Source: Arenibacter hampyeongensis (GTDB lineage: Bacteria; Bacteroidota; Bacteroidia; Flavobacteriales; Flavobacteriaceae). Taken from it: a DNA stretch of 64,000 bases. A program made the translations under genes and the position numbers. Under the pieces are notes generated by a model. That model had not been told where the DNA came from. It saw only the letters and a program-made list of their open reading frames with translations, and did not search any database. Numbering within the stretch: position 1 is the first letter of the stretch; every line of letters begins with the position of its first letter. Location of the stretch: positions 744,001 to 808,000 of the forward strand of contig NZ_PIOB01000001.1 in NCBI RefSeq assembly GCF_002909255.1, in the 5' to 3' direction. Shown one piece after another: positions 1 to 64,000 of this stretch.

Positions 1-378
1 ATGGCCAACTTTTTCGCTCAAACGGAGGCGCTTATGAATGGCAAGACTTCTGAAGAGGTTAGGAAAGAGTTGGAGGATAAAAAGGTGCCGGAAAAAGAAA
101 TTGCGGGAATTTTGCCATTCAAGGTCTTTGAGGGGAACAAACCTACCAATACCCTTTTTATTAATAAACTGACACCCAAGAGCCTGGGGTCGCTTATAGC
201 ACTATATGAGCATAAAATATACGTACAAGGGATCGTATGGAATATTTATAGTTACGATCAATGGGGTGTAGAGTTGGGTAAACAGTTGGCTACTGCCATT
301 TTGAACGACATTGAGGGTTCGGAAATTGCGAATCATGATGCTTCTACGTTAAATCTTTTGGATTTATTTAAGAAATAA
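1..378 (+). CDS. pgi: Glucose-6-phosphate isomerase, C-terminal fragment
   Basis: Interconverts glucose 6-phosphate and fructose 6-phosphate in glycolysis and gluconeogenesis, in the cytosol. Only about the last 125 residues lie in the window. The ATG at base 1 is an internal methionine, because the family is normally about 500 to 550 residues and the upstream catalytic domain is missing. The diagnostic C-terminal family signature is visible at residues 77-94 ([18 protein letters not shown]), ending in the lysine that acts in the active site of known isomerases. Another supporting segment is the [14 protein letters not shown] stretch at the very start. The frame closes with TAA at 376-378. 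About 70 bases downstream comes the promoter of the next gene, so it is probably not co-transcribed with it. Identification is firm; only the extent is unknown. Confidence 0.95.
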
Positions 379-450
379 AAGACATTTTTGCCAATGCCTA
401 ACAAATGGCAATAACAACCTGTTTTTCAGGAGTTTTTAGGTTTATAATGT

Positions 451-458
451 TAAATTTG
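451..458 (+). promoter_or_regulatory. Candidate -7 promoter element (TAAATTTG)
   Basis: A perfect match to the Bacteroidetes -7 consensus TAnnTTTG lies about 92 bases before the receptor start at 550. No clear TTG -33 element is seen at the expected distance. The motif is short and the region AT-rich, so a chance match cannot be excluded. Confidence 0.4.
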
Positions 459-549
459 CACCGACTAATTTAACATTATGGTAATATATTGTTGTAAAAA
501 TTAAATCACTTTTGCAGCAATTATTTAAAACTAATTAACTCTAAGAAAA

Positions 550-3120
550 ATGAAAAAAATGTACTTTGTTATTGCCGCAGTTTTATTAACGGCAGTTGGG
601 TTTGCCCAAGGAACTATTACCGGTTCTGTAGTGGATGGTGATTTTGGAGACCCCCTACCAGGAGCTAATATTTTGGTTCAAGGAACTACAAATGGGGTTG
701 CCGCAGACTTTGATGGTAACTTTACCATAGACGTTGCCCAAAGTTCGGGAACTTTGGTAATCTCCTATATTGGATTTATTAGTAAGAAAGTAAATTTTAC
801 TTCAGTAGGTAATATAGGGGCCATTTCCCTAAATCCAGATGCTCAGGAATTGGAAGGAGTGGTAATTGTTGGTTCAGGGATTATAGATTTAGCGGACGAT
901 AGACAAACACCAATCGCCGTTTCTACAATAAAGGCCAACGAAATAAGGGAAAAAACCGGGAATTGGGATCTACCAGAGGTTTTAAAGTCTACCCCTTCTG
1001 TGCAAAATGTAAAAGGTGGTGGGTTTGGAGATGGTCAAATGTTCTTAAGAGGATTTGATCAGACCAATACGGCCTTCTTATTAAACGGACAGCCAATTAA
1101 CGGAATGGAAGATGGTAAAATGTACTGGTCCAACTGGTCCGGTGTTTTGGATATTGCCAATGCAATTCAGGTGCAAAGGGGATTGGGGTCTTCCAAATTG
1201 GCAATTTCTTCTGTTGGAGGAACGGTGAATATAGTAACCAAAACATTGGATAAACGTGAAGGAGGTTTTGTCCAATCTATGATCGGCAATGATAATTATA
1301 TCAAGACGACAGGATATTATTCTACAGGTTTAATGGAAAATGGCTTGTCTGTAGCTGCAATGCTGGGGCACTGGCAAGGTGATGGTTATGTTGATAATAC
1401 AGGAGGTCAAGGACAAACCTATTTCCTGTCCTTTGGATATGTACCCAACGAGAATAATATTTTCAACTTTATTTTAACAGGAGCTCCACAATGGCATGCT
1501 GCCGCCGGTTCCGACAATCTAAGGACTTTTTTGGATAATGGAAGAAAATATAATTCCTGGAATACTGCCAATGTAAATAGCCCTAATACATTGAATGGTG
1601 GAGCCTACCCTGGAGGTAGAAATATCTATCACAAACCAGTGGCCAATTTAAGTTGGGATTTGACTTTTAATGACACCTCCTCTTTATCTACAGTTTTGTA
1701 CGGGTCTGTCGGTAGGGGTAGTTTTGCCCAATTAATTACGGATAGGAATACTGGCGATGCCCTTTACGCAAGAGGTTCAAATAACAATCATAACTGGTCA
1801 GGTCTAGTTTCCAATTTCAACAAAAAGATTAACGAAAATCTGGATTTTAATTTTGGTGCAGATGTGCGTCTATATAAAGGAATCCACTTTAGGGATGTAA
1901 GGGAGTTTATTGGGGTTAATTCAGTATCTGCTTCCAGTAATTATAACGGAGGTGCCTATGAACTGACCAATGCCTATGGAGGTATTAATCCTTGGAATAT
2001 TACTTTTAACCCAAATGATGATCATTCACAAAGATTTGGTTATGACTATGAGGAAGTAATTAACTATGCTGGGGTATTTGGCCAGTTGGAGTATTCCAAA
2101 GATGCTTTTTCCGCTTTCTTTCAAGGATCGGCATCTACCCAAAGCCATGTTAGAACGGAATTTTTAAATGCAGCGAACGAAGGACAGGCAGACGAATCTG
2201 AAAAGGTCAACAACCCAGGTTTTAACGTTAAGGCAGGTACCGCATATAGTCTGTCTGAACAGAACATTGTATTTGTAAATGCAGGTTATTACTCACGTCA
2301 GCCTTATCACAGCGATTTATATGTTGACGATAGAAATTCCAACCAACTAAATCCTTTGAGCAAGGAAAATCAGAAAATTACAGGTCTAGAGGGGGGATAT
2401 AAATTTTTGGGTGATGTTATCTCTGCCAATTTAAACGTTTACTATACCATTTGGGACAATAGAATAGTTTACAGTTCAAATGATACGGATGATGATAATA
2501 TTGTGGATGAATTTACACAATCCAGCCCATTAAAGCAGGTACATTCCGGGGTGGAATTGGAAGTATTTGCTCGTCCTGCAGACGGATTGAATTTTCAAGG
2601 ATTTGTGTCCGTGGGTGATTGGAAGTACGACGGAGACGTTACAACAACCACTTCGGATGAAAATGGAAATATATTGTCCACTGGTGATGCAAGTTATATT
2701 GATGGAGTAAAGATTGGTCAGGCCGCTCAATTTACTGCCGGAATCAGCGGTAATTATGAAATTTTACCAAGATTAAAAGTGGACGCCAACTGGAATTTAT
2801 ACGATAATCTATATGGAACCACAAATTTTGGCGACTCGGAATTTAGAAGCCAGGATAATAGGGGGGCTATTAAATTACCATCATACAATACTATTGATAC
2901 TGGGTTGTCTTATAGATTATTGGTAGGGAAAGAGGATAATAGATCCATACAGTTCCGTCTGAATATAAATAACCTTCTTGATGAAGAGTATTTGGAGAGT
3001 TCTCAGGATAACAGACATGTTGAAGCTGGAGATGACGTTTGGAACGGGGTAAACACCGACAACCGGGTTAGGTTTGGTTATGGAAGAACTTGGAACGTTA
3101 GCATGCGCTATAACTTCTAA
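550..3120 (+). CDS. TonB-dependent outer-membrane receptor with CarboxypepD_reg-like domain
   Basis: An outer-membrane beta-barrel that imports an unknown ligand using TonB/ExbBD energy. Residues 1-19 form a signal peptide ending GFA before QGT. Residues 20-105 are a carboxypeptidase-regulatory-like beta-sandwich (PLPGANILVQGTTNG, DFDGNF, YIGF). The plug domain covers about 110-230 with FLRGFDQTN and the SSVGGTVNIVTK segment typical of TonB plugs. The remainder is a 22-strand-type barrel ending in an aromatic residue (SMRYNF), as outer-membrane barrels do. The plug carries the NGMEDGKMYWSNW segment, resembling the equivalent NKLVDGRPQWNNW segment of the receptor at 5538, so the two are related. 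There is no SusD partner. It appears monocistronic, with its own promoter candidate and a strong terminator. The substrate cannot be read from the sequence. Confidence 0.93.
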   Translation: MKKMYFVIAAVLLTAVGFAQGTITGSVVDGDFGDPLPGANILVQGTTNGVAADFDGNFTIDVAQSSGTLVISYIGFISKKVNFTSVGNIGAISLNPDAQELEGVVIVGSGIIDLADDRQTPIAVSTIKANEIREKTGNWDLPEVLKSTPSVQNVKGGGFGDGQMFLRGFDQTNTAFLLNGQPINGMEDGKMYWSNWSGVLDIANAIQVQRGLGSSKLAISSVGGTVNIVTKTLDKREGGFVQSMIGNDNYIKTTGYYSTGLMENGLSVAAMLGHWQGDGYVDNTGGQGQTYFLSFGYVPNENNIFNFILTGAPQWHAAAGSDNLRTFLDNGRKYNSWNTANVNSPNTLNGGAYPGGRNIYHKPVANLSWDLTFNDTSSLSTVLYGSVGRGSFAQLITDRNTGDALYARGSNNNHNWSGLVSNFNKKINENLDFNFGADVRLYKGIHFRDVREFIGVNSVSASSNYNGGAYELTNAYGGINPWNITFNPNDDHSQRFGYDYEEVINYAGVFGQLEYSKDAFSAFFQGSASTQSHVRTEFLNAANEGQADESEKVNNPGFNVKAGTAYSLSEQNIVFVNAGYYSRQPYHSDLYVDDRNSNQLNPLSKENQKITGLEGGYKFLGDVISANLNVYYTIWDNRIVYSSNDTDDDNIVDEFTQSSPLKQVHSGVELEVFARPADGLNFQGFVSVGDWKYDGDVTTTTSDENGNILSTGDASYIDGVKIGQAAQFTAGISGNYEILPRLKVDANWNLYDNLYGTTNFGDSEFRSQDNRGAIKLPSYNTIDTGLSYRLLVGKEDNRSIQFRLNINNLLDEEYLESSQDNRHVEAGDDVWNGVNTDNRVRFGYGRTWNVSMRYNF

Positions 3121-3145
3121 TATAATTACAGTTCAAAAATTAAGG

Positions 3146-3171
3146 ACCCCGCTTAACGGCGGGGTTTTTTT
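3146..3171 (+). terminator. Rho-independent terminator after TonB receptor
   Basis: A perfect GC-rich six-pair stem CCCCGC (3147-3152) with GCGGGG (3159-3164) around a six-base loop is followed directly by seven T residues. It lies 26 bases after the receptor stop codon. Confidence 0.9.
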
Positions 3172-3211
3172 ATTCCCAAAATTCATTACATTTATAAATT
3201 AAAACAAAATT

Positions 3212-3670
3212 ATGGAAGATTACGGATTAGCACATCAATGGATACTCTCCTTACACTCTTTATTTGCCTATGTTGTATTGGCTGTTCTATTTTTGGCAGT
3301 GGCCAACGGTATTTTGGGGTGGGCGGGAAAAAAGGATTTCACCTTGAAGAAGGATTTTAGGATTAGCCTGTTTGCGCTCATTTTATCGCATTTACAACTC
3401 TTGGTGGGGCTGATGCTCTTTTTTGTTTCTTCCAACGGGCTTAACGCCATTAAAACATTGGGTATGGGCGGTTTAAACTCGGCTTCCCGATTACTGGCAG
3501 TAGAGCATCCTTTTATCAATATCATTGCGGTTGTGTTCATTACCGTTGGTTGGTCCAAACACAAAAAAGTAATGGAAGGGAAGAGAAAGTTTAAGACCAT
3601 TGCCATTTTTTATGGATTGGGATTGATACTTATCCTAAGTAGAATTCCGTGGGGTCAATGGCTCAATTAA
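3212..3670 (+). CDS. Small four-helix membrane protein (cytochrome b-like, unproven)
   Basis: A 152-residue integral membrane protein with four predicted helices at about 12-35, 49-73, 97-115 and 128-147, separated by short charged loops (KKDFTLKKDF, KHKKVMEGKRK). Histidines occur within or at the ends of helices (H8, H15, H60, H99, H117), which would be compatible with haem or metal binding. Homologues in Flavobacteria are, to my recollection, often labelled cytochrome B, but no binding motif is decisive here. It starts 40 bases after the upstream terminator, so it needs its own promoter; no perfect TAnnTTTG is seen. It is followed after about 100 bases by the DUF1080 gene on the same strand. 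Function not known. Confidence 0.75.
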   Translation: MEDYGLAHQWILSLHSLFAYVVLAVLFLAVANGILGWAGKKDFTLKKDFRISLFALILSHLQLLVGLMLFFVSSNGLNAIKTLGMGGLNSASRLLAVEHPFINIIAVVFITVGWSKHKKVMEGKRKFKTIAIFYGLGLILILSRIPWGQWLN

Positions 3671-3772
3671 ATTATTACAAGCATTCTTTGCAGCGCTCTA
3701 AACAGATTTAAGCGATGCCGGAATTGACTAATGAAAAAATTATAATCCAGTATAAATCTTATCAATTTTAAA

Positions 3773-4366
3773 ATGAAAAATCTATTAGTTGTTGTTTTGG
3801 CTCTTATGGCCTTACCTACGGTGTCCCAAGAATTATCCCTATTTAATGGAGAAGATCTTAGTGGATGGACGGTCTACGGAACCGAAAAATGGTATGTGGA
3901 AGATGGATTGCTCGTGTCTGAAAGTGGACCGGACAAACAATACGGATATTTGGCTACAGATAAACATTATGATGATTTTGAACTTACGTTGGAATTTAAA
4001 CAGGAAGCAAATGGCAACAGTGGTGTATTTATCCGATCAACCATTGATGGCACCAAGGTTAGTGGTTGGCAGGTAGAAGTTGCGCCTCCAGGGCATGATA
4101 CAGGTGGGGTTTACGAGTCTTACGGTAGAGGTTGGTTAATAAAACCGGACGCAGAAAAAGATAAGGTCCTCAAGGAAGGTGAATGGAATACGATGAAAAT
4201 TAAGCTTTCCGGGAACAAATTAACTTCTTGGCTCAATGGCACGGAAATGGTGAGCATTACCGATGATAAGATTGGTGAAGGTAAAGGGTCCATTGCACTT
4301 CAAATCCATGATGGAGGGGGTATAAAGGTGAAATGGAGAAATATCAAAATTGCATTACCGCAATAA
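3773..4366 (+). CDS. Exported DUF1080 (3-keto-disaccharide hydrolase-like) protein
   Basis: A 197-residue secreted protein. Residues 1-18 form a signal peptide (cleavage near TVS/QEL). The rest is one complete DUF1080 concanavalin-like beta-sandwich: LFNGEDLSGWTVYG at about 22-35, EFKQEANGNSGVFIRS in the middle, GEWNTMKIKLSGNKLTSWLNG, and the closing LQIHDGGGIKVKWRNIKI. The family is now often named 3-keto-disaccharide hydrolase because some members cleave 3-keto-glycosides. Whether this member is catalytic or only a carbohydrate-binding domain cannot be told. It stands alone, 4 bases from the convergent nuclease gene, so both may share a transcription end zone. Confidence 0.88.
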   Translation: MKNLLVVVLALMALPTVSQELSLFNGEDLSGWTVYGTEKWYVEDGLLVSESGPDKQYGYLATDKHYDDFELTLEFKQEANGNSGVFIRSTIDGTKVSGWQVEVAPPGHDTGGVYESYGRGWLIKPDAEKDKVLKEGEWNTMKIKLSGNKLTSWLNGTEMVSITDDKIGEGKGSIALQIHDGGGIKVKWRNIKIALPQ

Positions 4367-4370
4367 GTTT

Positions 4371-5414
4371 CTAGTCAATTTTCTTAATTAGGTGGATATA
4401 AACCGGAAAATGGTCACTATATCCACCAATATAGTTCCCTCCTGCATAGGTGCGAAACGGATAGCCTTTAAATTGTCCTTTTTTTGTAACCAAATAGTGT
4501 GCATTAAAAACACCCGCTTTCCAAAATCGGTAATTACCGTTTATTGGGTTTACCAAGTTTTCTGTAAAATAAATCTGATCAAAAAGGTTCCATTTATCGC
4601 GATAGGCCAGTGATCCCACTCCCTTTTTATATAGCTTTTCCATGGGATTGAACAGGTCGTTGGGTTTCAACGCATCAACTTTTCCTTTAGTTTTTAATAT
4701 ATTCTTAAAACTATGGTCTACTGGGTCGTCATTAAAATCGCCCATACTAATAATTTTGGCCCCTGGATTAAATTTCGAAATAGAATCTATTATTTTTTTG
4801 TTTAATCTGGCTGCTGCTATTCTATTGGGTTTACTTCGGGCTTCACCTCCACTTCTGGAAGGCCAATGGTTAACAATGAAGTGTATTTCCTCGCCATCCA
4901 TGAGTCCGCCAACAACCAATTGATCTCTAGTATAATCGCGGAAATCCTCATGATCAGTGAGCATTAATCGCAGGCTGCTAAATGACGAGGGAATGAAGAC
5001 TGTCTTTTTATATAAAAGTGCAACATCAATTCCACGTTCATCAGGGGAATCAAAATGTATTATTCCATAGTCTTTCTCCCGCAAATTGAGATGATTGATG
5101 AGGTCCGTAATTACATGTCTATTTTCCACTTCGCACAGGCCAATAATGTCTGGGGAAGTTTGGGCTTCCAGGCTGCCTATTTCCGATAGCACCTTGGACA
5201 TATTGTCGATTTTTTGAACATAACGCTCATTGGTCCAATTGTCTTTTCCCATTGGGGTTCTGTCATCATCAAAAGTCAGGGAGTCGTTGACCGTATCAAA
5301 TAGGTTTTCCAAATTGTAAAAGGCCACAGTCCTTATTTTATAGGTCTTACTTTCCTGCGCTAAAGTGCCGTTAATTATAAAAAGGGACACAATAAATGTG
5401 AAGAAGATGCCCAT
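4371..5414 (-). CDS. Exported endonuclease/exonuclease/phosphatase (EEP) family protein
   Basis: A metal-dependent phosphoesterase of the DNase I/synaptojanin fold that probably acts in the periplasm or on the surface. Residues 1-19 form a signal peptide (NGTLA before QES). The whole catalytic set is visible: N34 and N36 in YNLENLF, E95 in LCEVENR, D130 in GIDVALLY, H183 in VNHWPSRSGG, D226 and N228 in MGDFNDDP, and D334-H335 in YSDHFPV. Length (347) is usual for secreted bacterial EEP proteins. It is divergent from a TonB receptor and a DUF5689/lamin-tail lipoprotein with a 123-base shared upstream region. Lamin-tail domains are known to accompany EEP nucleases in bacteria, so a nuclease role is favoured over lipid or sugar phosphatase, but the substrate is inferred. 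Confidence 0.9.
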   Translation of the reverse strand: MGIFFTFIVSLFIINGTLAQESKTYKIRTVAFYNLENLFDTVNDSLTFDDDRTPMGKDNWTNERYVQKIDNMSKVLSEIGSLEAQTSPDIIGLCEVENRHVITDLINHLNLREKDYGIIHFDSPDERGIDVALLYKKTVFIPSSFSSLRLMLTDHEDFRDYTRDQLVVGGLMDGEEIHFIVNHWPSRSGGEARSKPNRIAAARLNKKIIDSISKFNPGAKIISMGDFNDDPVDHSFKNILKTKGKVDALKPNDLFNPMEKLYKKGVGSLAYRDKWNLFDQIYFTENLVNPINGNYRFWKAGVFNAHYLVTKKGQFKGYPFRTYAGGNYIGGYSDHFPVYIHLIKKID

Positions 5415-5537
5415 AGATTACATAATTGATTGGAATATTGTAAGAATAATTATTAAATTTCTTGGAATAAATTAAGAATAAACTGTCAATTATTAATATC
5501 TTAATAATCATTTTGTTAAAATATTTCATCTTCATCA

Positions 5538-8279
5538 ATGAAAAGTGGTTTGGCAATATCCTTTTTTATACTGAATGGCATCTGGGGGTATGCACAGGAA
5601 CACTACCGTGTTATGGGCATTGTAAAAGATATGGTTACACAGGAAAATATTGTGTTTTCCGAAATCGAAATTTCAGGGTTTACGGCTGTAAAACCTAATC
5701 CCATCGATGGAAGATTTAACATTTCATCGATTCGATCTGGCGATTATATATTAACCATCTATGCCCAAGATTACCTAAGCAAAATAATGCCCGTATCCAT
5801 AGGAAATCAAGATTTGGATTTGGGAATTATTTACTTGGAACGCGATATTGCCCAAGAGAAAACAGATAATTTAATAACATTGACGGATTCCGATTTGGTG
5901 GAGGATGAAAGTATTTCAATGACCTCGGGCATGTTACAGGCCACCAAGGACATTTTCCTTAACAGGGCGGCCTTCGATTTTGGTCAGGCGTTTTTTCGTG
6001 TTCGTGGATATGGATCGGAAAATGGCAGAGTCCTTCTAAACGGTATACCAATGAACAAATTGGTGGACGGACGACCCCAATGGAATAATTGGGGCGGCCT
6101 TAATGATATAACCCGTAATCAGGTATTTACCCATGGATTGCAGGCATCGGACTTTTCCTTTGGAGGTATTTTGGGGACTACCAATATTAGTACCAGGCCA
6201 TCCGCTTTTAGGAAAGGTATGCGATTATCTACTTCGGCTTCCAATAGAACATATGCTGGGCGATTTATGGCCACCTATACTTCCGTAGTCCCGCAAAAGG
6301 ATATTTATTATAGTGTTTCAGCCTCAAGAAGATGGGCCAAGGAAGGTTACATTGATGGTACCTTATACGATGCGTACTCCTTTTTTGGTGCTTTGGAATA
6401 TCAATTAAACGATAAACACAGTATTGGTTTAACAAGTATTATGGCTTCCAATCGCCGGGGAAGGTCTTCGGCCGTTACTGAGGAAGTTTTTCAATTGGCC
6501 GGCAAACGGTATAATCCCTATTGGGGAAATCAAAATGGTAAAATCAGGAACTCTAGGGAAAGAAAAATTGTAGAGCCTATTTTCATGTTGAACCACTATT
6601 ACAACTCTAGAAGTTTCAATCTTAATACTGGAATATCCTATCAGGTTGGATCTAACTCCAAAAGCAGATTGGGATATTACAATGCCCCCAACCCAGACCC
6701 GACATACTACCGATATTTGCCCAGTTTTTATATCAATAGTCCAATTGGCGCCAATTTTATAGGTGCCAATACGGCCAAAGAAGGGTTTTTGGAAAATCCA
6801 CAATTGAACTGGAACAACCTATATAATGCAAATGCCAGTGTATCTACCCAAGGTAAAGCAGTGTATATTGCCTATGAAGATACTGAGAATGACCAACAGT
6901 TTAATGTTGCCACCATTGGTAATTACGACATAAATAGTCACTTAAAACTCGATTTTGGCGGGTATTATACCCATTTGGAATCGGATAATTATGCGGAAAT
7001 AAATGATTTGTTGGGTGCGGATTACCATGAGGATATAGACCCGTTTTCCAATACAAAAAACGACGTGGATGGAAATCTAAATAAGACCAATGGCAACCAA
7101 TTCAACTACCTATATAATATTAAGGCTGGGGTGTTTGATGCATTTTCCCAATGGAGCGTTACATATCCCAAATGGGGTGGATTTTTGGGCATAAATTATA
7201 CATCCACCAAATACCAGAGAGACGGCAAATTTAAGAATGAACGTTTTTTGAATGCCTCTTTCGGAAAGGGTGATGAGGTTACCTTTTCAAACTTTGGCGC
7301 AAAAGGAGGAATAACCTATAAATTTAATGGGCGACATTGGGTGATTTTAAATGGGGCGTATTTAAATAAACCTCCAGTTTATCAGAATGTTTTTATAAAC
7401 CCTAGGGAAAACAACCAGATTGTAAAGAGTATACAAAGTGAAAAAATCACCACTACTGATCTTAACTATTTTATAAGGCTACCTAATTTAATGGGTCGGG
7501 TAACAGGCTATTATACGCGATTTCAGAATACCACCGATATTAATTTTTTCTTTGTAGATGCAGGTGTCGGAAGTGATTTTGTCCAGGAAGTCCTTACAGA
7601 TTTGGACAAGCTTCATTTGGGTACGGAATTGGGCTTGGAGTATCAGCTTTCGTCCGCAGTAAAACTATCCCTAGTAGCTGCAGTCGGGAAGTTTCTTTAT
7701 GCCAGCGATCCTTTGGTGTCCATAAATTTTGATACCGCAGGAGCTGAGGAGGAAATACTTAATCCTATAGGCAATATAGATTTGGGCATAGCCGAAATTA
7801 AGGACTACAAATTGGCACAGGGTCCACAGAAGGCATTGGCATTTGGCGTGGAATACAGAGATCCCAAATATTGGTGGGTGGGTACCACTGCCAATTTCTT
7901 GGGGAACAATTATGCGGGCATTTCTGCCATTACCAGAACACAAAGTTTTTATCTGGATCCAGAAACCGGCGTCCCATTTCCAAATGCCACCGATGAAAAT
8001 GTAAAAAAATTATTGTCCCAGAATAAATTGGATGATTTCTATTTATTGAATATGGTTGGTGGTAAATCCTGGTTAAAAGGTGGCAGGTATATTAGCGTTT
8101 TTGCCAGCGTAAATAATGTTTTTGATGCTATTTTTAGAACTGGGGGATATGAACAAAGCAGGAATGGGAATTTTGGACAGTTACAACAGGATAATTTAAG
8201 TGGTAACCCATCGTTTGCACCCAAATATTGGTACGGCTATGGACGTACCTATTTTATAAATTTTGCAATTAGTTTTTGA
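5538..8279 (+). CDS. TonB-dependent receptor of the nuclease-linked locus
   Basis: A 913-residue outer-membrane receptor. Residues 1-18 form a signal peptide (GIWGYA before QEH). A carboxypeptidase-regulatory-like domain follows at about 22-95 (MGIVKDMVTQENIVFSEIEI and a YILTIYAQDY strand). The plug spans about 110-220 (FFRVRGYGSENGRVLLNGIP, FSFGGILGTTNIS), then a barrel rich in aromatic turns ends in NFAISF, a typical terminal aromatic. No SusD is present. The next gene begins 104 bases later on the same strand and encodes a DUF5689/lamin-tail lipoprotein, and a divergent EEP phosphoesterase lies upstream. The three would fit uptake of products released by the EEP protein. The receptor family is certain and the substrate is inference. 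Confidence 0.92.
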   Translation: MKSGLAISFFILNGIWGYAQEHYRVMGIVKDMVTQENIVFSEIEISGFTAVKPNPIDGRFNISSIRSGDYILTIYAQDYLSKIMPVSIGNQDLDLGIIYLERDIAQEKTDNLITLTDSDLVEDESISMTSGMLQATKDIFLNRAAFDFGQAFFRVRGYGSENGRVLLNGIPMNKLVDGRPQWNNWGGLNDITRNQVFTHGLQASDFSFGGILGTTNISTRPSAFRKGMRLSTSASNRTYAGRFMATYTSVVPQKDIYYSVSASRRWAKEGYIDGTLYDAYSFFGALEYQLNDKHSIGLTSIMASNRRGRSSAVTEEVFQLAGKRYNPYWGNQNGKIRNSRERKIVEPIFMLNHYYNSRSFNLNTGISYQVGSNSKSRLGYYNAPNPDPTYYRYLPSFYINSPIGANFIGANTAKEGFLENPQLNWNNLYNANASVSTQGKAVYIAYEDTENDQQFNVATIGNYDINSHLKLDFGGYYTHLESDNYAEINDLLGADYHEDIDPFSNTKNDVDGNLNKTNGNQFNYLYNIKAGVFDAFSQWSVTYPKWGGFLGINYTSTKYQRDGKFKNERFLNASFGKGDEVTFSNFGAKGGITYKFNGRHWVILNGAYLNKPPVYQNVFINPRENNQIVKSIQSEKITTTDLNYFIRLPNLMGRVTGYYTRFQNTTDINFFFVDAGVGSDFVQEVLTDLDKLHLGTELGLEYQLSSAVKLSLVAAVGKFLYASDPLVSINFDTAGAEEEILNPIGNIDLGIAEIKDYKLAQGPQKALAFGVEYRDPKYWWVGTTANFLGNNYAGISAITRTQSFYLDPETGVPFPNATDENVKKLLSQNKLDDFYLLNMVGGKSWLKGGRYISVFASVNNVFDAIFRTGGYEQSRNGNFGQLQQDNLSGNPSFAPKYWYGYGRTYFINFAISF

Positions 8280-8383
8280 TTTTTTTCCATTTAAATGAAA
8301 ATGGTTGAACAGCAACAATTTGGTTAGATGGAAAGGATATATAATTTGTTCCCCGCACACGGAAAAGGATAAATAATACAACA

Positions 8384-9754
8384 ATGAACTTTAGGATCAG
8401 CAATATCGTAAGCATTGTGGCTCTGTTGGCGTTATATCTTGTAATGGCCTGTGTTAAGGATAGGAATTTCGAGCCCCCCAAAGCTAATTGCCCATCGGAT
8501 ATTTCGGCCAATATTACTATATCTGAGCTAAAATCGCTTTACGTTGACGAGTTGATACGGATCCAAGAAGATTTGGTTATAGAGGGTTATGTGGTTTCAT
8601 CCGATCTAGCGGGCAATTTTTTCGGTACCCTTCATATACAGGACAATCCAACGAACCCCACTCAAGGCTTGCAATTGGAAGTTGACCTTAGGGATTCGCA
8701 CTTATTTTATGAAGTTGGGTCAAAAATCCTTTTAAAAACTAAGGGACTTTATTTGGGTATGAGTAAAGGGGTAATTAAATTGGGGGGTGTTTTTAGTGCT
8801 TTTGGCAACCCTTCCGTGGGGCGTTTGCCAGCAGCAAAAGTAGGGCAACATTTATTTAATTCGTGCGATCCAATGCAAGAGTTGGAACCTGCCAAAACTT
8901 CCATTAATGAGCTGGAGGACTCCATGATCAGCACTTTGATTCAGCTTAACAATATGGAAGTTTCATTAATCCAAGTAGGTCAATCCTTTGCTGAAAAAGA
9001 GGAAGAAACTATAAGGACCTTGATCAATTGTGAAGATTTGGAACTCGAACTGCTCAATAGTGGGTATTCAGATTTTCAGGCCAGTCCATTGCCAGAAGGT
9101 AATGGAACCATAACTGGGGTCTTAATAAAGGAGAATAAGGACTATCAATTGGTAATTAGGGATACCTCGGATATTGACTTTACTGCAATGCGTTGTGAGG
9201 ATTTGGTAGATGAATTTACCTCAACTAAATTATTTATTTCCGAATTGGCCGATCCTGATAACGATGCTGGAGCACGGTTCGTGGAACTTTATAATTCAGA
9301 TTCTGAAATGCTGGATTTAAAGGGTTGGACTTTAAGGAGATACACTAACGATAACACTGAAGTAAGTTCTATCATAGATTTGTCCGGATATGTGGTTCAG
9401 GGGGAAAGCACTTTTGTTATTTCGCCTAATGCTTCGCAGTTTCATTTAGTTTATGGTTTCCCGCCCGATCACAGTGTTTCTTCAAATAGCCCAGCAGATT
9501 CCAATGGTGATGATAATTTGCAATTGGTAGACCCTTTTGGTAATGTAATGGATAGTTTCGGTGTTGTGGGCGAAGATGGCTCAGGTACGAACCACGAATT
9601 TGAGGATGGCAGGGCCTTCAGGAACGAAAATGTCACCGAGGCCAACCCGTTATTTACGTTCAGTGAATGGACCTTATTTAATGATTCCGGCGAGGCTGGG
9701 ACCATTAATCGACCACAAAATGCGCCAGAGGATTTCAATCCAGGAATCCGTTGA
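8384..9754 (+). CDS. DUF5689 and lamin-tail domain lipoprotein
   Basis: A 456-residue surface or periplasmic lipoprotein. The signal has a lipobox-like YLVMAC with the acylated cysteine at residue 23. Residues about 45-270 match the DUF5689 pattern of Bacteroidetes (EGYVVSSDLAGNFFGTLHIQD; TGVLIKENKDYQLVIRD), which resembles an OB-like ligand-binding fold. Residues about 285-400 form a lamin-tail (LTD) beta-sandwich (LFISELADP, FVELYNSDSEMLDLKGWTLRRY, ESTFVISPNAS). LTD domains in bacteria are known to travel with secreted nucleases and phosphoesterases of EEP type, which fits the neighbouring EEP gene. Likely role: an outer-surface binding partner of the receptor just upstream, perhaps for nucleic acid. 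That role is inferred from association and not shown here. Confidence 0.85.
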   Translation: MNFRISNIVSIVALLALYLVMACVKDRNFEPPKANCPSDISANITISELKSLYVDELIRIQEDLVIEGYVVSSDLAGNFFGTLHIQDNPTNPTQGLQLEVDLRDSHLFYEVGSKILLKTKGLYLGMSKGVIKLGGVFSAFGNPSVGRLPAAKVGQHLFNSCDPMQELEPAKTSINELEDSMISTLIQLNNMEVSLIQVGQSFAEKEEETIRTLINCEDLELELLNSGYSDFQASPLPEGNGTITGVLIKENKDYQLVIRDTSDIDFTAMRCEDLVDEFTSTKLFISELADPDNDAGARFVELYNSDSEMLDLKGWTLRRYTNDNTEVSSIIDLSGYVVQGESTFVISPNASQFHLVYGFPPDHSVSSNSPADSNGDDNLQLVDPFGNVMDSFGVVGEDGSGTNHEFEDGRAFRNENVTEANPLFTFSEWTLFNDSGEAGTINRPQNAPEDFNPGIR

Positions 9755-9783
9755 CCCCATTAAATCCCTATATCAGATAGTAA

Positions 9784-9939
9784 TTGGACCAGATCTTTTT
9801 TAAAAATGGGTTTAAAGACTTGGCAATTAAACTCTCCAAGGCATTTGACCCTAAGAATATCCCGGAGAAACATCGATTCATGAAATTTTTTATTGATTAT
9901 AGTGATGGTTTTTTTATACATTTAACTAACGGGAATTAA
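9784..9939 (+). other. Possible micro-ORF or gene remnant upstream of ankyrin gene
   Basis: A 51-codon open frame with no in-frame ATG until codon 33 (9880). It could only start at TTG 9784, directly after an in-frame TAA. It ends with TAA at 9937-9939, two bases before the ankyrin ATG. The translation has a protein-like composition (for example AIKLSKAFDPKNIPEKHRF then MKFFIDYSDGFFIHLTNGN). I do not recognise it. It may be a short coupled leader peptide, the last third of a decayed gene, or chance. Confidence 0.25.
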
Positions 9940-9941
9940 TT

Positions 9942-10412
9942 ATGAACGAATTTTTCTTTAACGAAATTAGAAACGGGAACTTTGATGAGGTAAGTGCCAT
10001 GTTGAAGAAGAATCCCATACTACTGGACAGTAAGGATCAAAGGGGGTCTACACCACTTATTTTGTCCACCTACTACGACCAGGAGGATATTACGGATCTT
10101 TTGTTGGAAAGCGGTGCTAAAATCGATGCCAAAGATGCAACAGGTAATACGGCCCTAATGGGTGTCTGCTTTAAAGGATATACGGATGTGGCCAAAAAAT
10201 TGATAGACAAGGGTGCCAATGTAAACGAACGTAATACTATGGGAGCTACCTGTCTTATTTATGCCGCAACATTCAATAGGGAAGAGATTGCAAAAATGCT
10301 TTTGGACAAAGGTGCAGATACCGCCATCAAAGATGTACGCGGCCTTTCTGCCTTGGATTATGCAAAAGAACAGGGGGCGCCATCACTAATTGCTTTATTG
10401 GAAAAGGCCTAA
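9942..10412 (+). CDS. Ankyrin-repeat protein
   Basis: A 156-residue cytosolic protein made almost wholly of ankyrin repeats, with no signal peptide. The repeats start near residues 4, 37, 70, 103 and 136. They show the TPL/TAL helix starts and the closing GA..D.KD loops (GSTPLILSTYYDQEDITDLL, GNTALMGVCFKGYTDVAKKL, GATCLIYAATFNREEIAKML). Ankyrin proteins mediate protein-protein contacts; the partner is unknown. Short bacterial ankyrin proteins are often placed beside catalase genes, but none is present here. It may form one transcript with the omega-amidase 86 bases downstream. Good family certainty, no functional call. Confidence 0.9.
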   Translation: MNEFFFNEIRNGNFDEVSAMLKKNPILLDSKDQRGSTPLILSTYYDQEDITDLLLESGAKIDAKDATGNTALMGVCFKGYTDVAKKLIDKGANVNERNTMGATCLIYAATFNREEIAKMLLDKGADTAIKDVRGLSALDYAKEQGAPSLIALLEKA

Positions 10413-10421
10413 AATAAATTC

Positions 10422-10514
10422 ATGGATCTACGGGAGCATCTGTTCAAACTGGCCGCCCAGAATCATCCGGAGGTGTATTTTAATCGGAGCAATATAAAAT
10501 GGAACTCAAAGTAG
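10422..10514 (+). other. Possible 30-residue micro-ORF overlapping the nitrilase start
   Basis: ATG at 10422 opens a 30-codon frame (MDLREHLFKLAAQNHPEV then YFNRSNIKWNSK) that stops at 10512-10514, so it overlaps the first 16 bases of the next gene in another frame. It sits 9 bases after the ankyrin stop. The composition looks coding. It might be a translational coupler, the N-terminal remnant of a lost gene, or chance. I found no match from memory. Confidence 0.25.
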
Positions 10515-11269
10515 CAATTATTCAATCTTCCCTTGTTTGGGAAAATCCTGAAAAGAATAGGGAAAACTTTTCAAATAAACTGGATTCGATTACTTCTGAT
10601 GTCGATTTGATCGTGCTCCCAGAAATGTTCACAACCGCCTTTACCATGGATCCCCAACATATAGCTAAGGAAGAAGGGGATAAAACGGTTAGGTGGATGC
10701 AAAAGGAAGCACAAAAAAAAAATGTGGCCATAACCGGTAGTATGGTCTTTTTTGCGGATGGTCATTATTACAACAGACTTTGGTTTGTGGAGCCCAATGG
10801 TAAATCCAGTTATTATGATAAGCGACATACCTTTACCCTAGCTGGTGAGGATAAGATTTATAACAGAGGGAGAAAGAGGATTATCATTGATTATAAGGGG
10901 TTTAGGATTTGTCCCCTTATTTGTTATGATCTTCGCTTTCCAGTATGGGCAAGAAACTCCGAGAATTATGATGTGCTTATTTTTGTTGCCAATTGGCCAA
11001 AACCAAGAATAAATGCCTGGGACGCTCTCCTAAAGGCACGTGCCATTGAAAACATGGCATATGTTATTGGGGTCAATAGGACTGGTAGTGATAATAGCGG
11101 ACATATTTATCCTGGCCATTCCACTGTAATTGATGTTTTGGGTAACCTCGTAGTTTTTTCGGAAGAGGATACCGTACTTTATGCTACCTTAAATAAGAAA
11201 CATATTTCCGAAGCACGGGAGAAACTAAAGTTCTTGGACGATCGCGACCATTTTAGTTTGAAAGGGTAA
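10499..11269 (+). CDS. Carbon-nitrogen hydrolase, omega-amidase (YafV/Nit2-like)
   Basis: A cytosolic nitrilase-superfamily amidase, 256 residues. The catalytic triad is complete: E42 in LPEMFTTAF, K108 in YYDKRHTF, and C142 in LICYDLRFPVW. The RFP segment after the cysteine and the overall length match the YafV/Nit2 branch, whose members hydrolyse alpha-ketoglutaramate or alpha-ketosuccinamate formed by glutamine transaminases in methionine salvage. No transaminase is next to it here. Its last 17 bases overlap the end of the convergent Ig-like lipoprotein gene, so the two transcripts must be antisense at their 3' ends. The start at 10499 is favoured because MELKVAIIQSSLVWENP is the normal N-terminal strand. 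The superfamily is certain and the omega-amidase subgroup likely. Confidence 0.9.
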   Translation: MELKVAIIQSSLVWENPEKNRENFSNKLDSITSDVDLIVLPEMFTTAFTMDPQHIAKEEGDKTVRWMQKEAQKKNVAITGSMVFFADGHYYNRLWFVEPNGKSSYYDKRHTFTLAGEDKIYNRGRKRIIIDYKGFRICPLICYDLRFPVWARNSENYDVLIFVANWPKPRINAWDALLKARAIENMAYVIGVNRTGSDNSGHIYPGHSTVIDVLGNLVVFSEEDTVLYATLNKKHISEAREKLKFLDDRDHFSLKG

Positions 11270-12866
11270 AGGTTTGTTCCAATTCCCAATTGGCCCTTAC
11301 TTCCAAAGGATTGGGGTAATAGATTACTCTTTCTGGCTGTATTTGTTGAAGATAGTTTCCCGTATCCCATTTTTGGTTACCATTGTTATCGAGAATCAAT
11401 CGAATAAGATATTTTGATGGATCAATATTGCTGAATTCGAAGGTTTGGGGCTCAGTGGCGAACAACTCTTTTTTTGTTATCCCTTTCTCATCGGTTAATT
11501 GCACTATTAAGGGATATGTAACGGGTCCCTCCAAGGTAAGTCTTAAATTTCCAAAATCCGCATAGCTTTTGGTTGTCAATTTAAAGGATAGTGTATCGTT
11601 TTCAGTGCCAAAAAAATCCATTATCGCTCCTGGGAGTAAGTCTAGAGCGTAATTTTCATTGGGCTCTACTTCAAAATCAAGATCAATTTTATTGCCCAAA
11701 GTATCCAATGCCAAAGCAAATTTCACCATGGAGGAATCTTTTCGAATCATACTTATTTTTGAACTATCGATACTTGAAATAGGGGTATTGGCCCCAATAT
11801 AAAAAGGTCTTCCAAATTCTAGCGATCCTCTTTGGTTGGCCTGTAGTAATAGGGTGTCCAAGGCTACTTTTTTAGTTTTTACAGTAAAGGTATCTATTAG
11901 CCTTTCCTTCTCATTGGACACTGTAAAAACGAGCGAGTCAACTTGAAAGGGAGTAAACCAATAGTTTAAGGTATCTTTTTCCCGCTCTTTGGTAATTTTA
12001 GTTTTAACCGTATCTGGTATGGTGCTCAAGGGTTTAATGGAAATATCCCTGCCATTGCCTTGATACCCAAAAATGATTTTGTTTTTCGCCGCAAAATTTG
12101 GGACAGAAATACTATAATCCGGTATTTCCTTGAACATTGTTAGAAGATAAACAGAATCTGTAGGCAGACTAATAGTGTCCTTTATGAACGCAATTTTATC
12201 TACCTTTTGATTAAAGATGTTGTTTTTGGCTTCGTCTTTCACCCCGAACATGGCATATTTCCCCTCTTTTAGATTTTTTAAGTGAAAAATAGGGGTACTG
12301 TCCAAGGTGTTCGTAATATAATTTGGGGGTTGCCTATAAATAGTAGAATCAGTGTAGGCACTATCTATCTCATAAAGCATAATACTTATAAAAGTATCGG
12401 CATTTTTGTTAAAGGCATCTTTTACCACCCCAGAAACTGTAAGGGAATCTATATAATCCCCCGTAGAAAATACATAAGTCAAATTTCGATTAGGGTTGCC
12501 TTCGTTATTGTCAATAATACTTTGACCAAAATTGAAGGTGTAGGTAGTATTTTCTTTTAGGGTATCTTTTAGGATAATCTCCACATATTTATTGGCCGAT
12601 CCCTGGGGTGTAATCACAGGGGTGTACTTCAAAGGCGGAGAAACTATGAGCTGCTTTTCAATGTCCTTAAGTTTAACATACTCGTCAAAATACAATCGAA
12701 TTTTATTGGCCTTAAAATTTATGGACATATTCTTTGGCTCCGCCTTTATCAACTTCGGAGGGGTAATATCCTTATCACCTCCAGTAGGCGTGCCTCTACG
12801 GGCACACTGTACGAGGGCCGAGACCGTTAAAAGCAAAAATAAAAATCCTAAAATACGTTGGATCAT
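11253..12866 (-). CDS. Ig-like (SbsA/Big_5-type) domain lipoprotein
   Basis: A cell-envelope protein of about 537 residues. I place the start at the ATG at 12866, eight codons inside the longer frame that begins at 12890, because MIQRILGFLFLLLTVSALVQC then forms a compact lipoprotein signal. The cysteine follows VQ, an imperfect lipobox but common in this phylum. After a short linker (GTPTGGDKDITPPKL) comes an Ig-like domain with ANKIRLYFDEYVKLKD and NTTYTFNFGQSIIDNNEGN, the pattern of SbsA/Big_5 domains. Further beta-rich segments fill the C-terminal half, ending with LIRLILDNNGNQKWDTG. Similar Ig-like lipoproteins are widespread and conserved in Flavobacteria, with no known role. It follows comF by a few tens of bases on the same strand and probably shares its transcript. 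Confidence 0.82.
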   Translation of the reverse strand: MIQRILGFLFLLLTVSALVQCARRGTPTGGDKDITPPKLIKAEPKNMSINFKANKIRLYFDEYVKLKDIEKQLIVSPPLKYTPVITPQGSANKYVEIILKDTLKENTTYTFNFGQSIIDNNEGNPNRNLTYVFSTGDYIDSLTVSGVVKDAFNKNADTFISIMLYEIDSAYTDSTIYRQPPNYITNTLDSTPIFHLKNLKEGKYAMFGVKDEAKNNIFNQKVDKIAFIKDTISLPTDSVYLLTMFKEIPDYSISVPNFAAKNKIIFGYQGNGRDISIKPLSTIPDTVKTKITKEREKDTLNYWFTPFQVDSLVFTVSNEKERLIDTFTVKTKKVALDTLLLQANQRGSLEFGRPFYIGANTPISSIDSSKISMIRKDSSMVKFALALDTLGNKIDLDFEVEPNENYALDLLPGAIMDFFGTENDTLSFKLTTKSYADFGNLRLTLEGPVTYPLIVQLTDEKGITKKELFATEPQTFEFSNIDPSKYLIRLILDNNGNQKWDTGNYLQQIQPERVIYYPNPLEVRANWELEQTFTLSN

Positions 12867-12919
12867 AGCAGTCATGAAAATGTTCAACAAAGAAACAACT
12901 AATTTGTAGAATTGTAAAA

Positions 12920-13621
12920 TTATGGTACAATGGCCATTGAGGCAATATAAATATTAATGTTCTTGGTTCCAGATAATGCTTTGGCACAGGCCTCCATGGT
13001 TGCCCCTGTGGTAATAACATCGTCCAGTAATAGTACGTTCTTATTCTCGAATATTTCTTGATCCGTTAAAATGTAGAGTGCTTGTTTGTTTTGCCACCTA
13101 AGTATTCTGGATTTTTTGGTCTGGGTCTTGGTATTGGCAGTTTTGATCAGTACCTCGTCCAAGTATTGGGCATTGATATGTGCTGCGATCGATTTGGCAA
13201 ATAGAGCTACTTGGTTGTAACCTCTTTTCCTTAATTTTATTCGGTGCAGGGGTACGGGGATTACATAATCAATTTTGTTCAGGAAATTATTTTCCTTGAG
13301 TATATGGCCATACCAATTCCCTAATAATGATCCAATTTGTTCCTGATTTTTATATTTTAAATAGTGGATAATACTCTTTACGATTCCTTTTTCAGTAAAA
13401 AACAGGAATGCACTGGCCTTGATTATGTTAATTCTTCCGTAAAAAATACGGTCAACAGGGTTTTCCGCGTTAAATGTATAATCGGTGAGTGGTAATTGAT
13501 TCCGACAAACGGTACAAACCTGTTCTTCTCCTCTATATAATGGAGCATTACATCCAAAACATAGCCTTGGCACGAGGATTGTGTTGATATCGTTTAGTAT
13601 ATTTGAAATCTTGGAATACAC
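12920..13621 (-). CDS. comF: ComF family phosphoribosyltransferase-like protein
   Basis: A 233-residue cytosolic protein of the ComF/GntX family, needed for DNA uptake in naturally competent bacteria. An N-terminal zinc-ribbon is present with cysteines C21, C24, C36 and C39 (CFGC and CTVC). The C-terminal domain has the type I phosphoribosyltransferase PRPP loop VLLLDDVITTGATMEAC near residue 200. The middle segment VIPVPLHRIKLRKRGYNQ is a ComF hallmark. It is divergent from the coiled-coil protein at 13665, with only 43 bases between starts, and lies upstream of the Ig-like lipoprotein. Other competence genes are not visible in the window, so a competence role is by family only. Confidence 0.92.
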   Translation of the reverse strand: MYSKISNILNDINTILVPRLCFGCNAPLYRGEEQVCTVCRNQLPLTDYTFNAENPVDRIFYGRINIIKASAFLFFTEKGIVKSIIHYLKYKNQEQIGSLLGNWYGHILKENNFLNKIDYVIPVPLHRIKLRKRGYNQVALFAKSIAAHINAQYLDEVLIKTANTKTQTKKSRILRWQNKQALYILTDQEIFENKNVLLLDDVITTGATMEACAKALSGTKNINIYIASMAIVP

Positions 13622-13664
13622 AAATCTTAATTACTATTAACCTACTTAATACGCATGCTTTTAG

Positions 13665-14561
13665 ATGGATACTGAAGATAACAAATTTAATTATAAGATA
13701 ATACTTGCCGCTTTGGCAGCTATTATATTAGGTATTCTCATTGCCTTCTATTATAGTTATGCCCAATCCAAAAGTAGAATTAGTTTTTTGGAGCAAGAGA
13801 AAGAATTGTTGGTTAAGGACCTTACTTTAATGAAATCTGATGTGGATCGACTTTCAGCTCTTAATGAGGTAAATGAAATTGAATTACAAGATTCCAAATA
13901 TAGAGTGCAACAATTATTGGATTCGGTTGGCCGTTTAAATTTTACGGTTGAAAAACTAAAGGAATACAAAACCGAACTTAGAAAACTCGAAGCCAAGAAT
14001 GATAGCCTTAAGCTAAAGAACAATTTCCTAAAATATAACAACATGCTCCTTGGTAACAAATATGAGGAAACCAGGAAGATGATAGAAGAACTTAGGGGAA
14101 AGAGCAGTTCATTGGCAGAAGCCGAGGCATTACTAAGAAGGAAGAACAAAGAGCTTAGTCAAGAACTTAAGACAAAAAGCTACCTTAAATTGGAAAATTC
14201 CGAAGGTAGTGGATTTAGGTTTCGATCGGGAAAACACATTAAGACCAATAAGGCCAACATCATTTCCAAATTAAGAGGTTGTGTTACCATCATGGGAAAT
14301 CCCAATTCCAAAAATGAAGAACGGGTAATTTACTTTCAGTTTTTAGGGCCTAATATGGGGGTAATCGAGGATAACGCCAATACCATTTCTGTAAATGGAA
14401 ATGTTTACAGCAAACGCGTGGAACTGGTTTTTATGGGCCAGGAGTTCAGTGTTTGCGATGCAATTTCAGTACCCGAGGGATCTTTGGGCGAAGGAACCTA
14501 TACCCTTAATGTTTTCGAGAATGAAAAATTATTGGCGACTTCGGAATTTCAATTAAAATAA
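13665..14561 (+). CDS. Membrane-anchored coiled-coil protein
   Basis: A 298-residue protein, not recognised as a characterised family. A single membrane anchor occupies about residues 9-31 (a run of I, L and A followed by FYYSY). Residues about 34-170 are strongly heptad-like and rich in L, E, K and N (SFLEQEKELLVKDL, KLEAKNDSLKLKNN), a long coiled coil. The final 120 residues are predicted beta-rich (RVIYFQFLGPNMGVIEDNA, GTYTLNVFENEKLLATSEF), probably a periplasmic globular domain. The architecture suggests an envelope spacer or scaffold. It is divergent from comF and lies 37 bases before glyS, whose own promoter lies at its 3' end. Confidence 0.75.
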   Translation: MDTEDNKFNYKIILAALAAIILGILIAFYYSYAQSKSRISFLEQEKELLVKDLTLMKSDVDRLSALNEVNEIELQDSKYRVQQLLDSVGRLNFTVEKLKEYKTELRKLEAKNDSLKLKNNFLKYNNMLLGNKYEETRKMIEELRGKSSSLAEAEALLRRKNKELSQELKTKSYLKLENSEGSGFRFRSGKHIKTNKANIISKLRGCVTIMGNPNSKNEERVIYFQFLGPNMGVIEDNANTISVNGNVYSKRVELVFMGQEFSVCDAISVPEGSLGEGTYTLNVFENEKLLATSEFQLK

Positions 14562-14586
14562 ATCACCACCTTTTCTACTATTATTA

Positions 14587-14594
14587 TATTTTTG
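14587..14594 (+). promoter_or_regulatory. glyS -7 promoter element (TATTTTTG), leaderless configuration
   Basis: A perfect TAnnTTTG ends four bases before the glyS ATG at 14599. In this phylum transcription starts several bases after the -7 element, so the mRNA would begin at or next to the start codon. No clear -33 TTG is seen. Confidence 0.5.
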
Positions 14595-14598
14595 CCAA

Positions 14599-16143
14599 AT
14601 GTTGAAACAAGAAGACGATTTTAAAAAAGTAATCTCGCATGCAAAGGAGTATGGATACGTTTTCCAGTCCAGCGAAATTTACGACGGACTTAGTGCCGTA
14701 TACGATTATGCCCAAAACGGTGCGGAGTTAAAAAAGAACATCCGTGAATATTGGTGGAAGGCCATGGTTCAGATGAACGATAATATTGTGGGATTGGATA
14801 CGGCAATATTTATGCACCCTACAGTATGGAAGGCCTCTGGCCATGTGGATGCGTTTAATGATCCACTAATTGACAACAAAGATTCCAAAAAAAGATATCG
14901 TGCCGATGTTTTGGTGGAGGATTATACCGCTAAAATTGAAGCCAAAATAGATAAGGAAGTAGCCAAGGCAGAAAAGCGATTTGGCGATTCTTTCGATAAA
15001 AAGCAATTTTTGGAAACCAATCCAAGAGTGGTAGGTTACCAAGAGCAAATAACGACCATTTTAAAGCGATTGGGTAAATCCTTGGAGAATGAGGATTTGG
15101 TAGATGTAAAAAATTTGATTGAAGAATTGGAAATTGCCTGTCCATTATCGGGTTCAAGGAATTGGACCGATGTAAAGCAATTTAATCTAATGTTCGGTAC
15201 TAAATTGGGAGCTTCCGCCGATAGTGCAATGGATCTTTACCTTAGACCCGAAACTGCCCAAGGAATTTTTGTCAACTTCCTAAATGTTCAAAAGACAGGA
15301 AGAATGAAAATTCCATTCGGTATTGCTCAAGTTGGTAAGGCCTTTAGGAACGAAATCGTTGCAAGACAGTTTATCTTTCGTCAAAGGGAGTTCGAACAAA
15401 TGGAAATGCAATTCTTTATCCGTCCAGGCACCCAACAGGAATGGTATGAAACCTGGAAGGAAAAAAGGATGGCCTGGCATTTGTCCTTGGGGTTAGGTGG
15501 GGAAAACTACCGGTTCCACGACCATGAGAAATTGGCACATTACGCTGATGCAGCGGCCGATATAGAATTTAAATTTCCATTTGGATTTAAAGAGTTGGAA
15601 GGAATCCATTCCAGGACAGATTTTGACCTCAGTAGCCACGAAAAATTCTCTGGTAAAAAATTACAATATTTTGATCCTGAACTTAATGAAAGTTATGTGC
15701 CTTATGTGGTCGAAACTTCTATAGGTTTGGATCGTATGTTCTTGGCGGTATTTTCAAACTCCTTGGTAGAAGAGGAATTGGAGAACAATACCACAAGAAC
15801 GGTTCTTAAATTACCTGCAGTTTTGGCACCTAACAAGGCGGCAGTTTTTCCATTGGTGAAAAAGGACGGTTTACCGGAATTGGCCCAAGAGATTATAGAT
15901 GATCTTAAATGGGAATTTAATGTTGTATATGATGAAAAGGATGCTGTAGGACGCCGTTACAGAAGGCAGGATGCCAATGGAACCCCATTTTGCATTACAG
16001 TGGATCACCAATCCTTGGAAGATAATACGGTTACCATTCGTCACAGGGATACTATGGAACAACAACGTGTTGCAATCGCTGATGTAAAGTCAATTATCCA
16101 TAAAGAGGTTGATATGAAGAGCTGGTTGAAAAGAATGGAGTAG
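14599..16143 (+). CDS. glyS: Glycine--tRNA ligase, dimeric (single-chain) type
   Basis: Charges tRNA-Gly. 514 residues, the single-polypeptide class II form also called GlyQS, distinct from the alpha-beta enzyme of many Proteobacteria. The N-terminal catalytic part begins EYGYVFQSSEIYDGLSAVYD and contains NDPLIDNKDSKKRYRADVL. Class II motif 2 is FRNEIVARQFIFRQREFEQM. Motif 3 is visible as VETSIGLDRMFLAVF. The C-terminal anticodon-binding domain runs from about residue 410 (LAPNKAAVFPLVKK). The start at 14599 gives the N-terminus usual for Flavobacteria, even though a -7 promoter element lies just four bases before it. The gene is followed by a terminator shared with the convergent TonB receptor gene. 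Confidence 0.97.
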   Translation: MLKQEDDFKKVISHAKEYGYVFQSSEIYDGLSAVYDYAQNGAELKKNIREYWWKAMVQMNDNIVGLDTAIFMHPTVWKASGHVDAFNDPLIDNKDSKKRYRADVLVEDYTAKIEAKIDKEVAKAEKRFGDSFDKKQFLETNPRVVGYQEQITTILKRLGKSLENEDLVDVKNLIEELEIACPLSGSRNWTDVKQFNLMFGTKLGASADSAMDLYLRPETAQGIFVNFLNVQKTGRMKIPFGIAQVGKAFRNEIVARQFIFRQREFEQMEMQFFIRPGTQQEWYETWKEKRMAWHLSLGLGGENYRFHDHEKLAHYADAAADIEFKFPFGFKELEGIHSRTDFDLSSHEKFSGKKLQYFDPELNESYVPYVVETSIGLDRMFLAVFSNSLVEEELENNTTRTVLKLPAVLAPNKAAVFPLVKKDGLPELAQEIIDDLKWEFNVVYDEKDAVGRRYRRQDANGTPFCITVDHQSLEDNTVTIRHRDTMEQQRVAIADVKSIIHKEVDMKSWLKRME

Positions 16144-16164
16144 TAACGCAATATATAAGAAGTT

Positions 16165-16198
16165 AAAGGTCCGATAATTAAACTATTGGGCCTTTTTT
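16165..16198. terminator. Bidirectional terminator between glyS and TonB receptor
   Basis: A hairpin with about 12 pairs, including two G-U pairs (AAAGGTCCGATA, 16165-16176, against TATTGGGCCTTT, 16184-16195), around a seven-base loop is followed by T residues on the plus strand. A-rich sequence before it could serve the minus strand. Confidence 0.8.
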
Positions 16199-16201
16199 CG
16201 T

Positions 16202-18283
16202 TTATAGTGAATACCCTAAGCGTAAACTGCTGTAAAAATTTCTGTCGTTTCCAGGATAGTAATACCTAGGCTCGGCACCTCCAAATCCGGTTGTGTTTAT
16301 AAGTACGGATTGGGCATAGTTGACATCGAAGATATTGTTGATGCCAAATGCAATGTCCATAGATAGATTTTTCCCTAATTGATTCTTATACCCCACTTTA
16401 CTATTGATTACATTAAATGGGGAACTTGCAAGGCTATTGGCATCCGTTAAGGGTATATCCCCTACATATTGATGGGTGGAATACCAATAGAACCTATTGT
16501 TGAGTTGGGCCTGTAAACCAGAATTCAATCTGTGTTTGGGAACCCCTGTCAATGGATTGCCGGAGTAATTGTTGTCCTCGTCCACAAAGGTCACAAAACT
16601 GTGGTCGTTAAAAGTATAGCTAATAAAGGGGGTCATCCTAAGTTTTGAGGTAACATCCAGATTATATTCTGCCTCCAATTCCAAACCCTGATGTTGGGTC
16701 CTGCCTGCATTTTTGCCAACATATTGATCTTCGCCAACCCTTTGTGCCACGAGTAGATTTTTGATATCCATTCTGTAAATGGCTATGTTCATGTTCAATT
16801 TTCTATCCAGCAAAAGCAATCTAGTGCCAATTTCGTAATTCGTACCCGTTTCCTGGGCAATATCTGGGTTAATTACCCCGTCTGGAGTAAGTGTTTCTTC
16901 CAAAGTGGGGTTGGAAAATCCTCTACTAATGTTTGCGTAAAGTGAATTTAATTCCGAAAAACTATAGTTGAGGTTCAGGCTTGGCAAAATAATGGCATCA
17001 AAATCCCTTTCTGCGCTTCTATTGGCGGCCCCTTGATTAAATAAATCCCGAAAATCGTAATAGGTCTTGTTAACGTTCAATCCAATTTGGGTAGAAAAGT
17101 CCTTTCCTAGCGGAATAAGAATATTTCCAAAAGCATTGAACTGTCGTCTGTATTCCTTGTTTTTGGCAAATTGATCGCCTTGCAGGCTACCCTTTCCATT
17201 ATTATCTTGATATAGATTTTCGAATTCGCTCCAATGGTATTCATCTTTGTATAATTCCGCACCAAAATTGTAGTCAATTTTGGATTTATTGGTAACCCAT
17301 TGGCCAGCGAATTTCGTCCTAAAACCGTAACCATGGGTGTATTCATCCAAAATTCCAAAAGGTCTGGGTTCGTAGTGATCCAGATAGGTATAGAAAATAC
17401 TGTTGGTGTTTTTTAATTTGTCCGTAATGGCGTGATTTATTGTCAACCCTGCCAGGCTATATTTGTTATCCTCGTATCCTTTGGCAGATTTCCAGGTAAA
17501 TGCAGCCTTTGTTGGGCTTTCCTTAAAATCGGTTTCTCCCAAAGAACTTGGAATCTGGGCGTTATAATCAACATGGTTAAAGAGAAGGCCAATATTGGTT
17601 TTGGAACTAATTTTGTAATTAAGATCCAGTAGAACACCTTCACGTTTAAATCTATTGTTTTCACGATAGCCATCTGTCTCTAAAAAGCCATAATGTATGT
17701 TAAGGGCAATATTATTCTCCTTAAGACTAAATTGCAGGTTGTTCTTTAAAAGGTTGTAGGAGCCTATGGTAAAGTTATTCCTAAAATAGGTGGCCCCATC
17801 ATTGGGCTGCTTGGAATTCAACAGAATAGCCCCTCCCAAATTAGCTCCAAAACTAGTGGCTTTTGGTCCTTTGATTACCTCTAACGAACTTAGATTTTCC
17901 AGGTCGAAGGATTCTATAGTGGAGAAGCCCGACCCGTTTGTAATCGGGATATCATTGTAGTACAATCGCAATTTATCTGTCCCGAATAGTGTTCTTGCGC
18001 CTACTCCACGGATGGTAATCCTATTGGTGTTTAAGGCCCCGGACAATATGTAAACTCCGGATATTTGATTAATGGCAGAAACCATATCTATTGGACTGTA
18101 ATTCTGAAAAACCTTGGCACCTATAATTTTGGTTGCTATAATCCCATTATCTGTAGAGGATTGTAGGGAATCCAAAAGGATGACTTCGTCCAATTCGGTA
18201 ATGCTGTCCTTTTTTACAGGTTCTTGAGCGTGGGATGTCAAGACAAAAAGAATGATTAATAAAAAACTAAGGGAGAATTTCAT
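16202..18283 (-). CDS. TonB-dependent receptor (siderophore or metal type)
   Basis: A 693-residue outer-membrane receptor of the classical compact type, without a carboxypeptidase-regulatory domain. Residues 1-19 form a signal peptide (VLTSHA before QEP). A TonB box-like segment ITELDEVILLDS is followed by the plug at about 40-155 (INQISGVYILSGALNTNRI, RITIRGVGARTLFGTDKLRL, GPKATSFGANLGGAILL). The barrel carries the usual late-strand signature EIGTRLLLLDRKLNMNIAIY and FGINNIFDVNYAQS, ending SLRLGYSL. Size and plug resemble iron-complex or vitamin receptors such as FecA or the PbuX/BtuB types, but no iron-regulatory site was recognised. It appears monocistronic, with a -7 element just upstream on the minus strand. 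Confidence 0.92.
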   Translation of the reverse strand: MKFSLSFLLIILFVLTSHAQEPVKKDSITELDEVILLDSLQSSTDNGIIATKIIGAKVFQNYSPIDMVSAINQISGVYILSGALNTNRITIRGVGARTLFGTDKLRLYYNDIPITNGSGFSTIESFDLENLSSLEVIKGPKATSFGANLGGAILLNSKQPNDGATYFRNNFTIGSYNLLKNNLQFSLKENNIALNIHYGFLETDGYRENNRFKREGVLLDLNYKISSKTNIGLLFNHVDYNAQIPSSLGETDFKESPTKAAFTWKSAKGYEDNKYSLAGLTINHAITDKLKNTNSIFYTYLDHYEPRPFGILDEYTHGYGFRTKFAGQWVTNKSKIDYNFGAELYKDEYHWSEFENLYQDNNGKGSLQGDQFAKNKEYRRQFNAFGNILIPLGKDFSTQIGLNVNKTYYDFRDLFNQGAANRSAERDFDAIILPSLNLNYSFSELNSLYANISRGFSNPTLEETLTPDGVINPDIAQETGTNYEIGTRLLLLDRKLNMNIAIYRMDIKNLLVAQRVGEDQYVGKNAGRTQHQGLELEAEYNLDVTSKLRMTPFISYTFNDHSFVTFVDEDNNYSGNPLTGVPKHRLNSGLQAQLNNRFYWYSTHQYVGDIPLTDANSLASSPFNVINSKVGYKNQLGKNLSMDIAFGINNIFDVNYAQSVLINTTGFGGAEPRYYYPGNDRNFYSSLRLGYSL

Positions 18284-18300
18284 CGAATAATAATAAGCTT

Positions 18301-18308
18301 CAAACTTA
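18301..18308 (-). promoter_or_regulatory. -7 promoter element (TAAGTTTG on minus strand)
   Basis: A perfect TAnnTTTG read on the minus strand, 17 bases before the ATG of the TonB receptor at 18283, which predicts a very short leader of about ten bases. Confidence 0.5.
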
Positions 18309-18507
18309 AGTATTATTATCTAATTTTTTTGTGATTTTCATGGAATCTATAGAACAGGTATATTAAACATGGATTTAATTCTTAATAATATGGTTAGCCC
18401 TTTTTGGTTACAAAAAAGATTGGCTATTTTTAACACGATTATGGTTAATATCTAGCTACACTATCCACCAAAAATTGGTTTGGGTTAGCTGGAAAAAAAT
18501 TAGTTAA

Positions 18508-19269
18508 ATGAAAATTGTTTCTTATAATGTAAACGGAATTAGGGCGGCAGTGAGCAAAGGTTTTTTGGATTGGCTGAAAAGCGTAGACCCGGATGTAGTC
18601 TGTTTGCAGGAGATAAAGGCCAATCAAGATCAATTGGATCTTTCAATTTTTGAGGCTTTGGGATACCACTACCACTACTGGTACAGTGCTCAAAAGAAGG
18701 GTTACAGTGGTGTGGCCATACTGGCCAAAACAGAACCCGACCATGTGGAATTTGGTACCGGAATAGAATATATGGATTTTGAGGGGCGAAATATTAGAGC
18801 CGATTTTAACGGAGTCTCGGTTATGAGCCTTTACTTGCCATCGGGTACCAATATTGCCAGATTGGATCATAAACTACAATATATGGCCGATTTCCACGAG
18901 TATGTGGATAAGTTGAAAAAGGAAAAACCGAACCTTGTAATTTGCGGGGATTACAATATATGTCATGAAGCAATAGATATTCATGACCCCGTTAGAAATA
19001 AAAATGTTTCTGGGTTTTTACCTGTGGAAAGGGAGTGGATAGGCAATTTTATGGACAGTGGGTTTATAGATAGTTTCCGTCATTTTAATAAAGATCCCGA
19101 TAATTACACATGGTGGAGCTATAGGGCCAATTCCCGGGCCAACAATAAGGGCTGGCGACTGGATTACGGACTGGTGAGTAGACCATTATTGAGTAGATTA
19201 AAACGGTCCGTTATTTTATCCAAGGCCGTGCATAGTGATCATTGTCCAATTTTGGTAGAATTGGAGTAG
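18508..19269 (+). CDS. xth: Exodeoxyribonuclease III (AP endonuclease, ExoA/Xth family)
   Basis: A cytosolic DNA-repair enzyme that cleaves 5' of abasic sites and degrades 3' ends. 253 residues, the usual size. EEP-fold catalytic motifs are complete: N9 in YNVNGIRAA, E35 in CLQEIKA, GDYNICH in the middle with its Asp and Asn, WWSYRANSRANNKGWRLDYG near the end, and D244-H245 in SDHCPILVELE. Unlike the secreted EEP protein at 4371 it has no signal peptide. It is divergent from the TonB receptor upstream, with 224 bases between. No operon partner. Identification firm. Confidence 0.96.
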   Translation: MKIVSYNVNGIRAAVSKGFLDWLKSVDPDVVCLQEIKANQDQLDLSIFEALGYHYHYWYSAQKKGYSGVAILAKTEPDHVEFGTGIEYMDFEGRNIRADFNGVSVMSLYLPSGTNIARLDHKLQYMADFHEYVDKLKKEKPNLVICGDYNICHEAIDIHDPVRNKNVSGFLPVEREWIGNFMDSGFIDSFRHFNKDPDNYTWWSYRANSRANNKGWRLDYGLVSRPLLSRLKRSVILSKAVHSDHCPILVELE

Positions 19270-19452
19270 CGTCATTGACAAGTATTGGAATTTGGTTCAA
19301 ATAATTTGGGGGAGCTTTTTGCTGACCTAATTAACCATTAGCGTATTGGGTAAATTGTGGAATTCAGTTAAATTGTAGCAACATAATAATTCACTTTTTT
19401 TTTGGTAATTGCATTCAATAATTCAGTTTTAGTTTGAGTAATGGAATTGGCT

Positions 19453-21009
19453 ATGAAAGTAGAAGGAGTTTATAAAATAATATATACCCTAGGGCTGGCA
19501 TTTCTATGTTACGCAATTTTTCTTCAAGGGAAGGATGCATTACCTGCCATTAAACAAAAACCCGCATTGGACAATTCAGGTAAGGAATTGGCTGAGCGGT
19601 ATTGCCAAATGTGCCATTTGTTTCCGGATCCGAGCTTATTGGACAAGAATACTTGGAGACAGAGTGTTTTGCCCAATATGGGCATGCGCATGGGAATAAA
19701 GACAAAAGGTCTTGATCCGTTTGAAGATCTGGATTCCGAGGATGAAAGAATTGTACGGAATCTAAATATTTACCCTGAGCAACCGTTGATTTCAGAAGCG
19801 GATTGGTCCAAAATCGTCGATTTTTATGTGTCAAATGCTCCTAATAACTTGGAGATGCAGCCAAAAACCGTTGCTCTTGCGAAAGGGATTATGCCTTTTA
19901 AGGCCCAGTTTATCACTATAGGGGAAAGTAAATTACCGAAAGTATCAATGTTGGGCTATAACAAGATTACTTCTGAGCTATATATTGGGGATAACGATAA
20001 TCTTTACACATTAAAAAATACTGGTGAAATTGGAAATAGTTGGAAATTGAACAGTCCGGCAGCCCATATTGAGTTTGAAGGGAATTCCGATCCATTGTTG
20101 CTGACTCTGGGAAAATTTAGGCCATCCGATCAAGAATTGGGAAGGCTTTCCAATTTAAAAATAAAGGAGAATAACCTAAGTTCCGGAGTAGATATCTCGA
20201 AACTGCGAAGGCCGGTGTATTTTGCTTCGGGAGATTTAAATGGGGATAAAAGAAGGGATGTAGTGGTATGTAGTTTTGGAAATTATGGGGGAAAATTGTC
20301 ATGGTTTGATGGTTTTGAGACTTCCAAAGAGCATGTCTTGAGTAATTTGCCAGGAGCCAGAATGGTAGCGATTTCAGACCTTAATGGTGATCAAAGACCG
20401 GACATTGTAGCTTTAATGGCCCAGGCTTATGAGCAAATTTCAATTTATTACAATAGGGGGCAAGGAGACTTTGAAGAAGATAAAGTACTGGAATTTTCCC
20501 CGGTCCATGGGGTGAGTTATTTTGAATTGGCAGATTTTAATAATGATGGATTTCAAGATATTTTATTGACCAATGGTGATAATTGGGATTATTCCAACGT
20601 GGATAAACCTTATCAGGGATTAAGAATATATTTGAATGATGGGCAGAATCAATTTAAGGAGACTTTTTTTTATCCAATGTACGGGTGTAGTAAGGCCATG
20701 GCCAGGGATTTTGACAATGATGGGGATTTGGATATTGTAGCCGCTTCATTCTATGCGGATCTTGAAAATCCTGGGGAAAGCTTTGTATATTTATTAAACA
20801 ATGGAAATTTAAAGTTTACCGCTTCATTTCATCCAGACGCATTATACGGTAAATGGTTAACTATGGAAGTGGCAGATTTTAATGGAGATAATAGACCAGA
20901 TGTTATGCTGGGTTCCTTTATTTTTAATTTTAATGAAATGGCCAAGGTAGTGGCTACCACTGGCATATCTACTTTCCCACAAGTATTGTTGTTGACTCAA
21001 ATGGAATAA
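19453..21009 (+). CDS. Exported FG-GAP/VCBS-repeat protein with one c-type haem motif (copy 1)
   Basis: About 518 residues. I prefer the ATG at 19453 over 19441 because it aligns with the start of the adjacent paralogue. An N-terminal hydrophobic segment (LGLAFLCYAIFL) is a signal peptide or anchor. A single haem c site CQMCH follows GKELAERY, about 50 residues in, and methionines in NMGMRMG could supply the sixth ligand. Residues from about 250 carry FG-GAP-type repeats with calcium-loop motifs (DLNGDKRRDVVV, DLNGDQRPDIVA, DFNNDGFQDILL, DFDNDGDLDIVA, DFNGDNRPDVML), forming a partial beta-propeller. Probably a periplasmic or surface electron-transfer or binding protein; function unknown. Copy 2 follows after 48 bases. 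Confidence 0.85.
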   Translation: MKVEGVYKIIYTLGLAFLCYAIFLQGKDALPAIKQKPALDNSGKELAERYCQMCHLFPDPSLLDKNTWRQSVLPNMGMRMGIKTKGLDPFEDLDSEDERIVRNLNIYPEQPLISEADWSKIVDFYVSNAPNNLEMQPKTVALAKGIMPFKAQFITIGESKLPKVSMLGYNKITSELYIGDNDNLYTLKNTGEIGNSWKLNSPAAHIEFEGNSDPLLLTLGKFRPSDQELGRLSNLKIKENNLSSGVDISKLRRPVYFASGDLNGDKRRDVVVCSFGNYGGKLSWFDGFETSKEHVLSNLPGARMVAISDLNGDQRPDIVALMAQAYEQISIYYNRGQGDFEEDKVLEFSPVHGVSYFELADFNNDGFQDILLTNGDNWDYSNVDKPYQGLRIYLNDGQNQFKETFFYPMYGCSKAMARDFDNDGDLDIVAASFYADLENPGESFVYLLNNGNLKFTASFHPDALYGKWLTMEVADFNGDNRPDVMLGSFIFNFNEMAKVVATTGISTFPQVLLLTQME

Positions 21010-21057
21010 GGTTAAGAGCCTAGGAATATTTATTTATATGAAGTAATAATATAGGGA

Positions 21058-22620
21058 ATGAAAATAATAAGTATTTCGCGATTGATTTTTATTCTGGGTT
21101 TATCATTTCTTTGTTGTGCCATTTTTTTTCAAGGGACGAATATTTTTCCCCCTATTAAACAAAAAACCAAACAGCAGTATACGGGAAAGGAATTGGCGGA
21201 GCGGTATTGTCAAATGTGCCATGTGTTTCCAGAACCAAGTTTATTGGATAAAGAAACCTGGGTTAATAGTGTTCTTCCCGATATGGGCATGCGTTTAGGA
21301 ATCAGAAATAACGATAAAGATCCATATAATGGAATGGATCCCACTACTGCGAATGTCGCAAGATATTTGAACATCTATCCCGATTCGGCCTTAGTTTCAT
21401 TGGACGAATGGCAAAAGATAGTTAGTTATTATCAAATGTACGCGCCCCAAAAGTTACCCAAACAGATAAGGACCTTCCAAAAAGAAAAAGCAGATTTTCC
21501 CTTCGAGGCAAAATATATGAATATTGGCGATAATTCTTTGCCACAAATAACGCTTTTAAAATTTGACCCAAAGGCTTCTGAGCTGTATGTTGGGGATTAT
21601 TTGGATTTATATGTTATTAACAGTAAGGGTGAAATTAGAAAAAGTTGGAAACTGACTAGTCCAGGTAGTCATATTGAATTTGGTGAAGATACATTACCAT
21701 TAGTAATGACGCTTGGCAAATTGGGACCCAGCGATCAGCGATCAGGTACCTTGTTCAGATTAGGAGAAGGGCGCAACAATAAAGATGAGGTGGCCTTTTC
21801 CAATCTTGGCAGACCAGTTAATTTTGCGACAGCAGATTTAAATATGGATGATACGAAGGATATCCTGATCTGCAGTTTTGGTAATTACGGAGGTAAATTA
21901 TCTTGGTATGAGGATTTGAATCAATCAAAGGAACATATTTTGAAAAATTTGCCTGGTGCTACTAAGGTTGAAATTAGGGATCTTAATGGGGACAATAAGC
22001 CAGATATAGTGGCTTTAATGGCGCAAGCCTATGAGCAGATAATAATATTTTACAATAAGGGAAATGGCGTGTTTGAAGAAATGCCTGTAATGCAATTTAA
22101 TCCTGTTCATGGTTCCAATTATTTTGAGATGGTGGACTTTAATCAGGATGGATTTGAAGATTTACTAGTGACCAATGGGGACAATCGGGATAATTCCCCA
22201 ATAGATAAGCCTTATCATGGTGTACGGGTTTATTTGAACGATACTAAAAATAATTTTATAGAGAGCTACTTCTACCCAATGTATGAGTGTAGCAAGGCCA
22301 TGGCCAGGGATTTTGACAATGATGGGGATTTGGATATTGTGGCCATATCTTTTTATAATGGCTATAATGATTTGAAGGATCCAAAGGAAAGCTTTGTATT
22401 TCTTTCCAATAACGGAGGTTTAAATTTTACTCCTTCATTCATTCCAGAGAAGATTCATGGTAAGTGGTTGACCATGGAGGTTGGTGATTTTAATCAGGAC
22501 AGTCTTTTGGATGTAGTATTGGGTACATGCGTTTTTAACTTTGCCGAATTAGGGAATATTATGGCTGCTACCGGAATATACTCATTTCCTCAACTTATGT
22601 TCCTTACACAAACTAAATGA
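21058..22620 (+). CDS. Exported FG-GAP/VCBS-repeat protein with one c-type haem motif (copy 2)
   Basis: A 520-residue tandem paralogue of the gene at 19453, sharing the layout throughout: a signal segment (FILGLSFLCCAIFF), haem site CQMCH at residues 51-55 after GKELAERY, MGMRLG just after it, then a beta-rich half and FG-GAP repeats (DLNMDDTKDILI, DLNGDNKPDIVA, DFNQDGFEDLLV, DFDNDGDLDIVA). Within the repeats one block of about 50 bases (22293-22345) is almost identical in DNA to 20688-20740, while other parts differ more, which suggests a fairly old duplication with selection or gene conversion on the calcium-loop region. The short 48-base spacer suggests one transcript. No recognised partner enzyme. 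Function not known. Confidence 0.85.
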   Translation: MKIISISRLIFILGLSFLCCAIFFQGTNIFPPIKQKTKQQYTGKELAERYCQMCHVFPEPSLLDKETWVNSVLPDMGMRLGIRNNDKDPYNGMDPTTANVARYLNIYPDSALVSLDEWQKIVSYYQMYAPQKLPKQIRTFQKEKADFPFEAKYMNIGDNSLPQITLLKFDPKASELYVGDYLDLYVINSKGEIRKSWKLTSPGSHIEFGEDTLPLVMTLGKLGPSDQRSGTLFRLGEGRNNKDEVAFSNLGRPVNFATADLNMDDTKDILICSFGNYGGKLSWYEDLNQSKEHILKNLPGATKVEIRDLNGDNKPDIVALMAQAYEQIIIFYNKGNGVFEEMPVMQFNPVHGSNYFEMVDFNQDGFEDLLVTNGDNRDNSPIDKPYHGVRVYLNDTKNNFIESYFYPMYECSKAMARDFDNDGDLDIVAISFYNGYNDLKDPKESFVFLSNNGGLNFTPSFIPEKIHGKWLTMEVGDFNQDSLLDVVLGTCVFNFAELGNIMAATGIYSFPQLMFLTQTK

Positions 22621-22718
22621 GAGGATAATTTTTTGTTTCCAATTTTTAAAATTAAGCTAAAACTTAGTGGGTGTTTTTATTTGTATTGTTAATCCTTTTT
22701 TTTAGAACCCAAGAGTTA

Positions 22719-22726
22719 TATTTTTG
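22719..22726 (+). promoter_or_regulatory. -7 promoter element (TATTTTTG) of aldo/keto reductase gene
   Basis: A perfect TAnnTTTG ending 19 bases before the ATG at 22746. This would give a leader of about ten bases. Confidence 0.5.
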
Positions 22727-22745
22727 ACAAACTTTAATTAAATAA

Positions 22746-23786
22746 ATGAAGTACACCAATCTCCCCCATACCGATATTGAAGTTAGTAAAATATGCCTTG
22801 GCACCATGACCTGGGGAAGGCAAAATAGGGAGGAGGAAGGTCACGAACAAATGGATTATGCCCTTGAACAGGGGATTAATTTTTTTGATACTGCAGAATT
22901 ATATCCCATTCCGGCGACCAAGGAGCGCTATGCGGATACCGAGAGAATTATCGGAAATTGGTTTAAAAAGAAAAGAAATCGCGATAAGGTGATTTTGGCA
23001 TCCAAAATCGCCGGAAAGTCAGAAATGACGAAGTTTATTAGAAGTACGGGAATAAACCGGGAAACTATAAGATCGGCTGTTGAGGGAAGCCTCACTCGTT
23101 TACAGACAGACTACCTTGACTTATATCAGTTACACTGGCCCGACCGTGCAACCAATTATTTTGGAAAGAGAGGATATAAGCATAGTATTTCGGATTATTG
23201 GGAGGACAATATACATCAGATATTGGAAACATTAAGAGACCTTGTCCGAGAGGGGAAAATTAGACATGTGGGCATATCCAATGAAACTCCCTGGGGAGCC
23301 ATGAGGTACTTGGAGGAAAGCAAGGTGCATACTAGTTTGCCTAGAATGATTACCATACAGAATCCGTTTAGCCTTTTAAACCGACTTTTTGAAGTTGGAT
23401 TGGCTGAAATATCACATCGGGAGAAATTAGGGTTATTGGCTTATTCGCCTTTGGGTTTTGGTACTTTGAGCGGCAAATATTTGGGAGGTAGGAAACCAGA
23501 GAATACCAGGGTTACCCTTTTTCCAAATTACAATAGATACAGTAGTGATACGGCCGTTATGGCAACCCAAAAATATTTTGAATTGGCCCAGGCAAATGAT
23601 TTGTCATTGGCGCAAATGGCGCTTGCCTATGTAAATTCGCGACCATTTCTAACATCCACTATAATTGGCGCTACCAATATGAATCAGTTAAAGGAAAATA
23701 TTGGGAGTATTGATGTGGAATTGAGCGAAGAGCTGCTTAAAGGTATTGAGGCGATACATAATGAATTTCCAAATCCAGCTCCATAG
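22746..23786 (+). CDS. Aldo/keto reductase (Tas-like)
   Basis: A cytosolic NADPH-dependent oxidoreductase with a TIM-barrel fold, 346 residues. The catalytic tetrad is present: D48 and Y53 in FFDTAELYP, K87 in ILASKIAG, and H130 in YQLHWPD. The early LGTMTWGRQN segment, the long insertion around residues 130-160 (WPDRATNYFGKRGYKHS) and the overall length match the Tas/YajO-like subgroup of AKRs, whose physiological substrates are poorly known. The C-terminal cofactor segment STIIGATNMNQLKENI is intact. A -7 promoter element lies just upstream. A 35-codon membrane micro-ORF starts four bases after its stop codon and may be co-translated. Confidence 0.93.
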   Translation: MKYTNLPHTDIEVSKICLGTMTWGRQNREEEGHEQMDYALEQGINFFDTAELYPIPATKERYADTERIIGNWFKKKRNRDKVILASKIAGKSEMTKFIRSTGINRETIRSAVEGSLTRLQTDYLDLYQLHWPDRATNYFGKRGYKHSISDYWEDNIHQILETLRDLVREGKIRHVGISNETPWGAMRYLEESKVHTSLPRMITIQNPFSLLNRLFEVGLAEISHREKLGLLAYSPLGFGTLSGKYLGGRKPENTRVTLFPNYNRYSSDTAVMATQKYFELAQANDLSLAQMALAYVNSRPFLTSTIIGATNMNQLKENIGSIDVELSEELLKGIEAIHNEFPNPAP

Positions 23787-23790
23787 CAGT

Positions 23791-23898
23791 ATGATAGCAA
23801 TCAATTTTTTAAAAGTAGGTTTCTGGCAATTGGGCTTAATTGTTATTGTTGTTGTATTAATGCTGGTTTTGGCGAGAATTTTTAATTCAAAGAATTAG
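23791..23898 (+). CDS. Predicted 35-residue single-pass membrane peptide
   Basis: A short frame (MIAINFLKVGFWQLGLIVIV then a hydrophobic run and ARIFNSKN) that starts four bases after the aldo/keto reductase stop codon and ends before the convergent radA gene. Residues about 9-28 form one strongly hydrophobic helix, with a positively charged end (R29, K34), as in real small membrane proteins. There is no visible Shine-Dalgarno, which is normal here. I know no family for it. A hydrophobic run of this length in AT-rich DNA can arise by chance, so it stays tentative. Confidence 0.45.
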   Translation: MIAINFLKVGFWQLGLIVIVVVLMLVLARIFNSKN

Positions 23899-23905
23899 AA
23901 CGGGT

Positions 23906-25267
23906 TCAAGAGAAAAGGCTATTGGCAACATCCTCGATCCTTGCAGCCAATTGAATTCGGATTTGGGTATTTTTTAAGGTAATCTTGTTGTTTTTGGAAA
24001 CATAGATAGTGCTGAAGCCTAATTTTTCTGCTTCCAAAATGCGCTGATCTATTCTTTGTACCGGCCTTATTTCCCCTGCAAGACCTACTTCGGCCGCAAA
24101 ACATACCCCTTTTTCTATGGCAATGTCCTCGTTACTGGAGAGTATGGCGGCAATTACCGCCAGATCAATGGCGGGGTCATCTACCGATATACCACCTGTG
24201 ATATTGAGAAATACATCTTTTGCTGCCAATTTAAATCCTGCTCTTTTTTCCAGGACCGCCAGTAGCATATTTAAGCGCTTGGCATTATAACCGGTTGTGG
24301 AACGTTGGGGCGTACCATAAACCGCCGTGCTTACCAAGGCCTGTATTTCGATCATTAGTGGGCGCATACCCTCTACAGTAGACGCTATGGCCGTACCGCT
24401 TAATCCTTCGTCGTTTTTGGAAATCAAAATTTCGGACGGATTGTTTACCTCTCGCAACCCACTGCCCTGCATTTCATAAATTCCCAATTCTGAAGTAGAA
24501 CCAAACCTATTTTTAAGGGATCTTAGGATGCGGTACACATAATTTCTATCGCCTTCAAATTGCAAAACGGTATCTACCATATGCTCCAAAATTTTTGGAC
24601 CGGCAATAGTGCCATCTTTTGTAATATGGCCAATAAGGATGACCGGAGTATTGGTTTCCTTTGCAAATTTTATGAGCTCGGCAGTGCATTCCCTAATTTG
24701 GGAAATACTACCTGCAGAAGACTCAATATAATCGGTATGAAGTGTTTGTATGGAATCTATAACTACGATATCGGGCTCAGTGGCCTCGATCTGGCGAAAA
24801 ATATTTTGTGTTTTAGTCTCCGTCAGGATAAAACATGTTTCACTTTCGGGATGGATGCGATCAGCCCTCATCTTAATTTGTTTTTGACTTTCCTCACCTG
24901 AAACGTAAAGGGTTTTATACGGAAGTTTAAGTGCTATTTGCAACATTAAGGTGCTTTTTCCCACGCCGGGCTCTCCGCCCAAAAGAGTTAATGAGCCAGG
25001 CACCAAACCTCCGCCAAGAACTCTATTAAACTCTAGATCTAAGGTGTCCAGTCTTATTTCCTTGTCGGTACTAATTTCGTTGACCCTTAGTGGTTTTACA
25101 ACTTTCTTGGAGGGTTGGGAAGAGATTTTCCAAGATACTTTTTCCTCTTTCTGAATAACTTCCTCCACTATGGTATTCCATTCCTTGCAGGATCCACATT
25201 GCCCTACCCACTTGGCATATTGGGTTCCACAGTTCTGACAAAAAAATGCCGTTTTCGTTTTGGCCAT
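23906..25267 (-). CDS. radA: DNA repair protein RadA/Sms
   Basis: A cytosolic RecA-like ATPase that drives branch migration in recombination repair. 453 residues, the normal length. The N-terminal zinc finger has C10, C13, C24 and C27. Walker A is GEPGVGKS at residues 98-105, Walker B is IVVIDSIQT near 166-174, and the RadA-specific KNRFG motif is at 252-256. The C-terminal Lon-protease-like domain (GGISVDDPAIDLAVIAAILSS) is complete. The gene is on the minus strand after a 203-base gap from the esterase-like gene, so it may have its own promoter (a minus-strand TAAATTTG at 25431-25438). Confidence 0.97.
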   Translation of the reverse strand: MAKTKTAFFCQNCGTQYAKWVGQCGSCKEWNTIVEEVIQKEEKVSWKISSQPSKKVVKPLRVNEISTDKEIRLDTLDLEFNRVLGGGLVPGSLTLLGGEPGVGKSTLMLQIALKLPYKTLYVSGEESQKQIKMRADRIHPESETCFILTETKTQNIFRQIEATEPDIVVIDSIQTLHTDYIESSAGSISQIRECTAELIKFAKETNTPVILIGHITKDGTIAGPKILEHMVDTVLQFEGDRNYVYRILRSLKNRFGSTSELGIYEMQGSGLREVNNPSEILISKNDEGLSGTAIASTVEGMRPLMIEIQALVSTAVYGTPQRSTTGYNAKRLNMLLAVLEKRAGFKLAAKDVFLNITGGISVDDPAIDLAVIAAILSSNEDIAIEKGVCFAAEVGLAGEIRPVQRIDQRILEAEKLGFSTIYVSKNNKITLKNTQIRIQLAARIEDVANSLFS

Positions 25268-25430
25268 TATTTACTTTAAGCTTTGCGCTAAGGTAGTAAG
25301 AAGTTTGAAAAGGAATGTGGGATTTGCAGACTTAGATTAAAATGATACCAATAACATTTTGCCTTTAACAATTGGGACACTTATTATTGGACCTCCAAGG
25401 ATTTTTAAACCTTATTCTTGACCAAATAAG

Positions 25431-25438
25431 CAAATTTA
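25431..25438 (-). promoter_or_regulatory. Candidate -7 promoter element for radA (TAAATTTG, minus strand)
   Basis: A perfect TAnnTTTG on the minus strand, about 160 bases before the radA ATG, in the gap that separates radA from the upstream gene. The gap holds no other recognisable feature. A chance match is possible. Confidence 0.35.
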
Positions 25439-25470
25439 GCCTTCTGTTGTTTTAAACCCTTAGCACCTTT

Positions 25471-26613
25471 TTAGTAACCAAAATCGGCCTTAAGGGCGTC
25501 AATTTTTTCCAAAGCCATCTCTTTGGTAAGGAAATCTATTTCTTCCATGCCAAAAGCTTTTTCAAAGGTCCTGAGTGCTTTTTTGGGTTCCCCCAATTGT
25601 TCGTAATACTCGCCTTCAAAATAGAAGCCCAACATGGTATTTGGATACTCTTTTTTACACAGATCTGACAATGGCTTCAAGGATTCAAAATCCTCTTTTT
25701 TTCTGGAAGCAGCGTAAATGGCCATAATGTCGTTTAGACTTGTTGTTTTTCTAAAACCAAATAAGTTTTCAATGGAAGATTGTTTGTCCGCCAAATAGTT
25801 AAATACAGGCCCTTCCGAAGTTAAAATCTTTTCTTTGTATTCCTTTGGACTAATGGGTTTGAACATGCCAAAGATGTTGTCAAAGGCTTTCCCGATTCCG
25901 TAGGTGGCTACTGAAATATGGTCCGCATTCTCGTATTTATCAAAGAAATAGTGCAAATTTTCAGTGTCCATGCCTTTTAAATTTTGATCTAGTACCAAAA
26001 CCCTATTGCTATTTTCACTTTTTTCCCCTTCCAAGATCAATTGATAGAATATTTTCTTCTTCATAACCGATAATCTGGAAGGCACTCTAGTTTCCATTTC
26101 TGGCGCCATGGTGGGTGAAATGCTAACATAGGCATTGAACAAGGATTCGTCCTTAAAAAGGTAAAAATTCCCAAAATTAGCGGTTATATCATACCCTACG
26201 AACATTTTAAAAGGAGCGGTGCTGAATTTTGTATCCAAATAAGGAAGGAGTTCCATACCCAAAAATTCGAAAAACAATTTACCTTTTTCTGAAGGTAGTC
26301 CGTTATCTGGCTCAAAGCCACAATCTTGATTTCTTAAATTATTTTTGGATTGATGTACGCCTACTATTATAGCTTCCGGCATACCATGAAAATTACTGTA
26401 AAATTTTGCATTCGCTACCACTTGATCAAATAGATATTCCGCATCCAGAACTAAAATAACCGGATATTTTTTATCTGCTGTGTAGCTTTCTGGGAAGTAG
26501 TATTGCACATCCCGACGTTCCTGTAATTTGAAGGATTCGAATATTTCCTGTGTTACTTGGGCGTTGCTGCCAAAGTACACAAACAAGGCCAATAAGGTAA
26601 AAAAACGTTGCAT
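25471..26613 (-). CDS. Exported esterase-like alpha/beta-hydrolase with C-terminal TPR, nucleophile apparently lost
   Basis: A 380-residue secreted protein. Residues 1-18 form a signal peptide (FGSNA before QVT). The central region has the layout of the enterochelin esterase/IroE-like (COG2819) hydrolases: YYFPESYTADKKYPVILVLDAEYLF is the first core part, then IIVGVHQSKNNLRNQD. The nucleophile elbow, normally GHSxGG, reads GYDITA at residues 140-145, so aspartate D142 stands where the serine is expected. The last 60 residues look like a tetratricopeptide unit (MLGFYFEGEYYEQLGEPKKA, LRTFEKAFGMEEID). It lies 25 bases after the flippase-like gene in a panC-panD cluster. It may be a non-catalytic binding protein; a different nucleophile cannot be excluded. 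Confidence 0.8.
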   Translation of the reverse strand: MQRFFTLLALFVYFGSNAQVTQEIFESFKLQERRDVQYYFPESYTADKKYPVILVLDAEYLFDQVVANAKFYSNFHGMPEAIIVGVHQSKNNLRNQDCGFEPDNGLPSEKGKLFFEFLGMELLPYLDTKFSTAPFKMFVGYDITANFGNFYLFKDESLFNAYVSISPTMAPEMETRVPSRLSVMKKKIFYQLILEGEKSENSNRVLVLDQNLKGMDTENLHYFFDKYENADHISVATYGIGKAFDNIFGMFKPISPKEYKEKILTSEGPVFNYLADKQSSIENLFGFRKTTSLNDIMAIYAASRKKEDFESLKPLSDLCKKEYPNTMLGFYFEGEYYEQLGEPKKALRTFEKAFGMEEIDFLTKEMALEKIDALKADFGY

Positions 26614-26638
26614 AGAACAGTATTTGGGAAATAGAAGA

Positions 26639-27604
26639 CTATTTGTTTCTGTTCCATAACGGTAAAATCAGAAAAGATATTGCGCCAAAAACCACTACCA
26701 TTAAAGTTTGTGAAATCCACATAATCCATCCAAAAGCATCTCCTGATACCTTGCTGATGCCAAAAATTGCCAAAGCACTGCTTACGGCGATGGGATAAAT
26801 TCCTATTCCCCCATTGGTTGCAGACATGGCGAAGGCTCCGGCAACAAAGGCAACCAGTAACTGACTAACACTAAGGTCTATAGTTTCCAAGACCGTATAT
26901 TTTATCACCCAGAACATTGCAATATAGGCTAGCCATATAAAGAGGGTATGAAAAACAAAACTCCATTTATTCTTCATTTTAAAGATACTTAGGATGCCAT
27001 CCAATAGACCTTTTAAAAATGTTTTCAGTTTGGTGGCCAATTTCGATTTCGATTTTTTCACCACATACATCATTAAGGCCATGCCTAGTATTGCGGATCC
27101 CAGAAGTACGGATAGCAGTATAAGATTAAACCCTTTTTGCTCCAGGAAACCCCAGATAATGTCAGTTTGTAAAAATAGGGCTATTCCAACTATGAGGAAT
27201 AGCATAACCAGGTCAATGACCCGCTCCGTAACTATGGTTCCAAACCCTTTTTCGAAAGGTACATGCTCGTAAGTGGCCAAGGCCGTTGCCCTTAGGATTT
27301 CACCGGACCTTGGTATTCCCAAGTTTGTAAAATAGGCCGTTAATATGATCAATATATTGTTGAACAATTTAGGTTTATAGCCCAGGGGTTCCAATAAATA
27401 GTTCCATCTTATAGCTCTTGAAAGGTGGGTAAGGATACCTAAAAAAACGGATATGCCGACCCAAAATAGATCAGCATTTTTTATGTAATGTATTATTTCC
27501 ACTCTATCCTCTTCAGAGGTAATGTAATAAGAATACCAAACTAAAAACACACCCAATAAGATAGGGAGAAATGTTTTTAAGGATTTCTTTAGGGAAGACT
27601 TCAA
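26639..27604 (-). CDS. Lysylphosphatidylglycerol synthase TM-region (UPF0104/YbhN-like) flippase-like protein
   Basis: A 321-residue inner-membrane protein with about eight hydrophobic helices spread over the whole length. It has the family landmarks SRAIRWNYLLEPLGYKPKLF near residues 63-82, GEILRATALATYEHVPFEKG near 101-120, and a late GGIGIYPIAVSSALAIFG. The soluble MprF synthase domain is absent, so it cannot make lysyl-lipid itself; stand-alone members are thought to move lipids or lipid-linked compounds. It starts two bases after the panD stop codon and is probably translated from the pan transcript. The association with pan genes appears frequent in Flavobacteria from memory, without a known reason. 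Confidence 0.88.
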   Translation of the reverse strand: MKSSLKKSLKTFLPILLGVFLVWYSYYITSEEDRVEIIHYIKNADLFWVGISVFLGILTHLSRAIRWNYLLEPLGYKPKLFNNILIILTAYFTNLGIPRSGEILRATALATYEHVPFEKGFGTIVTERVIDLVMLFLIVGIALFLQTDIIWGFLEQKGFNLILLSVLLGSAILGMALMMYVVKKSKSKLATKLKTFLKGLLDGILSIFKMKNKWSFVFHTLFIWLAYIAMFWVIKYTVLETIDLSVSQLLVAFVAGAFAMSATNGGIGIYPIAVSSALAIFGISKVSGDAFGWIMWISQTLMVVVFGAISFLILPLWNRNK

Positions 27605-27606
27605 AA

Positions 27607-27957
27607 CTAGGTCAATAGATTGGTTTCCTCATTTGGGAAGACCAAGGAAGGGTTGAATTTTTTTGCCAATTCAATATCCATGGTGGCGTAGGTTATCAAA
27701 ATTAAAACATCGCCTACGGCAACTTTTCTTGCGGCTGCACCGTTCAAGGTTACCTCACCACTACCTCTGGTTCCCGGTATGGCATAGGTTTCCAGTCTTT
27801 CGCCATTGTCGTTATTTACAATTTGCACCTTTTCGCCTCTAATAATATTGGCCGCATCCATCAAATCTTCATCAATGGTAATACTGCCTATATAGTTGAG
27901 GTCAGCACCCGTTACTTTTACGCGGTGTATTTTAGATTTTACTACTTCTATTTGCAT
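27607..27957 (-). CDS. panD: Aspartate 1-decarboxylase (pyruvoyl-dependent)
   Basis: Makes beta-alanine from L-aspartate for pantothenate and coenzyme A. 116 residues, a normal proenzyme size. The self-processing site is Y22-I23-G24-S25, with cleavage between G24 and S25 leaving the pyruvoyl group on S25. K9 and H11 in [16 protein letters not shown] are the usual active-site residues. Later motifs [15 protein letters not shown] and [15 protein letters not shown] are intact. It lies between panC (77 bases upstream) and the flippase-like gene (two bases downstream). A perfect -7 element ends four bases before its ATG, so panD may have its own leaderless transcript in addition to reading from panC. 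Confidence 0.97.
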
Positions 27958-27961
27958 GGGA

Positions 27962-27969
27962 CAAAGTTA
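27962..27969 (-). promoter_or_regulatory. panD -7 promoter element (TAACTTTG, minus strand), leaderless configuration
   Basis: On the minus strand TAACTTTG is followed by TCCC and then the panD ATG at 27957. The four-base spacing is the same as at glyS. A TTG lies 23 bases before the element on that strand, within the usual -33 spacing range. Confidence 0.5.
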
Positions 27970-28034
27970 ATCATTTATGCCAATTATATTTCCAATTCTA
28001 TTTATTGGTGGCATTAAGCAACAAGATTATAAAA

Positions 28035-28877
28035 TTAAAGGGCAATGTTATCAATAAGCCTAACATCTCCGGAATAAACAGCAATAAAGACCCTGTATTT
28101 TAATTTTCTATTTTTTCTTATTACAGGCTTTAATTGATTTACATCTGCAATTTTAACATATTCCAGTTTTAATTTCGGATGGGTTTCAAATTGTTTTTTA
28201 ACCCAATTCACTACAAAATTAGCACTTTTCGTGCCAAATTTTTGTTTGGCAGCTTTGAGGGTTTTGTAGATATAGGCAGCCTCTTTTCTTTGGGCCTTGG
28301 ACAAGCGTTCGTTTCTAGAACTCATGGCAAGTCCGTTGGCCTCCCGGACTATGGGGCACCCTACGATTTCTATAGGTAAATTAGTGATTTTTATCAGTTT
28401 TTTGATAATCTGGAGTTGTTGAAAATCCTTTTCCCCAAAGTACGCCCTGGTTGGTGAAATTAAGCTCAGTAATTTTTCAACAATAGTACCCACACCGTCA
28501 AAATGTCCTTCTCTAAACTCCCCCTCCATTACATTGTCAAGTCCCTCAAAATCATATGTTTTGGAGGTTATTCCACCAGAATACATTTCCGAGGCAGATG
28601 GCGCAAAGACGATGATCTTATCAGAAGCGGTTTTTAAAAGGGACATGTCGGCGTTCAAGGTAATTGGGTACTTCTCTAAATCTGCCTTGTTATTAAATTG
28701 GGTGGGGTTCACAAAAATACTTACAACGGTAATGTCATTTTCTTTAACCGATTTGTTGACTAGGGAAATATGACCCAAATGCAAAGCTCCCATGGTGGGG
28801 ACCAAACCTATAGTTTTGGTTTTCGTTTGGGACGATAGATAGGATTTGAGCTCCTTTTTAGTGTTAATTAACTGCAT
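28035..28877 (-). CDS. panC: Pantoate--beta-alanine ligase (pantothenate synthetase)
   Basis: Condenses pantoate with beta-alanine using ATP, the last step of pantothenate synthesis, in the cytosol. 280 residues, normal length. The nucleotide-binding HIGH-like motif is PTMGALHLGHISL with H33 and H36. FVNPTQFN, YFGEKDFQQLQI and the KMSKS-like loop AMSSRNERLS are all intact. It opens a minus-strand cluster panC-panD-flippase-like-esterase-like. The supplier of pantoate (panB, panE) is not in the window. It is divergent from the starch-synthase-like gene with 103 bases between, each side having a perfect -7 element. Confidence 0.97.
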   Translation of the reverse strand: MQLINTKKELKSYLSSQTKTKTIGLVPTMGALHLGHISLVNKSVKENDITVVSIFVNPTQFNNKADLEKYPITLNADMSLLKTASDKIIVFAPSASEMYSGGITSKTYDFEGLDNVMEGEFREGHFDGVGTIVEKLLSLISPTRAYFGEKDFQQLQIIKKLIKITNLPIEIVGCPIVREANGLAMSSRNERLSKAQRKEAAYIYKTLKAAKQKFGTKSANFVVNWVKKQFETHPKLKLEYVKIADVNQLKPVIRKNRKLKYRVFIAVYSGDVRLIDNIAL

Positions 28878-28897
28878 GCGTTTTACTTAAAAGAGAG

Positions 28898-28905
28898 CAA
28901 ACTTA
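28898..28905 (-). promoter_or_regulatory. panC -7 promoter element (TAAGTTTG, minus strand)
   Basis: A perfect TAnnTTTG on the minus strand, 20 bases before the panC ATG, within the short divergent region shared with the gene at 28981. Confidence 0.5.
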
Positions 28906-28936
28906 CTATAATTACTGCTAATCTGTATAATTTTTG

Positions 28937-28944
28937 TAATTTTG
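28937..28944 (+). promoter_or_regulatory. -7 promoter element (TAATTTTG) for starch-synthase-like gene
   Basis: A perfect TAnnTTTG 36 bases before the ATG at 28981. Together with the minus-strand element at 28898-28905 it makes a compact divergent promoter pair. Confidence 0.5.
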
Positions 28945-28980
28945 CACTTTCTCTTACACTATAAATAAAATATTGCTTTT

Positions 28981-29790
28981 ATGAATGGCAAAAAGATATT
29001 GTTTGTATCTTCAGAATTAGTACCCTATCTACCAGAGAACGAAGTTTCCTTAATGTCTTACGAAACCCCAAGAATGGTCAATAGCAATGGTGGCCAGATA
29101 AGGATTTTTATGCCAAGGTTTGGGAATATTAATGAGCGTAGACATCAATTGCACGAGGTAATTAGATTATCCGGGATGAATTTGGTGATCAACGATATGG
29201 ATATGCCATTGATAATTAAAGTGGCATCAATCCCCAGAGAGCGCATTCAGGTTTATTTCATTGATAATGATGAATATTTTAAAAGGAAGGCAACTTTTAC
29301 GGATGAGGATGGAAAAGCTTTTCCTGACAATGACGAAAGGGCTATTTTCTTTGCCAAGGGTGTGGTAGAGACTGTAAAGAAGTTAAACTGGTCCCCAGAT
29401 ATTATCCATGTTCATGGTTGGATGGCATCTTTGCTTCCCCTTTATCTTAAAAAATTATACTCCGATGAGCCTTTGTTCGCCGAAAGCCAGATTGTTATGT
29501 CCGTCTATGGGCAGGGCTTCGATGGTACATTGGATAAAGATCTCATCAAAAAGATTGCATTTGACGGTGTTCCTGAAGAAAGTATAGAAGCACTTGCAGA
29601 TCCCAATTATAATAATTTGTTAAAAGTTGCTGTTGATTATGCCGATGCTGTTATTTTAGCGGCCGAAGATATTCCAGCTGATTTGGAAGACTACATATCC
29701 AAGCTTGAAAAACCTGTTTTGCCATTTGTTCCTTTACAGGAGTTTGAAGAGGCGTACATGAACTTTTATAACACCAAAGTATTAAAATAA
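28981..29790 (+). CDS. Half-length glycogen/starch synthase-like protein (GT5 N-terminal domain only)
   Basis: A 269-residue cytosolic protein corresponding to the N-terminal Rossmann half of glycogen/starch synthases (GT5). It has KKILFVSSELVPYLPENEVS at the start, where full enzymes have the K-x-G-G-L region; PRMVNSNGGQIRIFMPRFGN; FIDNDEYFKRK; NDERAIFFAKGVVETVKKL; and PDIIHVHGWMASLLPLYLK. The C-terminal GT1-like half that binds the ADP-sugar is missing (full GlgA is about 470 residues). The K-x-G-G-L loop itself is altered (EVSLMS), so glucan synthesis by this chain alone is unlikely. It is followed five bases later by a DUF4270 lipoprotein, an arrangement I recall as common in Flavobacteria. 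Actual role unknown. Confidence 0.85.
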   Translation: MNGKKILFVSSELVPYLPENEVSLMSYETPRMVNSNGGQIRIFMPRFGNINERRHQLHEVIRLSGMNLVINDMDMPLIIKVASIPRERIQVYFIDNDEYFKRKATFTDEDGKAFPDNDERAIFFAKGVVETVKKLNWSPDIIHVHGWMASLLPLYLKKLYSDEPLFAESQIVMSVYGQGFDGTLDKDLIKKIAFDGVPEESIEALADPNYNNLLKVAVDYADAVILAAEDIPADLEDYISKLEKPVLPFVPLQEFEEAYMNFYNTKVLK

Positions 29791-29795
29791 TCTAA

Positions 29796-31634
29796 ATGAA
29801 CTTACTGAACAGATTAAAATTACCTGCTTTGGCAGGTATATTGCTTGTTTTGGTTTTAGGGTCCTGTGAGGAGGATCTGACGACTATAGGCAGTGGTGTA
29901 GTTGGGGGCGAACCATTTACTGCCAGCAAGGCAGTTTATGATGTTTTTGCCTACAATAAAAAAATAGAGGCAGTTAGGACCAATAAACTACCAGTTTATC
30001 AAATAGGTAACTATAATGACCCGGTATATGGGAAAACCGAAGCTAGCATTACGACTCAGCTTCAATTGTCATCTGGGAATCCTGTTTTTGGGAGTTATTC
30101 TGCACTAGTGGAGGAAACGGCCGATACAGATTCCAGTACCTTGACCATAAATGAGAATGAAACGGTGAAGGAAGTTTTTCTTTTTATTCCGTTTTTGACA
30201 AATCCTAAGGGTGACCGTGACCTGGATGGTGTTGCGGATGAGTTTGATGCTGACCCTGAGGATGCCAATAGTGATAGTGACGGGGATACCTTAACCGATA
30301 TTCAGGAAAAATCCCTAGGAACCGATCCGCTAAATAAGGATACGGATGGAGATGGGACGAATGATAACTTGGACGATGATACTGCCGCAAATAGATTTCC
30401 TGTAAAATATGACCTTGATAGTATTTTTGATGGCAACGGAGATATACCGGAATCTTTTAATATTAAGGTAGAACGATCTACCTATTTTTTAAGGGATTTG
30501 GATCCCACTACCAATTTTCAGGAAGCGCAACAATATTATTCATCCCAACAGTTTTCACCGACCTTTGTATCTGACCTATTGTTCGAGGGCCCGGTAGAGG
30601 TAAATAATGTGGAGGAATTAATCTTTCAGGAAGACGATCCCGAAACGGAGGATGTGGACGAATCGGAAGAAGCTCCTACCCGTATTGCTCCGGGGATAAG
30701 GGTACAATTAAATTCGGCATTTTTTCAGCAGAATATTTTAAATATGGAAGGTTCTTCCGAGTTGTTGAGTCAGGCCAACTTTGCTGAATTTCTAAGGGGG
30801 GTTCATTTATCGGTTTCTGACGATGTTTTGGTGTTATTAGATCTAACTCGAGGAAATATTACCATAGATTATACGTATGACGGTGTAACCAGTTCAACAG
30901 ATGCCACCGTTGTTGAAAAGGAAAGTCAATATGTGTTGAATTTTATAAGAAGAGACAGTAGTACCGGCGCAGTAATTGGTAATGCGGTCAACACTTTTAT
31001 AAATGAGGATTATCCCGCTGAAATAACAAATGGCTTGGACAACGGCGAAAATGCCTCTAAAATTTACTTAAAAGGTGGTGCAGGGAGTTATGCCCAGATT
31101 AAACTTTTTGATGAGATCAACGGCTATGAAATTATCAACCAGATCAAAAACCAGAATTGGATCATAAATGAAGCCAATTTGGTATTTTATGTAGATAGAA
31201 ATACCTTGGATGCCGCTGGGACAATTATTGAACCGTCAAAATTGTATTTGAATAAGGACAATACAAATGGACCTGTTTATAATCAATTTCTGGAATCCGA
31301 AGACGACTTTAATGCAGGTAACATAACCAACTATGATGGGGCCCTGAATAAGTCGAACAATAAAGGGCAGAGCTATAAAATTAAGATTACCAACTATATT
31401 AATGACCTAATAGTAAGGGACTCTACCAATGCTACCCTGAACTTGTCCCTGACTTCCGATATAAGGGTTACAGCTACCGGAAAAGCAATGCTGGCCAATA
31501 GTACTGAAGGGGAAGTACCGGTAATGTCTTCTGTGAATCCATTTGGGACAGTACTTTATGGCAGTAATAATGTACCAAGTGACCAGGCGGTTAAAAAATT
31601 AAAATTGGAAATATTTTATACCAAGGCCAATTAA
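29796..31634 (+). CDS. DUF4270 lipoprotein with thrombospondin-3-like calcium repeats
   Basis: A 612-residue envelope lipoprotein with a clear lipobox LVLGSC (C24). The body matches Bacteroidetes DUF4270: [20 protein letters not shown] near the start, [29 protein letters not shown], and [10 protein letters not shown] near the end. Between about residues 132 and 200 there is an acidic insert of thrombospondin type 3-like repeats ([52 protein letters not shown]), with regularly spaced Asp that should bind calcium. Probably exposed on the surface or spanning the periplasm. The gene starts five bases after the starch-synthase-like gene and ends 126 bases before glmS. No function is known for the family. 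Confidence 0.87.
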
Positions 31635-31708
31635 AGCAAGAAAAGTACCACTTAAAGTATATTTAGGTTTTTTAACTAAAAGATAAAAGGTTTTACGCAA
31701 CAAGGAGC

Positions 31709-31716
31709 TAAATTTG
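31709..31716 (+). promoter_or_regulatory. glmS -7 promoter element (TAAATTTG)
   Basis: A perfect TAnnTTTG 44 bases before the glmS ATG, in a 126-base gap. No glmS ribozyme core was recognised; the leader would be too short for one. Confidence 0.45.
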
Positions 31717-31760
31717 TTGTGTTAAACCTTTTTTAATTGCTAATCATTAAACTTTAAATT

Positions 31761-33608
31761 ATGTGTGGAATTGTAGGATATATTGGGCATAGGGATGCTT
31801 ATCCCATTATTATAAAGGGACTTCAGCGTTTAGAGTACAGAGGTTACGACAGTGCAGGTATAGCATTATACGATGGCAAGGATATAAATTTATCAAAGAC
31901 GAAGGGAAAAGTAGAGGATTTAAAAAATAAGTCCCAAAAATCAATTTCCCTTGAAGGTAAACTGGGGATAGGCCATACCAGATGGGCTACCCATGGTGTG
32001 CCCAATGATGTTAATTCCCACCCACATTATTCCAATTCTGGGGATTTGGTAATTATCCACAATGGTATTATTGAAAATTATGATTCACTTAAAAAGGAAT
32101 TAATTAAAAGGGGCTACACTTTTTCCTCGGAAACCGATACGGAAGTATTGGTGAACCTTATAGAGGAAGTGAAACGCAAAGAAGGGGTTAAGCTTGGAAA
32201 GGCGGTTCAAATTGCTTTAAACCAAGTAGTAGGGGCGTATGCCATTGCAGTTTTCGACAAGCAGAAACCGGATGAAATTGTAGTAGCCAAATTAGGTAGT
32301 CCGTTGGCTATCGGAGTTGGGGAGAACGAATTCTTTATAGCTTCGGATGCATCCCCTTTTATAGAATTCACCAACAATGCCATTTATTTGGAGGATGAGG
32401 AAATGGCCGTCATTAGGTTGGGCAAGGAAATAAAATTGAGAAAAATAAAGGATGATGCCATTGCATATCCATCCATTCAGGAATTAAAACTTAATCTAGA
32501 GGAGATTGAAAAAGGTGGTTTTGATCACTTTATGCTTAAGGAGATCTATGAACAACCAAGAGCAATATTGGATACTTATCGGGGACGTCTTTTGGCCAAG
32601 GAAGGGATTATTAAAATGGCGGGCATAGATGATAATCTGGAAAAGTTTTTGAATGCCAATCGTATAATTATAGTGGCCTGTGGTACTTCTTGGCATGCCG
32701 GTTTGGTTGCCGAGTATATATTTGAGGATTTGGCCAGGATTCCGGTAGAAGTGGAATATGCTTCCGAGTTCAGATATAGAAACCCGGTTATAACGGATAA
32801 GGATGTACTTATTGCCATTTCACAGTCCGGAGAAACCGCAGATACCCTGGCCGCCATTAAATTGGCCAAGGAAAAGGGAGCTTTTGTTTTTGGGGTCTGT
32901 AATGTGGTGGGTTCATCCATAGCAAGGGAAACAGATGCAGGCGCTTATACCCATGCCGGTCCAGAAATTGGAGTGGCCTCGACCAAGGCCTTTACGACGC
33001 AAATCACGGTATTGACCTTATTGGCATTAAAATTGGCCAAGGAAAAAGGAATTTTCAATAATACCCGATTCCATGAGCATTTGACCGAATTGGAGAATAT
33101 ACCAGCCAAGGTTGAAAAAGCCCTACTTACCAATCCACTGGTAGAAATAATTGCCGATGTTTATAAAAATTCTACCAATTGCTTGTATTTGGGAAGAGGC
33201 TATAACTTTCCGGTAGCTTTGGAAGGTGCTTTGAAATTAAAGGAAATAAGTTACATACATGCCGAGGGGTACCCTGCCGCAGAAATGAAACATGGGCCAA
33301 TTGCACTAATAGATGAACATATGCCTGTTGTGGTCATAGCTACCAATAAAGGTCATTATGAAAAGGTAGTTAGTAATATACAGGAAATTAAATCCAGAAA
33401 AGGTAAGATTATAGCTGTGGTTACGGAAGGGGATGAGCAGGTTAGGGATTTGGCGGACCATGTCATTGAAATTCCTGAAACATTGGAGAGTCTTACACCA
33501 TTATTAACTACTATTCCCCTACAGTTATTATCGTATCACATAGCGGTCATGCGAGGTTGTAATGTGGATCAACCCCGAAATTTGGCAAAGTCGGTTACAG
33601 TAGAGTAA
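31761..33608 (+). CDS. glmS: Glutamine--fructose-6-phosphate aminotransferase (isomerizing)
   Basis: Makes glucosamine 6-phosphate from fructose 6-phosphate and glutamine, the first step of UDP-GlcNAc supply for peptidoglycan and lipid A. 615 residues. The N-terminal nucleophile C2 follows the initiator (MCGIVGYIGH), with GHTRWATHG and SDASPFIEF of the class II glutaminase domain to about residue 235. Two SIS sugar-isomerase domains follow (IVACGTSWHAGLVAEYIFED, AISQSGETADTLAAIKLAKE, GRGYNFPVALEGALKLKEIS). The C-terminal LAKSVTVE tail that closes the active site is intact. It is followed by a good terminator, so transcription ends before the TonB receptor. Confidence 0.98.
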   Translation: MCGIVGYIGHRDAYPIIIKGLQRLEYRGYDSAGIALYDGKDINLSKTKGKVEDLKNKSQKSISLEGKLGIGHTRWATHGVPNDVNSHPHYSNSGDLVIIHNGIIENYDSLKKELIKRGYTFSSETDTEVLVNLIEEVKRKEGVKLGKAVQIALNQVVGAYAIAVFDKQKPDEIVVAKLGSPLAIGVGENEFFIASDASPFIEFTNNAIYLEDEEMAVIRLGKEIKLRKIKDDAIAYPSIQELKLNLEEIEKGGFDHFMLKEIYEQPRAILDTYRGRLLAKEGIIKMAGIDDNLEKFLNANRIIIVACGTSWHAGLVAEYIFEDLARIPVEVEYASEFRYRNPVITDKDVLIAISQSGETADTLAAIKLAKEKGAFVFGVCNVVGSSIARETDAGAYTHAGPEIGVASTKAFTTQITVLTLLALKLAKEKGIFNNTRFHEHLTELENIPAKVEKALLTNPLVEIIADVYKNSTNCLYLGRGYNFPVALEGALKLKEISYIHAEGYPAAEMKHGPIALIDEHMPVVVIATNKGHYEKVVSNIQEIKSRKGKIIAVVTEGDEQVRDLADHVIEIPETLESLTPLLTTIPLQLLSYHIAVMRGCNVDQPRNLAKSVTVE

Positions 33609-33630
33609 AAAATTAACAAATTTTATTTGT

Positions 33631-33678
33631 AAAATCCATGAGTATTGGTCTTTTAAGGCGATTATTCATGGATTTTTT
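33631..33678 (+). terminator. glmS terminator
   Basis: An 11-pair perfect stem, AAAATCCATGA (33631-33641) with TCATGGATTTT (33666-33676), around a 24-base loop. The second arm runs into a T tract. It starts 22 bases after the glmS stop. Confidence 0.75.
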
Positions 33679-33844
33679 ATGTTATATTTTGTCCTTAATT
33701 TGAATAAAACTGTTAAATTTTGAACAAAAAATACTATGCATGCATAATTTATTTGATTTTGTTATTGTTAAATTTAAATTTAGTGTATATTGGCCATTAG
33801 ATGATATCTTACCAATAACTAATACTAATTTAACTCAAAATTTT

Positions 33845-36604
33845 ATGAGATCAATTCTTCTATTATTCTTTTTCATGTTCGGAATGCTGACGTATTCACA
33901 AACGATCATAAAAGGAAATGTGGTGGACCAAAACAGCGATCCCGTGCCTGGGGCCAACATTGTAATTGTAGGCAAAGCCATTGGAACGGTAACCGATTTT
34001 GATGGGAATTTCTTGTTGAACACTACTGAAAATCCTCCATTTACATTGAATATTACCAGTATTGGATTTGTTGCCTCCCAGGCCAATATTACTCAAAATA
34101 ATCAAACTATTTCCGTTACCTTAAACGAGGAACAGACAAGTTTGGACGAGGTGGTAATTTCTGCTTCAAGAACTCCAGAGCGTGTTTTTGAATCTCCGGT
34201 TACTGTGGAACGTTTTGGATTGGAAGATATTAAAAACACTACAGCTGCAGATTTTTACGGCGGATTGGAAAATTTAAAGGGTGTAGATGTAAACACTAAC
34301 AGTTTAACTTTTAAATCCGTAAACACTAGGGGTTTTGCTTCTTTTGCCAATACTCGATTTATGCAATTGGTTGATGGTATGGATAATTCTACTCCGGCGT
34401 TAAACTTTCCAATTGGAAACTTAGTGGGGATGATAGAGACAGATGTTCTAAGTGTTGAATTACTTCCTGGGGCATCCTCAGCACTTTATGGTGCCAATGC
34501 CTTTAACGGGATACTTTTTATGCGTAGTAAAAGCCCTTTTGACCATGAAGGAATTAGTGTTTCCATAAAAAGAGGTGTCACCTCTCAAGAGTCAGCAGGA
34601 ACTAATCCGTATACTGACTTTGGTATTCGCGCGGCGCATAAATTTTCTGATAAATTTGCTGGTAAAGTAAACTTCGGATATTTAAAAGGGACAGATTGGG
34701 CCGCAACCAGTGAGGTTGATAAATTTGATCCAACTAGAACAAGAGCCAATTATAACTATGATGGAATTAATATATACGGGGATGAAGTTTCCACGAACAT
34801 TAGATCTGCATCTGGTTTGGGAATTATTCCAAATGTTGAGGTAAGTAGAACAGGTTACAATGAGCGGGATTTAACCAACTATAACGCTGAAAGTATTAAA
34901 GCGGATTGGGGATTATACTATCGTCCAATTGAAGACAACAGCCTAGAGTTCTCTTATGTGGGTAAGGTGGGTACCGGTACTACTATCTATCAAGGAACAA
35001 ACCGTTACAATATCAATGGTTTTTTTCAAGAGCAACATAAACTAGAAATTAAAAATGACAATTTCTTTTTACGAGGATATGTTGTAGGGGATAAAGCAGG
35101 AGACTCTTATGATATGGTGTTTACGGGGATTAACATTAACAGATCCTGGAAATCCGACGAAGACTGGTTTGGAGATTATATAGCAACTTATGCTGGAATA
35201 GAATTGTCTGGCAATCCTTCTGGTTTAACGGATGATCAAAAGCATGCACGGGCGAGAGCTGTTGCAGATACGGGCCGTTACCTGCCAGGAACACCGCAAT
35301 TCGAGGCTGCATTTAATAAAAGTATAAATGATCCTGATTTATCAACAGGTTCTAAGTTTCAAGATGCCTCTAAATATTACCATGCTGATGGTAATTATAA
35401 TTTTAGCCATTTGATTGATATTGCTGAAATTCAAATTGGAGGATCCTATAGAAAATACAGTTTAAATTCTGGCGGTACAATATATACTGATACTGATGGT
35501 CCAATTGATTATTCTGAATATGGTATTTATACCCAAATTCAAAAAAAGATTGAACTCTCTGATGTGAAAAGCATAAAATTAACAGGATCAGCGCGTTATG
35601 ACAAATCAGAATTTTTTGATGGCTTCTTATCGCCACGTATTTCAGCTGGTTTCACACTTAATAGAAATCACAACATTAGAGCTTCCGTGCAAACTGGATT
35701 TAGAAACCCGACCACCCAAGATTTATTTATTGGTTTGGATGCAGGTAGAGCAATTTTAGTTGGTTCCGCACCTGATAATTTGAATCGTTATTCTGATACC
35801 TATGATGTAAGTTCAACTGGTCAATTGTCAGGCCAGCCTGCATCAGTAGTACAAACAGGAAGAGCAGCTTATGAAAATGCCTATTCAGCGCAGTCAGTGG
35901 AGACCTTTAAGCTTACTAATAACGTGGCTGATTTAAAGGTTTCAAATCCGGATTTGGTAAAACCCGAACAGGTTACCTCAATTGAGGTTGGGTACAGAGG
36001 AAAGATAGATAAACTAGTAGTTGATTTTAGTGCCTATTACAATAGTTATAAAGACTTCATTTCTCAAGAAGTTGTTGATGCACCTTATTATGGTATTGCC
36101 GGCGATGGCAATCTATCTGTAGATGCTGTCAGAAACGATGATGTACAGCGCTATAGTGCCTATACCAATACTGATGCTGATGTTAACTCTTACGGAGCTT
36201 CTATTGGTTTAGACATGAAAATACTTGGTAATTTTGATTTAGGGGGTAGTTATACTTTTACAAAGTTGGATTTTGATCGAGAAGCAAATCCAGATGTTAT
36301 GTTGAATTTTAATACTCCAGAACATAAGTTTAAAGCCAATTTTGGGAATGAAGAGTTATTCAAAAACTTTGGCTTTAATCTAGCATACAGATTTAGTGAT
36401 GATTATTTTTGGGAAGCTACTTTTGGCGATGGTGTTGTGCCGGAATTCCATACACTTGATGCTCAAATTAGCTACGCTGTTCCAAGCATCAAATCTTCCT
36501 TTAAGTTAGGTGGAACCAACATTACGGGCAATGAGTATTTTACTGCCTTCGGTACAGGCTTTATTGGGTCTATGTACTACCTATCTTGGACAATTAATAA
36601 CTAA
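33845..36604 (+). CDS. TonB-dependent receptor with CarboxypepD_reg-like domain, paired with GDSL lipoprotein
   Basis: A 919-residue outer-membrane receptor. The open frame extends to an ATG at 33740, but I place the start at 33845 because MRSILLLFFFMFGMLTYS then forms a clean signal peptide directly before QTIIKG. Domains: carboxypeptidase-regulatory-like at about 20-100 (DPVPGANIVIVGKAIGTVTD), plug at about 110-225 (EVVISASRTPERVFESPVTV, TRGFASFANTRFMQLVDGMD, GASSALYGANAFNGILFM), then the barrel, with late LGGTNITGNEYFTAFG and terminal YYLSWTINN. The segment ESPVTVERF is also seen in other members of this class. The next gene, 24 bases downstream, encodes an SGNH/GDSL lipoprotein, so the pair may process and import an esterified substrate. 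No SusD is present. Substrate unknown. Confidence 0.92.
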   Translation: MRSILLLFFFMFGMLTYSQTIIKGNVVDQNSDPVPGANIVIVGKAIGTVTDFDGNFLLNTTENPPFTLNITSIGFVASQANITQNNQTISVTLNEEQTSLDEVVISASRTPERVFESPVTVERFGLEDIKNTTAADFYGGLENLKGVDVNTNSLTFKSVNTRGFASFANTRFMQLVDGMDNSTPALNFPIGNLVGMIETDVLSVELLPGASSALYGANAFNGILFMRSKSPFDHEGISVSIKRGVTSQESAGTNPYTDFGIRAAHKFSDKFAGKVNFGYLKGTDWAATSEVDKFDPTRTRANYNYDGINIYGDEVSTNIRSASGLGIIPNVEVSRTGYNERDLTNYNAESIKADWGLYYRPIEDNSLEFSYVGKVGTGTTIYQGTNRYNINGFFQEQHKLEIKNDNFFLRGYVVGDKAGDSYDMVFTGININRSWKSDEDWFGDYIATYAGIELSGNPSGLTDDQKHARARAVADTGRYLPGTPQFEAAFNKSINDPDLSTGSKFQDASKYYHADGNYNFSHLIDIAEIQIGGSYRKYSLNSGGTIYTDTDGPIDYSEYGIYTQIQKKIELSDVKSIKLTGSARYDKSEFFDGFLSPRISAGFTLNRNHNIRASVQTGFRNPTTQDLFIGLDAGRAILVGSAPDNLNRYSDTYDVSSTGQLSGQPASVVQTGRAAYENAYSAQSVETFKLTNNVADLKVSNPDLVKPEQVTSIEVGYRGKIDKLVVDFSAYYNSYKDFISQEVVDAPYYGIAGDGNLSVDAVRNDDVQRYSAYTNTDADVNSYGASIGLDMKILGNFDLGGSYTFTKLDFDREANPDVMLNFNTPEHKFKANFGNEELFKNFGFNLAYRFSDDYFWEATFGDGVVPEFHTLDAQISYAVPSIKSSFKLGGTNITGNEYFTAFGTGFIGSMYYLSWTINN

Positions 36605-36628
36605 TCGGAAATCAAATCATAATTTGAC

Positions 36629-38356
36629 ATGAAAAATTTAAAATATATATTCTTAGCTTCTTCACTGTTTTTGTTTACAAATTGTAACGATCCTGAAGAT
36701 GTAGATTTGAACCTTGTTGTGGAAGAGGAAGCAAAACCCGCATTGACTGCTGGTTCTGCTGATTTTTCCAAATATGTAGCTATAGGAAATTCATTTACTG
36801 CTGGCTTCAGTGATAATGCGTTATTTATTGCATCACAACAAAATTCTTTTCCTAATCTATTATCACAAAAATTTTCATTGGTTGGTGGTGGTAATTTTTC
36901 CCAACCATTAATGAATGATAATTTTGGAGGATTATTATTAGGAGGAAATCCTGTTTTAAATCCACTATCTGGAAATAATCTTTTCGCTCCAAGACTGTAT
37001 TTTTATTCTGATTCTAATTCAGCATGCCCGGACTTTACCGGCCCTGTTGTTCTTGGAATTGACCCTAACGATACCAATACACAGGTTGCTAGTTCTACAA
37101 CAGATTTTTTATTAAATAATCCAACAGGACCATTTAATAATATGGGAGTTCCTGGCGCAAAAAGTTTTCATTTATTAGCTCCAGGTTATGGAGCCTTGGC
37201 CAACTTTTCCTTAGGCCTAGCAAATCCTTATTTTATAAGAATGGCTTCAGAACCTAGCGCTAGCGTTTTAGGTGATGTTCTTGCACAATCACCAACCTTT
37301 TTTACACTTTGGGTTGGGATTAATGATGTTTTAGGTTATGCCCTTTCTGGCGGAGACGGATCTAGTGCGATCACCCCAATAGATGGAGCACCTGGAGTTG
37401 GTTTCAACCAAACATATGCAACTTTGATCGGAGCAGTAACGGCAGGTGGTGCACAAGGTGTTGTGGCAAATATTCCAGATGTAACAAGTATTCCACATTT
37501 TACAACCGTACCCTATAATCCCTTGGATCCTAATGATGAATGTTTACAAGCTTATACCGATCAAATACCTACCTTAAACGGGGTATTTGGTCAGTTGAAT
37601 CAGGTGTTTGCCTATTTGGAGAGTCAAGGAGTTCCAAACGCAACAGATCGACAAATTGTTTTTTCAACAACTGAGGCAAGTGCGGTTGTGGTTAACGATG
37701 AATCCTTAATTAATTTATCAGCTCAAATTGCCGGAGTATTGAAGTTAAGTCCTACGTTTCCTGCGTTTGTACAATCATTTGGTTTGCCAGTTGAAGCCGC
37801 GCCAACGGTAGCCGATCTTTTTGGTTTAGCTTACGGACAAGCAAGGCAGGCTACAGCTGACGATTTGTTTGTATTGCCTAGTTCATCTATTATTGGTACG
37901 GTAAACACCAGTTCAGTGGAATTTTTAATGTCCCAAGGACTATCCCAAGCATTGGCTGGGCAATTTTCAGTAGAAGGGGTGTCTTTACCATTAGCTGATA
38001 AATGGGTTTTATTGCCAAGTGAACAAGCAGAGATTGCAGCAGCAACGACTGCATTCAATGCAACTATCGCAGCAAGTGCTACTCAAGCAGGTTTGGGTTT
38101 GGTGGACGCCAATGGTTTAATGAACAAAATAGCGGATGGAGGATTGACTAGTGGTAATTTTATCTTAACGGATGTATTGGTCAGGGGAGGTGCATTTTCT
38201 TTAGATGGTGTTCATCCAACAGCTAGAGGTTATGCTTTGATAGCCAATGAATTTATGAAAGCGATAGATGTTACTTATGGTTCAAATTTTGAGGCATCTG
38301 GTTCTTTATTGGATATAGGCGCCTATCCAACAAATTATTCTTCAACGCTTCAATAA
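36629..38356 (+). CDS. SGNH/GDSL-type hydrolase lipoprotein
   Basis: A 575-residue lipoprotein; the lipobox is LFTNC with C19. The GDSL block I appears as AIGNSFTAG with the nucleophile serine S55 (GNSF in place of GDSL, a usual variant). A GxND-type block is seen in LWVGINDVLGY. Block V with catalytic Asp and His is FSLDGVHPTARGYALIANEF near the end. The protein is longer than typical esterases and is rich in Ala, Gly and Ser in its second half. It is probably exported to the outer membrane and acts as an esterase or lipase near the receptor encoded 24 bases upstream. Both reside on one transcript ending in the terminator at 38383. Fold certain, substrate unknown. Confidence 0.9.
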   Translation: MKNLKYIFLASSLFLFTNCNDPEDVDLNLVVEEEAKPALTAGSADFSKYVAIGNSFTAGFSDNALFIASQQNSFPNLLSQKFSLVGGGNFSQPLMNDNFGGLLLGGNPVLNPLSGNNLFAPRLYFYSDSNSACPDFTGPVVLGIDPNDTNTQVASSTTDFLLNNPTGPFNNMGVPGAKSFHLLAPGYGALANFSLGLANPYFIRMASEPSASVLGDVLAQSPTFFTLWVGINDVLGYALSGGDGSSAITPIDGAPGVGFNQTYATLIGAVTAGGAQGVVANIPDVTSIPHFTTVPYNPLDPNDECLQAYTDQIPTLNGVFGQLNQVFAYLESQGVPNATDRQIVFSTTEASAVVVNDESLINLSAQIAGVLKLSPTFPAFVQSFGLPVEAAPTVADLFGLAYGQARQATADDLFVLPSSSIIGTVNTSSVEFLMSQGLSQALAGQFSVEGVSLPLADKWVLLPSEQAEIAAATTAFNATIAASATQAGLGLVDANGLMNKIADGGLTSGNFILTDVLVRGGAFSLDGVHPTARGYALIANEFMKAIDVTYGSNFEASGSLLDIGAYPTNYSSTLQ

Positions 38357-38382
38357 AATAAAGTTGATTTAAACAGAGATAT

Positions 38383-38408
38383 AGCACCTTATTATAGGGT
38401 GCTTTTTT
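38383..38408 (+). terminator. Terminator after GDSL lipoprotein gene
   Basis: An AGCACC (38383-38388) with GGTGCT (38398-38403) hairpin and a nine-base loop, followed by T residues, 27 bases after the stop codon. Confidence 0.85.
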
Positions 38409-40200
<1,792 letters not shown>

Positions 40201-40241
40201 ATGAGTAGGCAGTAATAAGTTGGCAATTGACAAGAAGCGAT

Positions 40242-40269
40242 TGAATACTGAATACTGAATACCGAATAC
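40242..40269 (+). repeat. Four tandem 7-base repeats (TGAATAC x3, then CGAATAC)
   Basis: Perfect head-to-tail units lie in the atpD-atpC spacer: TGAATAC at 40242, 40249 and 40256, and CGAATAC at 40263. Preceding bases (GGCAGTAAT, GGCAATTGACAA) have the flavour of short intergenic repeats common in Flavobacteria. No palindrome. Confidence 0.85.
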
Positions 40270-40277
40270 TTATAAAT

Positions 40278-40556
40278 ATGTATCTAGAAATTGTATCACC
40301 AGAGGCCACTTTGTTTGCCGGAGAAGTTACTGCAGTAACTGTTCCTGGAGTTGATGGTGAATTTCAAATGTTGGACAATCACGCCCCTATCGTTTCCCTA
40401 TTACAGGAAGGAAAGGTAAGGTTTAAAGGAAACGTTGTTTTGGACGAAGCTAACGGAAACAAATTTTCCAAAGCTCCCAATGGCGATACTATCCTTGAAA
40501 TTAGCAGTGGAACTGTTGAAATGAAGAACAATAAAGTAATTGTATTGGCGGATTAA
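40278..40556 (+). CDS. atpC: F1Fo ATP synthase subunit epsilon (short form)
   Basis: A 92-residue subunit that forms part of the central stalk of F1. The N-terminal beta-sandwich is complete: MYLEIVSPEATLFAGEV at the start, PGVDGEFQMLDNHAPIVSLL in the middle, and a final ISSGTVEMKNNKVIVLAD. The C-terminal helical hairpin that inhibits ATP hydrolysis in the 130-140 residue forms is absent. Short epsilons of about this size are known in Bacteroidetes and Chlorobi, so this is not a truncation. It sits 77 bases after atpD, separated by tandem repeats, and is followed by a strong terminator. Confidence 0.95.
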   Translation: MYLEIVSPEATLFAGEVTAVTVPGVDGEFQMLDNHAPIVSLLQEGKVRFKGNVVLDEANGNKFSKAPNGDTILEISSGTVEMKNNKVIVLAD

Positions 40557-40584
40557 CAAAGATTAATGCCATTGACAAATAATC

Positions 40585-40612
40585 AAAAGCCATACGTTTC
40601 GTATGGCTTTTG
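40585..40612. terminator. Terminator after atpC
   Basis: A perfect 12-pair stem, AAAAGCCATACG (40585-40596) with CGTATGGCTTTT (40600-40611), around a three-base loop. It has A and T tails, so it can work in both directions. Confidence 0.9.
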
Positions 40613-40626
40613 TCGTTTTATAGCAT

Positions 40627-41148
40627 ATGGATAGGCGTAAAATTATCATTTCAGAAGGTGTTAGGCCCATGTGGCAAACCTTAGTGGCTTCGGCTTTTTA
40701 TACCTTGACCCTTATTTTGCTGGTTATGTTCTTCTTTGGTTATGAAATATTCCCGGAAGTAGGATTGAATAACAGGTGGAATTTTAGGGTATTCTATATT
40801 GCCATTGCCTGTGCGGCCCAGGGAATTTTATTTTCGAGTGTAAAAAGTATTTATTTTGATTTGGAGCATCAAAAATATAAGGAAGAATATCGTGTGGGTC
40901 CTTTAGGTGTTGGTAGATGGAAAGCTCTTCCCGCCATAGAATACGTATCCGTTTTTAGGCAATTAAAAGCCAATGGTTCCTATACCTATGAGGTAAATTT
41001 GTGGATGAAAGGGAATAGAAATTTTACCATTTATGAAACCGGGGATTTGGCAACGACCTTTGCTTTGGGCGAGAGGACCGCCAAGGCTTTAAAAGTGGAT
41101 TTATTGGATGCTACGGTGCCCAATGATTTTAAGTGGGTAGATCTTTAG
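40627..41148 (+). CDS. Two-helix membrane protein, function unknown
   Basis: A 173-residue protein with two hydrophobic helices at about 17-40 and 53-72 and a cytosolic-looking C-terminal domain. That domain begins after YFDLEHQKYKEEYRVGPLGV and alternates beta-type segments (AIEYVSVFRQLKANG, YEVNLWMKGNRNFTIYE) with a closing helix, a pattern reminiscent of small PH-like membrane-anchored domains. I do not recognise a family. It follows the atpC terminator by about 15 bases, so it needs separate transcription or read-through. A structured RNA lies 60 bases downstream. Confident that it is a real gene because codon use and length look coding throughout. Confidence 0.8.
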   Translation: MDRRKIIISEGVRPMWQTLVASAFYTLTLILLVMFFFGYEIFPEVGLNNRWNFRVFYIAIACAAQGILFSSVKSIYFDLEHQKYKEEYRVGPLGVGRWKALPAIEYVSVFRQLKANGSYTYEVNLWMKGNRNFTIYETGDLATTFALGERTAKALKVDLLDATVPNDFKWVDL

Positions 41149-41212
41149 TTTTTCTGTATTCTCTCCAATAGGCATACAACTTCCCAGCGGACATATTTGA
41201 ATCTTTTGAAAT

Positions 41213-41290
41213 GCGTTAGGGACCGCGGCGGCATCCCCGCAGCAACGCCAGGGATATAGCCAAGGGCCCGACCGACGAAGGAGGGAACGC
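41213..41290 (+). ncRNA. Structured RNA resembling the Flavo-1 motif
   Basis: A GC-rich island in AT-rich intergenic DNA. Closing stem GCGTT (41213-41217) pairs with AACGC (41286-41290). An inner hairpin pairs GGC-ATCCC (41230-41237) with GGGAT-ata-GCC (41251-41261). GGG at 41219-41221 can pair with CCC at 41267-41269, and a small CC-GACGAA-GG hairpin (41272-41281) follows. The GCGTTAGGG start, GGCATCC core, GCCCGACC and GGGAACGCCC end fit my recollection of the Flavo-1 RNA of Flavobacteria. The function of Flavo-1 is not established. It lies between a plus-strand gene and a convergent minus-strand gene. Confidence 0.6.
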
Positions 41291-41296
41291 CCAAAA

Positions 41297-41516
41297 AGAA
41301 GATAACATTTGGCAGTATATAGTTGTTTGGTTTTTAAAGATATGATCCCTTGTTTATTGTAATTTCCTCATTTCTATGTGCTTTAGAATATAATAATACA
41401 ATGGATGTAAAAGGGTAATTTATGCTTGCCGGGAAGAGAGTGTTATGTATATGGGCCTAATATACAGTGAGATACGAAATTTTTTTATTTTTCCGTTATC
41501 CTTATTATGAGGACAA
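41297..41516. other. Intergenic stretch without recognisable features
   Basis: About 220 bases between the RNA and the stop of the oxidoreductase gene at 41517. I see no coding frame, strong hairpin or repeat. Confidence 0.5.
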
Positions 41517-42623
41517 CTAGTTTTTGAGCTGAATGGTGCGCTGCGATTTTGAACTTTGAACGGCAGCCTCTAATATTTCCATGGTGATCATATTGTTTTC
41601 CAAGGAATAGGGGTCGTAAGATCCAAGGGTAGTTTCCTCCCTAATAACGGATGCAAACAAGGCAAAGGGCTCATCATAGGGAGCATCCCTTTCCCCTAGT
41701 TTAAAAACTTCCTCTTTATAACCACCATAGCCTTCAGAAATCCGAACTCTCAGGTCATGGCGGTTATCGGCATAAATAGCACCTTTTACTCCATAGATTT
41801 CCATATCCTTACGGCCAATGGGCCAGTTCCATGAGGGTTCCAATATGGCCATGGCACCGTCATAGGTAAGTATTATAGTAGCATCATCGTCTACCTTGGG
41901 GTTGTTTTCGGGCTGTAACTGTTGGGTCACTGCAGTAACCGAATTTGGTCTTTTACCCTGTTGCAACCAGGTCATAAGGTTGGCCCCGTAGCATCCAAAG
42001 TCCATTATGGCCCCACCACCATTGAGTTTGGGATCGGTTAGGAATTCTAAAAACTCGGCACTTACCCCAATTTTTTTAGGCCCTTTATGTCCATCTCGCA
42101 CAATAACCTTTCTAAGATCGCCTATTGTACCTTCATGGAGCAGTTCAAAGGCCTTTAGATTTGTAGGATACCAAGAGGTCTCATAATTGGTGAGCAAATG
42201 AATATTGTGTTTTTTGGCCAATGCCTCCATTTTTTTGGCATGTTCCAAGCTTACGGCCAAGGGTTTTTCTACCATAACGTGGATGCCTTTTGGTGCACAA
42301 GTCTCTACAATAGCCAAGTGATCGTAAATATTTCCAAAGCCTGCAACCGCTTCGGGCTTTACGGCGGCTATCATTTCCTCCATGGTATTGAACACCATTT
42401 CCATAGGAAAACCGTGCTTGTTGGATAGTCGCTGTGCCAAATCACGATTGGTCTCCACAATACCTACCATGATCACATCCTCTTTTGCCTCCCTGTTTAA
42501 AATCCACCCAACATGTCCATGGGACAGGCCAACGACTCCCAATTTAACCGGTTTTTTCTGTGCGAATGTGCTTGTAAGCGTTAACAAAATAACACAAAGC
42601 GATAGTGAAAGGGCGTTTTTCAT
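41517..42623 (-). CDS. Exported Gfo/Idh/MocA-family oxidoreductase
   Basis: An NAD(P)-dependent sugar-type oxidoreductase that is predicted to be exported. I choose the ATG at 42623 (eight codons inside the longer frame) because MKNALSLSLCVILLTLTSTFA before QKK is a clean Sec signal, without twin arginines. Residue numbers here count from the chosen start. The Rossmann segment VKLGVVGLSHGHVGWIL has an altered glycine pattern (GLSHGH). The family motif VEKPLAVSLEHAKKM is at about 118-132 with the Lys of EKP. The C-terminal alpha/beta domain contains DGHKGPK, GGAIMDFGCYGANLMTWL and LEPSWNWPIGRKDMEIYG, and the last helix (NNMITMEILEAAVQSS) is intact. A Sec-exported cofactor-dependent enzyme is unusual. 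It is not linked to other sugar genes here. Confidence 0.88.
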   Translation of the reverse strand: MKNALSLSLCVILLTLTSTFAQKKPVKLGVVGLSHGHVGWILNREAKEDVIMVGIVETNRDLAQRLSNKHGFPMEMVFNTMEEMIAAVKPEAVAGFGNIYDHLAIVETCAPKGIHVMVEKPLAVSLEHAKKMEALAKKHNIHLLTNYETSWYPTNLKAFELLHEGTIGDLRKVIVRDGHKGPKKIGVSAEFLEFLTDPKLNGGGAIMDFGCYGANLMTWLQQGKRPNSVTAVTQQLQPENNPKVDDDATIILTYDGAMAILEPSWNWPIGRKDMEIYGVKGAIYADNRHDLRVRISEGYGGYKEEVFKLGERDAPYDEPFALFASVIREETTLGSYDPYSLENNMITMEILEAAVQSSKSQRTIQLKN

Positions 42624-42703
42624 GGTTATATAGTTACAAGCGACCACTTTAATTAGGCTTACCGTGGTCTTTGAAAGATACTACAATTTTAAATATAAAA
42701 TGT

Positions 42704-43000
42704 TTAACTAACAGGGGATAATTGCCCTATAACTACCTCTGCTACGGCGCCTTCGGTAGCCTTTTTGTGCGCTGCGATATGCGCACTGTTGTTATGTTTT
42801 TGCCAATGATCATAACTGGTCCAATTTTCATAGAAGAAAAAACGATCAGGGTTTTCATTGTCTTGGTGCAGATCGTAGTTTAAGCAGCCCTCTTCCTTTA
42901 GTGTAGGTGGTATAAGTTTCAATAAGGCTTGTTTTACAAATTCCCTTTTATCCGATTTGGCCAGAATACTGGCAGTGATGGTCAATTGCTTGTTGCTCAT
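42704..43000 (-). CDS. Putative quinol monooxygenase (ABM domain)
   Basis: A 98-residue cytosolic protein of the antibiotic-biosynthesis-monooxygenase (ABM/YgiN-like) fold, a dimeric ferredoxin-like alpha+beta barrel. It has LTITASILAKSDKREFVKQA at the start, PTLKEEGCLNYDLHQDNENP in the middle, FFYENWTSYDHWQKHNNSAH and a final AEVVIGQLS strand. Members oxidise small quinols or aromatic compounds without cofactors; the substrate is unknown here. It lies 80 bases upstream of the oxidoreductase and may share its transcript. The whole fold is present. Confidence 0.88.
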   Translation of the reverse strand: MSNKQLTITASILAKSDKREFVKQALLKLIPPTLKEEGCLNYDLHQDNENPDRFFFYENWTSYDHWQKHNNSAHIAAHKKATEGAVAEVVIGQLSPVS

Positions 43001-43086
43001 TTTGTTTTAAATTTATTCTTTAAATATAAGGAACTCCTTTGGCTTGCCCATGAATATATTTTGTGACCTCAAGGCCGGTACATATC

Positions 43087-44196
43087 TTAATCCGCTTTCT
43101 TAAGTGTTCCCATTAGGCGTTTGCCAAGGTTATCTATATTCATACTATTTTTGTGAAAAGCCGAGATATTGGAGAGAATAATCACTCCATTTTTGTTCGC
43201 AATATCAAGTACCATGTTGGATCTATAGCCCCCAGTACCACCACTATGCATAACGTGTTCCTCTCCCGGGTTTTTTTTAATGGCCCATCCCAATCCCATA
43301 TCGGCTTTATTGACCTGGAGGTTAAAGGTTGGTTTTCTGGTCAATGCCAGCGCTTGGTTTGAATCATTGAATTGTGCCCCGGCAAATTTTGACAGGTCGG
43401 CAACAGAGGACAAAATTCCACCGGCCCCAGCCAAGACATTTAAATCCCAGTTTGGAGTTTCCTTACCTGTAATATCCAGTCCCTTGACCAGTTTGTTTGA
43501 AATAAGGCTTCTATTGGTGGTAGTATTTGTCATTTGGTACTTTGTACAAATTTTAGTCTGGAGTAGGTTTTCATAGGAAGTACGCTCTATTTCACTCAAA
43601 ACAAAACCCAACAATCCTACGCCTAGGTTTGAATATTCCGATTTCTCACCTGGATTTTGGTTCAGTTGTAGCTCTTTGGTCAAATAATGTTTTAACTTAT
43701 TCTCGTCATAATCTTTATATGGGTTTTGCATGTCCACGGAATCCGGGAAAAGGTTGGTGGGCAGCCTTGGAAGCCCTGAGGTGTGATTGGACAGCTGTTT
43801 AAAGGTTAATGCTACACCATCTTTTAAAGGCCATTCCAAATGATCATTGATATTGTCATCCAGGCCAAGTTGATTGTTCACCACCAAATTTGCCAATAGG
43901 GAAGCAGTGAATACTTTGGAAATAGAGCCAATTTCAAAAACACCATCATGATTATCAACAGTGAAAATGGTATCGTTCTTACGTTCAATACCATAAAATT
44001 TAGTAGTCCCGTTCTTAATAATGGCAAAGGACAGCTGGGTATTGTTTGGGAAATCTTTGGCCTCCGCATAAATATTTTTGGATTGAAGTTCGGTTATGCT
44101 TTGGTCGAAATCTTTTTGACCGTTAATCGCGACCTTTTCTTGTGTACACCCACCAACAGTAATTAAGAGTAGAATTAATATGAAATACTTTTTCAT
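43087..44196 (-). CDS. Serine beta-lactamase-like hydrolase, lipoprotein
   Basis: A class C beta-lactamase/esterase-fold serine hydrolase. Start at 44196 (six codons inside the longer frame) gives MKKYFILILLLITVGGC, a lipoprotein signal with the cysteine at 17. Motifs, counted from the chosen start: S91-x-x-K94 (SISK) in EIGSISKVFTASLL, Y188-S-N in SEYSNLGVGLLG, and a late HSGGTGGYRS as the KTG/HxG equivalent. NHTSGLPRLP is a usual element after SxxK in this group. Length is complete (369). The family includes D-aminopeptidases, esterases and penicillin-binding proteins; true beta-lactam resistance is not implied. It is the third of four minus-strand genes without evident common function. Confidence 0.9.
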   Translation of the reverse strand: MKKYFILILLLITVGGCTQEKVAINGQKDFDQSITELQSKNIYAEAKDFPNNTQLSFAIIKNGTTKFYGIERKNDTIFTVDNHDGVFEIGSISKVFTASLLANLVVNNQLGLDDNINDHLEWPLKDGVALTFKQLSNHTSGLPRLPTNLFPDSVDMQNPYKDYDENKLKHYLTKELQLNQNPGEKSEYSNLGVGLLGFVLSEIERTSYENLLQTKICTKYQMTNTTTNRSLISNKLVKGLDITGKETPNWDLNVLAGAGGILSSVADLSKFAGAQFNDSNQALALTRKPTFNLQVNKADMGLGWAIKKNPGEEHVMHSGGTGGYRSNMVLDIANKNGVIILSNISAFHKNSMNIDNLGKRLMGTLKKAD

Positions 44197-44334
44197 GGGA
44201 TGTTTATAAGCCATTTACGGCTATGGAATACATTCTTATAAATTGCATTGAGGGCTTAAACTATGCATTTGTCAACTGCTGGGAATTGGTGTTGCTTAAA
44301 ATAAGGAACAATTCCAATTGGCCCAATTTTCAAA

Positions 44335-44706
44335 TTAAACATGTTGGTCTATCAATATTTGGTTGCCATCGGGGTCGGTCAACATAATACTTGCGGGTCC
44401 TGTTGTTTTTAGGTCCGCCTCTTGTTCCAACTTTAGGTTATTGCTTTTTAAATGAGTTTGAATTTTTCTAACATCATCAAAGGAGCTCAGCGCATTGGCA
44501 TTCTCGTCCCAACCCGGATTAAAGGTAAGGATGTTCTTGGGGAACATTCCTTGGAACAAACCAACGAGGGCATTGCCATTTTTCATGATCAGATAATTCA
44601 TTTTTAGGTCACCCGCAAACACGGTAAACCCCAGTTTTTCGTAAAATTCTTTGGATATGGTTAGATCCTTGACGGCTAGACTAATTGAAAAAGCTCCTAG
44701 TTTCAT
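44335..44706 (-). CDS. VOC (glyoxalase/dioxygenase-like) family protein
   Basis: A 123-residue cytosolic protein of the vicinal-oxygen-chelate fold, with two beta-alpha-beta-beta-beta halves: FSISLAVKDLTISKEFYEKLGF at the start and a late GPASIMLTDPDGNQILIDQ. Metal-ligand positions of classical glyoxalases are not clearly conserved (there is no early His), so it may bind a ligand without redox function. DUF/VOC proteins of this size are common in this phylum. It precedes the serine hydrolase on the minus strand with a gap of 138 bases, and its promoter area shares the large intergenic region with susC. Confidence 0.85.
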   Translation of the reverse strand: MKLGAFSISLAVKDLTISKEFYEKLGFTVFAGDLKMNYLIMKNGNALVGLFQGMFPKNILTFNPGWDENANALSSFDDVRKIQTHLKSNNLKLEQEADLKTTGPASIMLTDPDGNQILIDQHV

Positions 44707-45231
44707 AATTGTTTTTTAGGTGTTGATGTTCTACAATTCGATTGAAATATGGCTGGGGGATTACGGCGGGAAATTGCCGACTACACTAAGATAGTTATTT
44801 TCGGGGATTTATAGTAATACAAATCCTTACCGGTCAATAATCGGCTGACAGCGGTGTTTAGGCAGTTTTATTACCTAGGAAATAAAACTTGTTAATTTTT
44901 ACCCCTAGTTTTAACAATTTACATTGTTTGTTAACATTTAATTCACTTATCTTAACAAAAGTTTAATATTTTTTATACATTTGCTTAGTAAGTGTTATTC
45001 TTACGGTTATTAATATGTTAAAATAGAATTGAAGTTGGAATTGGTAGCTTTAGTTTTAATATTCGATTTGGAATAGTGAATTCCCATAAACACTTTTAGA
45101 AAAGTACCTTTATTTAAATGGTTGTTAGACAGATTGTTTAGGGTGTTCCAGTGCCAAATTTAAAAAATAAGACATGTTAATACACTTTTTGGTACCGCTT
45201 ATATTAACTAACTAACTAAACTTTTAACATT
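44707..45231 (+). promoter_or_regulatory. Regulatory region upstream of susC
   Basis: A gene-free stretch of 525 bases. A -7 element TACATTTG lies at 44976-44983, giving a leader of about 245 bases. Before it are three inverted repeats: AGTTTTATT/AATAAAACT (44865-44889) around a CCTAGG core, TTGTTAA/TTAACAA at 44889-44917, and TTGTTAA/TTAACAA at 44928-44958. Bases 45204-45219 carry TAAC repeated. Elements on the other side (44707-44860) would serve the VOC gene; none is clear. No regulator gene is next to it. Confidence 0.5.
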
Positions 45232-48200
45232 ATGGAGAAAAAGACTTGGTTTTCTGTTCAACCAGAAATCATTCAAAGAAGGAAGCTCAAAATGAAGCTT
45301 TCGGTTTTGATGTTTGCCATGGCATTGTGTAGTGTGCATGCCTTCGCAAATCCTAAAATCGAAGCGATTAATTCAGTTTGGGCCCAACAAACCATTTCAG
45401 GAATGGTATCCGATGCTAACGGACCATTACCAGGGGCAAGTATTGTGGTCAAAGGGACTACAAACGGGACCCAAACCGATTTTGATGGTAACTATACCCT
45501 TTCAAGTGTTGCCAACAATGCGGTATTGTTGTTTAGCTACATAGGTTATAAATCTGTGGAAATACCTGTAAATGGTCAAACCACAGTTAACATTACCATG
45601 GAAGAAGATGCCAGTCAGCTTGAGGAAGTGGTAGTAGTGGGTTATGGTACCCAGAAAAAAGCAACTTTAACTGGATCCGTGGCTACAGTAGGCGGGGAGG
45701 CACTTGAAAAATCTTCTTCTCCCAACTTAGGTACTGCCCTTGCCGGTAAGGTTGCCGGGTTGTATATAGATACTGGTAATGCGGCTCCCGGTGCTGAAAA
45801 TACTGGAATTAGGGTTCGTGGTACCAATACTTTTAACAACTCTTCTGCCTTGGTAGTAATTGACGGTATCCCTGACAGAGCTGGTGGTATTACAAGGATC
45901 AATCCTGCGGACATTGAAAGTATATCTGTACTTAAGGATGCCTCAGCTGCAATATATGGAGCTAGGGCTGCGAATGGGGTTATTTTGGTAACTACCAAAC
46001 GCGGTAAAGTAGGTGCGCCGGAAGTAAAGATTACCAGTAATTATGGTTTGCAAAATTTCACCACAACCCCAGATATGTTAACGGGTGCGGAGTATATGGA
46101 TTTAGTGAACCTTCTTAATGTTTATAAGCTTCCAACGGCTGAGTGGGCAGATGCCAATGCAGTTAGGGGAGCACCTTTCACCCGTCCTAATGGGGAGGTG
46201 TTAAACCCAACCTATTCTACAGATAGAATCCAAAAAACTGCCGCGGGTAATGATCCCTGGGCGTATCCCGATACGGATTGGATGAAGGAAGTAACCACTA
46301 GAGGGGCTCCTATTCAGCGTCAAAACTTACAAGTTTCCGGAGGTACGGAACATGTTAGATATCTTGCTTCTTTAGGTCACTTGAGACAGGATGTAAACTT
46401 TAAAAATGCTCCCAAGGGTTATACACAGTATGACCTAAGACTTAATCTTGATGCAAAAATTAACGAGCATTTGAGTATTAATGTGGGGCTTTATTCTCGA
46501 CAAGAAGAAAATTATACGGCCACCAATGAACCAGGAAACGTATTTAATGATCTGGTAAGGCAATATCCTTGGTTTCCGGCATTCTGGCCTTCAGGCGAAT
46601 ATGGACCAGATATAGAAAATGGAAACAACCCGGCCATTCGGGTTACCGATGGCCCTGGTTACACTGACAGGAATACTAATTTCGTTCAGAGTAACATCGG
46701 AATCAACTTTGAAGTTCCAGGAGTAGAGGGTCTTCAATTGATGAGTACTATTTCCTATGATAAAATGAATTTCGATTACAAAAACTGGAATCGCCCATGG
46801 ACACTTTACACTTGGGATGGGGTCAATAGAAATTCTTCAGGTCTTACAGCGGCACAACGTGGTCCAGGTGATCCAAGTTTGAATCAGCAACATACGACAT
46901 TGACCGATTTTACTGCTTCTTTAAATGCCTCTTACGAAAAGGAATTTGGCGATCATTACTTTAAATTGCTTGCTGGGGTTACCCGTGAAGAATCTGAGCA
47001 AAGTTTCTTTGGGGCCTTTAGAAGGTTTTTCCTTTCCAGTGATCTTGCACAATTGGACCTAGGGGGTAATGAGGGGCAAAATAGCTTTGGTAGTGGTTAT
47101 GAGACCGCTCGTTTAAACTATTATGGTCGTTTAAATTACACCTACAAGGATAAGTATTTACTGGAAGGTCTATTTAGATATGATGGTTCTTACCTATTCC
47201 CTAAAAACAATCGTTTTGGGTTTTTCCCAGGAGTATCTGCAGGTTGGGTGGTATCAGAGGAATCCTTCTTTAAAAAGGGCTTGCCATTTATTAATTTCTT
47301 GAAGTTCAGAGGTTCTTGGGGTGAGTTGGGTAATGATAATGTTGAACCTTTTCAGTATATTGCAACATATGAATTGTCGGCTACAGGTTTAGGTCCTGTA
47401 TATACAACTGCATACGAGAACAAAGTGGCTAATCCCAATATTTCATGGGAAACCGCTACCTCAAGAAACGCAGGTTTTGATTTAAGAACCTTGAATAACA
47501 AGTTATCACTTGGGTTCGATATTTACAAAAACTCAAGATCCGATATTTTGACCACGCCACAAAAGACCTTACCACAGTACAGTGGTATTGCTGCACCGGC
47601 GATAAATATAGGGGAATTTGAAAATACTGGTTATGAAATTACTATGGGACTAAATGGAGCAAATGATTCTGGTTTCAGTTATAACCTAACGTTTAACTTT
47701 AGTGATTCCGACAATAAATTGGTGTTCTTTGATGAGCCTGATTTGGCGGATCGTCCTTGGCAGCGTGAAACTGGTGGGGAGATTGGACGACCACTTCGTT
47801 ATAAATTCGACGGGGTTTTTCGTTCCCAAGCTGAAATTGATTCCGAATCCTTGGATTACAGTGGGGTAACACCCGCCCTTAAACCAGGTGATGCCCGAGT
47901 GTTGGATATTAGTGGCGATGGAAAAATAGGTCCTGAAGATAGAACTAGGGTTGGGGGAAGTGCTTTTGCAGATACCCAATTTGGATGGAATACTGCCATA
48001 AATTATAAGAACTTGGACTTTAATATGTACTGGACAGGTTCGGCAGGAGGATATAATACCTATGAGTGGAGTTTTATGTCAGGTACCCTTGCCAATGTTC
48101 AACGAGATGTTCGTGATCGTGCATGGTCTATTGATAATCCAAATGCTTATGGTCCAAGATTGGCGGATCGTGGAGATCAATGGTATTCCGGACAAACGGA

Positions 48201-48480
48201 TGCCTTTCTTATTACAAGGGATTTTGTGAGATTAAAAACTTTGGAATTAGGTTATAGTCTGGATAAAGATCTGATTAGTCAATTTGGGGTAAAAAGTTTA
48301 CGTATTTCTGTGTCAGGTACCAACTTGATAACGATTACCGACTTTCCTTTTGATCCAGAGGTATCCCAGGGCGGGGTTGACGTGGGTAATACCCGAGAAG
48401 CCAGTGGTGGAGCGGTCAATAATGGTGGTGCATACCCTATGTTGAGAACAATTATGACTGGATTGCAATTAACTTTTTAA
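45232..48480 (+). CDS. SusC/RagA-family TonB-linked outer-membrane protein
   Basis: A 1082-residue outer-membrane transporter that forms a lidded channel with SusD. It has a long N-terminal segment before the hydrophobic signal (MKLSVLMFAMALCSVHAFA), common in SusC proteins. A carboxypeptidase-regulatory-like domain (GPLPGASIVVKGTTNGTQTD, FSYIGYKSVEI) is followed by the TonB-box-like EEVVVVGYGTQKK and the plug with SNLPGTALAGK-like SPNLGTALAGKVAGL, GIRVRGTNTFNNSSALVVID and VLKDASAAIYGARAANG. The barrel ends MTGLQLTF. All SusC hallmarks are present. It is followed 11 bases later by SusD. The substrate is not shown: no glycoside hydrolase, lyase or sulfatase is nearby. Confidence 0.97.
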   Translation: MEKKTWFSVQPEIIQRRKLKMKLSVLMFAMALCSVHAFANPKIEAINSVWAQQTISGMVSDANGPLPGASIVVKGTTNGTQTDFDGNYTLSSVANNAVLLFSYIGYKSVEIPVNGQTTVNITMEEDASQLEEVVVVGYGTQKKATLTGSVATVGGEALEKSSSPNLGTALAGKVAGLYIDTGNAAPGAENTGIRVRGTNTFNNSSALVVIDGIPDRAGGITRINPADIESISVLKDASAAIYGARAANGVILVTTKRGKVGAPEVKITSNYGLQNFTTTPDMLTGAEYMDLVNLLNVYKLPTAEWADANAVRGAPFTRPNGEVLNPTYSTDRIQKTAAGNDPWAYPDTDWMKEVTTRGAPIQRQNLQVSGGTEHVRYLASLGHLRQDVNFKNAPKGYTQYDLRLNLDAKINEHLSINVGLYSRQEENYTATNEPGNVFNDLVRQYPWFPAFWPSGEYGPDIENGNNPAIRVTDGPGYTDRNTNFVQSNIGINFEVPGVEGLQLMSTISYDKMNFDYKNWNRPWTLYTWDGVNRNSSGLTAAQRGPGDPSLNQQHTTLTDFTASLNASYEKEFGDHYFKLLAGVTREESEQSFFGAFRRFFLSSDLAQLDLGGNEGQNSFGSGYETARLNYYGRLNYTYKDKYLLEGLFRYDGSYLFPKNNRFGFFPGVSAGWVVSEESFFKKGLPFINFLKFRGSWGELGNDNVEPFQYIATYELSATGLGPVYTTAYENKVANPNISWETATSRNAGFDLRTLNNKLSLGFDIYKNSRSDILTTPQKTLPQYSGIAAPAINIGEFENTGYEITMGLNGANDSGFSYNLTFNFSDSDNKLVFFDEPDLADRPWQRETGGEIGRPLRYKFDGVFRSQAEIDSESLDYSGVTPALKPGDARVLDISGDGKIGPEDRTRVGGSAFADTQFGWNTAINYKNLDFNMYWTGSAGGYNTYEWSFMSGTLANVQRDVRDRAWSIDNPNAYGPRLADRGDQWYSGQTDAFLITRDFVRLKTLELGYSLDKDLISQFGVKSLRISVSGTNLITITDFPFDPEVSQGGVDVGNTREASGGAVNNGGAYPMLRTIMTGLQLTF

Positions 48481-48491
48481 AAAATACTGAA

Positions 48492-50360
48492 ATGAAGAAG
48501 AATATTTTAAAAATTACAGCCATTTTGGCCTTCGGATTTCTGCTTGTGGGTTGTAACGAGGATTTCCTGGAAACTACACCACTAGGTGAAGTAGCGGAAG
48601 GCAATGTATGGTCAGATCCAAAACTTGCCGAAGCAGCTGTTTTAGATTTGTACCAAGGTACATGGGCAGGTACACTTACCCGTGAGGAGACTACAGATGC
48701 CTTTACCGATCAGGCCGTTTTTACACATCCAGGTAGGGGTGTGGATGGTTATACGGAAGGTAAAATGAACCCTGCTGGTAACTTTATGGACATGCAGTGG
48801 TTTAGTTGGCCGGAATTATATCCGTTCATAAGAAGCGCCAATATCGCTATTGCAAGACTTACCGTCAATGAGGCGGGAATGGAAGCAACTTTGGTAAATC
48901 GCTTGCTTGGGGACGCGTATTTTATGAGAGGCTACTATTATGCCCAATTGATGAGACAATTCGGAGGGGTAGTTTTGTTAACGGACCCTTTAACATTGGA
49001 TAGTGAAGCCAACAATCCACGAGGCACATTTGCGGAAACGGTAGATTTAATTTTATCGGATTTGGATAGAGCAATTGATTTGCTTGAAGATGCGCCTAGA
49101 GATCCTTCTAGAGCGGATAAGATTACCGCTTTGGCGATGAAGTCTAGGGTATTGACCCATGTGGCAAGTGATTTGTACGAGCCCTCCAAAAATTCTGGTG
49201 TACCCACTATTGCCAGTTATAGTAATCCGGAATTGATCGGATGGACAAGTGGTTCACAATTGCAACGATGGGAAGCAGCCAAGGTTGCCTCCAAAGCATT
49301 ATTGGATGCCACTACTGGTTACAAATTGGATTATACTTCTCCAGCTTCTCAAGCAGAAGCCATTCAAAATTATGAAGATATCTGGCTTCAGGGAGATCAG
49401 AACCAAGATTTTATTTGGGGAAGATTAGTTGAGGAATTTGGCTTTGGTTCCAGGACTTATCCAGGTGGTAATGAATGGTCCCAAGGACCAGGAATGGTGG
49501 CCTTGTACCATGGTCCCAACGGGTATCATGAATGGGCGGGAACTACGCCTACTGAGGCATTGGTTTCCAAATACGATTTTGCGGACGGGACCAAGTTCGA
49601 TTGGAACAATCCTGCACATGCAGCAGCTCCTTACGATAACCGTGAGGCCCGTTTTTATTCCACTTTCCTTTACGATGGTGGAGGTTGGAAGAACAGGACC
49701 GATGACGTTGTTAAATTTGATAAATTCAATGAAATCCAAACTGGCTATTATACTTTGACAGATGGTACCATTATAAATGGTGTTGACACTCGTCAAGGTC
49801 CTATAGAGGATTGGAACGGTTCCAGAACAGGGTATTACTTCAGAAAATTTTCGGATCCCAGGACTCCTGCTTCATGGCCCAATGACCTTCAAAAGGTAGA
49901 TGCTCCGTATATACGTTATACCGAGGTACTGCTAAACTATGTGGAGGCCAATATCAATACCAATGACGAAGGGGAAGCCATTACCTGGTTGAATAAACTC
50001 CGTTTTAGAAATGGCCTTCCGGCAGTAACGGCATCGGGTTCAGCACTATTGGAACTCTACAAAAGAGAACGTGACAAGGAATTGGTCAATGAAGACGCTA
50101 GACTATTTGATATGAAGCGATGGTTGGAAGGTCCACAATCCTTGAACAAGCAGGTGCAACAAATATTGATTCAGGCTACACAAAAGCCGGGTACTACTGT
50201 AACGGATTACAGAAAGGATACTGCTAAATTTGACTATCTTTATAGGCCGACTGATATTGTTTTTGAGAATAGAATTTGGCAGAACCACGTTTATTTTATG
50301 CCTATTAAACAGGAAGAGATCGACAAAGATCCTTCTATAATCCAGAATCCAGGCTATTAA
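48492..50360 (+). CDS. SusD/RagB-family nutrient-binding lipoprotein
   Basis: A 622-residue outer-surface lipoprotein that closes over SusC. The lipobox is LLVGC, C21. N-terminal SusD helices are visible (NEDFLETTPLGEVAEGNVWS, AEAAVLDLYQGTWAGTLTRE), then TPR-like helical pairs (FMRGYYYAQLMRQFGGVVLL, IALSDLDRAIDLLEDAP-type segments), and the C-terminal RagB domain (VDAPYIRYTEVLLNYVEANI, LYKRERDKELVNEDARLFDM, YFMPIKQEEIDKDP). Length is at the upper end for the family. It is translated just after SusC. An RNA hairpin follows at 50391, after which the UnbV lipoprotein gene begins. Confidence 0.97.
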   Translation: MKKNILKITAILAFGFLLVGCNEDFLETTPLGEVAEGNVWSDPKLAEAAVLDLYQGTWAGTLTREETTDAFTDQAVFTHPGRGVDGYTEGKMNPAGNFMDMQWFSWPELYPFIRSANIAIARLTVNEAGMEATLVNRLLGDAYFMRGYYYAQLMRQFGGVVLLTDPLTLDSEANNPRGTFAETVDLILSDLDRAIDLLEDAPRDPSRADKITALAMKSRVLTHVASDLYEPSKNSGVPTIASYSNPELIGWTSGSQLQRWEAAKVASKALLDATTGYKLDYTSPASQAEAIQNYEDIWLQGDQNQDFIWGRLVEEFGFGSRTYPGGNEWSQGPGMVALYHGPNGYHEWAGTTPTEALVSKYDFADGTKFDWNNPAHAAAPYDNREARFYSTFLYDGGGWKNRTDDVVKFDKFNEIQTGYYTLTDGTIINGVDTRQGPIEDWNGSRTGYYFRKFSDPRTPASWPNDLQKVDAPYIRYTEVLLNYVEANINTNDEGEAITWLNKLRFRNGLPAVTASGSALLELYKRERDKELVNEDARLFDMKRWLEGPQSLNKQVQQILIQATQKPGTTVTDYRKDTAKFDYLYRPTDIVFENRIWQNHVYFMPIKQEEIDKDPSIIQNPGY

Positions 50361-50390
50361 TAATTACAAATATTAATTAACATTTAAATT

Positions 50391-50430
50391 GAATAACCCT
50401 TAGCGCTTATGTGCGGGGTTATTCTTATTT
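50391..50430 (+). terminator. Hairpin in the SusD-UnbV intergenic space (partial terminator or stabiliser)
   Basis: GAATAACCC (50391-50399) pairs with GGGTTATTC (50416-50424) and an inner GCGC/GTGC helix closes a TTAT loop. The following sequence is TTATTTTA, a weak T tract. It would lower or stabilise expression of downstream genes, as in other sus operons. Confidence 0.6.
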
Positions 50431-50456
50431 TAGGGATGTTATGTCAATACCGATTT

Positions 50457-53400
50457 ATGATGCAAAGATTTAGTTTTTTTATTTTATTGGCACTGTCATT
50501 ATTATCATGTGAGCCACAGCCAACCCAATTATTCTCCAAGCTTGATGCGGCCAAGACCGGAGTGGACTTTAAAAATAAACTCACAGAAACACATAAGTAT
50601 AACTACTTTACCTATCCTTATATGTATTTGGGGGGTGGCGTTTCTTTGGGAGACGTGAACAATGATGGTTTGGAAGATATTTTTTTTACCGGGAATATGG
50701 TGGCCAATAAACTCTATTTAAACAAGGGCGATCTAAAATTCGAGGATATTTCAGAAAGTGCAGGAATAACTGGTGACGAACGCTGGTATTCCGGGACTAC
50801 CTTCGTAGATATAAATCAGGATGGATTTTTGGATATCTATTGCTCTGTAGGCGGAAAAAATGGCCCCAACAATAATGTGCTCTACATTAATAATCAAGAT
50901 AATACATTTACGGAAAAAGCTGCAGAATACGGAATAGACTGTGACGGTATAAGTATGCAGTCAACCTTTTTTGATTATGATAAGGACGGTGATCTGGACT
51001 TGTATGTAATTAATTATCCCCCTACCAGTTTTACGGCCCCTGTTGAATACTACCAGTATATGCTGGACAATCATGAAATAAAGGATTCGGATAGACTTTA
51101 TCGCAATGATGATGGTCATTTTACGGACGTAACGGTGGAGGCAGGCTTAAGTTCCTTTGGCCTTAGTTTGGGAGTTGTGGCCTCTGATGTTAATAATGAT
51201 GGTTACACAGATATATTTGTTTCCAACGATTTTAATGCGCCCGACTTTTTATTTATAAATAATCAGGATGGGACCTTTACCAATCAGATCAATACCAGTT
51301 TACAGCAAATCTCCTTTTTTGGGATGGGCGCTGATATTGCGGATTTCAATAACGATGGTCTTATGGATATCTTTCAGTTGGATATGTCCGCCGAGGACAA
51401 TTTCCGATCCAAGGCCAATATGTCCTCCATGGATCCGGCTGCATTTTATAAGTCGGTAAATGTTGGTCTGCACCATCAATACATGCAGAATTCCATGCAA
51501 ATGAATAATGGAAATGAGGAGGGCGAGCTTCCTTTGTTCAGTAATGTTTCCCGCTTGGCAGGGGTTTCCTCTACGGACTGGAGTTGGGGAGGCCTAATGG
51601 CCGATTTTGATAATGATGGATGGAAAGATCTCTTTATTACCAATGGCATCCGCAGGGATGTCAACAACAAGGATTTTTATGCAAAGTATAGGGAGTTTTT
51701 TAATAAGATGGAAAAAGATCCCAATTACAAAAACAAGGAAGAAGAGGTTGAACTGTTAAAGTATTTGGAAGAGTTGCCCTCGGAAAAATTGAGCAATTAT
51801 ATGTTCCAGAACAACAAGGACCTTACTTTTACCAAGAAAACCGATGAATGGGGCTTTCAGGAAAAAACATTCTCCAATGGCGTAGCCTATTCCGACTTGG
51901 ATAATGACGGTGATCTGGACCTGGTTATCAATAATTTGGAAGATACGGCGAGTATTTATCGCAACAATTCCACTGGCAGTAATCAATTGACCCTGGATCT
52001 TAAGGGGCAAGGAAAAGTTTTGCCCAATGGAAGTAAGGTTTCCCTTTATACATCAGATGGATTACAGGTTCAGGAATACAACACGGTTAGAGGCTATTTG
52101 TCATCCGTTTCGCCATTACTCCATTTTGGCCTTGGAACGGTGCAGCAGGTGGACAGTATCTTGGTGGCTTGGCCTAATGGATCAACCACCAAACTGGATG
52201 AAATTAAGGCGAATCAAAGGCTAACCATAAACTACCATGATGCGAAGTTGGTAAGTTCCCATAAATCCGGAAATAGGGCTGTAAAGCAATTTGAAACCGT
52301 TGATACCCCGGATATATTTAAGCACAATGAGAATGTCTTTAACGATTTTGGGGTGGAGGTGTTATTGCCCCACAAGAATTCTACTTTGGGACCTGCACTT
52401 GCTACCGGGGATTTAAATGGAGATGGATTGGACGATTATATTGTTGGGGGAGCAGTAGGACAGAATGTAGCGGTGTTCCTGCAAAATGCTTCCGGGGAAT
52501 TCTCCGAACTTGTTATTCCGGATCTAATGGAAGATAAGTACTATGAAGACCTAGGGATATTAATTTTTGATGCGGACAAGGATGGGGATAACGACTTTTA
52601 CATTGCCAGTGGCGGTAACGAGTTTAAGCCCAATTCCTTGGGATATGAAGATCGTTTTTATGAGAACATGGGCAATAATAAATTTCGACGCAATAAGGAG
52701 GCCATTCCGGATACCAAAATAAGTGGTTTAAATGTTTCTGCCTCCGATTTTGATAAGGATGGGGATTTGGATCTCTTTATAGGAGGTAGGCTTGTTCCCA
52801 AAAAATACCCATATCCTGCGGATTCTTATATTTTGGAAAATGTGAGCACGCCAGAGGGTGTGAAATTTGTGGATGTTACGGATAAAATTTTTCCAGATTT
52901 AAAATCTTTGGGCCTAGTAACCTCCTCCAGTTGGATCGACTTTGATAAGGACGGCTGGGAAGACTTGGTAATTGTAGGGGAGTGGATGCCGATCAAATTC
53001 TTTAAGAATGTAAAAGGCGTTTTTGAAGATGTATCTGACCAACTATTGCAAGGCAATACCTCAGGCTGGTGGTTCTCGGTTGAAAAGGGAGACTTTGACA
53101 ATGATGGGGACCAAGATTTAGTGGTTGGTAATTTGGGCAAAAATTATAAGTATCAAGCCAGTGAAAAATCGCCATTTAAAGTGTATTTGAATGATTTTGA
53201 CAGCAATGAAACTTCAGATATAGTACTGAGCTACAAAAAGGGGGACAAGGAATTTCCATTACGGGGGCGCCAGTGTTCTTCCCAACAAATGCCAGCAATA
53301 AAGGTGAAGTTCCAAGATTACAATTCGTTCGCAAGCGCAACATTGAATCAAATTTATACCGATAAATTACTTGGGGAATCACTGAGTTATGAAATTACTT

Positions 53401-53765
53401 CGTTCGCCAGTATTTACTTGGAGAACAATAATGGAAAATTTACGGCAAGGCAATTGCCCCAGATGGCACAGATATCCAGTATAAATAAATTTGTTGTAGA
53501 CGACCTCAATGAAGATGGTAAATTGGACATTGTTTTGGCAGGTAACTTGTATAATAGCGAGGTGGAAACCCCTAGGAACGATTCCAGTTTTGGCCTTTAC
53601 CTCCAAGGTGACGGCAGCGGAAATTTTATACCTAAATCCATGATGGAATCAGGTTTAAAAATTGTGGGTGATGTTCGCGGTATGGAACTGTTATCCGTAA
53701 AAGGTCAGAAACATATTTTGGTGGCCAAAAATGATGATTTATTACAGATGATAAAAGTGAATTAA
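50457..53765 (+). CDS. FG-GAP/VCBS-repeat lipoprotein with ASPIC/UnbV domain (CRTAC1-like)
   Basis: A surface or periplasmic lipoprotein of about 1102 residues. The frame opens at 50409, but that start lies inside an RNA hairpin, so I use the ATG at 50457 (50460 is equally good), giving a signal with the lipobox LSLLSC. Multiple FG-GAP calcium-loop repeats (DVNNDGLEDIFF, DINQDGFLDIYC, DYDKDGDLDLYV, DFDNDGWKDLFI) form a beta-propeller over roughly residues 50-500. An ASPIC/UnbV domain follows at about 510-590 (PNGSKVSLYTSDGLQVQEYN, VRGYLSSVSPLLHFGLG). A second series of FG-GAP repeats (DLNGDGLDDYIV, DFDKDGDLDLFI, DFDNDGDQDLVV) fills the rest. Such proteins often follow SusCD, with unknown function. 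Possibly a ligand-binding partner of the transporter. Confidence 0.9.
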   Translation: MMQRFSFFILLALSLLSCEPQPTQLFSKLDAAKTGVDFKNKLTETHKYNYFTYPYMYLGGGVSLGDVNNDGLEDIFFTGNMVANKLYLNKGDLKFEDISESAGITGDERWYSGTTFVDINQDGFLDIYCSVGGKNGPNNNVLYINNQDNTFTEKAAEYGIDCDGISMQSTFFDYDKDGDLDLYVINYPPTSFTAPVEYYQYMLDNHEIKDSDRLYRNDDGHFTDVTVEAGLSSFGLSLGVVASDVNNDGYTDIFVSNDFNAPDFLFINNQDGTFTNQINTSLQQISFFGMGADIADFNNDGLMDIFQLDMSAEDNFRSKANMSSMDPAAFYKSVNVGLHHQYMQNSMQMNNGNEEGELPLFSNVSRLAGVSSTDWSWGGLMADFDNDGWKDLFITNGIRRDVNNKDFYAKYREFFNKMEKDPNYKNKEEEVELLKYLEELPSEKLSNYMFQNNKDLTFTKKTDEWGFQEKTFSNGVAYSDLDNDGDLDLVINNLEDTASIYRNNSTGSNQLTLDLKGQGKVLPNGSKVSLYTSDGLQVQEYNTVRGYLSSVSPLLHFGLGTVQQVDSILVAWPNGSTTKLDEIKANQRLTINYHDAKLVSSHKSGNRAVKQFETVDTPDIFKHNENVFNDFGVEVLLPHKNSTLGPALATGDLNGDGLDDYIVGGAVGQNVAVFLQNASGEFSELVIPDLMEDKYYEDLGILIFDADKDGDNDFYIASGGNEFKPNSLGYEDRFYENMGNNKFRRNKEAIPDTKISGLNVSASDFDKDGDLDLFIGGRLVPKKYPYPADSYILENVSTPEGVKFVDVTDKIFPDLKSLGLVTSSSWIDFDKDGWEDLVIVGEWMPIKFFKNVKGVFEDVSDQLLQGNTSGWWFSVEKGDFDNDGDQDLVVGNLGKNYKYQASEKSPFKVYLNDFDSNETSDIVLSYKKGDKEFPLRGRQCSSQQMPAIKVKFQDYNSFASATLNQIYTDKLLGESLSYEITSFASIYLENNNGKFTARQLPQMAQISSINKFVVDDLNEDGKLDIVLAGNLYNSEVETPRNDSSFGLYLQGDGSGNFIPKSMMESGLKIVGDVRGMELLSVKGQKHILVAKNDDLLQMIKVN

Positions 53766-53766
53766 G

Positions 53767-53792
53767 GGTCGGCATTTCAACTAATGCCGACC
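53767..53792 (+). terminator. Hairpin between UnbV and cytochrome genes
   Basis: A perfect ten-pair stem, GGTCGGCATT (53767-53776) with AATGCCGACC (53783-53792), with a six-base loop starting a few bases after the stop codon. No T tract follows, so it may act as an RNA stabiliser or pause rather than a full terminator. Confidence 0.5.
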
Positions 53793-53850
53793 ACTAATAA
53801 AATGGTGTTCGGATTATTATAGTATACCAAAGAAAGGTGTAGGGTTTCAT

Positions 53851-55089
53851 ATGGCTACAATCAATAGAAAGTTCTTTAAGAATTCCATAATGGTCATAAT
53901 GCTGTTGGGCCTTGCCACTTTTGTATATTATTGCAAGAATGTGAAAACGGAATCGGATTATTATAATCCCCAGACTTTGGCAACCCATGACAATGGGGAG
54001 CATTTTGTAGGTTCTAAAACTTGTATGGAGTGCCATGCCGATATTTACAATACCCATTTAGAGACAGCACATTTTAATAGTGGATCCATGGCGGATTCAT
54101 CCAATATTAAGGGTAGTTTCAAGGAAGGTTCCAATATATTGGACCTGAAGTCTGTAGAGTTTGTAATGAGGTCGGATGGGGAGTACTTTTATCAGCATAC
54201 CAGGATTAAAAATAGGAGTACAGAGATTCCACCCTCAAAATTTGATATTGTAATTGGATCAGGTGTCAGGGGACAGTCCTATCTCACTTGGGACAAGGAC
54301 GATTTATATCAATTACAGGCTTCTTATTATACCCCTACGGACAGCTGGGTGAACAGTCCGGGATATCCAACCTATTACGATGAGCCAAGGCCCATAAGGG
54401 ATGCCTGTCTAAAATGCCATATCACCTATGCCAAAACTGTGGAAACATCCCCTAATGGAAACCGTTTTGACAGGTCGCAGATGATTTATGGAATAGATTG
54501 TGAACGCTGCCATGGTCCGTCTGCCAAGCATGTCGTGTATCACAGGGAGAATCCTGAAGCAATAGAGTCTAAATTTACCTTAAAAATTGAAGACCTTTCG
54601 CGACAACAGCGTTTGGATTTATGTGCCCAATGCCATTCTGGGCCAAGAAACATAGTGTTGAAGGGGAATTCCTTTTCCTACGCCACGGGAGAAGATTTGA
54701 AACAATATACCAAAAATGTGGATAATGAAAGTTCTGAACGTAAATTGGATGTCCACGGAAACCAATATGGGCTGCTAACCAGAAGTGAATGTTTTAAGCA
54801 GACGGCAACAATGGACTGTAGTACCTGTCATGATCCCCATAGGAAGGAGAGGGGGAATACCGCTTATTTTAATGGTAAATGCATTGGCTGTCACAATGAT
54901 GGTGCAAAGATGTGTTCCAATAAAGCCCATGGCAGTGATATAATGACAAGTAATTGCATTACATGTCATATGCCCACCACCCCTTCCCAAGCAATGATGG
55001 TGCAATTAACCAAGGATAGTCTTGAAACCTCCTTTAATATAAGGACTCATTTGATCGGTATTTATGAACAGGAATTGTGGCGGGATTAA
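53851..55089 (+). CDS. Heptahaem cytochrome c family protein
   Basis: A 412-residue exported multihaem cytochrome. It has an N-terminal hydrophobic segment (residues 12-27, then YYC28), either a membrane anchor or a lipoprotein signal with a poor lipobox. Seven CxxCH haem c sites lie at residues 58-62 (CMECH), 186-190 (CLKCH), 217-221 (CERCH), 258-262 (CAQCH), 323-327 (CSTCH), 344-348 (CIGCH) and 369-373 (CITCH). Extra histidines (H75, H227, H302, H330, H360, H400) may serve as distal ligands. CERCHGP and CSTCHDPH resemble cytochrome c554/NrfB-like multihaem proteins. The catalytic type, if any, cannot be read. It lies 86 bases after the UnbV gene on the same strand, with a strong hairpin between, so a shared operon is probable but not certain. 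Confidence 0.92.
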   Translation: MATINRKFFKNSIMVIMLLGLATFVYYCKNVKTESDYYNPQTLATHDNGEHFVGSKTCMECHADIYNTHLETAHFNSGSMADSSNIKGSFKEGSNILDLKSVEFVMRSDGEYFYQHTRIKNRSTEIPPSKFDIVIGSGVRGQSYLTWDKDDLYQLQASYYTPTDSWVNSPGYPTYYDEPRPIRDACLKCHITYAKTVETSPNGNRFDRSQMIYGIDCERCHGPSAKHVVYHRENPEAIESKFTLKIEDLSRQQRLDLCAQCHSGPRNIVLKGNSFSYATGEDLKQYTKNVDNESSERKLDVHGNQYGLLTRSECFKQTATMDCSTCHDPHRKERGNTAYFNGKCIGCHNDGAKMCSNKAHGSDIMTSNCITCHMPTTPSQAMMVQLTKDSLETSFNIRTHLIGIYEQELWRD

Positions 55090-55137
55090 ATAGTCTTTTT
55101 ATGCCAAAACAAGTGATGTGGACAGACTATTGATTCG

Positions 55138-58100
55138 CTATTTCAGGATTACTTTCCGTAGCGAATTTCCATAGGGGGTTTCGAGCAGTACGGCATATAC
55201 CCCCGATGGAAGACCGGAGATATCAAAGGGAATGGAATAAGAGGCTTCTCCCCTGTCTTTTTTAGAGGCCATAAAGGCGTTGTTGGCAAAGTTGAATATT
55301 TTAATGCTGATATTTCCCCGTTCCGAAAGAGCTATATCGGCTGTAAATTTCCCATCTGTGGGATTGGGATAAATAATAAAATCTTGGATAAGCTTTCTCG
55401 GATCTGCCTGCCCATCGCCTTCAGTTAATACTTCATTCTCTATGACCAGTACTTTTTTGGTCTGATTTGCGAAACATTCACCAATCCGCGTCATGATTCC
55501 TATTTCGTATTCACCAGGTGTATTGAATACCATTTCGGCCTCATCCGAATCTTGCTTTAGAATAGTTGCACCTTCAGGCAATATCCATTCTTGTGTTTCC
55601 GGCAGTGGATAGCTAATATCAACAGCGATAAGTGACTCCCCAACAAATACTTGGCTAGAAACTGCAAATTCTGCGTTTATTTCATCATCAGAGACATCAA
55701 CAAAAACACTTCCTGTTGCTGAGCACCCATTTTGGTTGGAAACTATTACGGAATAATTGCCACTTTCATTAATAGTAACGCTTGGTTTCGAACTGGAAAA
55801 TCCATTATCGGAAGTCCAGTTGTAAGTAGCATTGGTATGGTCTACAGTTGCATTCAACACTAATTCCTGTCCTGCACAAAGGGTCCTATCCTGGCCCAGA
55901 TTGACTTCTAAAGGAATCGGTTCCTCAACTACATAAGTTCTGGTTAAAGCGCCATTTCCAAAACCATTGATAATTACCGAATAATTACCTGGAGCCAGAT
56001 TTGTAATATTGTTTGTTGAGGCTCCATTATTCCAACTATAGGTAAATGTTCCATTACCTTGATTTACAACTATTTCTATACTGCCATCATTTTCTCCTGA
56101 ACAGCTAGGTTGTGTGATTGTCTCCTGCACTATATCAGGTTGAGCCACTTCATAGATTTCGGTAGCCGTACATCCATTGGCATCGGTAATCAAAACTTCA
56201 TACGAATCGGTGGCTAAATTGGAGATAGTAGATTGATCTCCCATATTCTGGCCATCCGAGATTCTGGTCCATGCGATAGTATAGGGCTCGGAACCTCCAG
56301 AAATCTCCAAGGCAATGCTTCCGTCATTGGCTTGATATTCACTAACATCCATCAAGGTTGTATCGACAATCTGTAAGGGATCAGCAGGAGTTCCCACAAT
56401 ATAAGTGCTTTCCGCCAGACAACCATTGTCATCAAAAATTAGTACGGAATATTCCCCAGCTGCAATATTGGATAGATCTTCCGTAACCGCACCATTACTC
56501 CATTCATAGGTATATGGTAATGTTCCCCCTTGTACCGAAATAGCAATGCTTCCGGTTTCCGCTCCGTTGCAGAGAACATCAGTAATACTATTCTCCGTTA
56601 TTTCCAATAGATCTGGTTGGTCAATGATAACCGATGTCGCATCAACGTTAATGGTATTTGTATCGGTAACCCTTACAAAATAGGCTCCTGCCGTTAGATT
56701 TCCGATAATTTCAGTATCCTCTACAAGCTGTATATCGTTTCCATTTTCTGTTCTAAACCATTCAAAGGTATAAGGCGCTACACCGCCTTGCACGTTGGCA
56801 GTGATTTCGGCAAAGTCATCATCGTTACATTCCAAGAATACGGTTTGGTTTAGCGACACAATGAGTTGCCCTGGTTCAGCTATGGTAATAGGCTGCTGGG
56901 AGACCAAGATACAACCAGCGCCATTGTTGAGGGCATAGTTTTCATCGATAATGGTTACGAGATAATCGCCGCCAGGAAGGTTTTCCAATACATTACTGTT
57001 TATTGGCGTAAAGTTTGTAGGCCCTGTCCAACTATAGGATAAAGTTCCTGTTCCTCCAAATGCCGTTATAGTTATGGCACCATCCGCTGCATTTGCAGCA
57101 GAAAGTGGTTGTTGTAGGTCGATGACGAAACTTAACTCCTGGGGTTCATTGATCATTACTGGATTAGGAGATATGAAATCGCAATTATTACTATCCCTTA
57201 CATAGGCTGTAAAGTTACCTTGGGCCAAGCCATTAAAGATAGGGGAGTTCCGATAGGTAATGCCATCCAGGGAATAGGTATAGTCGCCTGTTCCACCAAG
57301 GGCCTCTATTTGAATACTGCCACTAACACCTTCAAAACAGCTTATATCCGTAGTGATTACATTGGTAATACTAAGTGCTTCTGTGGGTTGGTTGATTATA
57401 ATTGGGGCCGATGAGGTCGTTGTATTGATATCGGTAACGGTCAACATATAACCTCCGGCTACAATACCAGAAATATTTGGCCCATCGGTACCATTGCCTA
57501 TTAAAATCTGGCTTCCATCAGCAAAGGTCCATTCATAGGTAATGGTCCCCTCCCCGGTTACCGTTGTGGCAATGCTTCCGCTTGCTTCGCCAAAACAGCT
57601 TACATCAGTGGGAGTAATATTGTTAATTGACAATGGTCCAGGTTCTGGCAAGAAAAAGGTTTGGGAATGATAGCAACCGTCTATACCACCCAGATTCCCT
57701 GGAGAGGTGATTTCCACAGTGTAGTTACCAGTTACTAATACATCAATATCCTTAGTGGTTCTTGGGATGGTAATTCCAGGTCCGGTCCAACTGTAGGCAT
57801 AAGGTTCTGTTCCTCCTGACACCTCAAGGATAATGCTGCCATCTGAACCTCCGGTAGATGAAACGTCTGAAATGGTTTCAGTTACTGAAATTTGTAATGG
57901 TTCAATAATTTCTACTGTGGTAGTGAATTCACATAAGTTATAATCACGAATAGTAACTACATAAGTTCTTGGGGCTAAATCATTAAAAGTATCACTTACT
58001 TGAAATCCGAAGCCACCATCAATGGCATATTCATAAGGAGCAGTGCCTCCCAGAGCGGTAATCTGTATATTCCCGTCATTACCACCATAACAAGAAACTA

Positions 58101-60888
58101 CAGTAGATACTACTGTTGCATCCAAGGTCTCCAGAGGTTCTGTTATGGTAACGGTATCGGTAACTTCCGGATCCCCAGAGGCATCTGTTAGCCTAAGGAA
58201 ATAAATGCCCTCGGCCAAATTAGCAATAGTCGCGGCATTTGGTGATGTTATGGGCTGCCCATCCTGTCGTTCCCAAATGTAATTGAATGGCGCTACACCA
58301 GTCACCACTGCGGTTATACTGCCTGTTGCCTGGCCCCTACAAAGAACGGGCGTTGGGGTAAGACTTGTAATTCCTAATGGCCCCGGCTGGTCTATTACAA
58401 TTGGAGGGTTACTAAGAGGCGAGCAGTCATTGACATCGGTAATTTGGGCAATGTATTCCCCGGCTTCCAAATTAACAAGATTGGTACTCGTAGATCCGGT
58501 TGAAAGTGTAAAAGGCTGACCTTCCCTGGTCCAAGTAATTGTATATGGATCGGCGGGTTCGGAAAATGGTGTTCCTCCAACTATGGTAAGCGTTATACTT
58601 CCTTGGTTTCCACCATTTGTAGTTGCGTTTTGGGTAGTGGTTGAGACTGTAAGTTCATCCGGTTCCGATATCAATATGCCCAGGACTGGGTCTGACTCGC
58701 AATTATTCTGGTTTCTTATATAAATATCATAGAAGCCTCCGCGAGTTATTGGAATTGTGCCATTATTAAGTGGGGTCCAAGGGCCAAAAAAATCCAATTT
58801 GTATTCGTAGCTTGAGCCTCCGGAGGCAGTCACCGATATGCTTCCATCATGAGCCCCTAAACAGCTAATATTATTTGGGGTGGCAGAATTTATTATAACC
58901 TCTTCAGGGGTATTTAAGGTGATGGTGGTACTGTCGTAACCTGAGGGGTCATCAAATTCGGTAAAGCCAGTTGAAGCGACCTTTAGAATATATTCTCCAG
59001 GCTCGGATAGGTTGTTTAGAGAGATTGTTTGATTTCCTGTGGTTTGAATGGGTGACACTACCCCGTTAATTGTCCATTGGTAGTTATAATTAAGCACCCC
59101 TCCAGAAATCGTTATGGTTATACTTCCATCATTTCCATTTGGACATACTATTTGATTTAACTGCTGATCAGCTATCTGTGGGGGAGGGATTGTCGTAACT
59201 GCAATATTTTCAGAAGTGAGATTACAACCGTTACTGTCTGTTATAGTTATCCTGTAGGTGCCAATTCCTAATTCTTGAAATTCAACTGTTTTGTTTAGAC
59301 TGCTCTGGATTAAATTTGGGTTTGCAATAGTTTCAAATTCGAGGGTAGTTTCATTTTCCTTGACCAATCCAAAAGTATAATTGGGTGTTCCCCCGTTATA
59401 TAATATACTAATGACCCCATCATTCGAGTTGCTTGATGAAGTAATGCCAGGGTTGGGATCTTCAAAACTTAGACTTGGCGGTGCTGTAATTGTAATCTGT
59501 TCAGAGGGTAGACTTAAACAACCAGTTGGACTGCGCGCTAAAAAGGTATAATTGCCGGGTTCTAGATTAAAAAATGTGGGATTTGAATCCCAGCTATTAT
59601 CATCTCCTTGAATACCATATTCCAAGGATATATTTTCATTGGTAGGGAATCCTCCGCCCTGTCCAACTAACGTAACAGACCCTTTTTCTCCAGCACAACT
59701 GGGCTGTGTAATGTTCTGTGGAGGGATGGAAATTGAAATTTCACTTGGCCTAGAAATTCTAAAAGTATTGGGCGTTATCCCTCCGCTTTTAATTTCAACG
59801 GGATTTTTAGAATAGTCTACTTCTTGATAAACTATGAAATAATCGGCATAATTTAAAGTAGAGCCGTTAGAAGCGATACTGCTTCCACTCAAATCAGTTG
59901 CAGTTCCACTGTACCCATTTGCATTTGAAGTAAGCGTCAATAATGGATCAGATATAGTCTGCTTGGTGGTTCCAGGAAAAGTTGGGTCATTGGCCTTAAG
60001 TTCAGTTTCGTTTGGATTTCCTGGATGTGTACCTTGGTAAAGAAAATAACGCATTAGAAAACCTTCGGCTACATCATCTTCGAAAGTTAAAGTAACGCTG
60101 CCGTCATTGTCACCATGGCAGGTTTCGTTATAAGTTATTGTTAATTCGGGGATAAGGTTTGGGGAACAATCTATGATGTCATATGTAACTATGCCCCCCA
60201 CATAATCCGAAGGAATTTGAGATTGAAATTCTGCTTTTCTAATTTTTATGTAAATCTGTCCATCTGGATTTAGTCCTGGAATATTGGAAGGTGTAAAACT
60301 AAAGTTTGTGTCATGCTCACCATAGGGCAATAATTCTTTATAGAGGCCGATATTTGATAATGAATATTCTATTGCATATTTAATTTTACCTAAACTGCAG
60401 GAAGTTGTTTCTTCAAAAAAATCAATACTTTGAGGCTTACAAAATGGACTAGGAGAACTCTGGTTAGTTACTGACTTAAAGGCACCAAGCTTTACAAATG
60501 CAATTCCAGCTGTTAAATCAGTGCAATCATCTATGTATCTTTCTGTAAAAGCAAGATAAGGGCTGCATACATCTCCCAAATCAATATATTTTGTCGTCGC
60601 AAGGTTGCAAAAAGGATTATTGATTCCTGCCCTGCCATAACGTAATTCAATCCTGTCTAAATTATAATCTGATGAAAAATAGATTTGGCTATTATCGTAA
60701 AATGTTGAGCCATAATGAAAAAAGTAGGAATTATTTCCGTCGGCTAATTCATAAATTAAATTACCTGAAGTGTTAGTGCCATATGACATATTTACATTTT
60801 GATGAATATAGTACCAATTTTGACCCTCAACTTGAGTATAAATGAATAAAAACAAAATGATTAAAAAATATTTATTGGTTTTCCTCAT
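55138..60888 (-). CDS. Giant SprB-repeat adhesin-like protein with T9SS type A C-terminal domain
   Basis: A 1916-residue secreted protein. Residues 1-22 form a signal peptide (YTQVEG before QNW). Residues 24-245 form a unique N-terminal domain with several cysteines. Residues about 250-1664 hold 16 SprB-like Ig-type repeats (typical core: CxGxxDGSI, GGTxPYxYxW, LxxGxYxVxITD). Then come two Ig/PKD-like domains (about 1665-1820) and a type A C-terminal sorting domain at 1835-1916 (DFIIYPNPTDGKF at the start), which directs secretion by the type IX system. SprB itself is the mobile gliding adhesin of Flavobacterium. The repeats follow a cysteine code of period three, described under findings. 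It ends three genes in one direction; translation starts three bases after the FN3 gene. Confidence 0.92.
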   Translation of the reverse strand: MRKTNKYFLIILFLFIYTQVEGQNWYYIHQNVNMSYGTNTSGNLIYELADGNNSYFFHYGSTFYDNSQIYFSSDYNLDRIELRYGRAGINNPFCNLATTKYIDLGDVCSPYLAFTERYIDDCTDLTAGIAFVKLGAFKSVTNQSSPSPFCKPQSIDFFEETTSCSLGKIKYAIEYSLSNIGLYKELLPYGEHDTNFSFTPSNIPGLNPDGQIYIKIRKAEFQSQIPSDYVGGIVTYDIIDCSPNLIPELTITYNETCHGDNDGSVTLTFEDDVAEGFLMRYFLYQGTHPGNPNETELKANDPTFPGTTKQTISDPLLTLTSNANGYSGTATDLSGSSIASNGSTLNYADYFIVYQEVDYSKNPVEIKSGGITPNTFRISRPSEISISIPPQNITQPSCAGEKGSVTLVGQGGGFPTNENISLEYGIQGDDNSWDSNPTFFNLEPGNYTFLARSPTGCLSLPSEQITITAPPSLSFEDPNPGITSSSNSNDGVISILYNGGTPNYTFGLVKENETTLEFETIANPNLIQSSLNKTVEFQELGIGTYRITITDSNGCNLTSENIAVTTIPPPQIADQQLNQIVCPNGNDGSITITISGGVLNYNYQWTINGVVSPIQTTGNQTISLNNLSEPGEYILKVASTGFTEFDDPSGYDSTTITLNTPEEVIINSATPNNISCLGAHDGSISVTASGGSSYEYKLDFFGPWTPLNNGTIPITRGGFYDIYIRNQNNCESDPVLGILISEPDELTVSTTTQNATTNGGNQGSITLTIVGGTPFSEPADPYTITWTREGQPFTLSTGSTSTNLVNLEAGEYIAQITDVNDCSPLSNPPIVIDQPGPLGITSLTPTPVLCRGQATGSITAVVTGVAPFNYIWERQDGQPITSPNAATIANLAEGIYFLRLTDASGDPEVTDTVTITEPLETLDATVVSTVVSCYGGNDGNIQITALGGTAPYEYAIDGGFGFQVSDTFNDLAPRTYVVTIRDYNLCEFTTTVEIIEPLQISVTETISDVSSTGGSDGSIILEVSGGTEPYAYSWTGPGITIPRTTKDIDVLVTGNYTVEITSPGNLGGIDGCYHSQTFFLPEPGPLSINNITPTDVSCFGEASGSIATTVTGEGTITYEWTFADGSQILIGNGTDGPNISGIVAGGYMLTVTDINTTTSSAPIIINQPTEALSITNVITTDISCFEGVSGSIQIEALGGTGDYTYSLDGITYRNSPIFNGLAQGNFTAYVRDSNNCDFISPNPVMINEPQELSFVIDLQQPLSAANAADGAITITAFGGTGTLSYSWTGPTNFTPINSNVLENLPGGDYLVTIIDENYALNNGAGCILVSQQPITIAEPGQLIVSLNQTVFLECNDDDFAEITANVQGGVAPYTFEWFRTENGNDIQLVEDTEIIGNLTAGAYFVRVTDTNTINVDATSVIIDQPDLLEITENSITDVLCNGAETGSIAISVQGGTLPYTYEWSNGAVTEDLSNIAAGEYSVLIFDDNGCLAESTYIVGTPADPLQIVDTTLMDVSEYQANDGSIALEISGGSEPYTIAWTRISDGQNMGDQSTISNLATDSYEVLITDANGCTATEIYEVAQPDIVQETITQPSCSGENDGSIEIVVNQGNGTFTYSWNNGASTNNITNLAPGNYSVIINGFGNGALTRTYVVEEPIPLEVNLGQDRTLCAGQELVLNATVDHTNATYNWTSDNGFSSSKPSVTINESGNYSVIVSNQNGCSATGSVFVDVSDDEINAEFAVSSQVFVGESLIAVDISYPLPETQEWILPEGATILKQDSDEAEMVFNTPGEYEIGIMTRIGECFANQTKKVLVIENEVLTEGDGQADPRKLIQDFIIYPNPTDGKFTADIALSERGNISIKIFNFANNAFMASKKDRGEASYSIPFDISGLPSGVYAVLLETPYGNSLRKVILK
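55897..60141 (-). repeat. Higher-order array: 16 SprB-like domains in five three-domain units plus one
   Basis: Protein-level repeats within the giant gene. Three-domain units cover residues 250-575, 576-843, 844-1091, 1092-1347 and 1348-1590, followed by one further domain (1591-1664). The domain kinds alternate strictly A, B, C by cysteine content: A has a cysteine near its start only, B near start and end, C near its end only. Cysteines: 555, 582, 676, 730, 822, 850, 933, 986, 1072, 1098, 1184, 1236, 1326, 1354, 1440, 1490, 1573, 1596. Within the DNA the units have diverged, so no simple nucleotide repeat is seen. Confidence 0.85.
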
Positions 60889-60891
60889 AAC

Positions 60892-62949
60892 CTAATACTT
60901 TAAATTAATCTTTGATATTAAAGATGTGCGACCACCATTAAGGACCAATTGCAGTCCGTAATTGTAATTGGTGTTCACTTCAAGGTCAACATCATTAAAA
61001 CCCTTGCTTGTCCCTTCCAAAGTTTTATACAACTTTAAAGGGTGATTATCGGTGCCTCGATACAGTCGGTATTCCAAAACATGAAAATTCTTGACTTTCC
61101 ATGTTAGGTTAATAAATCGCAATTCGCGATTTACGGTTCCTGAGAACTTTACATCCTCATCTGTAACCGCCTTTCCGTTCCATGTAACCGAAACTGGTTT
61201 GGCAGGTGTACTTTCCAATCCAACCGAATCTATGGCCACTACGGTATAATAGAATACATTCGGATCTTGCAGTGTAACATCATAAAAAGTGGAATCTTGT
61301 AATGACTTGGATTCAAATAATTTCTCCCATTGGATATCATGTTCCCCTCCAGTTTTTCGATATACTATATGGGAGCTAATATCGGGACTGCTACTGGGAA
61401 CCCAATAAATTCTAATCCCGTCAGAAGTCACTACATAATTGTTCAGAATTGGGGTAGAGGGCGGAATAATATCCGGTTTGTCCATGATCAATACCTCCGA
61501 AAATTTTGAACGATTAAAGCGCTGGTCCTCTGCCAATATCTTATAGTATATTTTTTTATTTAAATTGGCTATTGATAATGTATCCGTATAGTTTTCGTGT
61601 TTAAAAGTAGTCTGTGTGACTTCACTAAACTCCGCCTGTGGATTATTTGACCTGTAGATTCGATATCCTCCCAAATCTTCTTCCAGATTTTTTGACCAAG
61701 ATAATTTAACGACTCCAGTAGTATCCATTGTTCCTATAAGGCCAATTGGGTTAGTGGGAGGTAGGGAATCAACAGGTTGGACCAAGGTGGAATAAGATTC
61801 GCTTTCCAACTTATTTTTTCCCATAGCAACAATGGTAAAATAATTTACCCTGTCCAAACCTTCATAGGTTATTTCCCTTGCCGTATTTGGAATATTATCT
61901 ACTACTGTTAGAAAAGGACCTTTGTTGTTGTTCGCCTTGCGCAGTTGAAACTTATCAATTAAGCTGTTATCTTCTTCCTTAAATTCCCACCGGAGAATTA
62001 CCTTATTATCAGTAGGCAGTTCTTTTTGATAAATTCGGGGAACAAAACCCAATGTTTCTTCCGCCTTACCCTCTACTATTTCAGAACTTGGTCCAGTTTC
62101 CCCAAAAGCAGTTTTACCTATAACGCGATAATAGAAATTCGTGTTATTGGGTATCGAATCCATATAGAACATTGATATTTCGGAGGCTTCCTTGGGTTGT
62201 TGGGCATTGAATATAGGGACCCCGTTTAAGGGCTCAAAAGAAATATTGTCTCGAGATCTTTCAATTTGGTAATTGGAATATACATGTTGTAGCAAATTGA
62301 AGTTCCATCTCAATGTAACTTTTTTATCAGTAAAGACACCAGCTAAACCTATAGGTTTCGGAAGGGCTTCGTGCATATCTGGGCTAGCATATACCGTTCC
62401 ATTGTTAGTGGGAATATTACTTTGTTGTGGAAACGCTACCGATACAGAATAAACATATTTTTCGCCAGCAATAACCGAAGGGTCCTCTATGGCCCAGCCC
62501 GCCAATTTGGAAGCCTCATAGTTTTGTTCTGCAGCTACCAAGGCAATAGTAAAACGCTGTTCCAATTCATCGTTTATAGCATAGACAGCACCCATCTGAT
62601 TTCCAGGAGGACTAACTTCAAAGGTGTCACCATATAAAGCCTGGGCCAATATAGCTACATTCTGATCTTGTAAGGCCAGTGCTTCCCATTCTTCCAAAGG
62701 TTTTGGTCTTAGTGGTTGTGTAACTAATTGTTTCCTTTCTATGGGTACCACAGCCTCGCCGTTCCTTGAAATGGTTGCTCTTTCTATCCAAAAACCTAAT
62801 TCATTGGCATTCTTCCATGCCAAGGGCTGGTCCACTGCCCATCGCAATATTACCTTGTTGGGCAAGGAGCGAGCTATAACCTTGACCGAAGCGGTATCTT
62901 GAGCCCAGAGGCTTGAGGTTAATAAGAGTAATATAACGAGTCCTTTCAC
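60892..62949 (-). CDS. Secreted protein with multiple fibronectin type III domains
   Basis: A 685-residue exported protein. Residues 1-17 form a signal peptide (TSSLWA before QDT). An FN3-like N-terminal module around residues 20-120 (NKVILRWAVDQPLAWKN) is followed by further FN3 modules beginning near 195, 300, 395, 490 and 595. Each shows the pattern of P near the start, a VxLRW/IRIYW strand, and a Y-x-I/L-x-R strand (SNYQIERSRDN, GGYRIYRSNNP, SHIVYRKTGG, LEYRLYRGTDN). No catalytic motif and no C-terminal T9SS domain are seen, so it may stay in the periplasm or at the outer membrane. It lies three bases before the SprB-like gene, thus is almost surely co-translated with it and may help present it. 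Confidence 0.88.
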   Translation of the reverse strand: MKGLVILLLLTSSLWAQDTASVKVIARSLPNKVILRWAVDQPLAWKNANELGFWIERATISRNGEAVVPIERKQLVTQPLRPKPLEEWEALALQDQNVAILAQALYGDTFEVSPPGNQMGAVYAINDELEQRFTIALVAAEQNYEASKLAGWAIEDPSVIAGEKYVYSVSVAFPQQSNIPTNNGTVYASPDMHEALPKPIGLAGVFTDKKVTLRWNFNLLQHVYSNYQIERSRDNISFEPLNGVPIFNAQQPKEASEISMFYMDSIPNNTNFYYRVIGKTAFGETGPSSEIVEGKAEETLGFVPRIYQKELPTDNKVILRWEFKEEDNSLIDKFQLRKANNNKGPFLTVVDNIPNTAREITYEGLDRVNYFTIVAMGKNKLESESYSTLVQPVDSLPPTNPIGLIGTMDTTGVVKLSWSKNLEEDLGGYRIYRSNNPQAEFSEVTQTTFKHENYTDTLSIANLNKKIYYKILAEDQRFNRSKFSEVLIMDKPDIIPPSTPILNNYVVTSDGIRIYWVPSSSPDISSHIVYRKTGGEHDIQWEKLFESKSLQDSTFYDVTLQDPNVFYYTVVAIDSVGLESTPAKPVSVTWNGKAVTDEDVKFSGTVNRELRFINLTWKVKNFHVLEYRLYRGTDNHPLKLYKTLEGTSKGFNDVDLEVNTNYNYGLQLVLNGGRTSLISKINLKY

Positions 62950-62981
62950 TGTTTATTAGTTTTTTTTCAATGAGTTGTGAG

Positions 62982-64000
62982 CTAGTCGTTCACATATTTT
63001 ATTTCATATCCTTTTTGATAAATATCACCTGGTGTTCGGTAAATCAGCTGTGCCTTAAAATTACCTAGGGGCAAGGGAGGAAAGGGGCTTTCAATTAAAT
63101 ATTTGTACCTTTCATACTGAGAAATATTGCCATCACTTCCATAATATCTATTTAGGATTTTATCTCTTAAATAGACCATATCCACTTTATACTGATACGG
63201 TAAATTATATACAAAGGGAATTCTGTTTTTTACCCATGATGAATTAGGGTTGTTCTCTAGATTAGCCAAATATTCATTGCCTATATAAAAGGAACGGACA
63301 GGGGGTAATCCAAGTAGAGCTTCGTCCCGATTCACACTAATGTCACCATCAAGAGGGTAATTTTCATAAATAAGAGGGTATATTTTCTTTTTATAATAGG
63401 AATCGTCCAATATTGCTTGGGGGTATACCAAGGGTTTCGAATTGGTATATTTTCCTCCCAAGACTTCTAATTTTTCCAAATATTCATAGTCGGCCACCTT
63501 AACGGATAAGGAATGAACATCTGCAAAGATGTAGTTAGTAAGGTTATTGGTAACCGTTAATTCCTTCACTTTATCCTTAAAGCTAGGATACTTGCTAGTT
63601 TTGAAGCCATAATTCAAAATGGATTTGGGTGCTCCGTTGGAAATGGTAATATTGGCAGCTTTTTTGTTGGAAACTACGGCACTACCGGAGACGTTTCTCG
63701 TATCTTGGTTTCCGGTGGAAGGGTCAAACCAATTTGTATCCCCACTTTCTTGATCGGCAAGGGTTTCTGTATTTTCTATAATTATTTCGGTCTTAATATC
63801 CGACCCTGGTGGGAAAGTCAGCAAATTTATATTGTAATTGGAATTTAGGGACATGCCTTCTGGCACTTCATAAAATACCATTGCTTTTGATTTGTCGTAA
63901 GACAAATTTGTTCGGATGCCCTTATTATTAACAGTAGAAACAAACTCTGCCCTTGTTTTAAATCCGCTGTCGAAGAGATAATTCTGGGGAGTTTTCATTT
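62982..64000 (-). CDS. Unrecognised envelope protein, 5' end outside window
   Basis: At least 338 residues. The ATG at 63998 is the first in the window, but the sequence after it (MKTPQNYLFDSGFKTRAEFV) is no signal peptide, so the gene probably starts beyond the right edge. The composition is of a secreted beta-rich protein with many N, Y, T and S residues (NYNINLLTFPPGSDIKTEII, NISQYERYKYLIESPFPPLP). Residues about 95-120 hold small-residue segments (SGSAVVSNKKAANITIS). I know no family. It ends 32 bases before the FN3 gene, in one operon with FN3 and the SprB-like protein, so it likely belongs to the same surface system. Confidence 0.7.
   Translation of the reverse strand, partial: MKTPQNYLFDSGFKTRAEFVSTVNNKGIRTNLSYDKSKAMVFYEVPEGMSLNSNYNINLLTFPPGSDIKTEIIIENTETLADQESGDTNWFDPSTGNQDTRNVSGSAVVSNKKAANITISNGAPKSILNYGFKTSKYPSFKDKVKELTVTNNLTNYIFADVHSLSVKVADYEYLEKLEVLGGKYTNSKPLVYPQAILDDSYYKKKIYPLIYENYPLDGDISVNRDEALLGLPPVRSFYIGNEYLANLENNPNSSWVKNRIPFVYNLPYQYKVDMVYLRDKILNRYYGSDGNISQYERYKYLIESPFPPLPLGNFKAQLIYRTPGDIYQKGYEIKYVND

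What the first reader, a model, noticed from the sequence alone, without database searches (positions are those of the whole stretch)
55138..60888. Period-three cysteine code in a giant SprB-like protein
Seen directly: the 16 SprB-like domains alternate strictly A-B-C by the place of their cysteines. From C555 on, the cysteine spacings are 27, 94, 54, 92, then 28, 83, 53, 86, then 26, 86, 52, 90, then 28, 86, 50, 83, then 23, 75, 51, 83, the last cycle running into the Ig domains. Domains 3, 6, 9, 12 and 15 all lack the start cysteine; domains 1, 4, 7, 10, 13 and 16 all lack the end cysteine. Aromatic residues follow the code: A and C domains usually have YxW cores (YIWERQ, YSWTGP), B domains tend to have EYAIDG or YSLDG. 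Inference: the true building block is a trimer of domains of about 250 residues, with one disulfide inside B (about 52 apart) and one bridging C to the next A (about 26 apart). This would make a stiffened fibre and suggests growth by whole-trimer duplication. I do not know a description of this organisation for SprB proteins.
Basis: partly seen in the sequence, partly recalled or inferred. Interest (0 to 1): 0.75.

Follow-up and report, generated by a model that had tools for sequence, protein, structure and literature searches.

The report
Disulfide-stapled three-domain rods in adhesin
A giant surface protein of a marine bacterium is a chain of immunoglobulin-like domains whose cysteines appear to staple neighbouring domains together, with every third staple left out, so that its stalk is probably a row of stiff three-domain rods joined by looser joints.

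Summary
The cysteine code is real: spacings and A-B-C order are exactly as written and recur in 14 distinct orthologs, whose sizes differ by whole trimers. Immunoglobulin topology agrees: the start cysteine lies in the AB loop (C-terminal pole), the end cysteine in the FG loop (N-terminal pole). A opens, B continues and C closes a stapled block. The 5731-aa SprB-type protein of the same genome is stapled nearly throughout. The closest solved relative is the Aureispira grappling hook. No Cys-Cys distance could be measured. New variant of a known kind.

The parts
55138..60888 (-). SprB-like giant T9SS cargo protein, 1916 aa
60160..60888 (-). leader and N-terminal tip region (residues 1-243), very variable between orthologs; 6 Cys (94, 108, 122, 150, 164, 241)
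59185..60159 (-). Block 1: D1(A, by eye) D2(B) D3(C), residues 244-568; predicted staples C257-C457, C398-C555
   Evidence: pairing inferred
58381..59184 (-). Block 2: D4(A) D5(B) D6(C), residues 569-836; predicted staples C582-C730, C676-C822
   Evidence: pairing inferred
57637..58380 (-). Block 3: D7(A) D8(B) D9(C), residues 837-1084; predicted staples C850-C986, C933-C1072; a middle block of the kind that varies in number
   Evidence: pairing inferred
56869..57636 (-). Block 4: D10(A) D11(B) D12(C), residues 1085-1340; predicted staples C1098-C1236, C1184-C1326; a middle block of the kind that varies in number
   Evidence: pairing inferred
56143..56868 (-). Block 5: D13(A) D14(B) D15(C), residues 1341-1582; predicted staples C1354-C1490, C1440-C1573
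   Evidence: pairing inferred
55414..56142 (-). Block 6: D16(A), PKD/Ig-like (B), terminal Ig-like (C, assigned by eye), residues 1583-1825; predicted staples C1596-C1722, C1671-C1805
   Evidence: pairing inferred
55141..55374 (-). T9SS type A sorting domain (Por_Secre_tail / TIGR04183), residues 1839-1916
60892..62949 (-). fn3-type 685-aa protein, conserved neighbour
62982..64000 (-). 3' part of a conserved ~1675-aa protein (continues beyond the window), conserved neighbour

Best explanation
The protein is a T9SS-exported stalk of 18 Ig-type domains grouped in six blocks of three. The start cysteine of a domain (AB loop, C-terminal pole) bonds to the end cysteine of the following domain (FG loop, N-terminal pole), about 120-200 residues further on in this protein (usually 125-160 in SprB arrays). 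A domains open a block (start Cys only), B domains continue it (both), C domains close it (end Cys only). Every block thus has two inter-domain staples and each C-A junction has none. The stalk would be six covalently stiffened three-domain rods in series with freer joints, carrying a variable N-terminal tip and held at the C-terminal end through the T9SS sorting domain. Shown: the code, its conservation, the co-occurrence rule, the whole-trimer length changes. Inferred: that the cysteines are bonded, the geometry, the hinges and the tip function.
For: Co-occurrence start(n)/end(n+1): 834/3/10/35 (odds ratio 973) in 66 proteins after dropping 14 orthologs and 7 SprB loci of close relatives; hold-out of 51 other proteins 741/1/9/4, or 713/0/36/6 with the tighter tolerance; outside the family 1058 of 1079 agree, at most 1007 in 2000 shuffles. 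Orthologs 118/1/0/62. Many breaks of the tight count have a Cys displaced by a few residues. The A B* C grammar also appears with other block lengths: L182 reads ABC, AC, ABBBC, then after gaps AC, AC, AC. C is commoner as last domain (33 of 99 arrays) and A as first (15 of 99) than inside arrays (60 C and 47 A of 1606). All 24 Cys from C257 to C1805 pair with none left over (read off). AF2 models place the start position between strands A and B and the end position between F and G. The ABC model fits the 7 GhpA entries among the 50 rows shown with rmsd 5.6-7.8 and TMq 0.46-0.58; the CABC model, which includes the C-A joint, fits the 8 among its 50 rows with rmsd 14.6-16.3 and TMq 0.35-0.44; pTM 0.70 against 0.57.
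Against: No coordinates were available, so no Cys-Cys distance was measured. pTM, TM and rmsd depend on construct length, so those comparisons are weak. Outside the family there are only 16 co-loss events in 12 proteins, 4 of them in the hold-out set; two of the 16 involve domains without either Cys (L099, L117). 10 + 9 pairs have an end Cys with no start Cys before it and 3 + 1 the reverse. In the first survey without the CABCAB proteins the other two pairings also show positive association (odds ratios 6.8 and 17, against 250), and 26-apart has odds ratio 9.9 in the hold-out. Most first and last detected domains are type B (78 and 63 of 99), which the rule explains only if an end domain or partner was missed or the stretch was cut. 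D1 and the terminal Ig domain were typed by eye. One ortholog (L025) carries an unpartnered extra start Cys.
Confidence: 0.8

Rival explanations
1. One reading: one disulfide inside each B domain (about 52 apart) and one bridging each C to the next A (about 26 apart).
For: Spacings are regular and the parity of the CA and B units allows it.
Against: Presence/absence within a domain is no more concordant than shuffles (1085 of 1204, mean 1097) and 26-apart hardly (1000 of 1079 against 989); Ig topology puts those cysteines at opposite poles or two domains apart; it leaves C257 and C1805 without an array partner.
Confidence: 0.05
2. The staples exist, but the period of three is only a relic of how the gene grew (an ABC unit with one lost staple was duplicated) and the missing staple has no mechanical role.
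For: Middle trimers T3 and T4 group together (support 89) and vary in number; a nearly fully stapled array occurs in the same genome (L085); linker length is the same at stapled and unstapled joints (median 27 in orthologs).
Against: The pattern is kept in 14 orthologs although the compared stalk part is only 52-71% identical in the ten measured, and in relatives of other genera with related gene neighbours (L131, L104, L082); unstapled linkers in orthologs carry Pro-Gly in 30 of 62 against 3 of 118 stapled, though not in other proteins (2 of 35 against 11 of 834).
Confidence: 0.3
3. The cysteines cross-link different chains (a bundle, as recalled for the heptameric grappling hook) rather than neighbours in one chain.
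For: GhpA, the closest solved relative, is recalled to be a multi-chain assembly (the calls show only entry titles: 38, 46).
Against: The rule couples a domain with the next one in sequence and leaves no array Cys over; an inter-chain bond would need no such coupling unless in fixed register.
Confidence: 0.06

Closest known systems
SprB repeat proteins (Pfam PF13573), e.g. F. johnsoniae SprB
   Same: Same repeat family: 14 stretches, E 6.6e-99. Domains of the first survey carry the same two cysteines: start column Cys in 89% of 1201, end column Cys in 90% of 1350 hits.
   Different: Most surveyed arrays are nearly all type B (stapled throughout); here every third staple is missing. Gliding SprB is a type B substrate anchored by SprF (PMC12635249, passages seen); this protein has a type A sorting domain.
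Grappling hook protein A (GhpA) of Aureispira sp. CCB-QB1 (PDB 9flp, 9flw, 9g8b and others)
   Same: Best profile match in the PDB (E 3.1e-73) and top fold matches; at the four junctions read in the printed alignment an end Cys is followed by a start Cys.
   Different: 5898 aa; no period of three in the short part read. Its paper could not be read, so whether it already describes inter-domain disulfides is unknown.
RTX adhesins with Ca2+ in the linkers between beta-sandwich repeats (PMC7493085, seen in a search listing only)
   Same: Stiffening of a long tandem stalk at domain junctions.
   Different: Calcium, not disulfides.

Membership tests
SprB repeat (PF13573) | Tandem repeats over the curated score | tested here: met
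   323.7 bits, cut-off 28
T9SS type A cargo | C-terminal type A sorting domain | tested here: met
   PF18962 46.7 bits (cut-off 27), TIGR04183 41.3 bits (cut-off 23)
T9SS type A cargo | Exported and attached through PorV / sortase | not testable with these tools
   needs experiment
Gliding adhesin SprB (ortholog) | Type B C-terminal domain | tested here: not met
   C-terminus matches type A models over their cut-offs
Gliding adhesin SprB (ortholog) | SprF partner gene | not tested
   no search for sprF was made
GhpA grappling hook | Heptameric hook assembly (recalled) | not testable with these tools
   only array similarity shown
Disulfide-stapled SprB array (rule proposed here) | start Cys of n present if and only if end Cys of n+1 present | tested here: met
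   14 orthologs: 180 of 181 adjacent pairs
Disulfide-stapled SprB array (rule proposed here) | the two sulfurs actually bonded | not testable with these tools
   no coordinates, no wet data

The most novel reading that the evidence does not exclude
SprB-type arrays across Bacteroidota obey a punctuation grammar A B* C, in which cysteines write the places of inter-domain staples and omission of one staple writes a hinge; rod length between hinges is thus genetically set (two domains in some proteins, three here, dozens in very long SprB arrays).
Probability: 0.5. Interest if true: 0.75.

Novelty: new variant of a known kind. Interest (0 to 1): 0.6.

Why it matters
SprB repeats make up the gliding adhesins and other giant surface proteins of Bacteroidota (163 of 198 genomes drawn from the window's class hold a match at E 1e-9 or better). 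A sequence-readable rule for inter-domain disulfides would predict stiffness and hinge positions for many such proteins, can be checked at once on the deposited GhpA structures, and gives a clear mutational test of stalk stiffness in adhesion and gliding. No account of it was met in the searches made here, whose limits are told below.

Tried and rejected
Within-domain and 26-apart pairing: tested and rejected on co-occurrence. The first alignment for AF2 (A1, A-B-C-A-B units) was dropped because overlapping copies were aligned out of register; replaced by C-A-B-C (A2) and A-B-C (A3). Direct Cys-Cys distances: model files are not given to the Python box. Recombination cassettes for tip switching: the short SprB-like ORFs beside the big gene in L138 and L139 show no DNA-level repeat on the same strand (blastn, E 1e-5), so the idea was dropped. 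Type clustering inside the window protein alone: not significant. In the domain tree the A and B members of blocks 3 and 4 are supported sisters (D7/D10 99/86, D8/D11 100/80) but the C members (D9/D12) are not joined, so a whole-trimer duplication is shown only in part at that level.

Literature: searches were read as listings; passages were seen of PMC12635249 (12 of 56 places; SprF-GldK disulfides), PMC9870892 and PMC12618676; no whole paper was read. None of this described disulfides of SprB repeats. The 2024 Science paper on ixotrophy/GhpA is recalled only; it is not held.

Full report
What is there. The open frame 55138-60888 (-) encodes 1916 residues: a leader and N-terminal region, 16 SprB-like domains, two Ig/PKD-like domains and a T9SS type A sorting domain. 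The first SprB-like domain and the last Ig-like domain were recognised by eye; the domain profile did not report them. A profile built from the first survey shows that these are the two usual cysteines of SprB-type domains: start column Cys in 89% of 1201 and end column Cys in 90% of 1350 domain hits, orthologs included. So the code consists of regular omissions from a canonical two-cysteine domain: A lacks the end Cys, C lacks the start Cys, B is canonical.

Conservation. Fourteen distinct orthologs were collected: the window, six named Arenibacter loci and one Kriegella locus, and six from unnamed relatives. All keep the order; the only irregularity is one extra start Cys in L025. The array comes in three sizes: six A-B-C blocks in eight (open frames of 1879-1955 residues), five in five (1666-1726), four in one (Kriegella, 1416), that is, it changes by whole trimers. 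In a tree of 37 trimers from 11 of the 14, the second trimer and the last full trimer each form one supported group over all eleven, while the middle trimers T3 and T4 fall in one group (support 89) and vary in number (quick method, no bootstrap; the program warns of long branches). At the level of single domains, D7/D10 and D8/D11 are supported sisters but D9/D12 are not joined. The same CAB order recurs in L131, L104 and L082; beside these genes (seen in L138, L139 and L140) lie relatives of the same two neighbours (fn3 protein 37-38%, large protein 33-34%). It recurs partly in L107, L083, L093 and L134.

Which cysteines pair. If two cysteines bond, losing one should go with losing the other. 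Three pairings were compared in 66 proteins, after 14 orthologs and seven SprB loci of close relatives were dropped: within a domain 874/52/71/9, end(n) with start(n+1) 782/51/42/7, start(n) with end(n+1) 834/3/10/35 (both, first only, second only, neither). The last is a near-perfect rule (odds ratio 973). The tight tolerance gives 809/3/34/36; many of the 34 have a cysteine displaced by a few residues. A hold-out of 40 hand-picked stretches from genomes not used before, 51 proteins, gave 741/1/9/4 (wide) or 713/0/36/6 (tight). Shuffles of each cysteine label within arrays, outside the family: start(n)-end(n+1) agree in 1058 of 1079 pairs, shuffles 989 plus or minus 4.5, maximum 1007; 26-apart 1000 against 989 (37 of 2000 as high); within-domain 1085 of 1204 against 1097 (2000 of 2000 as high). 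Against the reading: co-losses outside the family are few (16 in 12 proteins), two of them with domains lacking both Cys (L099, L117); in the first survey without the CABCAB proteins the other two pairings also reach odds ratios of 6.8 and 17, against 250 for the staple; and 26-apart reaches 9.9 in the hold-out.

Grammar. The rule says that A opens, B continues and C closes a block. Transitions that obey it: 180 of 181 in orthologs, 858 of 870 in the first survey, 740 of 749 in the hold-out; setting B>B aside, 179 of 180, 126 of 138 and 43 of 52. L182 is a natural test: its array reads ABC, AC, ABBBC, then after gaps AC, AC, AC. L097 (18 domains, 1907-residue frame) begins with A, ends with C and is B between. 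Over 99 arrays of five or more domains, however, the first detected domain is A in 15, B in 78 and C in 6, the last C in 33, B in 63 and without either Cys in 3; some of these arrays are cut by the ends of the fetched stretch. Array ends thus support the rule only in part.

Geometry. AlphaFold2 models of C9-A10-B11-C12 (pLDDT 86.9, pTM 0.57) and A10-B11-C12 (pLDDT 89.8, pTM 0.70) show an Ig-like strand order, with the start position between strands A and B and the end position between F and G. In Ig domains the AB loop lies at the C-terminal pole and the FG loop at the N-terminal pole (established knowledge, not measured here). The ABC model matches the 7 GhpA entries among its 50 rows with rmsd 5.6-7.8 and TMq 0.46-0.58; the CABC model, which includes the C-A joint, matches the 8 among its 50 rows with rmsd 14.6-16.3 and TMq 0.35-0.44. 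That is in keeping with a different C-A joint but depends on length.

Bookkeeping. From C257 to C1805 the window protein has 24 cysteines; the staple rule pairs all of them in 12 bonds (257-457, 398-555, 582-730, 676-822, 850-986, 933-1072, 1098-1236, 1184-1326, 1354-1490, 1440-1573, 1596-1722, 1671-1805), the last two using the Ig/PKD domains. Six cysteines remain in the N-terminal region; read off, the number before the first array Cys is even (2, 4 or 6) in all 14 orthologs if cysteines in the first 35 positions of the open frame (leader or upstream) are set aside, a threshold chosen after the fact.

Function. Inference: a T9SS-exported surface stalk. Against the window's residues 1-245, two of ten compared orthologs (Kriegella L007 and L025) align over the whole length at 27-28%, three over short stretches (E 0.002 or better), five show nothing significant, while residues of about 1336-1859 (D13 to the start of the sorting domain) are 52-71% identical in all ten, as expected of a variable tip on a conserved rod. 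Unstapled linkers in orthologs often hold Pro-Gly (30 of 62 against 3 of 118), not so in other proteins (2 of 35 against 11 of 834). The rod would be six stiff three-domain links with freer joints.

Relation to known systems. SprB repeats (PF13573) and T9SS type A sorting domain: member by test. It is not the gliding adhesin SprB itself by its C-terminal domain; the 5731-aa protein of the same genome with 55 detected domains (L085, all B until a final C) is a likelier SprB (inference; its own C-terminus was not tested). The nearest solved structure is GhpA. No text describing disulfides of SprB repeats was met in the listings and passages seen, but the GhpA paper could not be read and may already describe such bonds; this lowers the novelty claimed.

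Noticed in passing
60892-62949 and 62982-64000 (-); L137: Two genes upstream of the SprB-like gene (fn3 protein of 685 aa, and a ~1675-aa protein without a confident Pfam match) have relatives beside the ortholog in the Arenibacter, Kriegella and other-genus loci compared (L001, L002, L004, L006, L007, L141-L143) and at 33-38% in L138-L140; L145 shows the fn3 relative only, at 25%.
   Followed up: partly
60160-60888 (-): The N-terminal tip region is very variable between orthologs (27-28% at best over its length, five of ten without a significant match) while the compared stalk part is 52-71% identical.
   Followed up: partly
L138:11945-15742 and L139:3679-6763: Three and two short ORFs (398-575 aa: a variable N-terminal part plus a SprB-like domain, ending soon after the end Cys) lie just before the large array gene; no same-strand DNA repeats with it.
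   Followed up: partly
G006:C1:431085-431324 (unnamed same-genus genome): A piece 71% identical to residues 1836-1915, with one stop inside, looks like a remnant of a lost ortholog.
   Followed up: no
L187 (LR756502.1, 642-kb uncultured phage record): A 1675-aa frame with 17 SprB-profile hits, start and end cysteines in most of the stronger ones; a huge phage with a host-like adhesin array or a mis-assigned contig.
   Followed up: partly
53851-55089 (+): 412-aa protein with several CxxCH motifs, probably a multihaem cytochrome c (read from the sequence).
   Followed up: no
L182: Array of blocks of different length in one protein (ABC, AC, ABBBC, then after gaps AC, AC, AC).
   Followed up: partly
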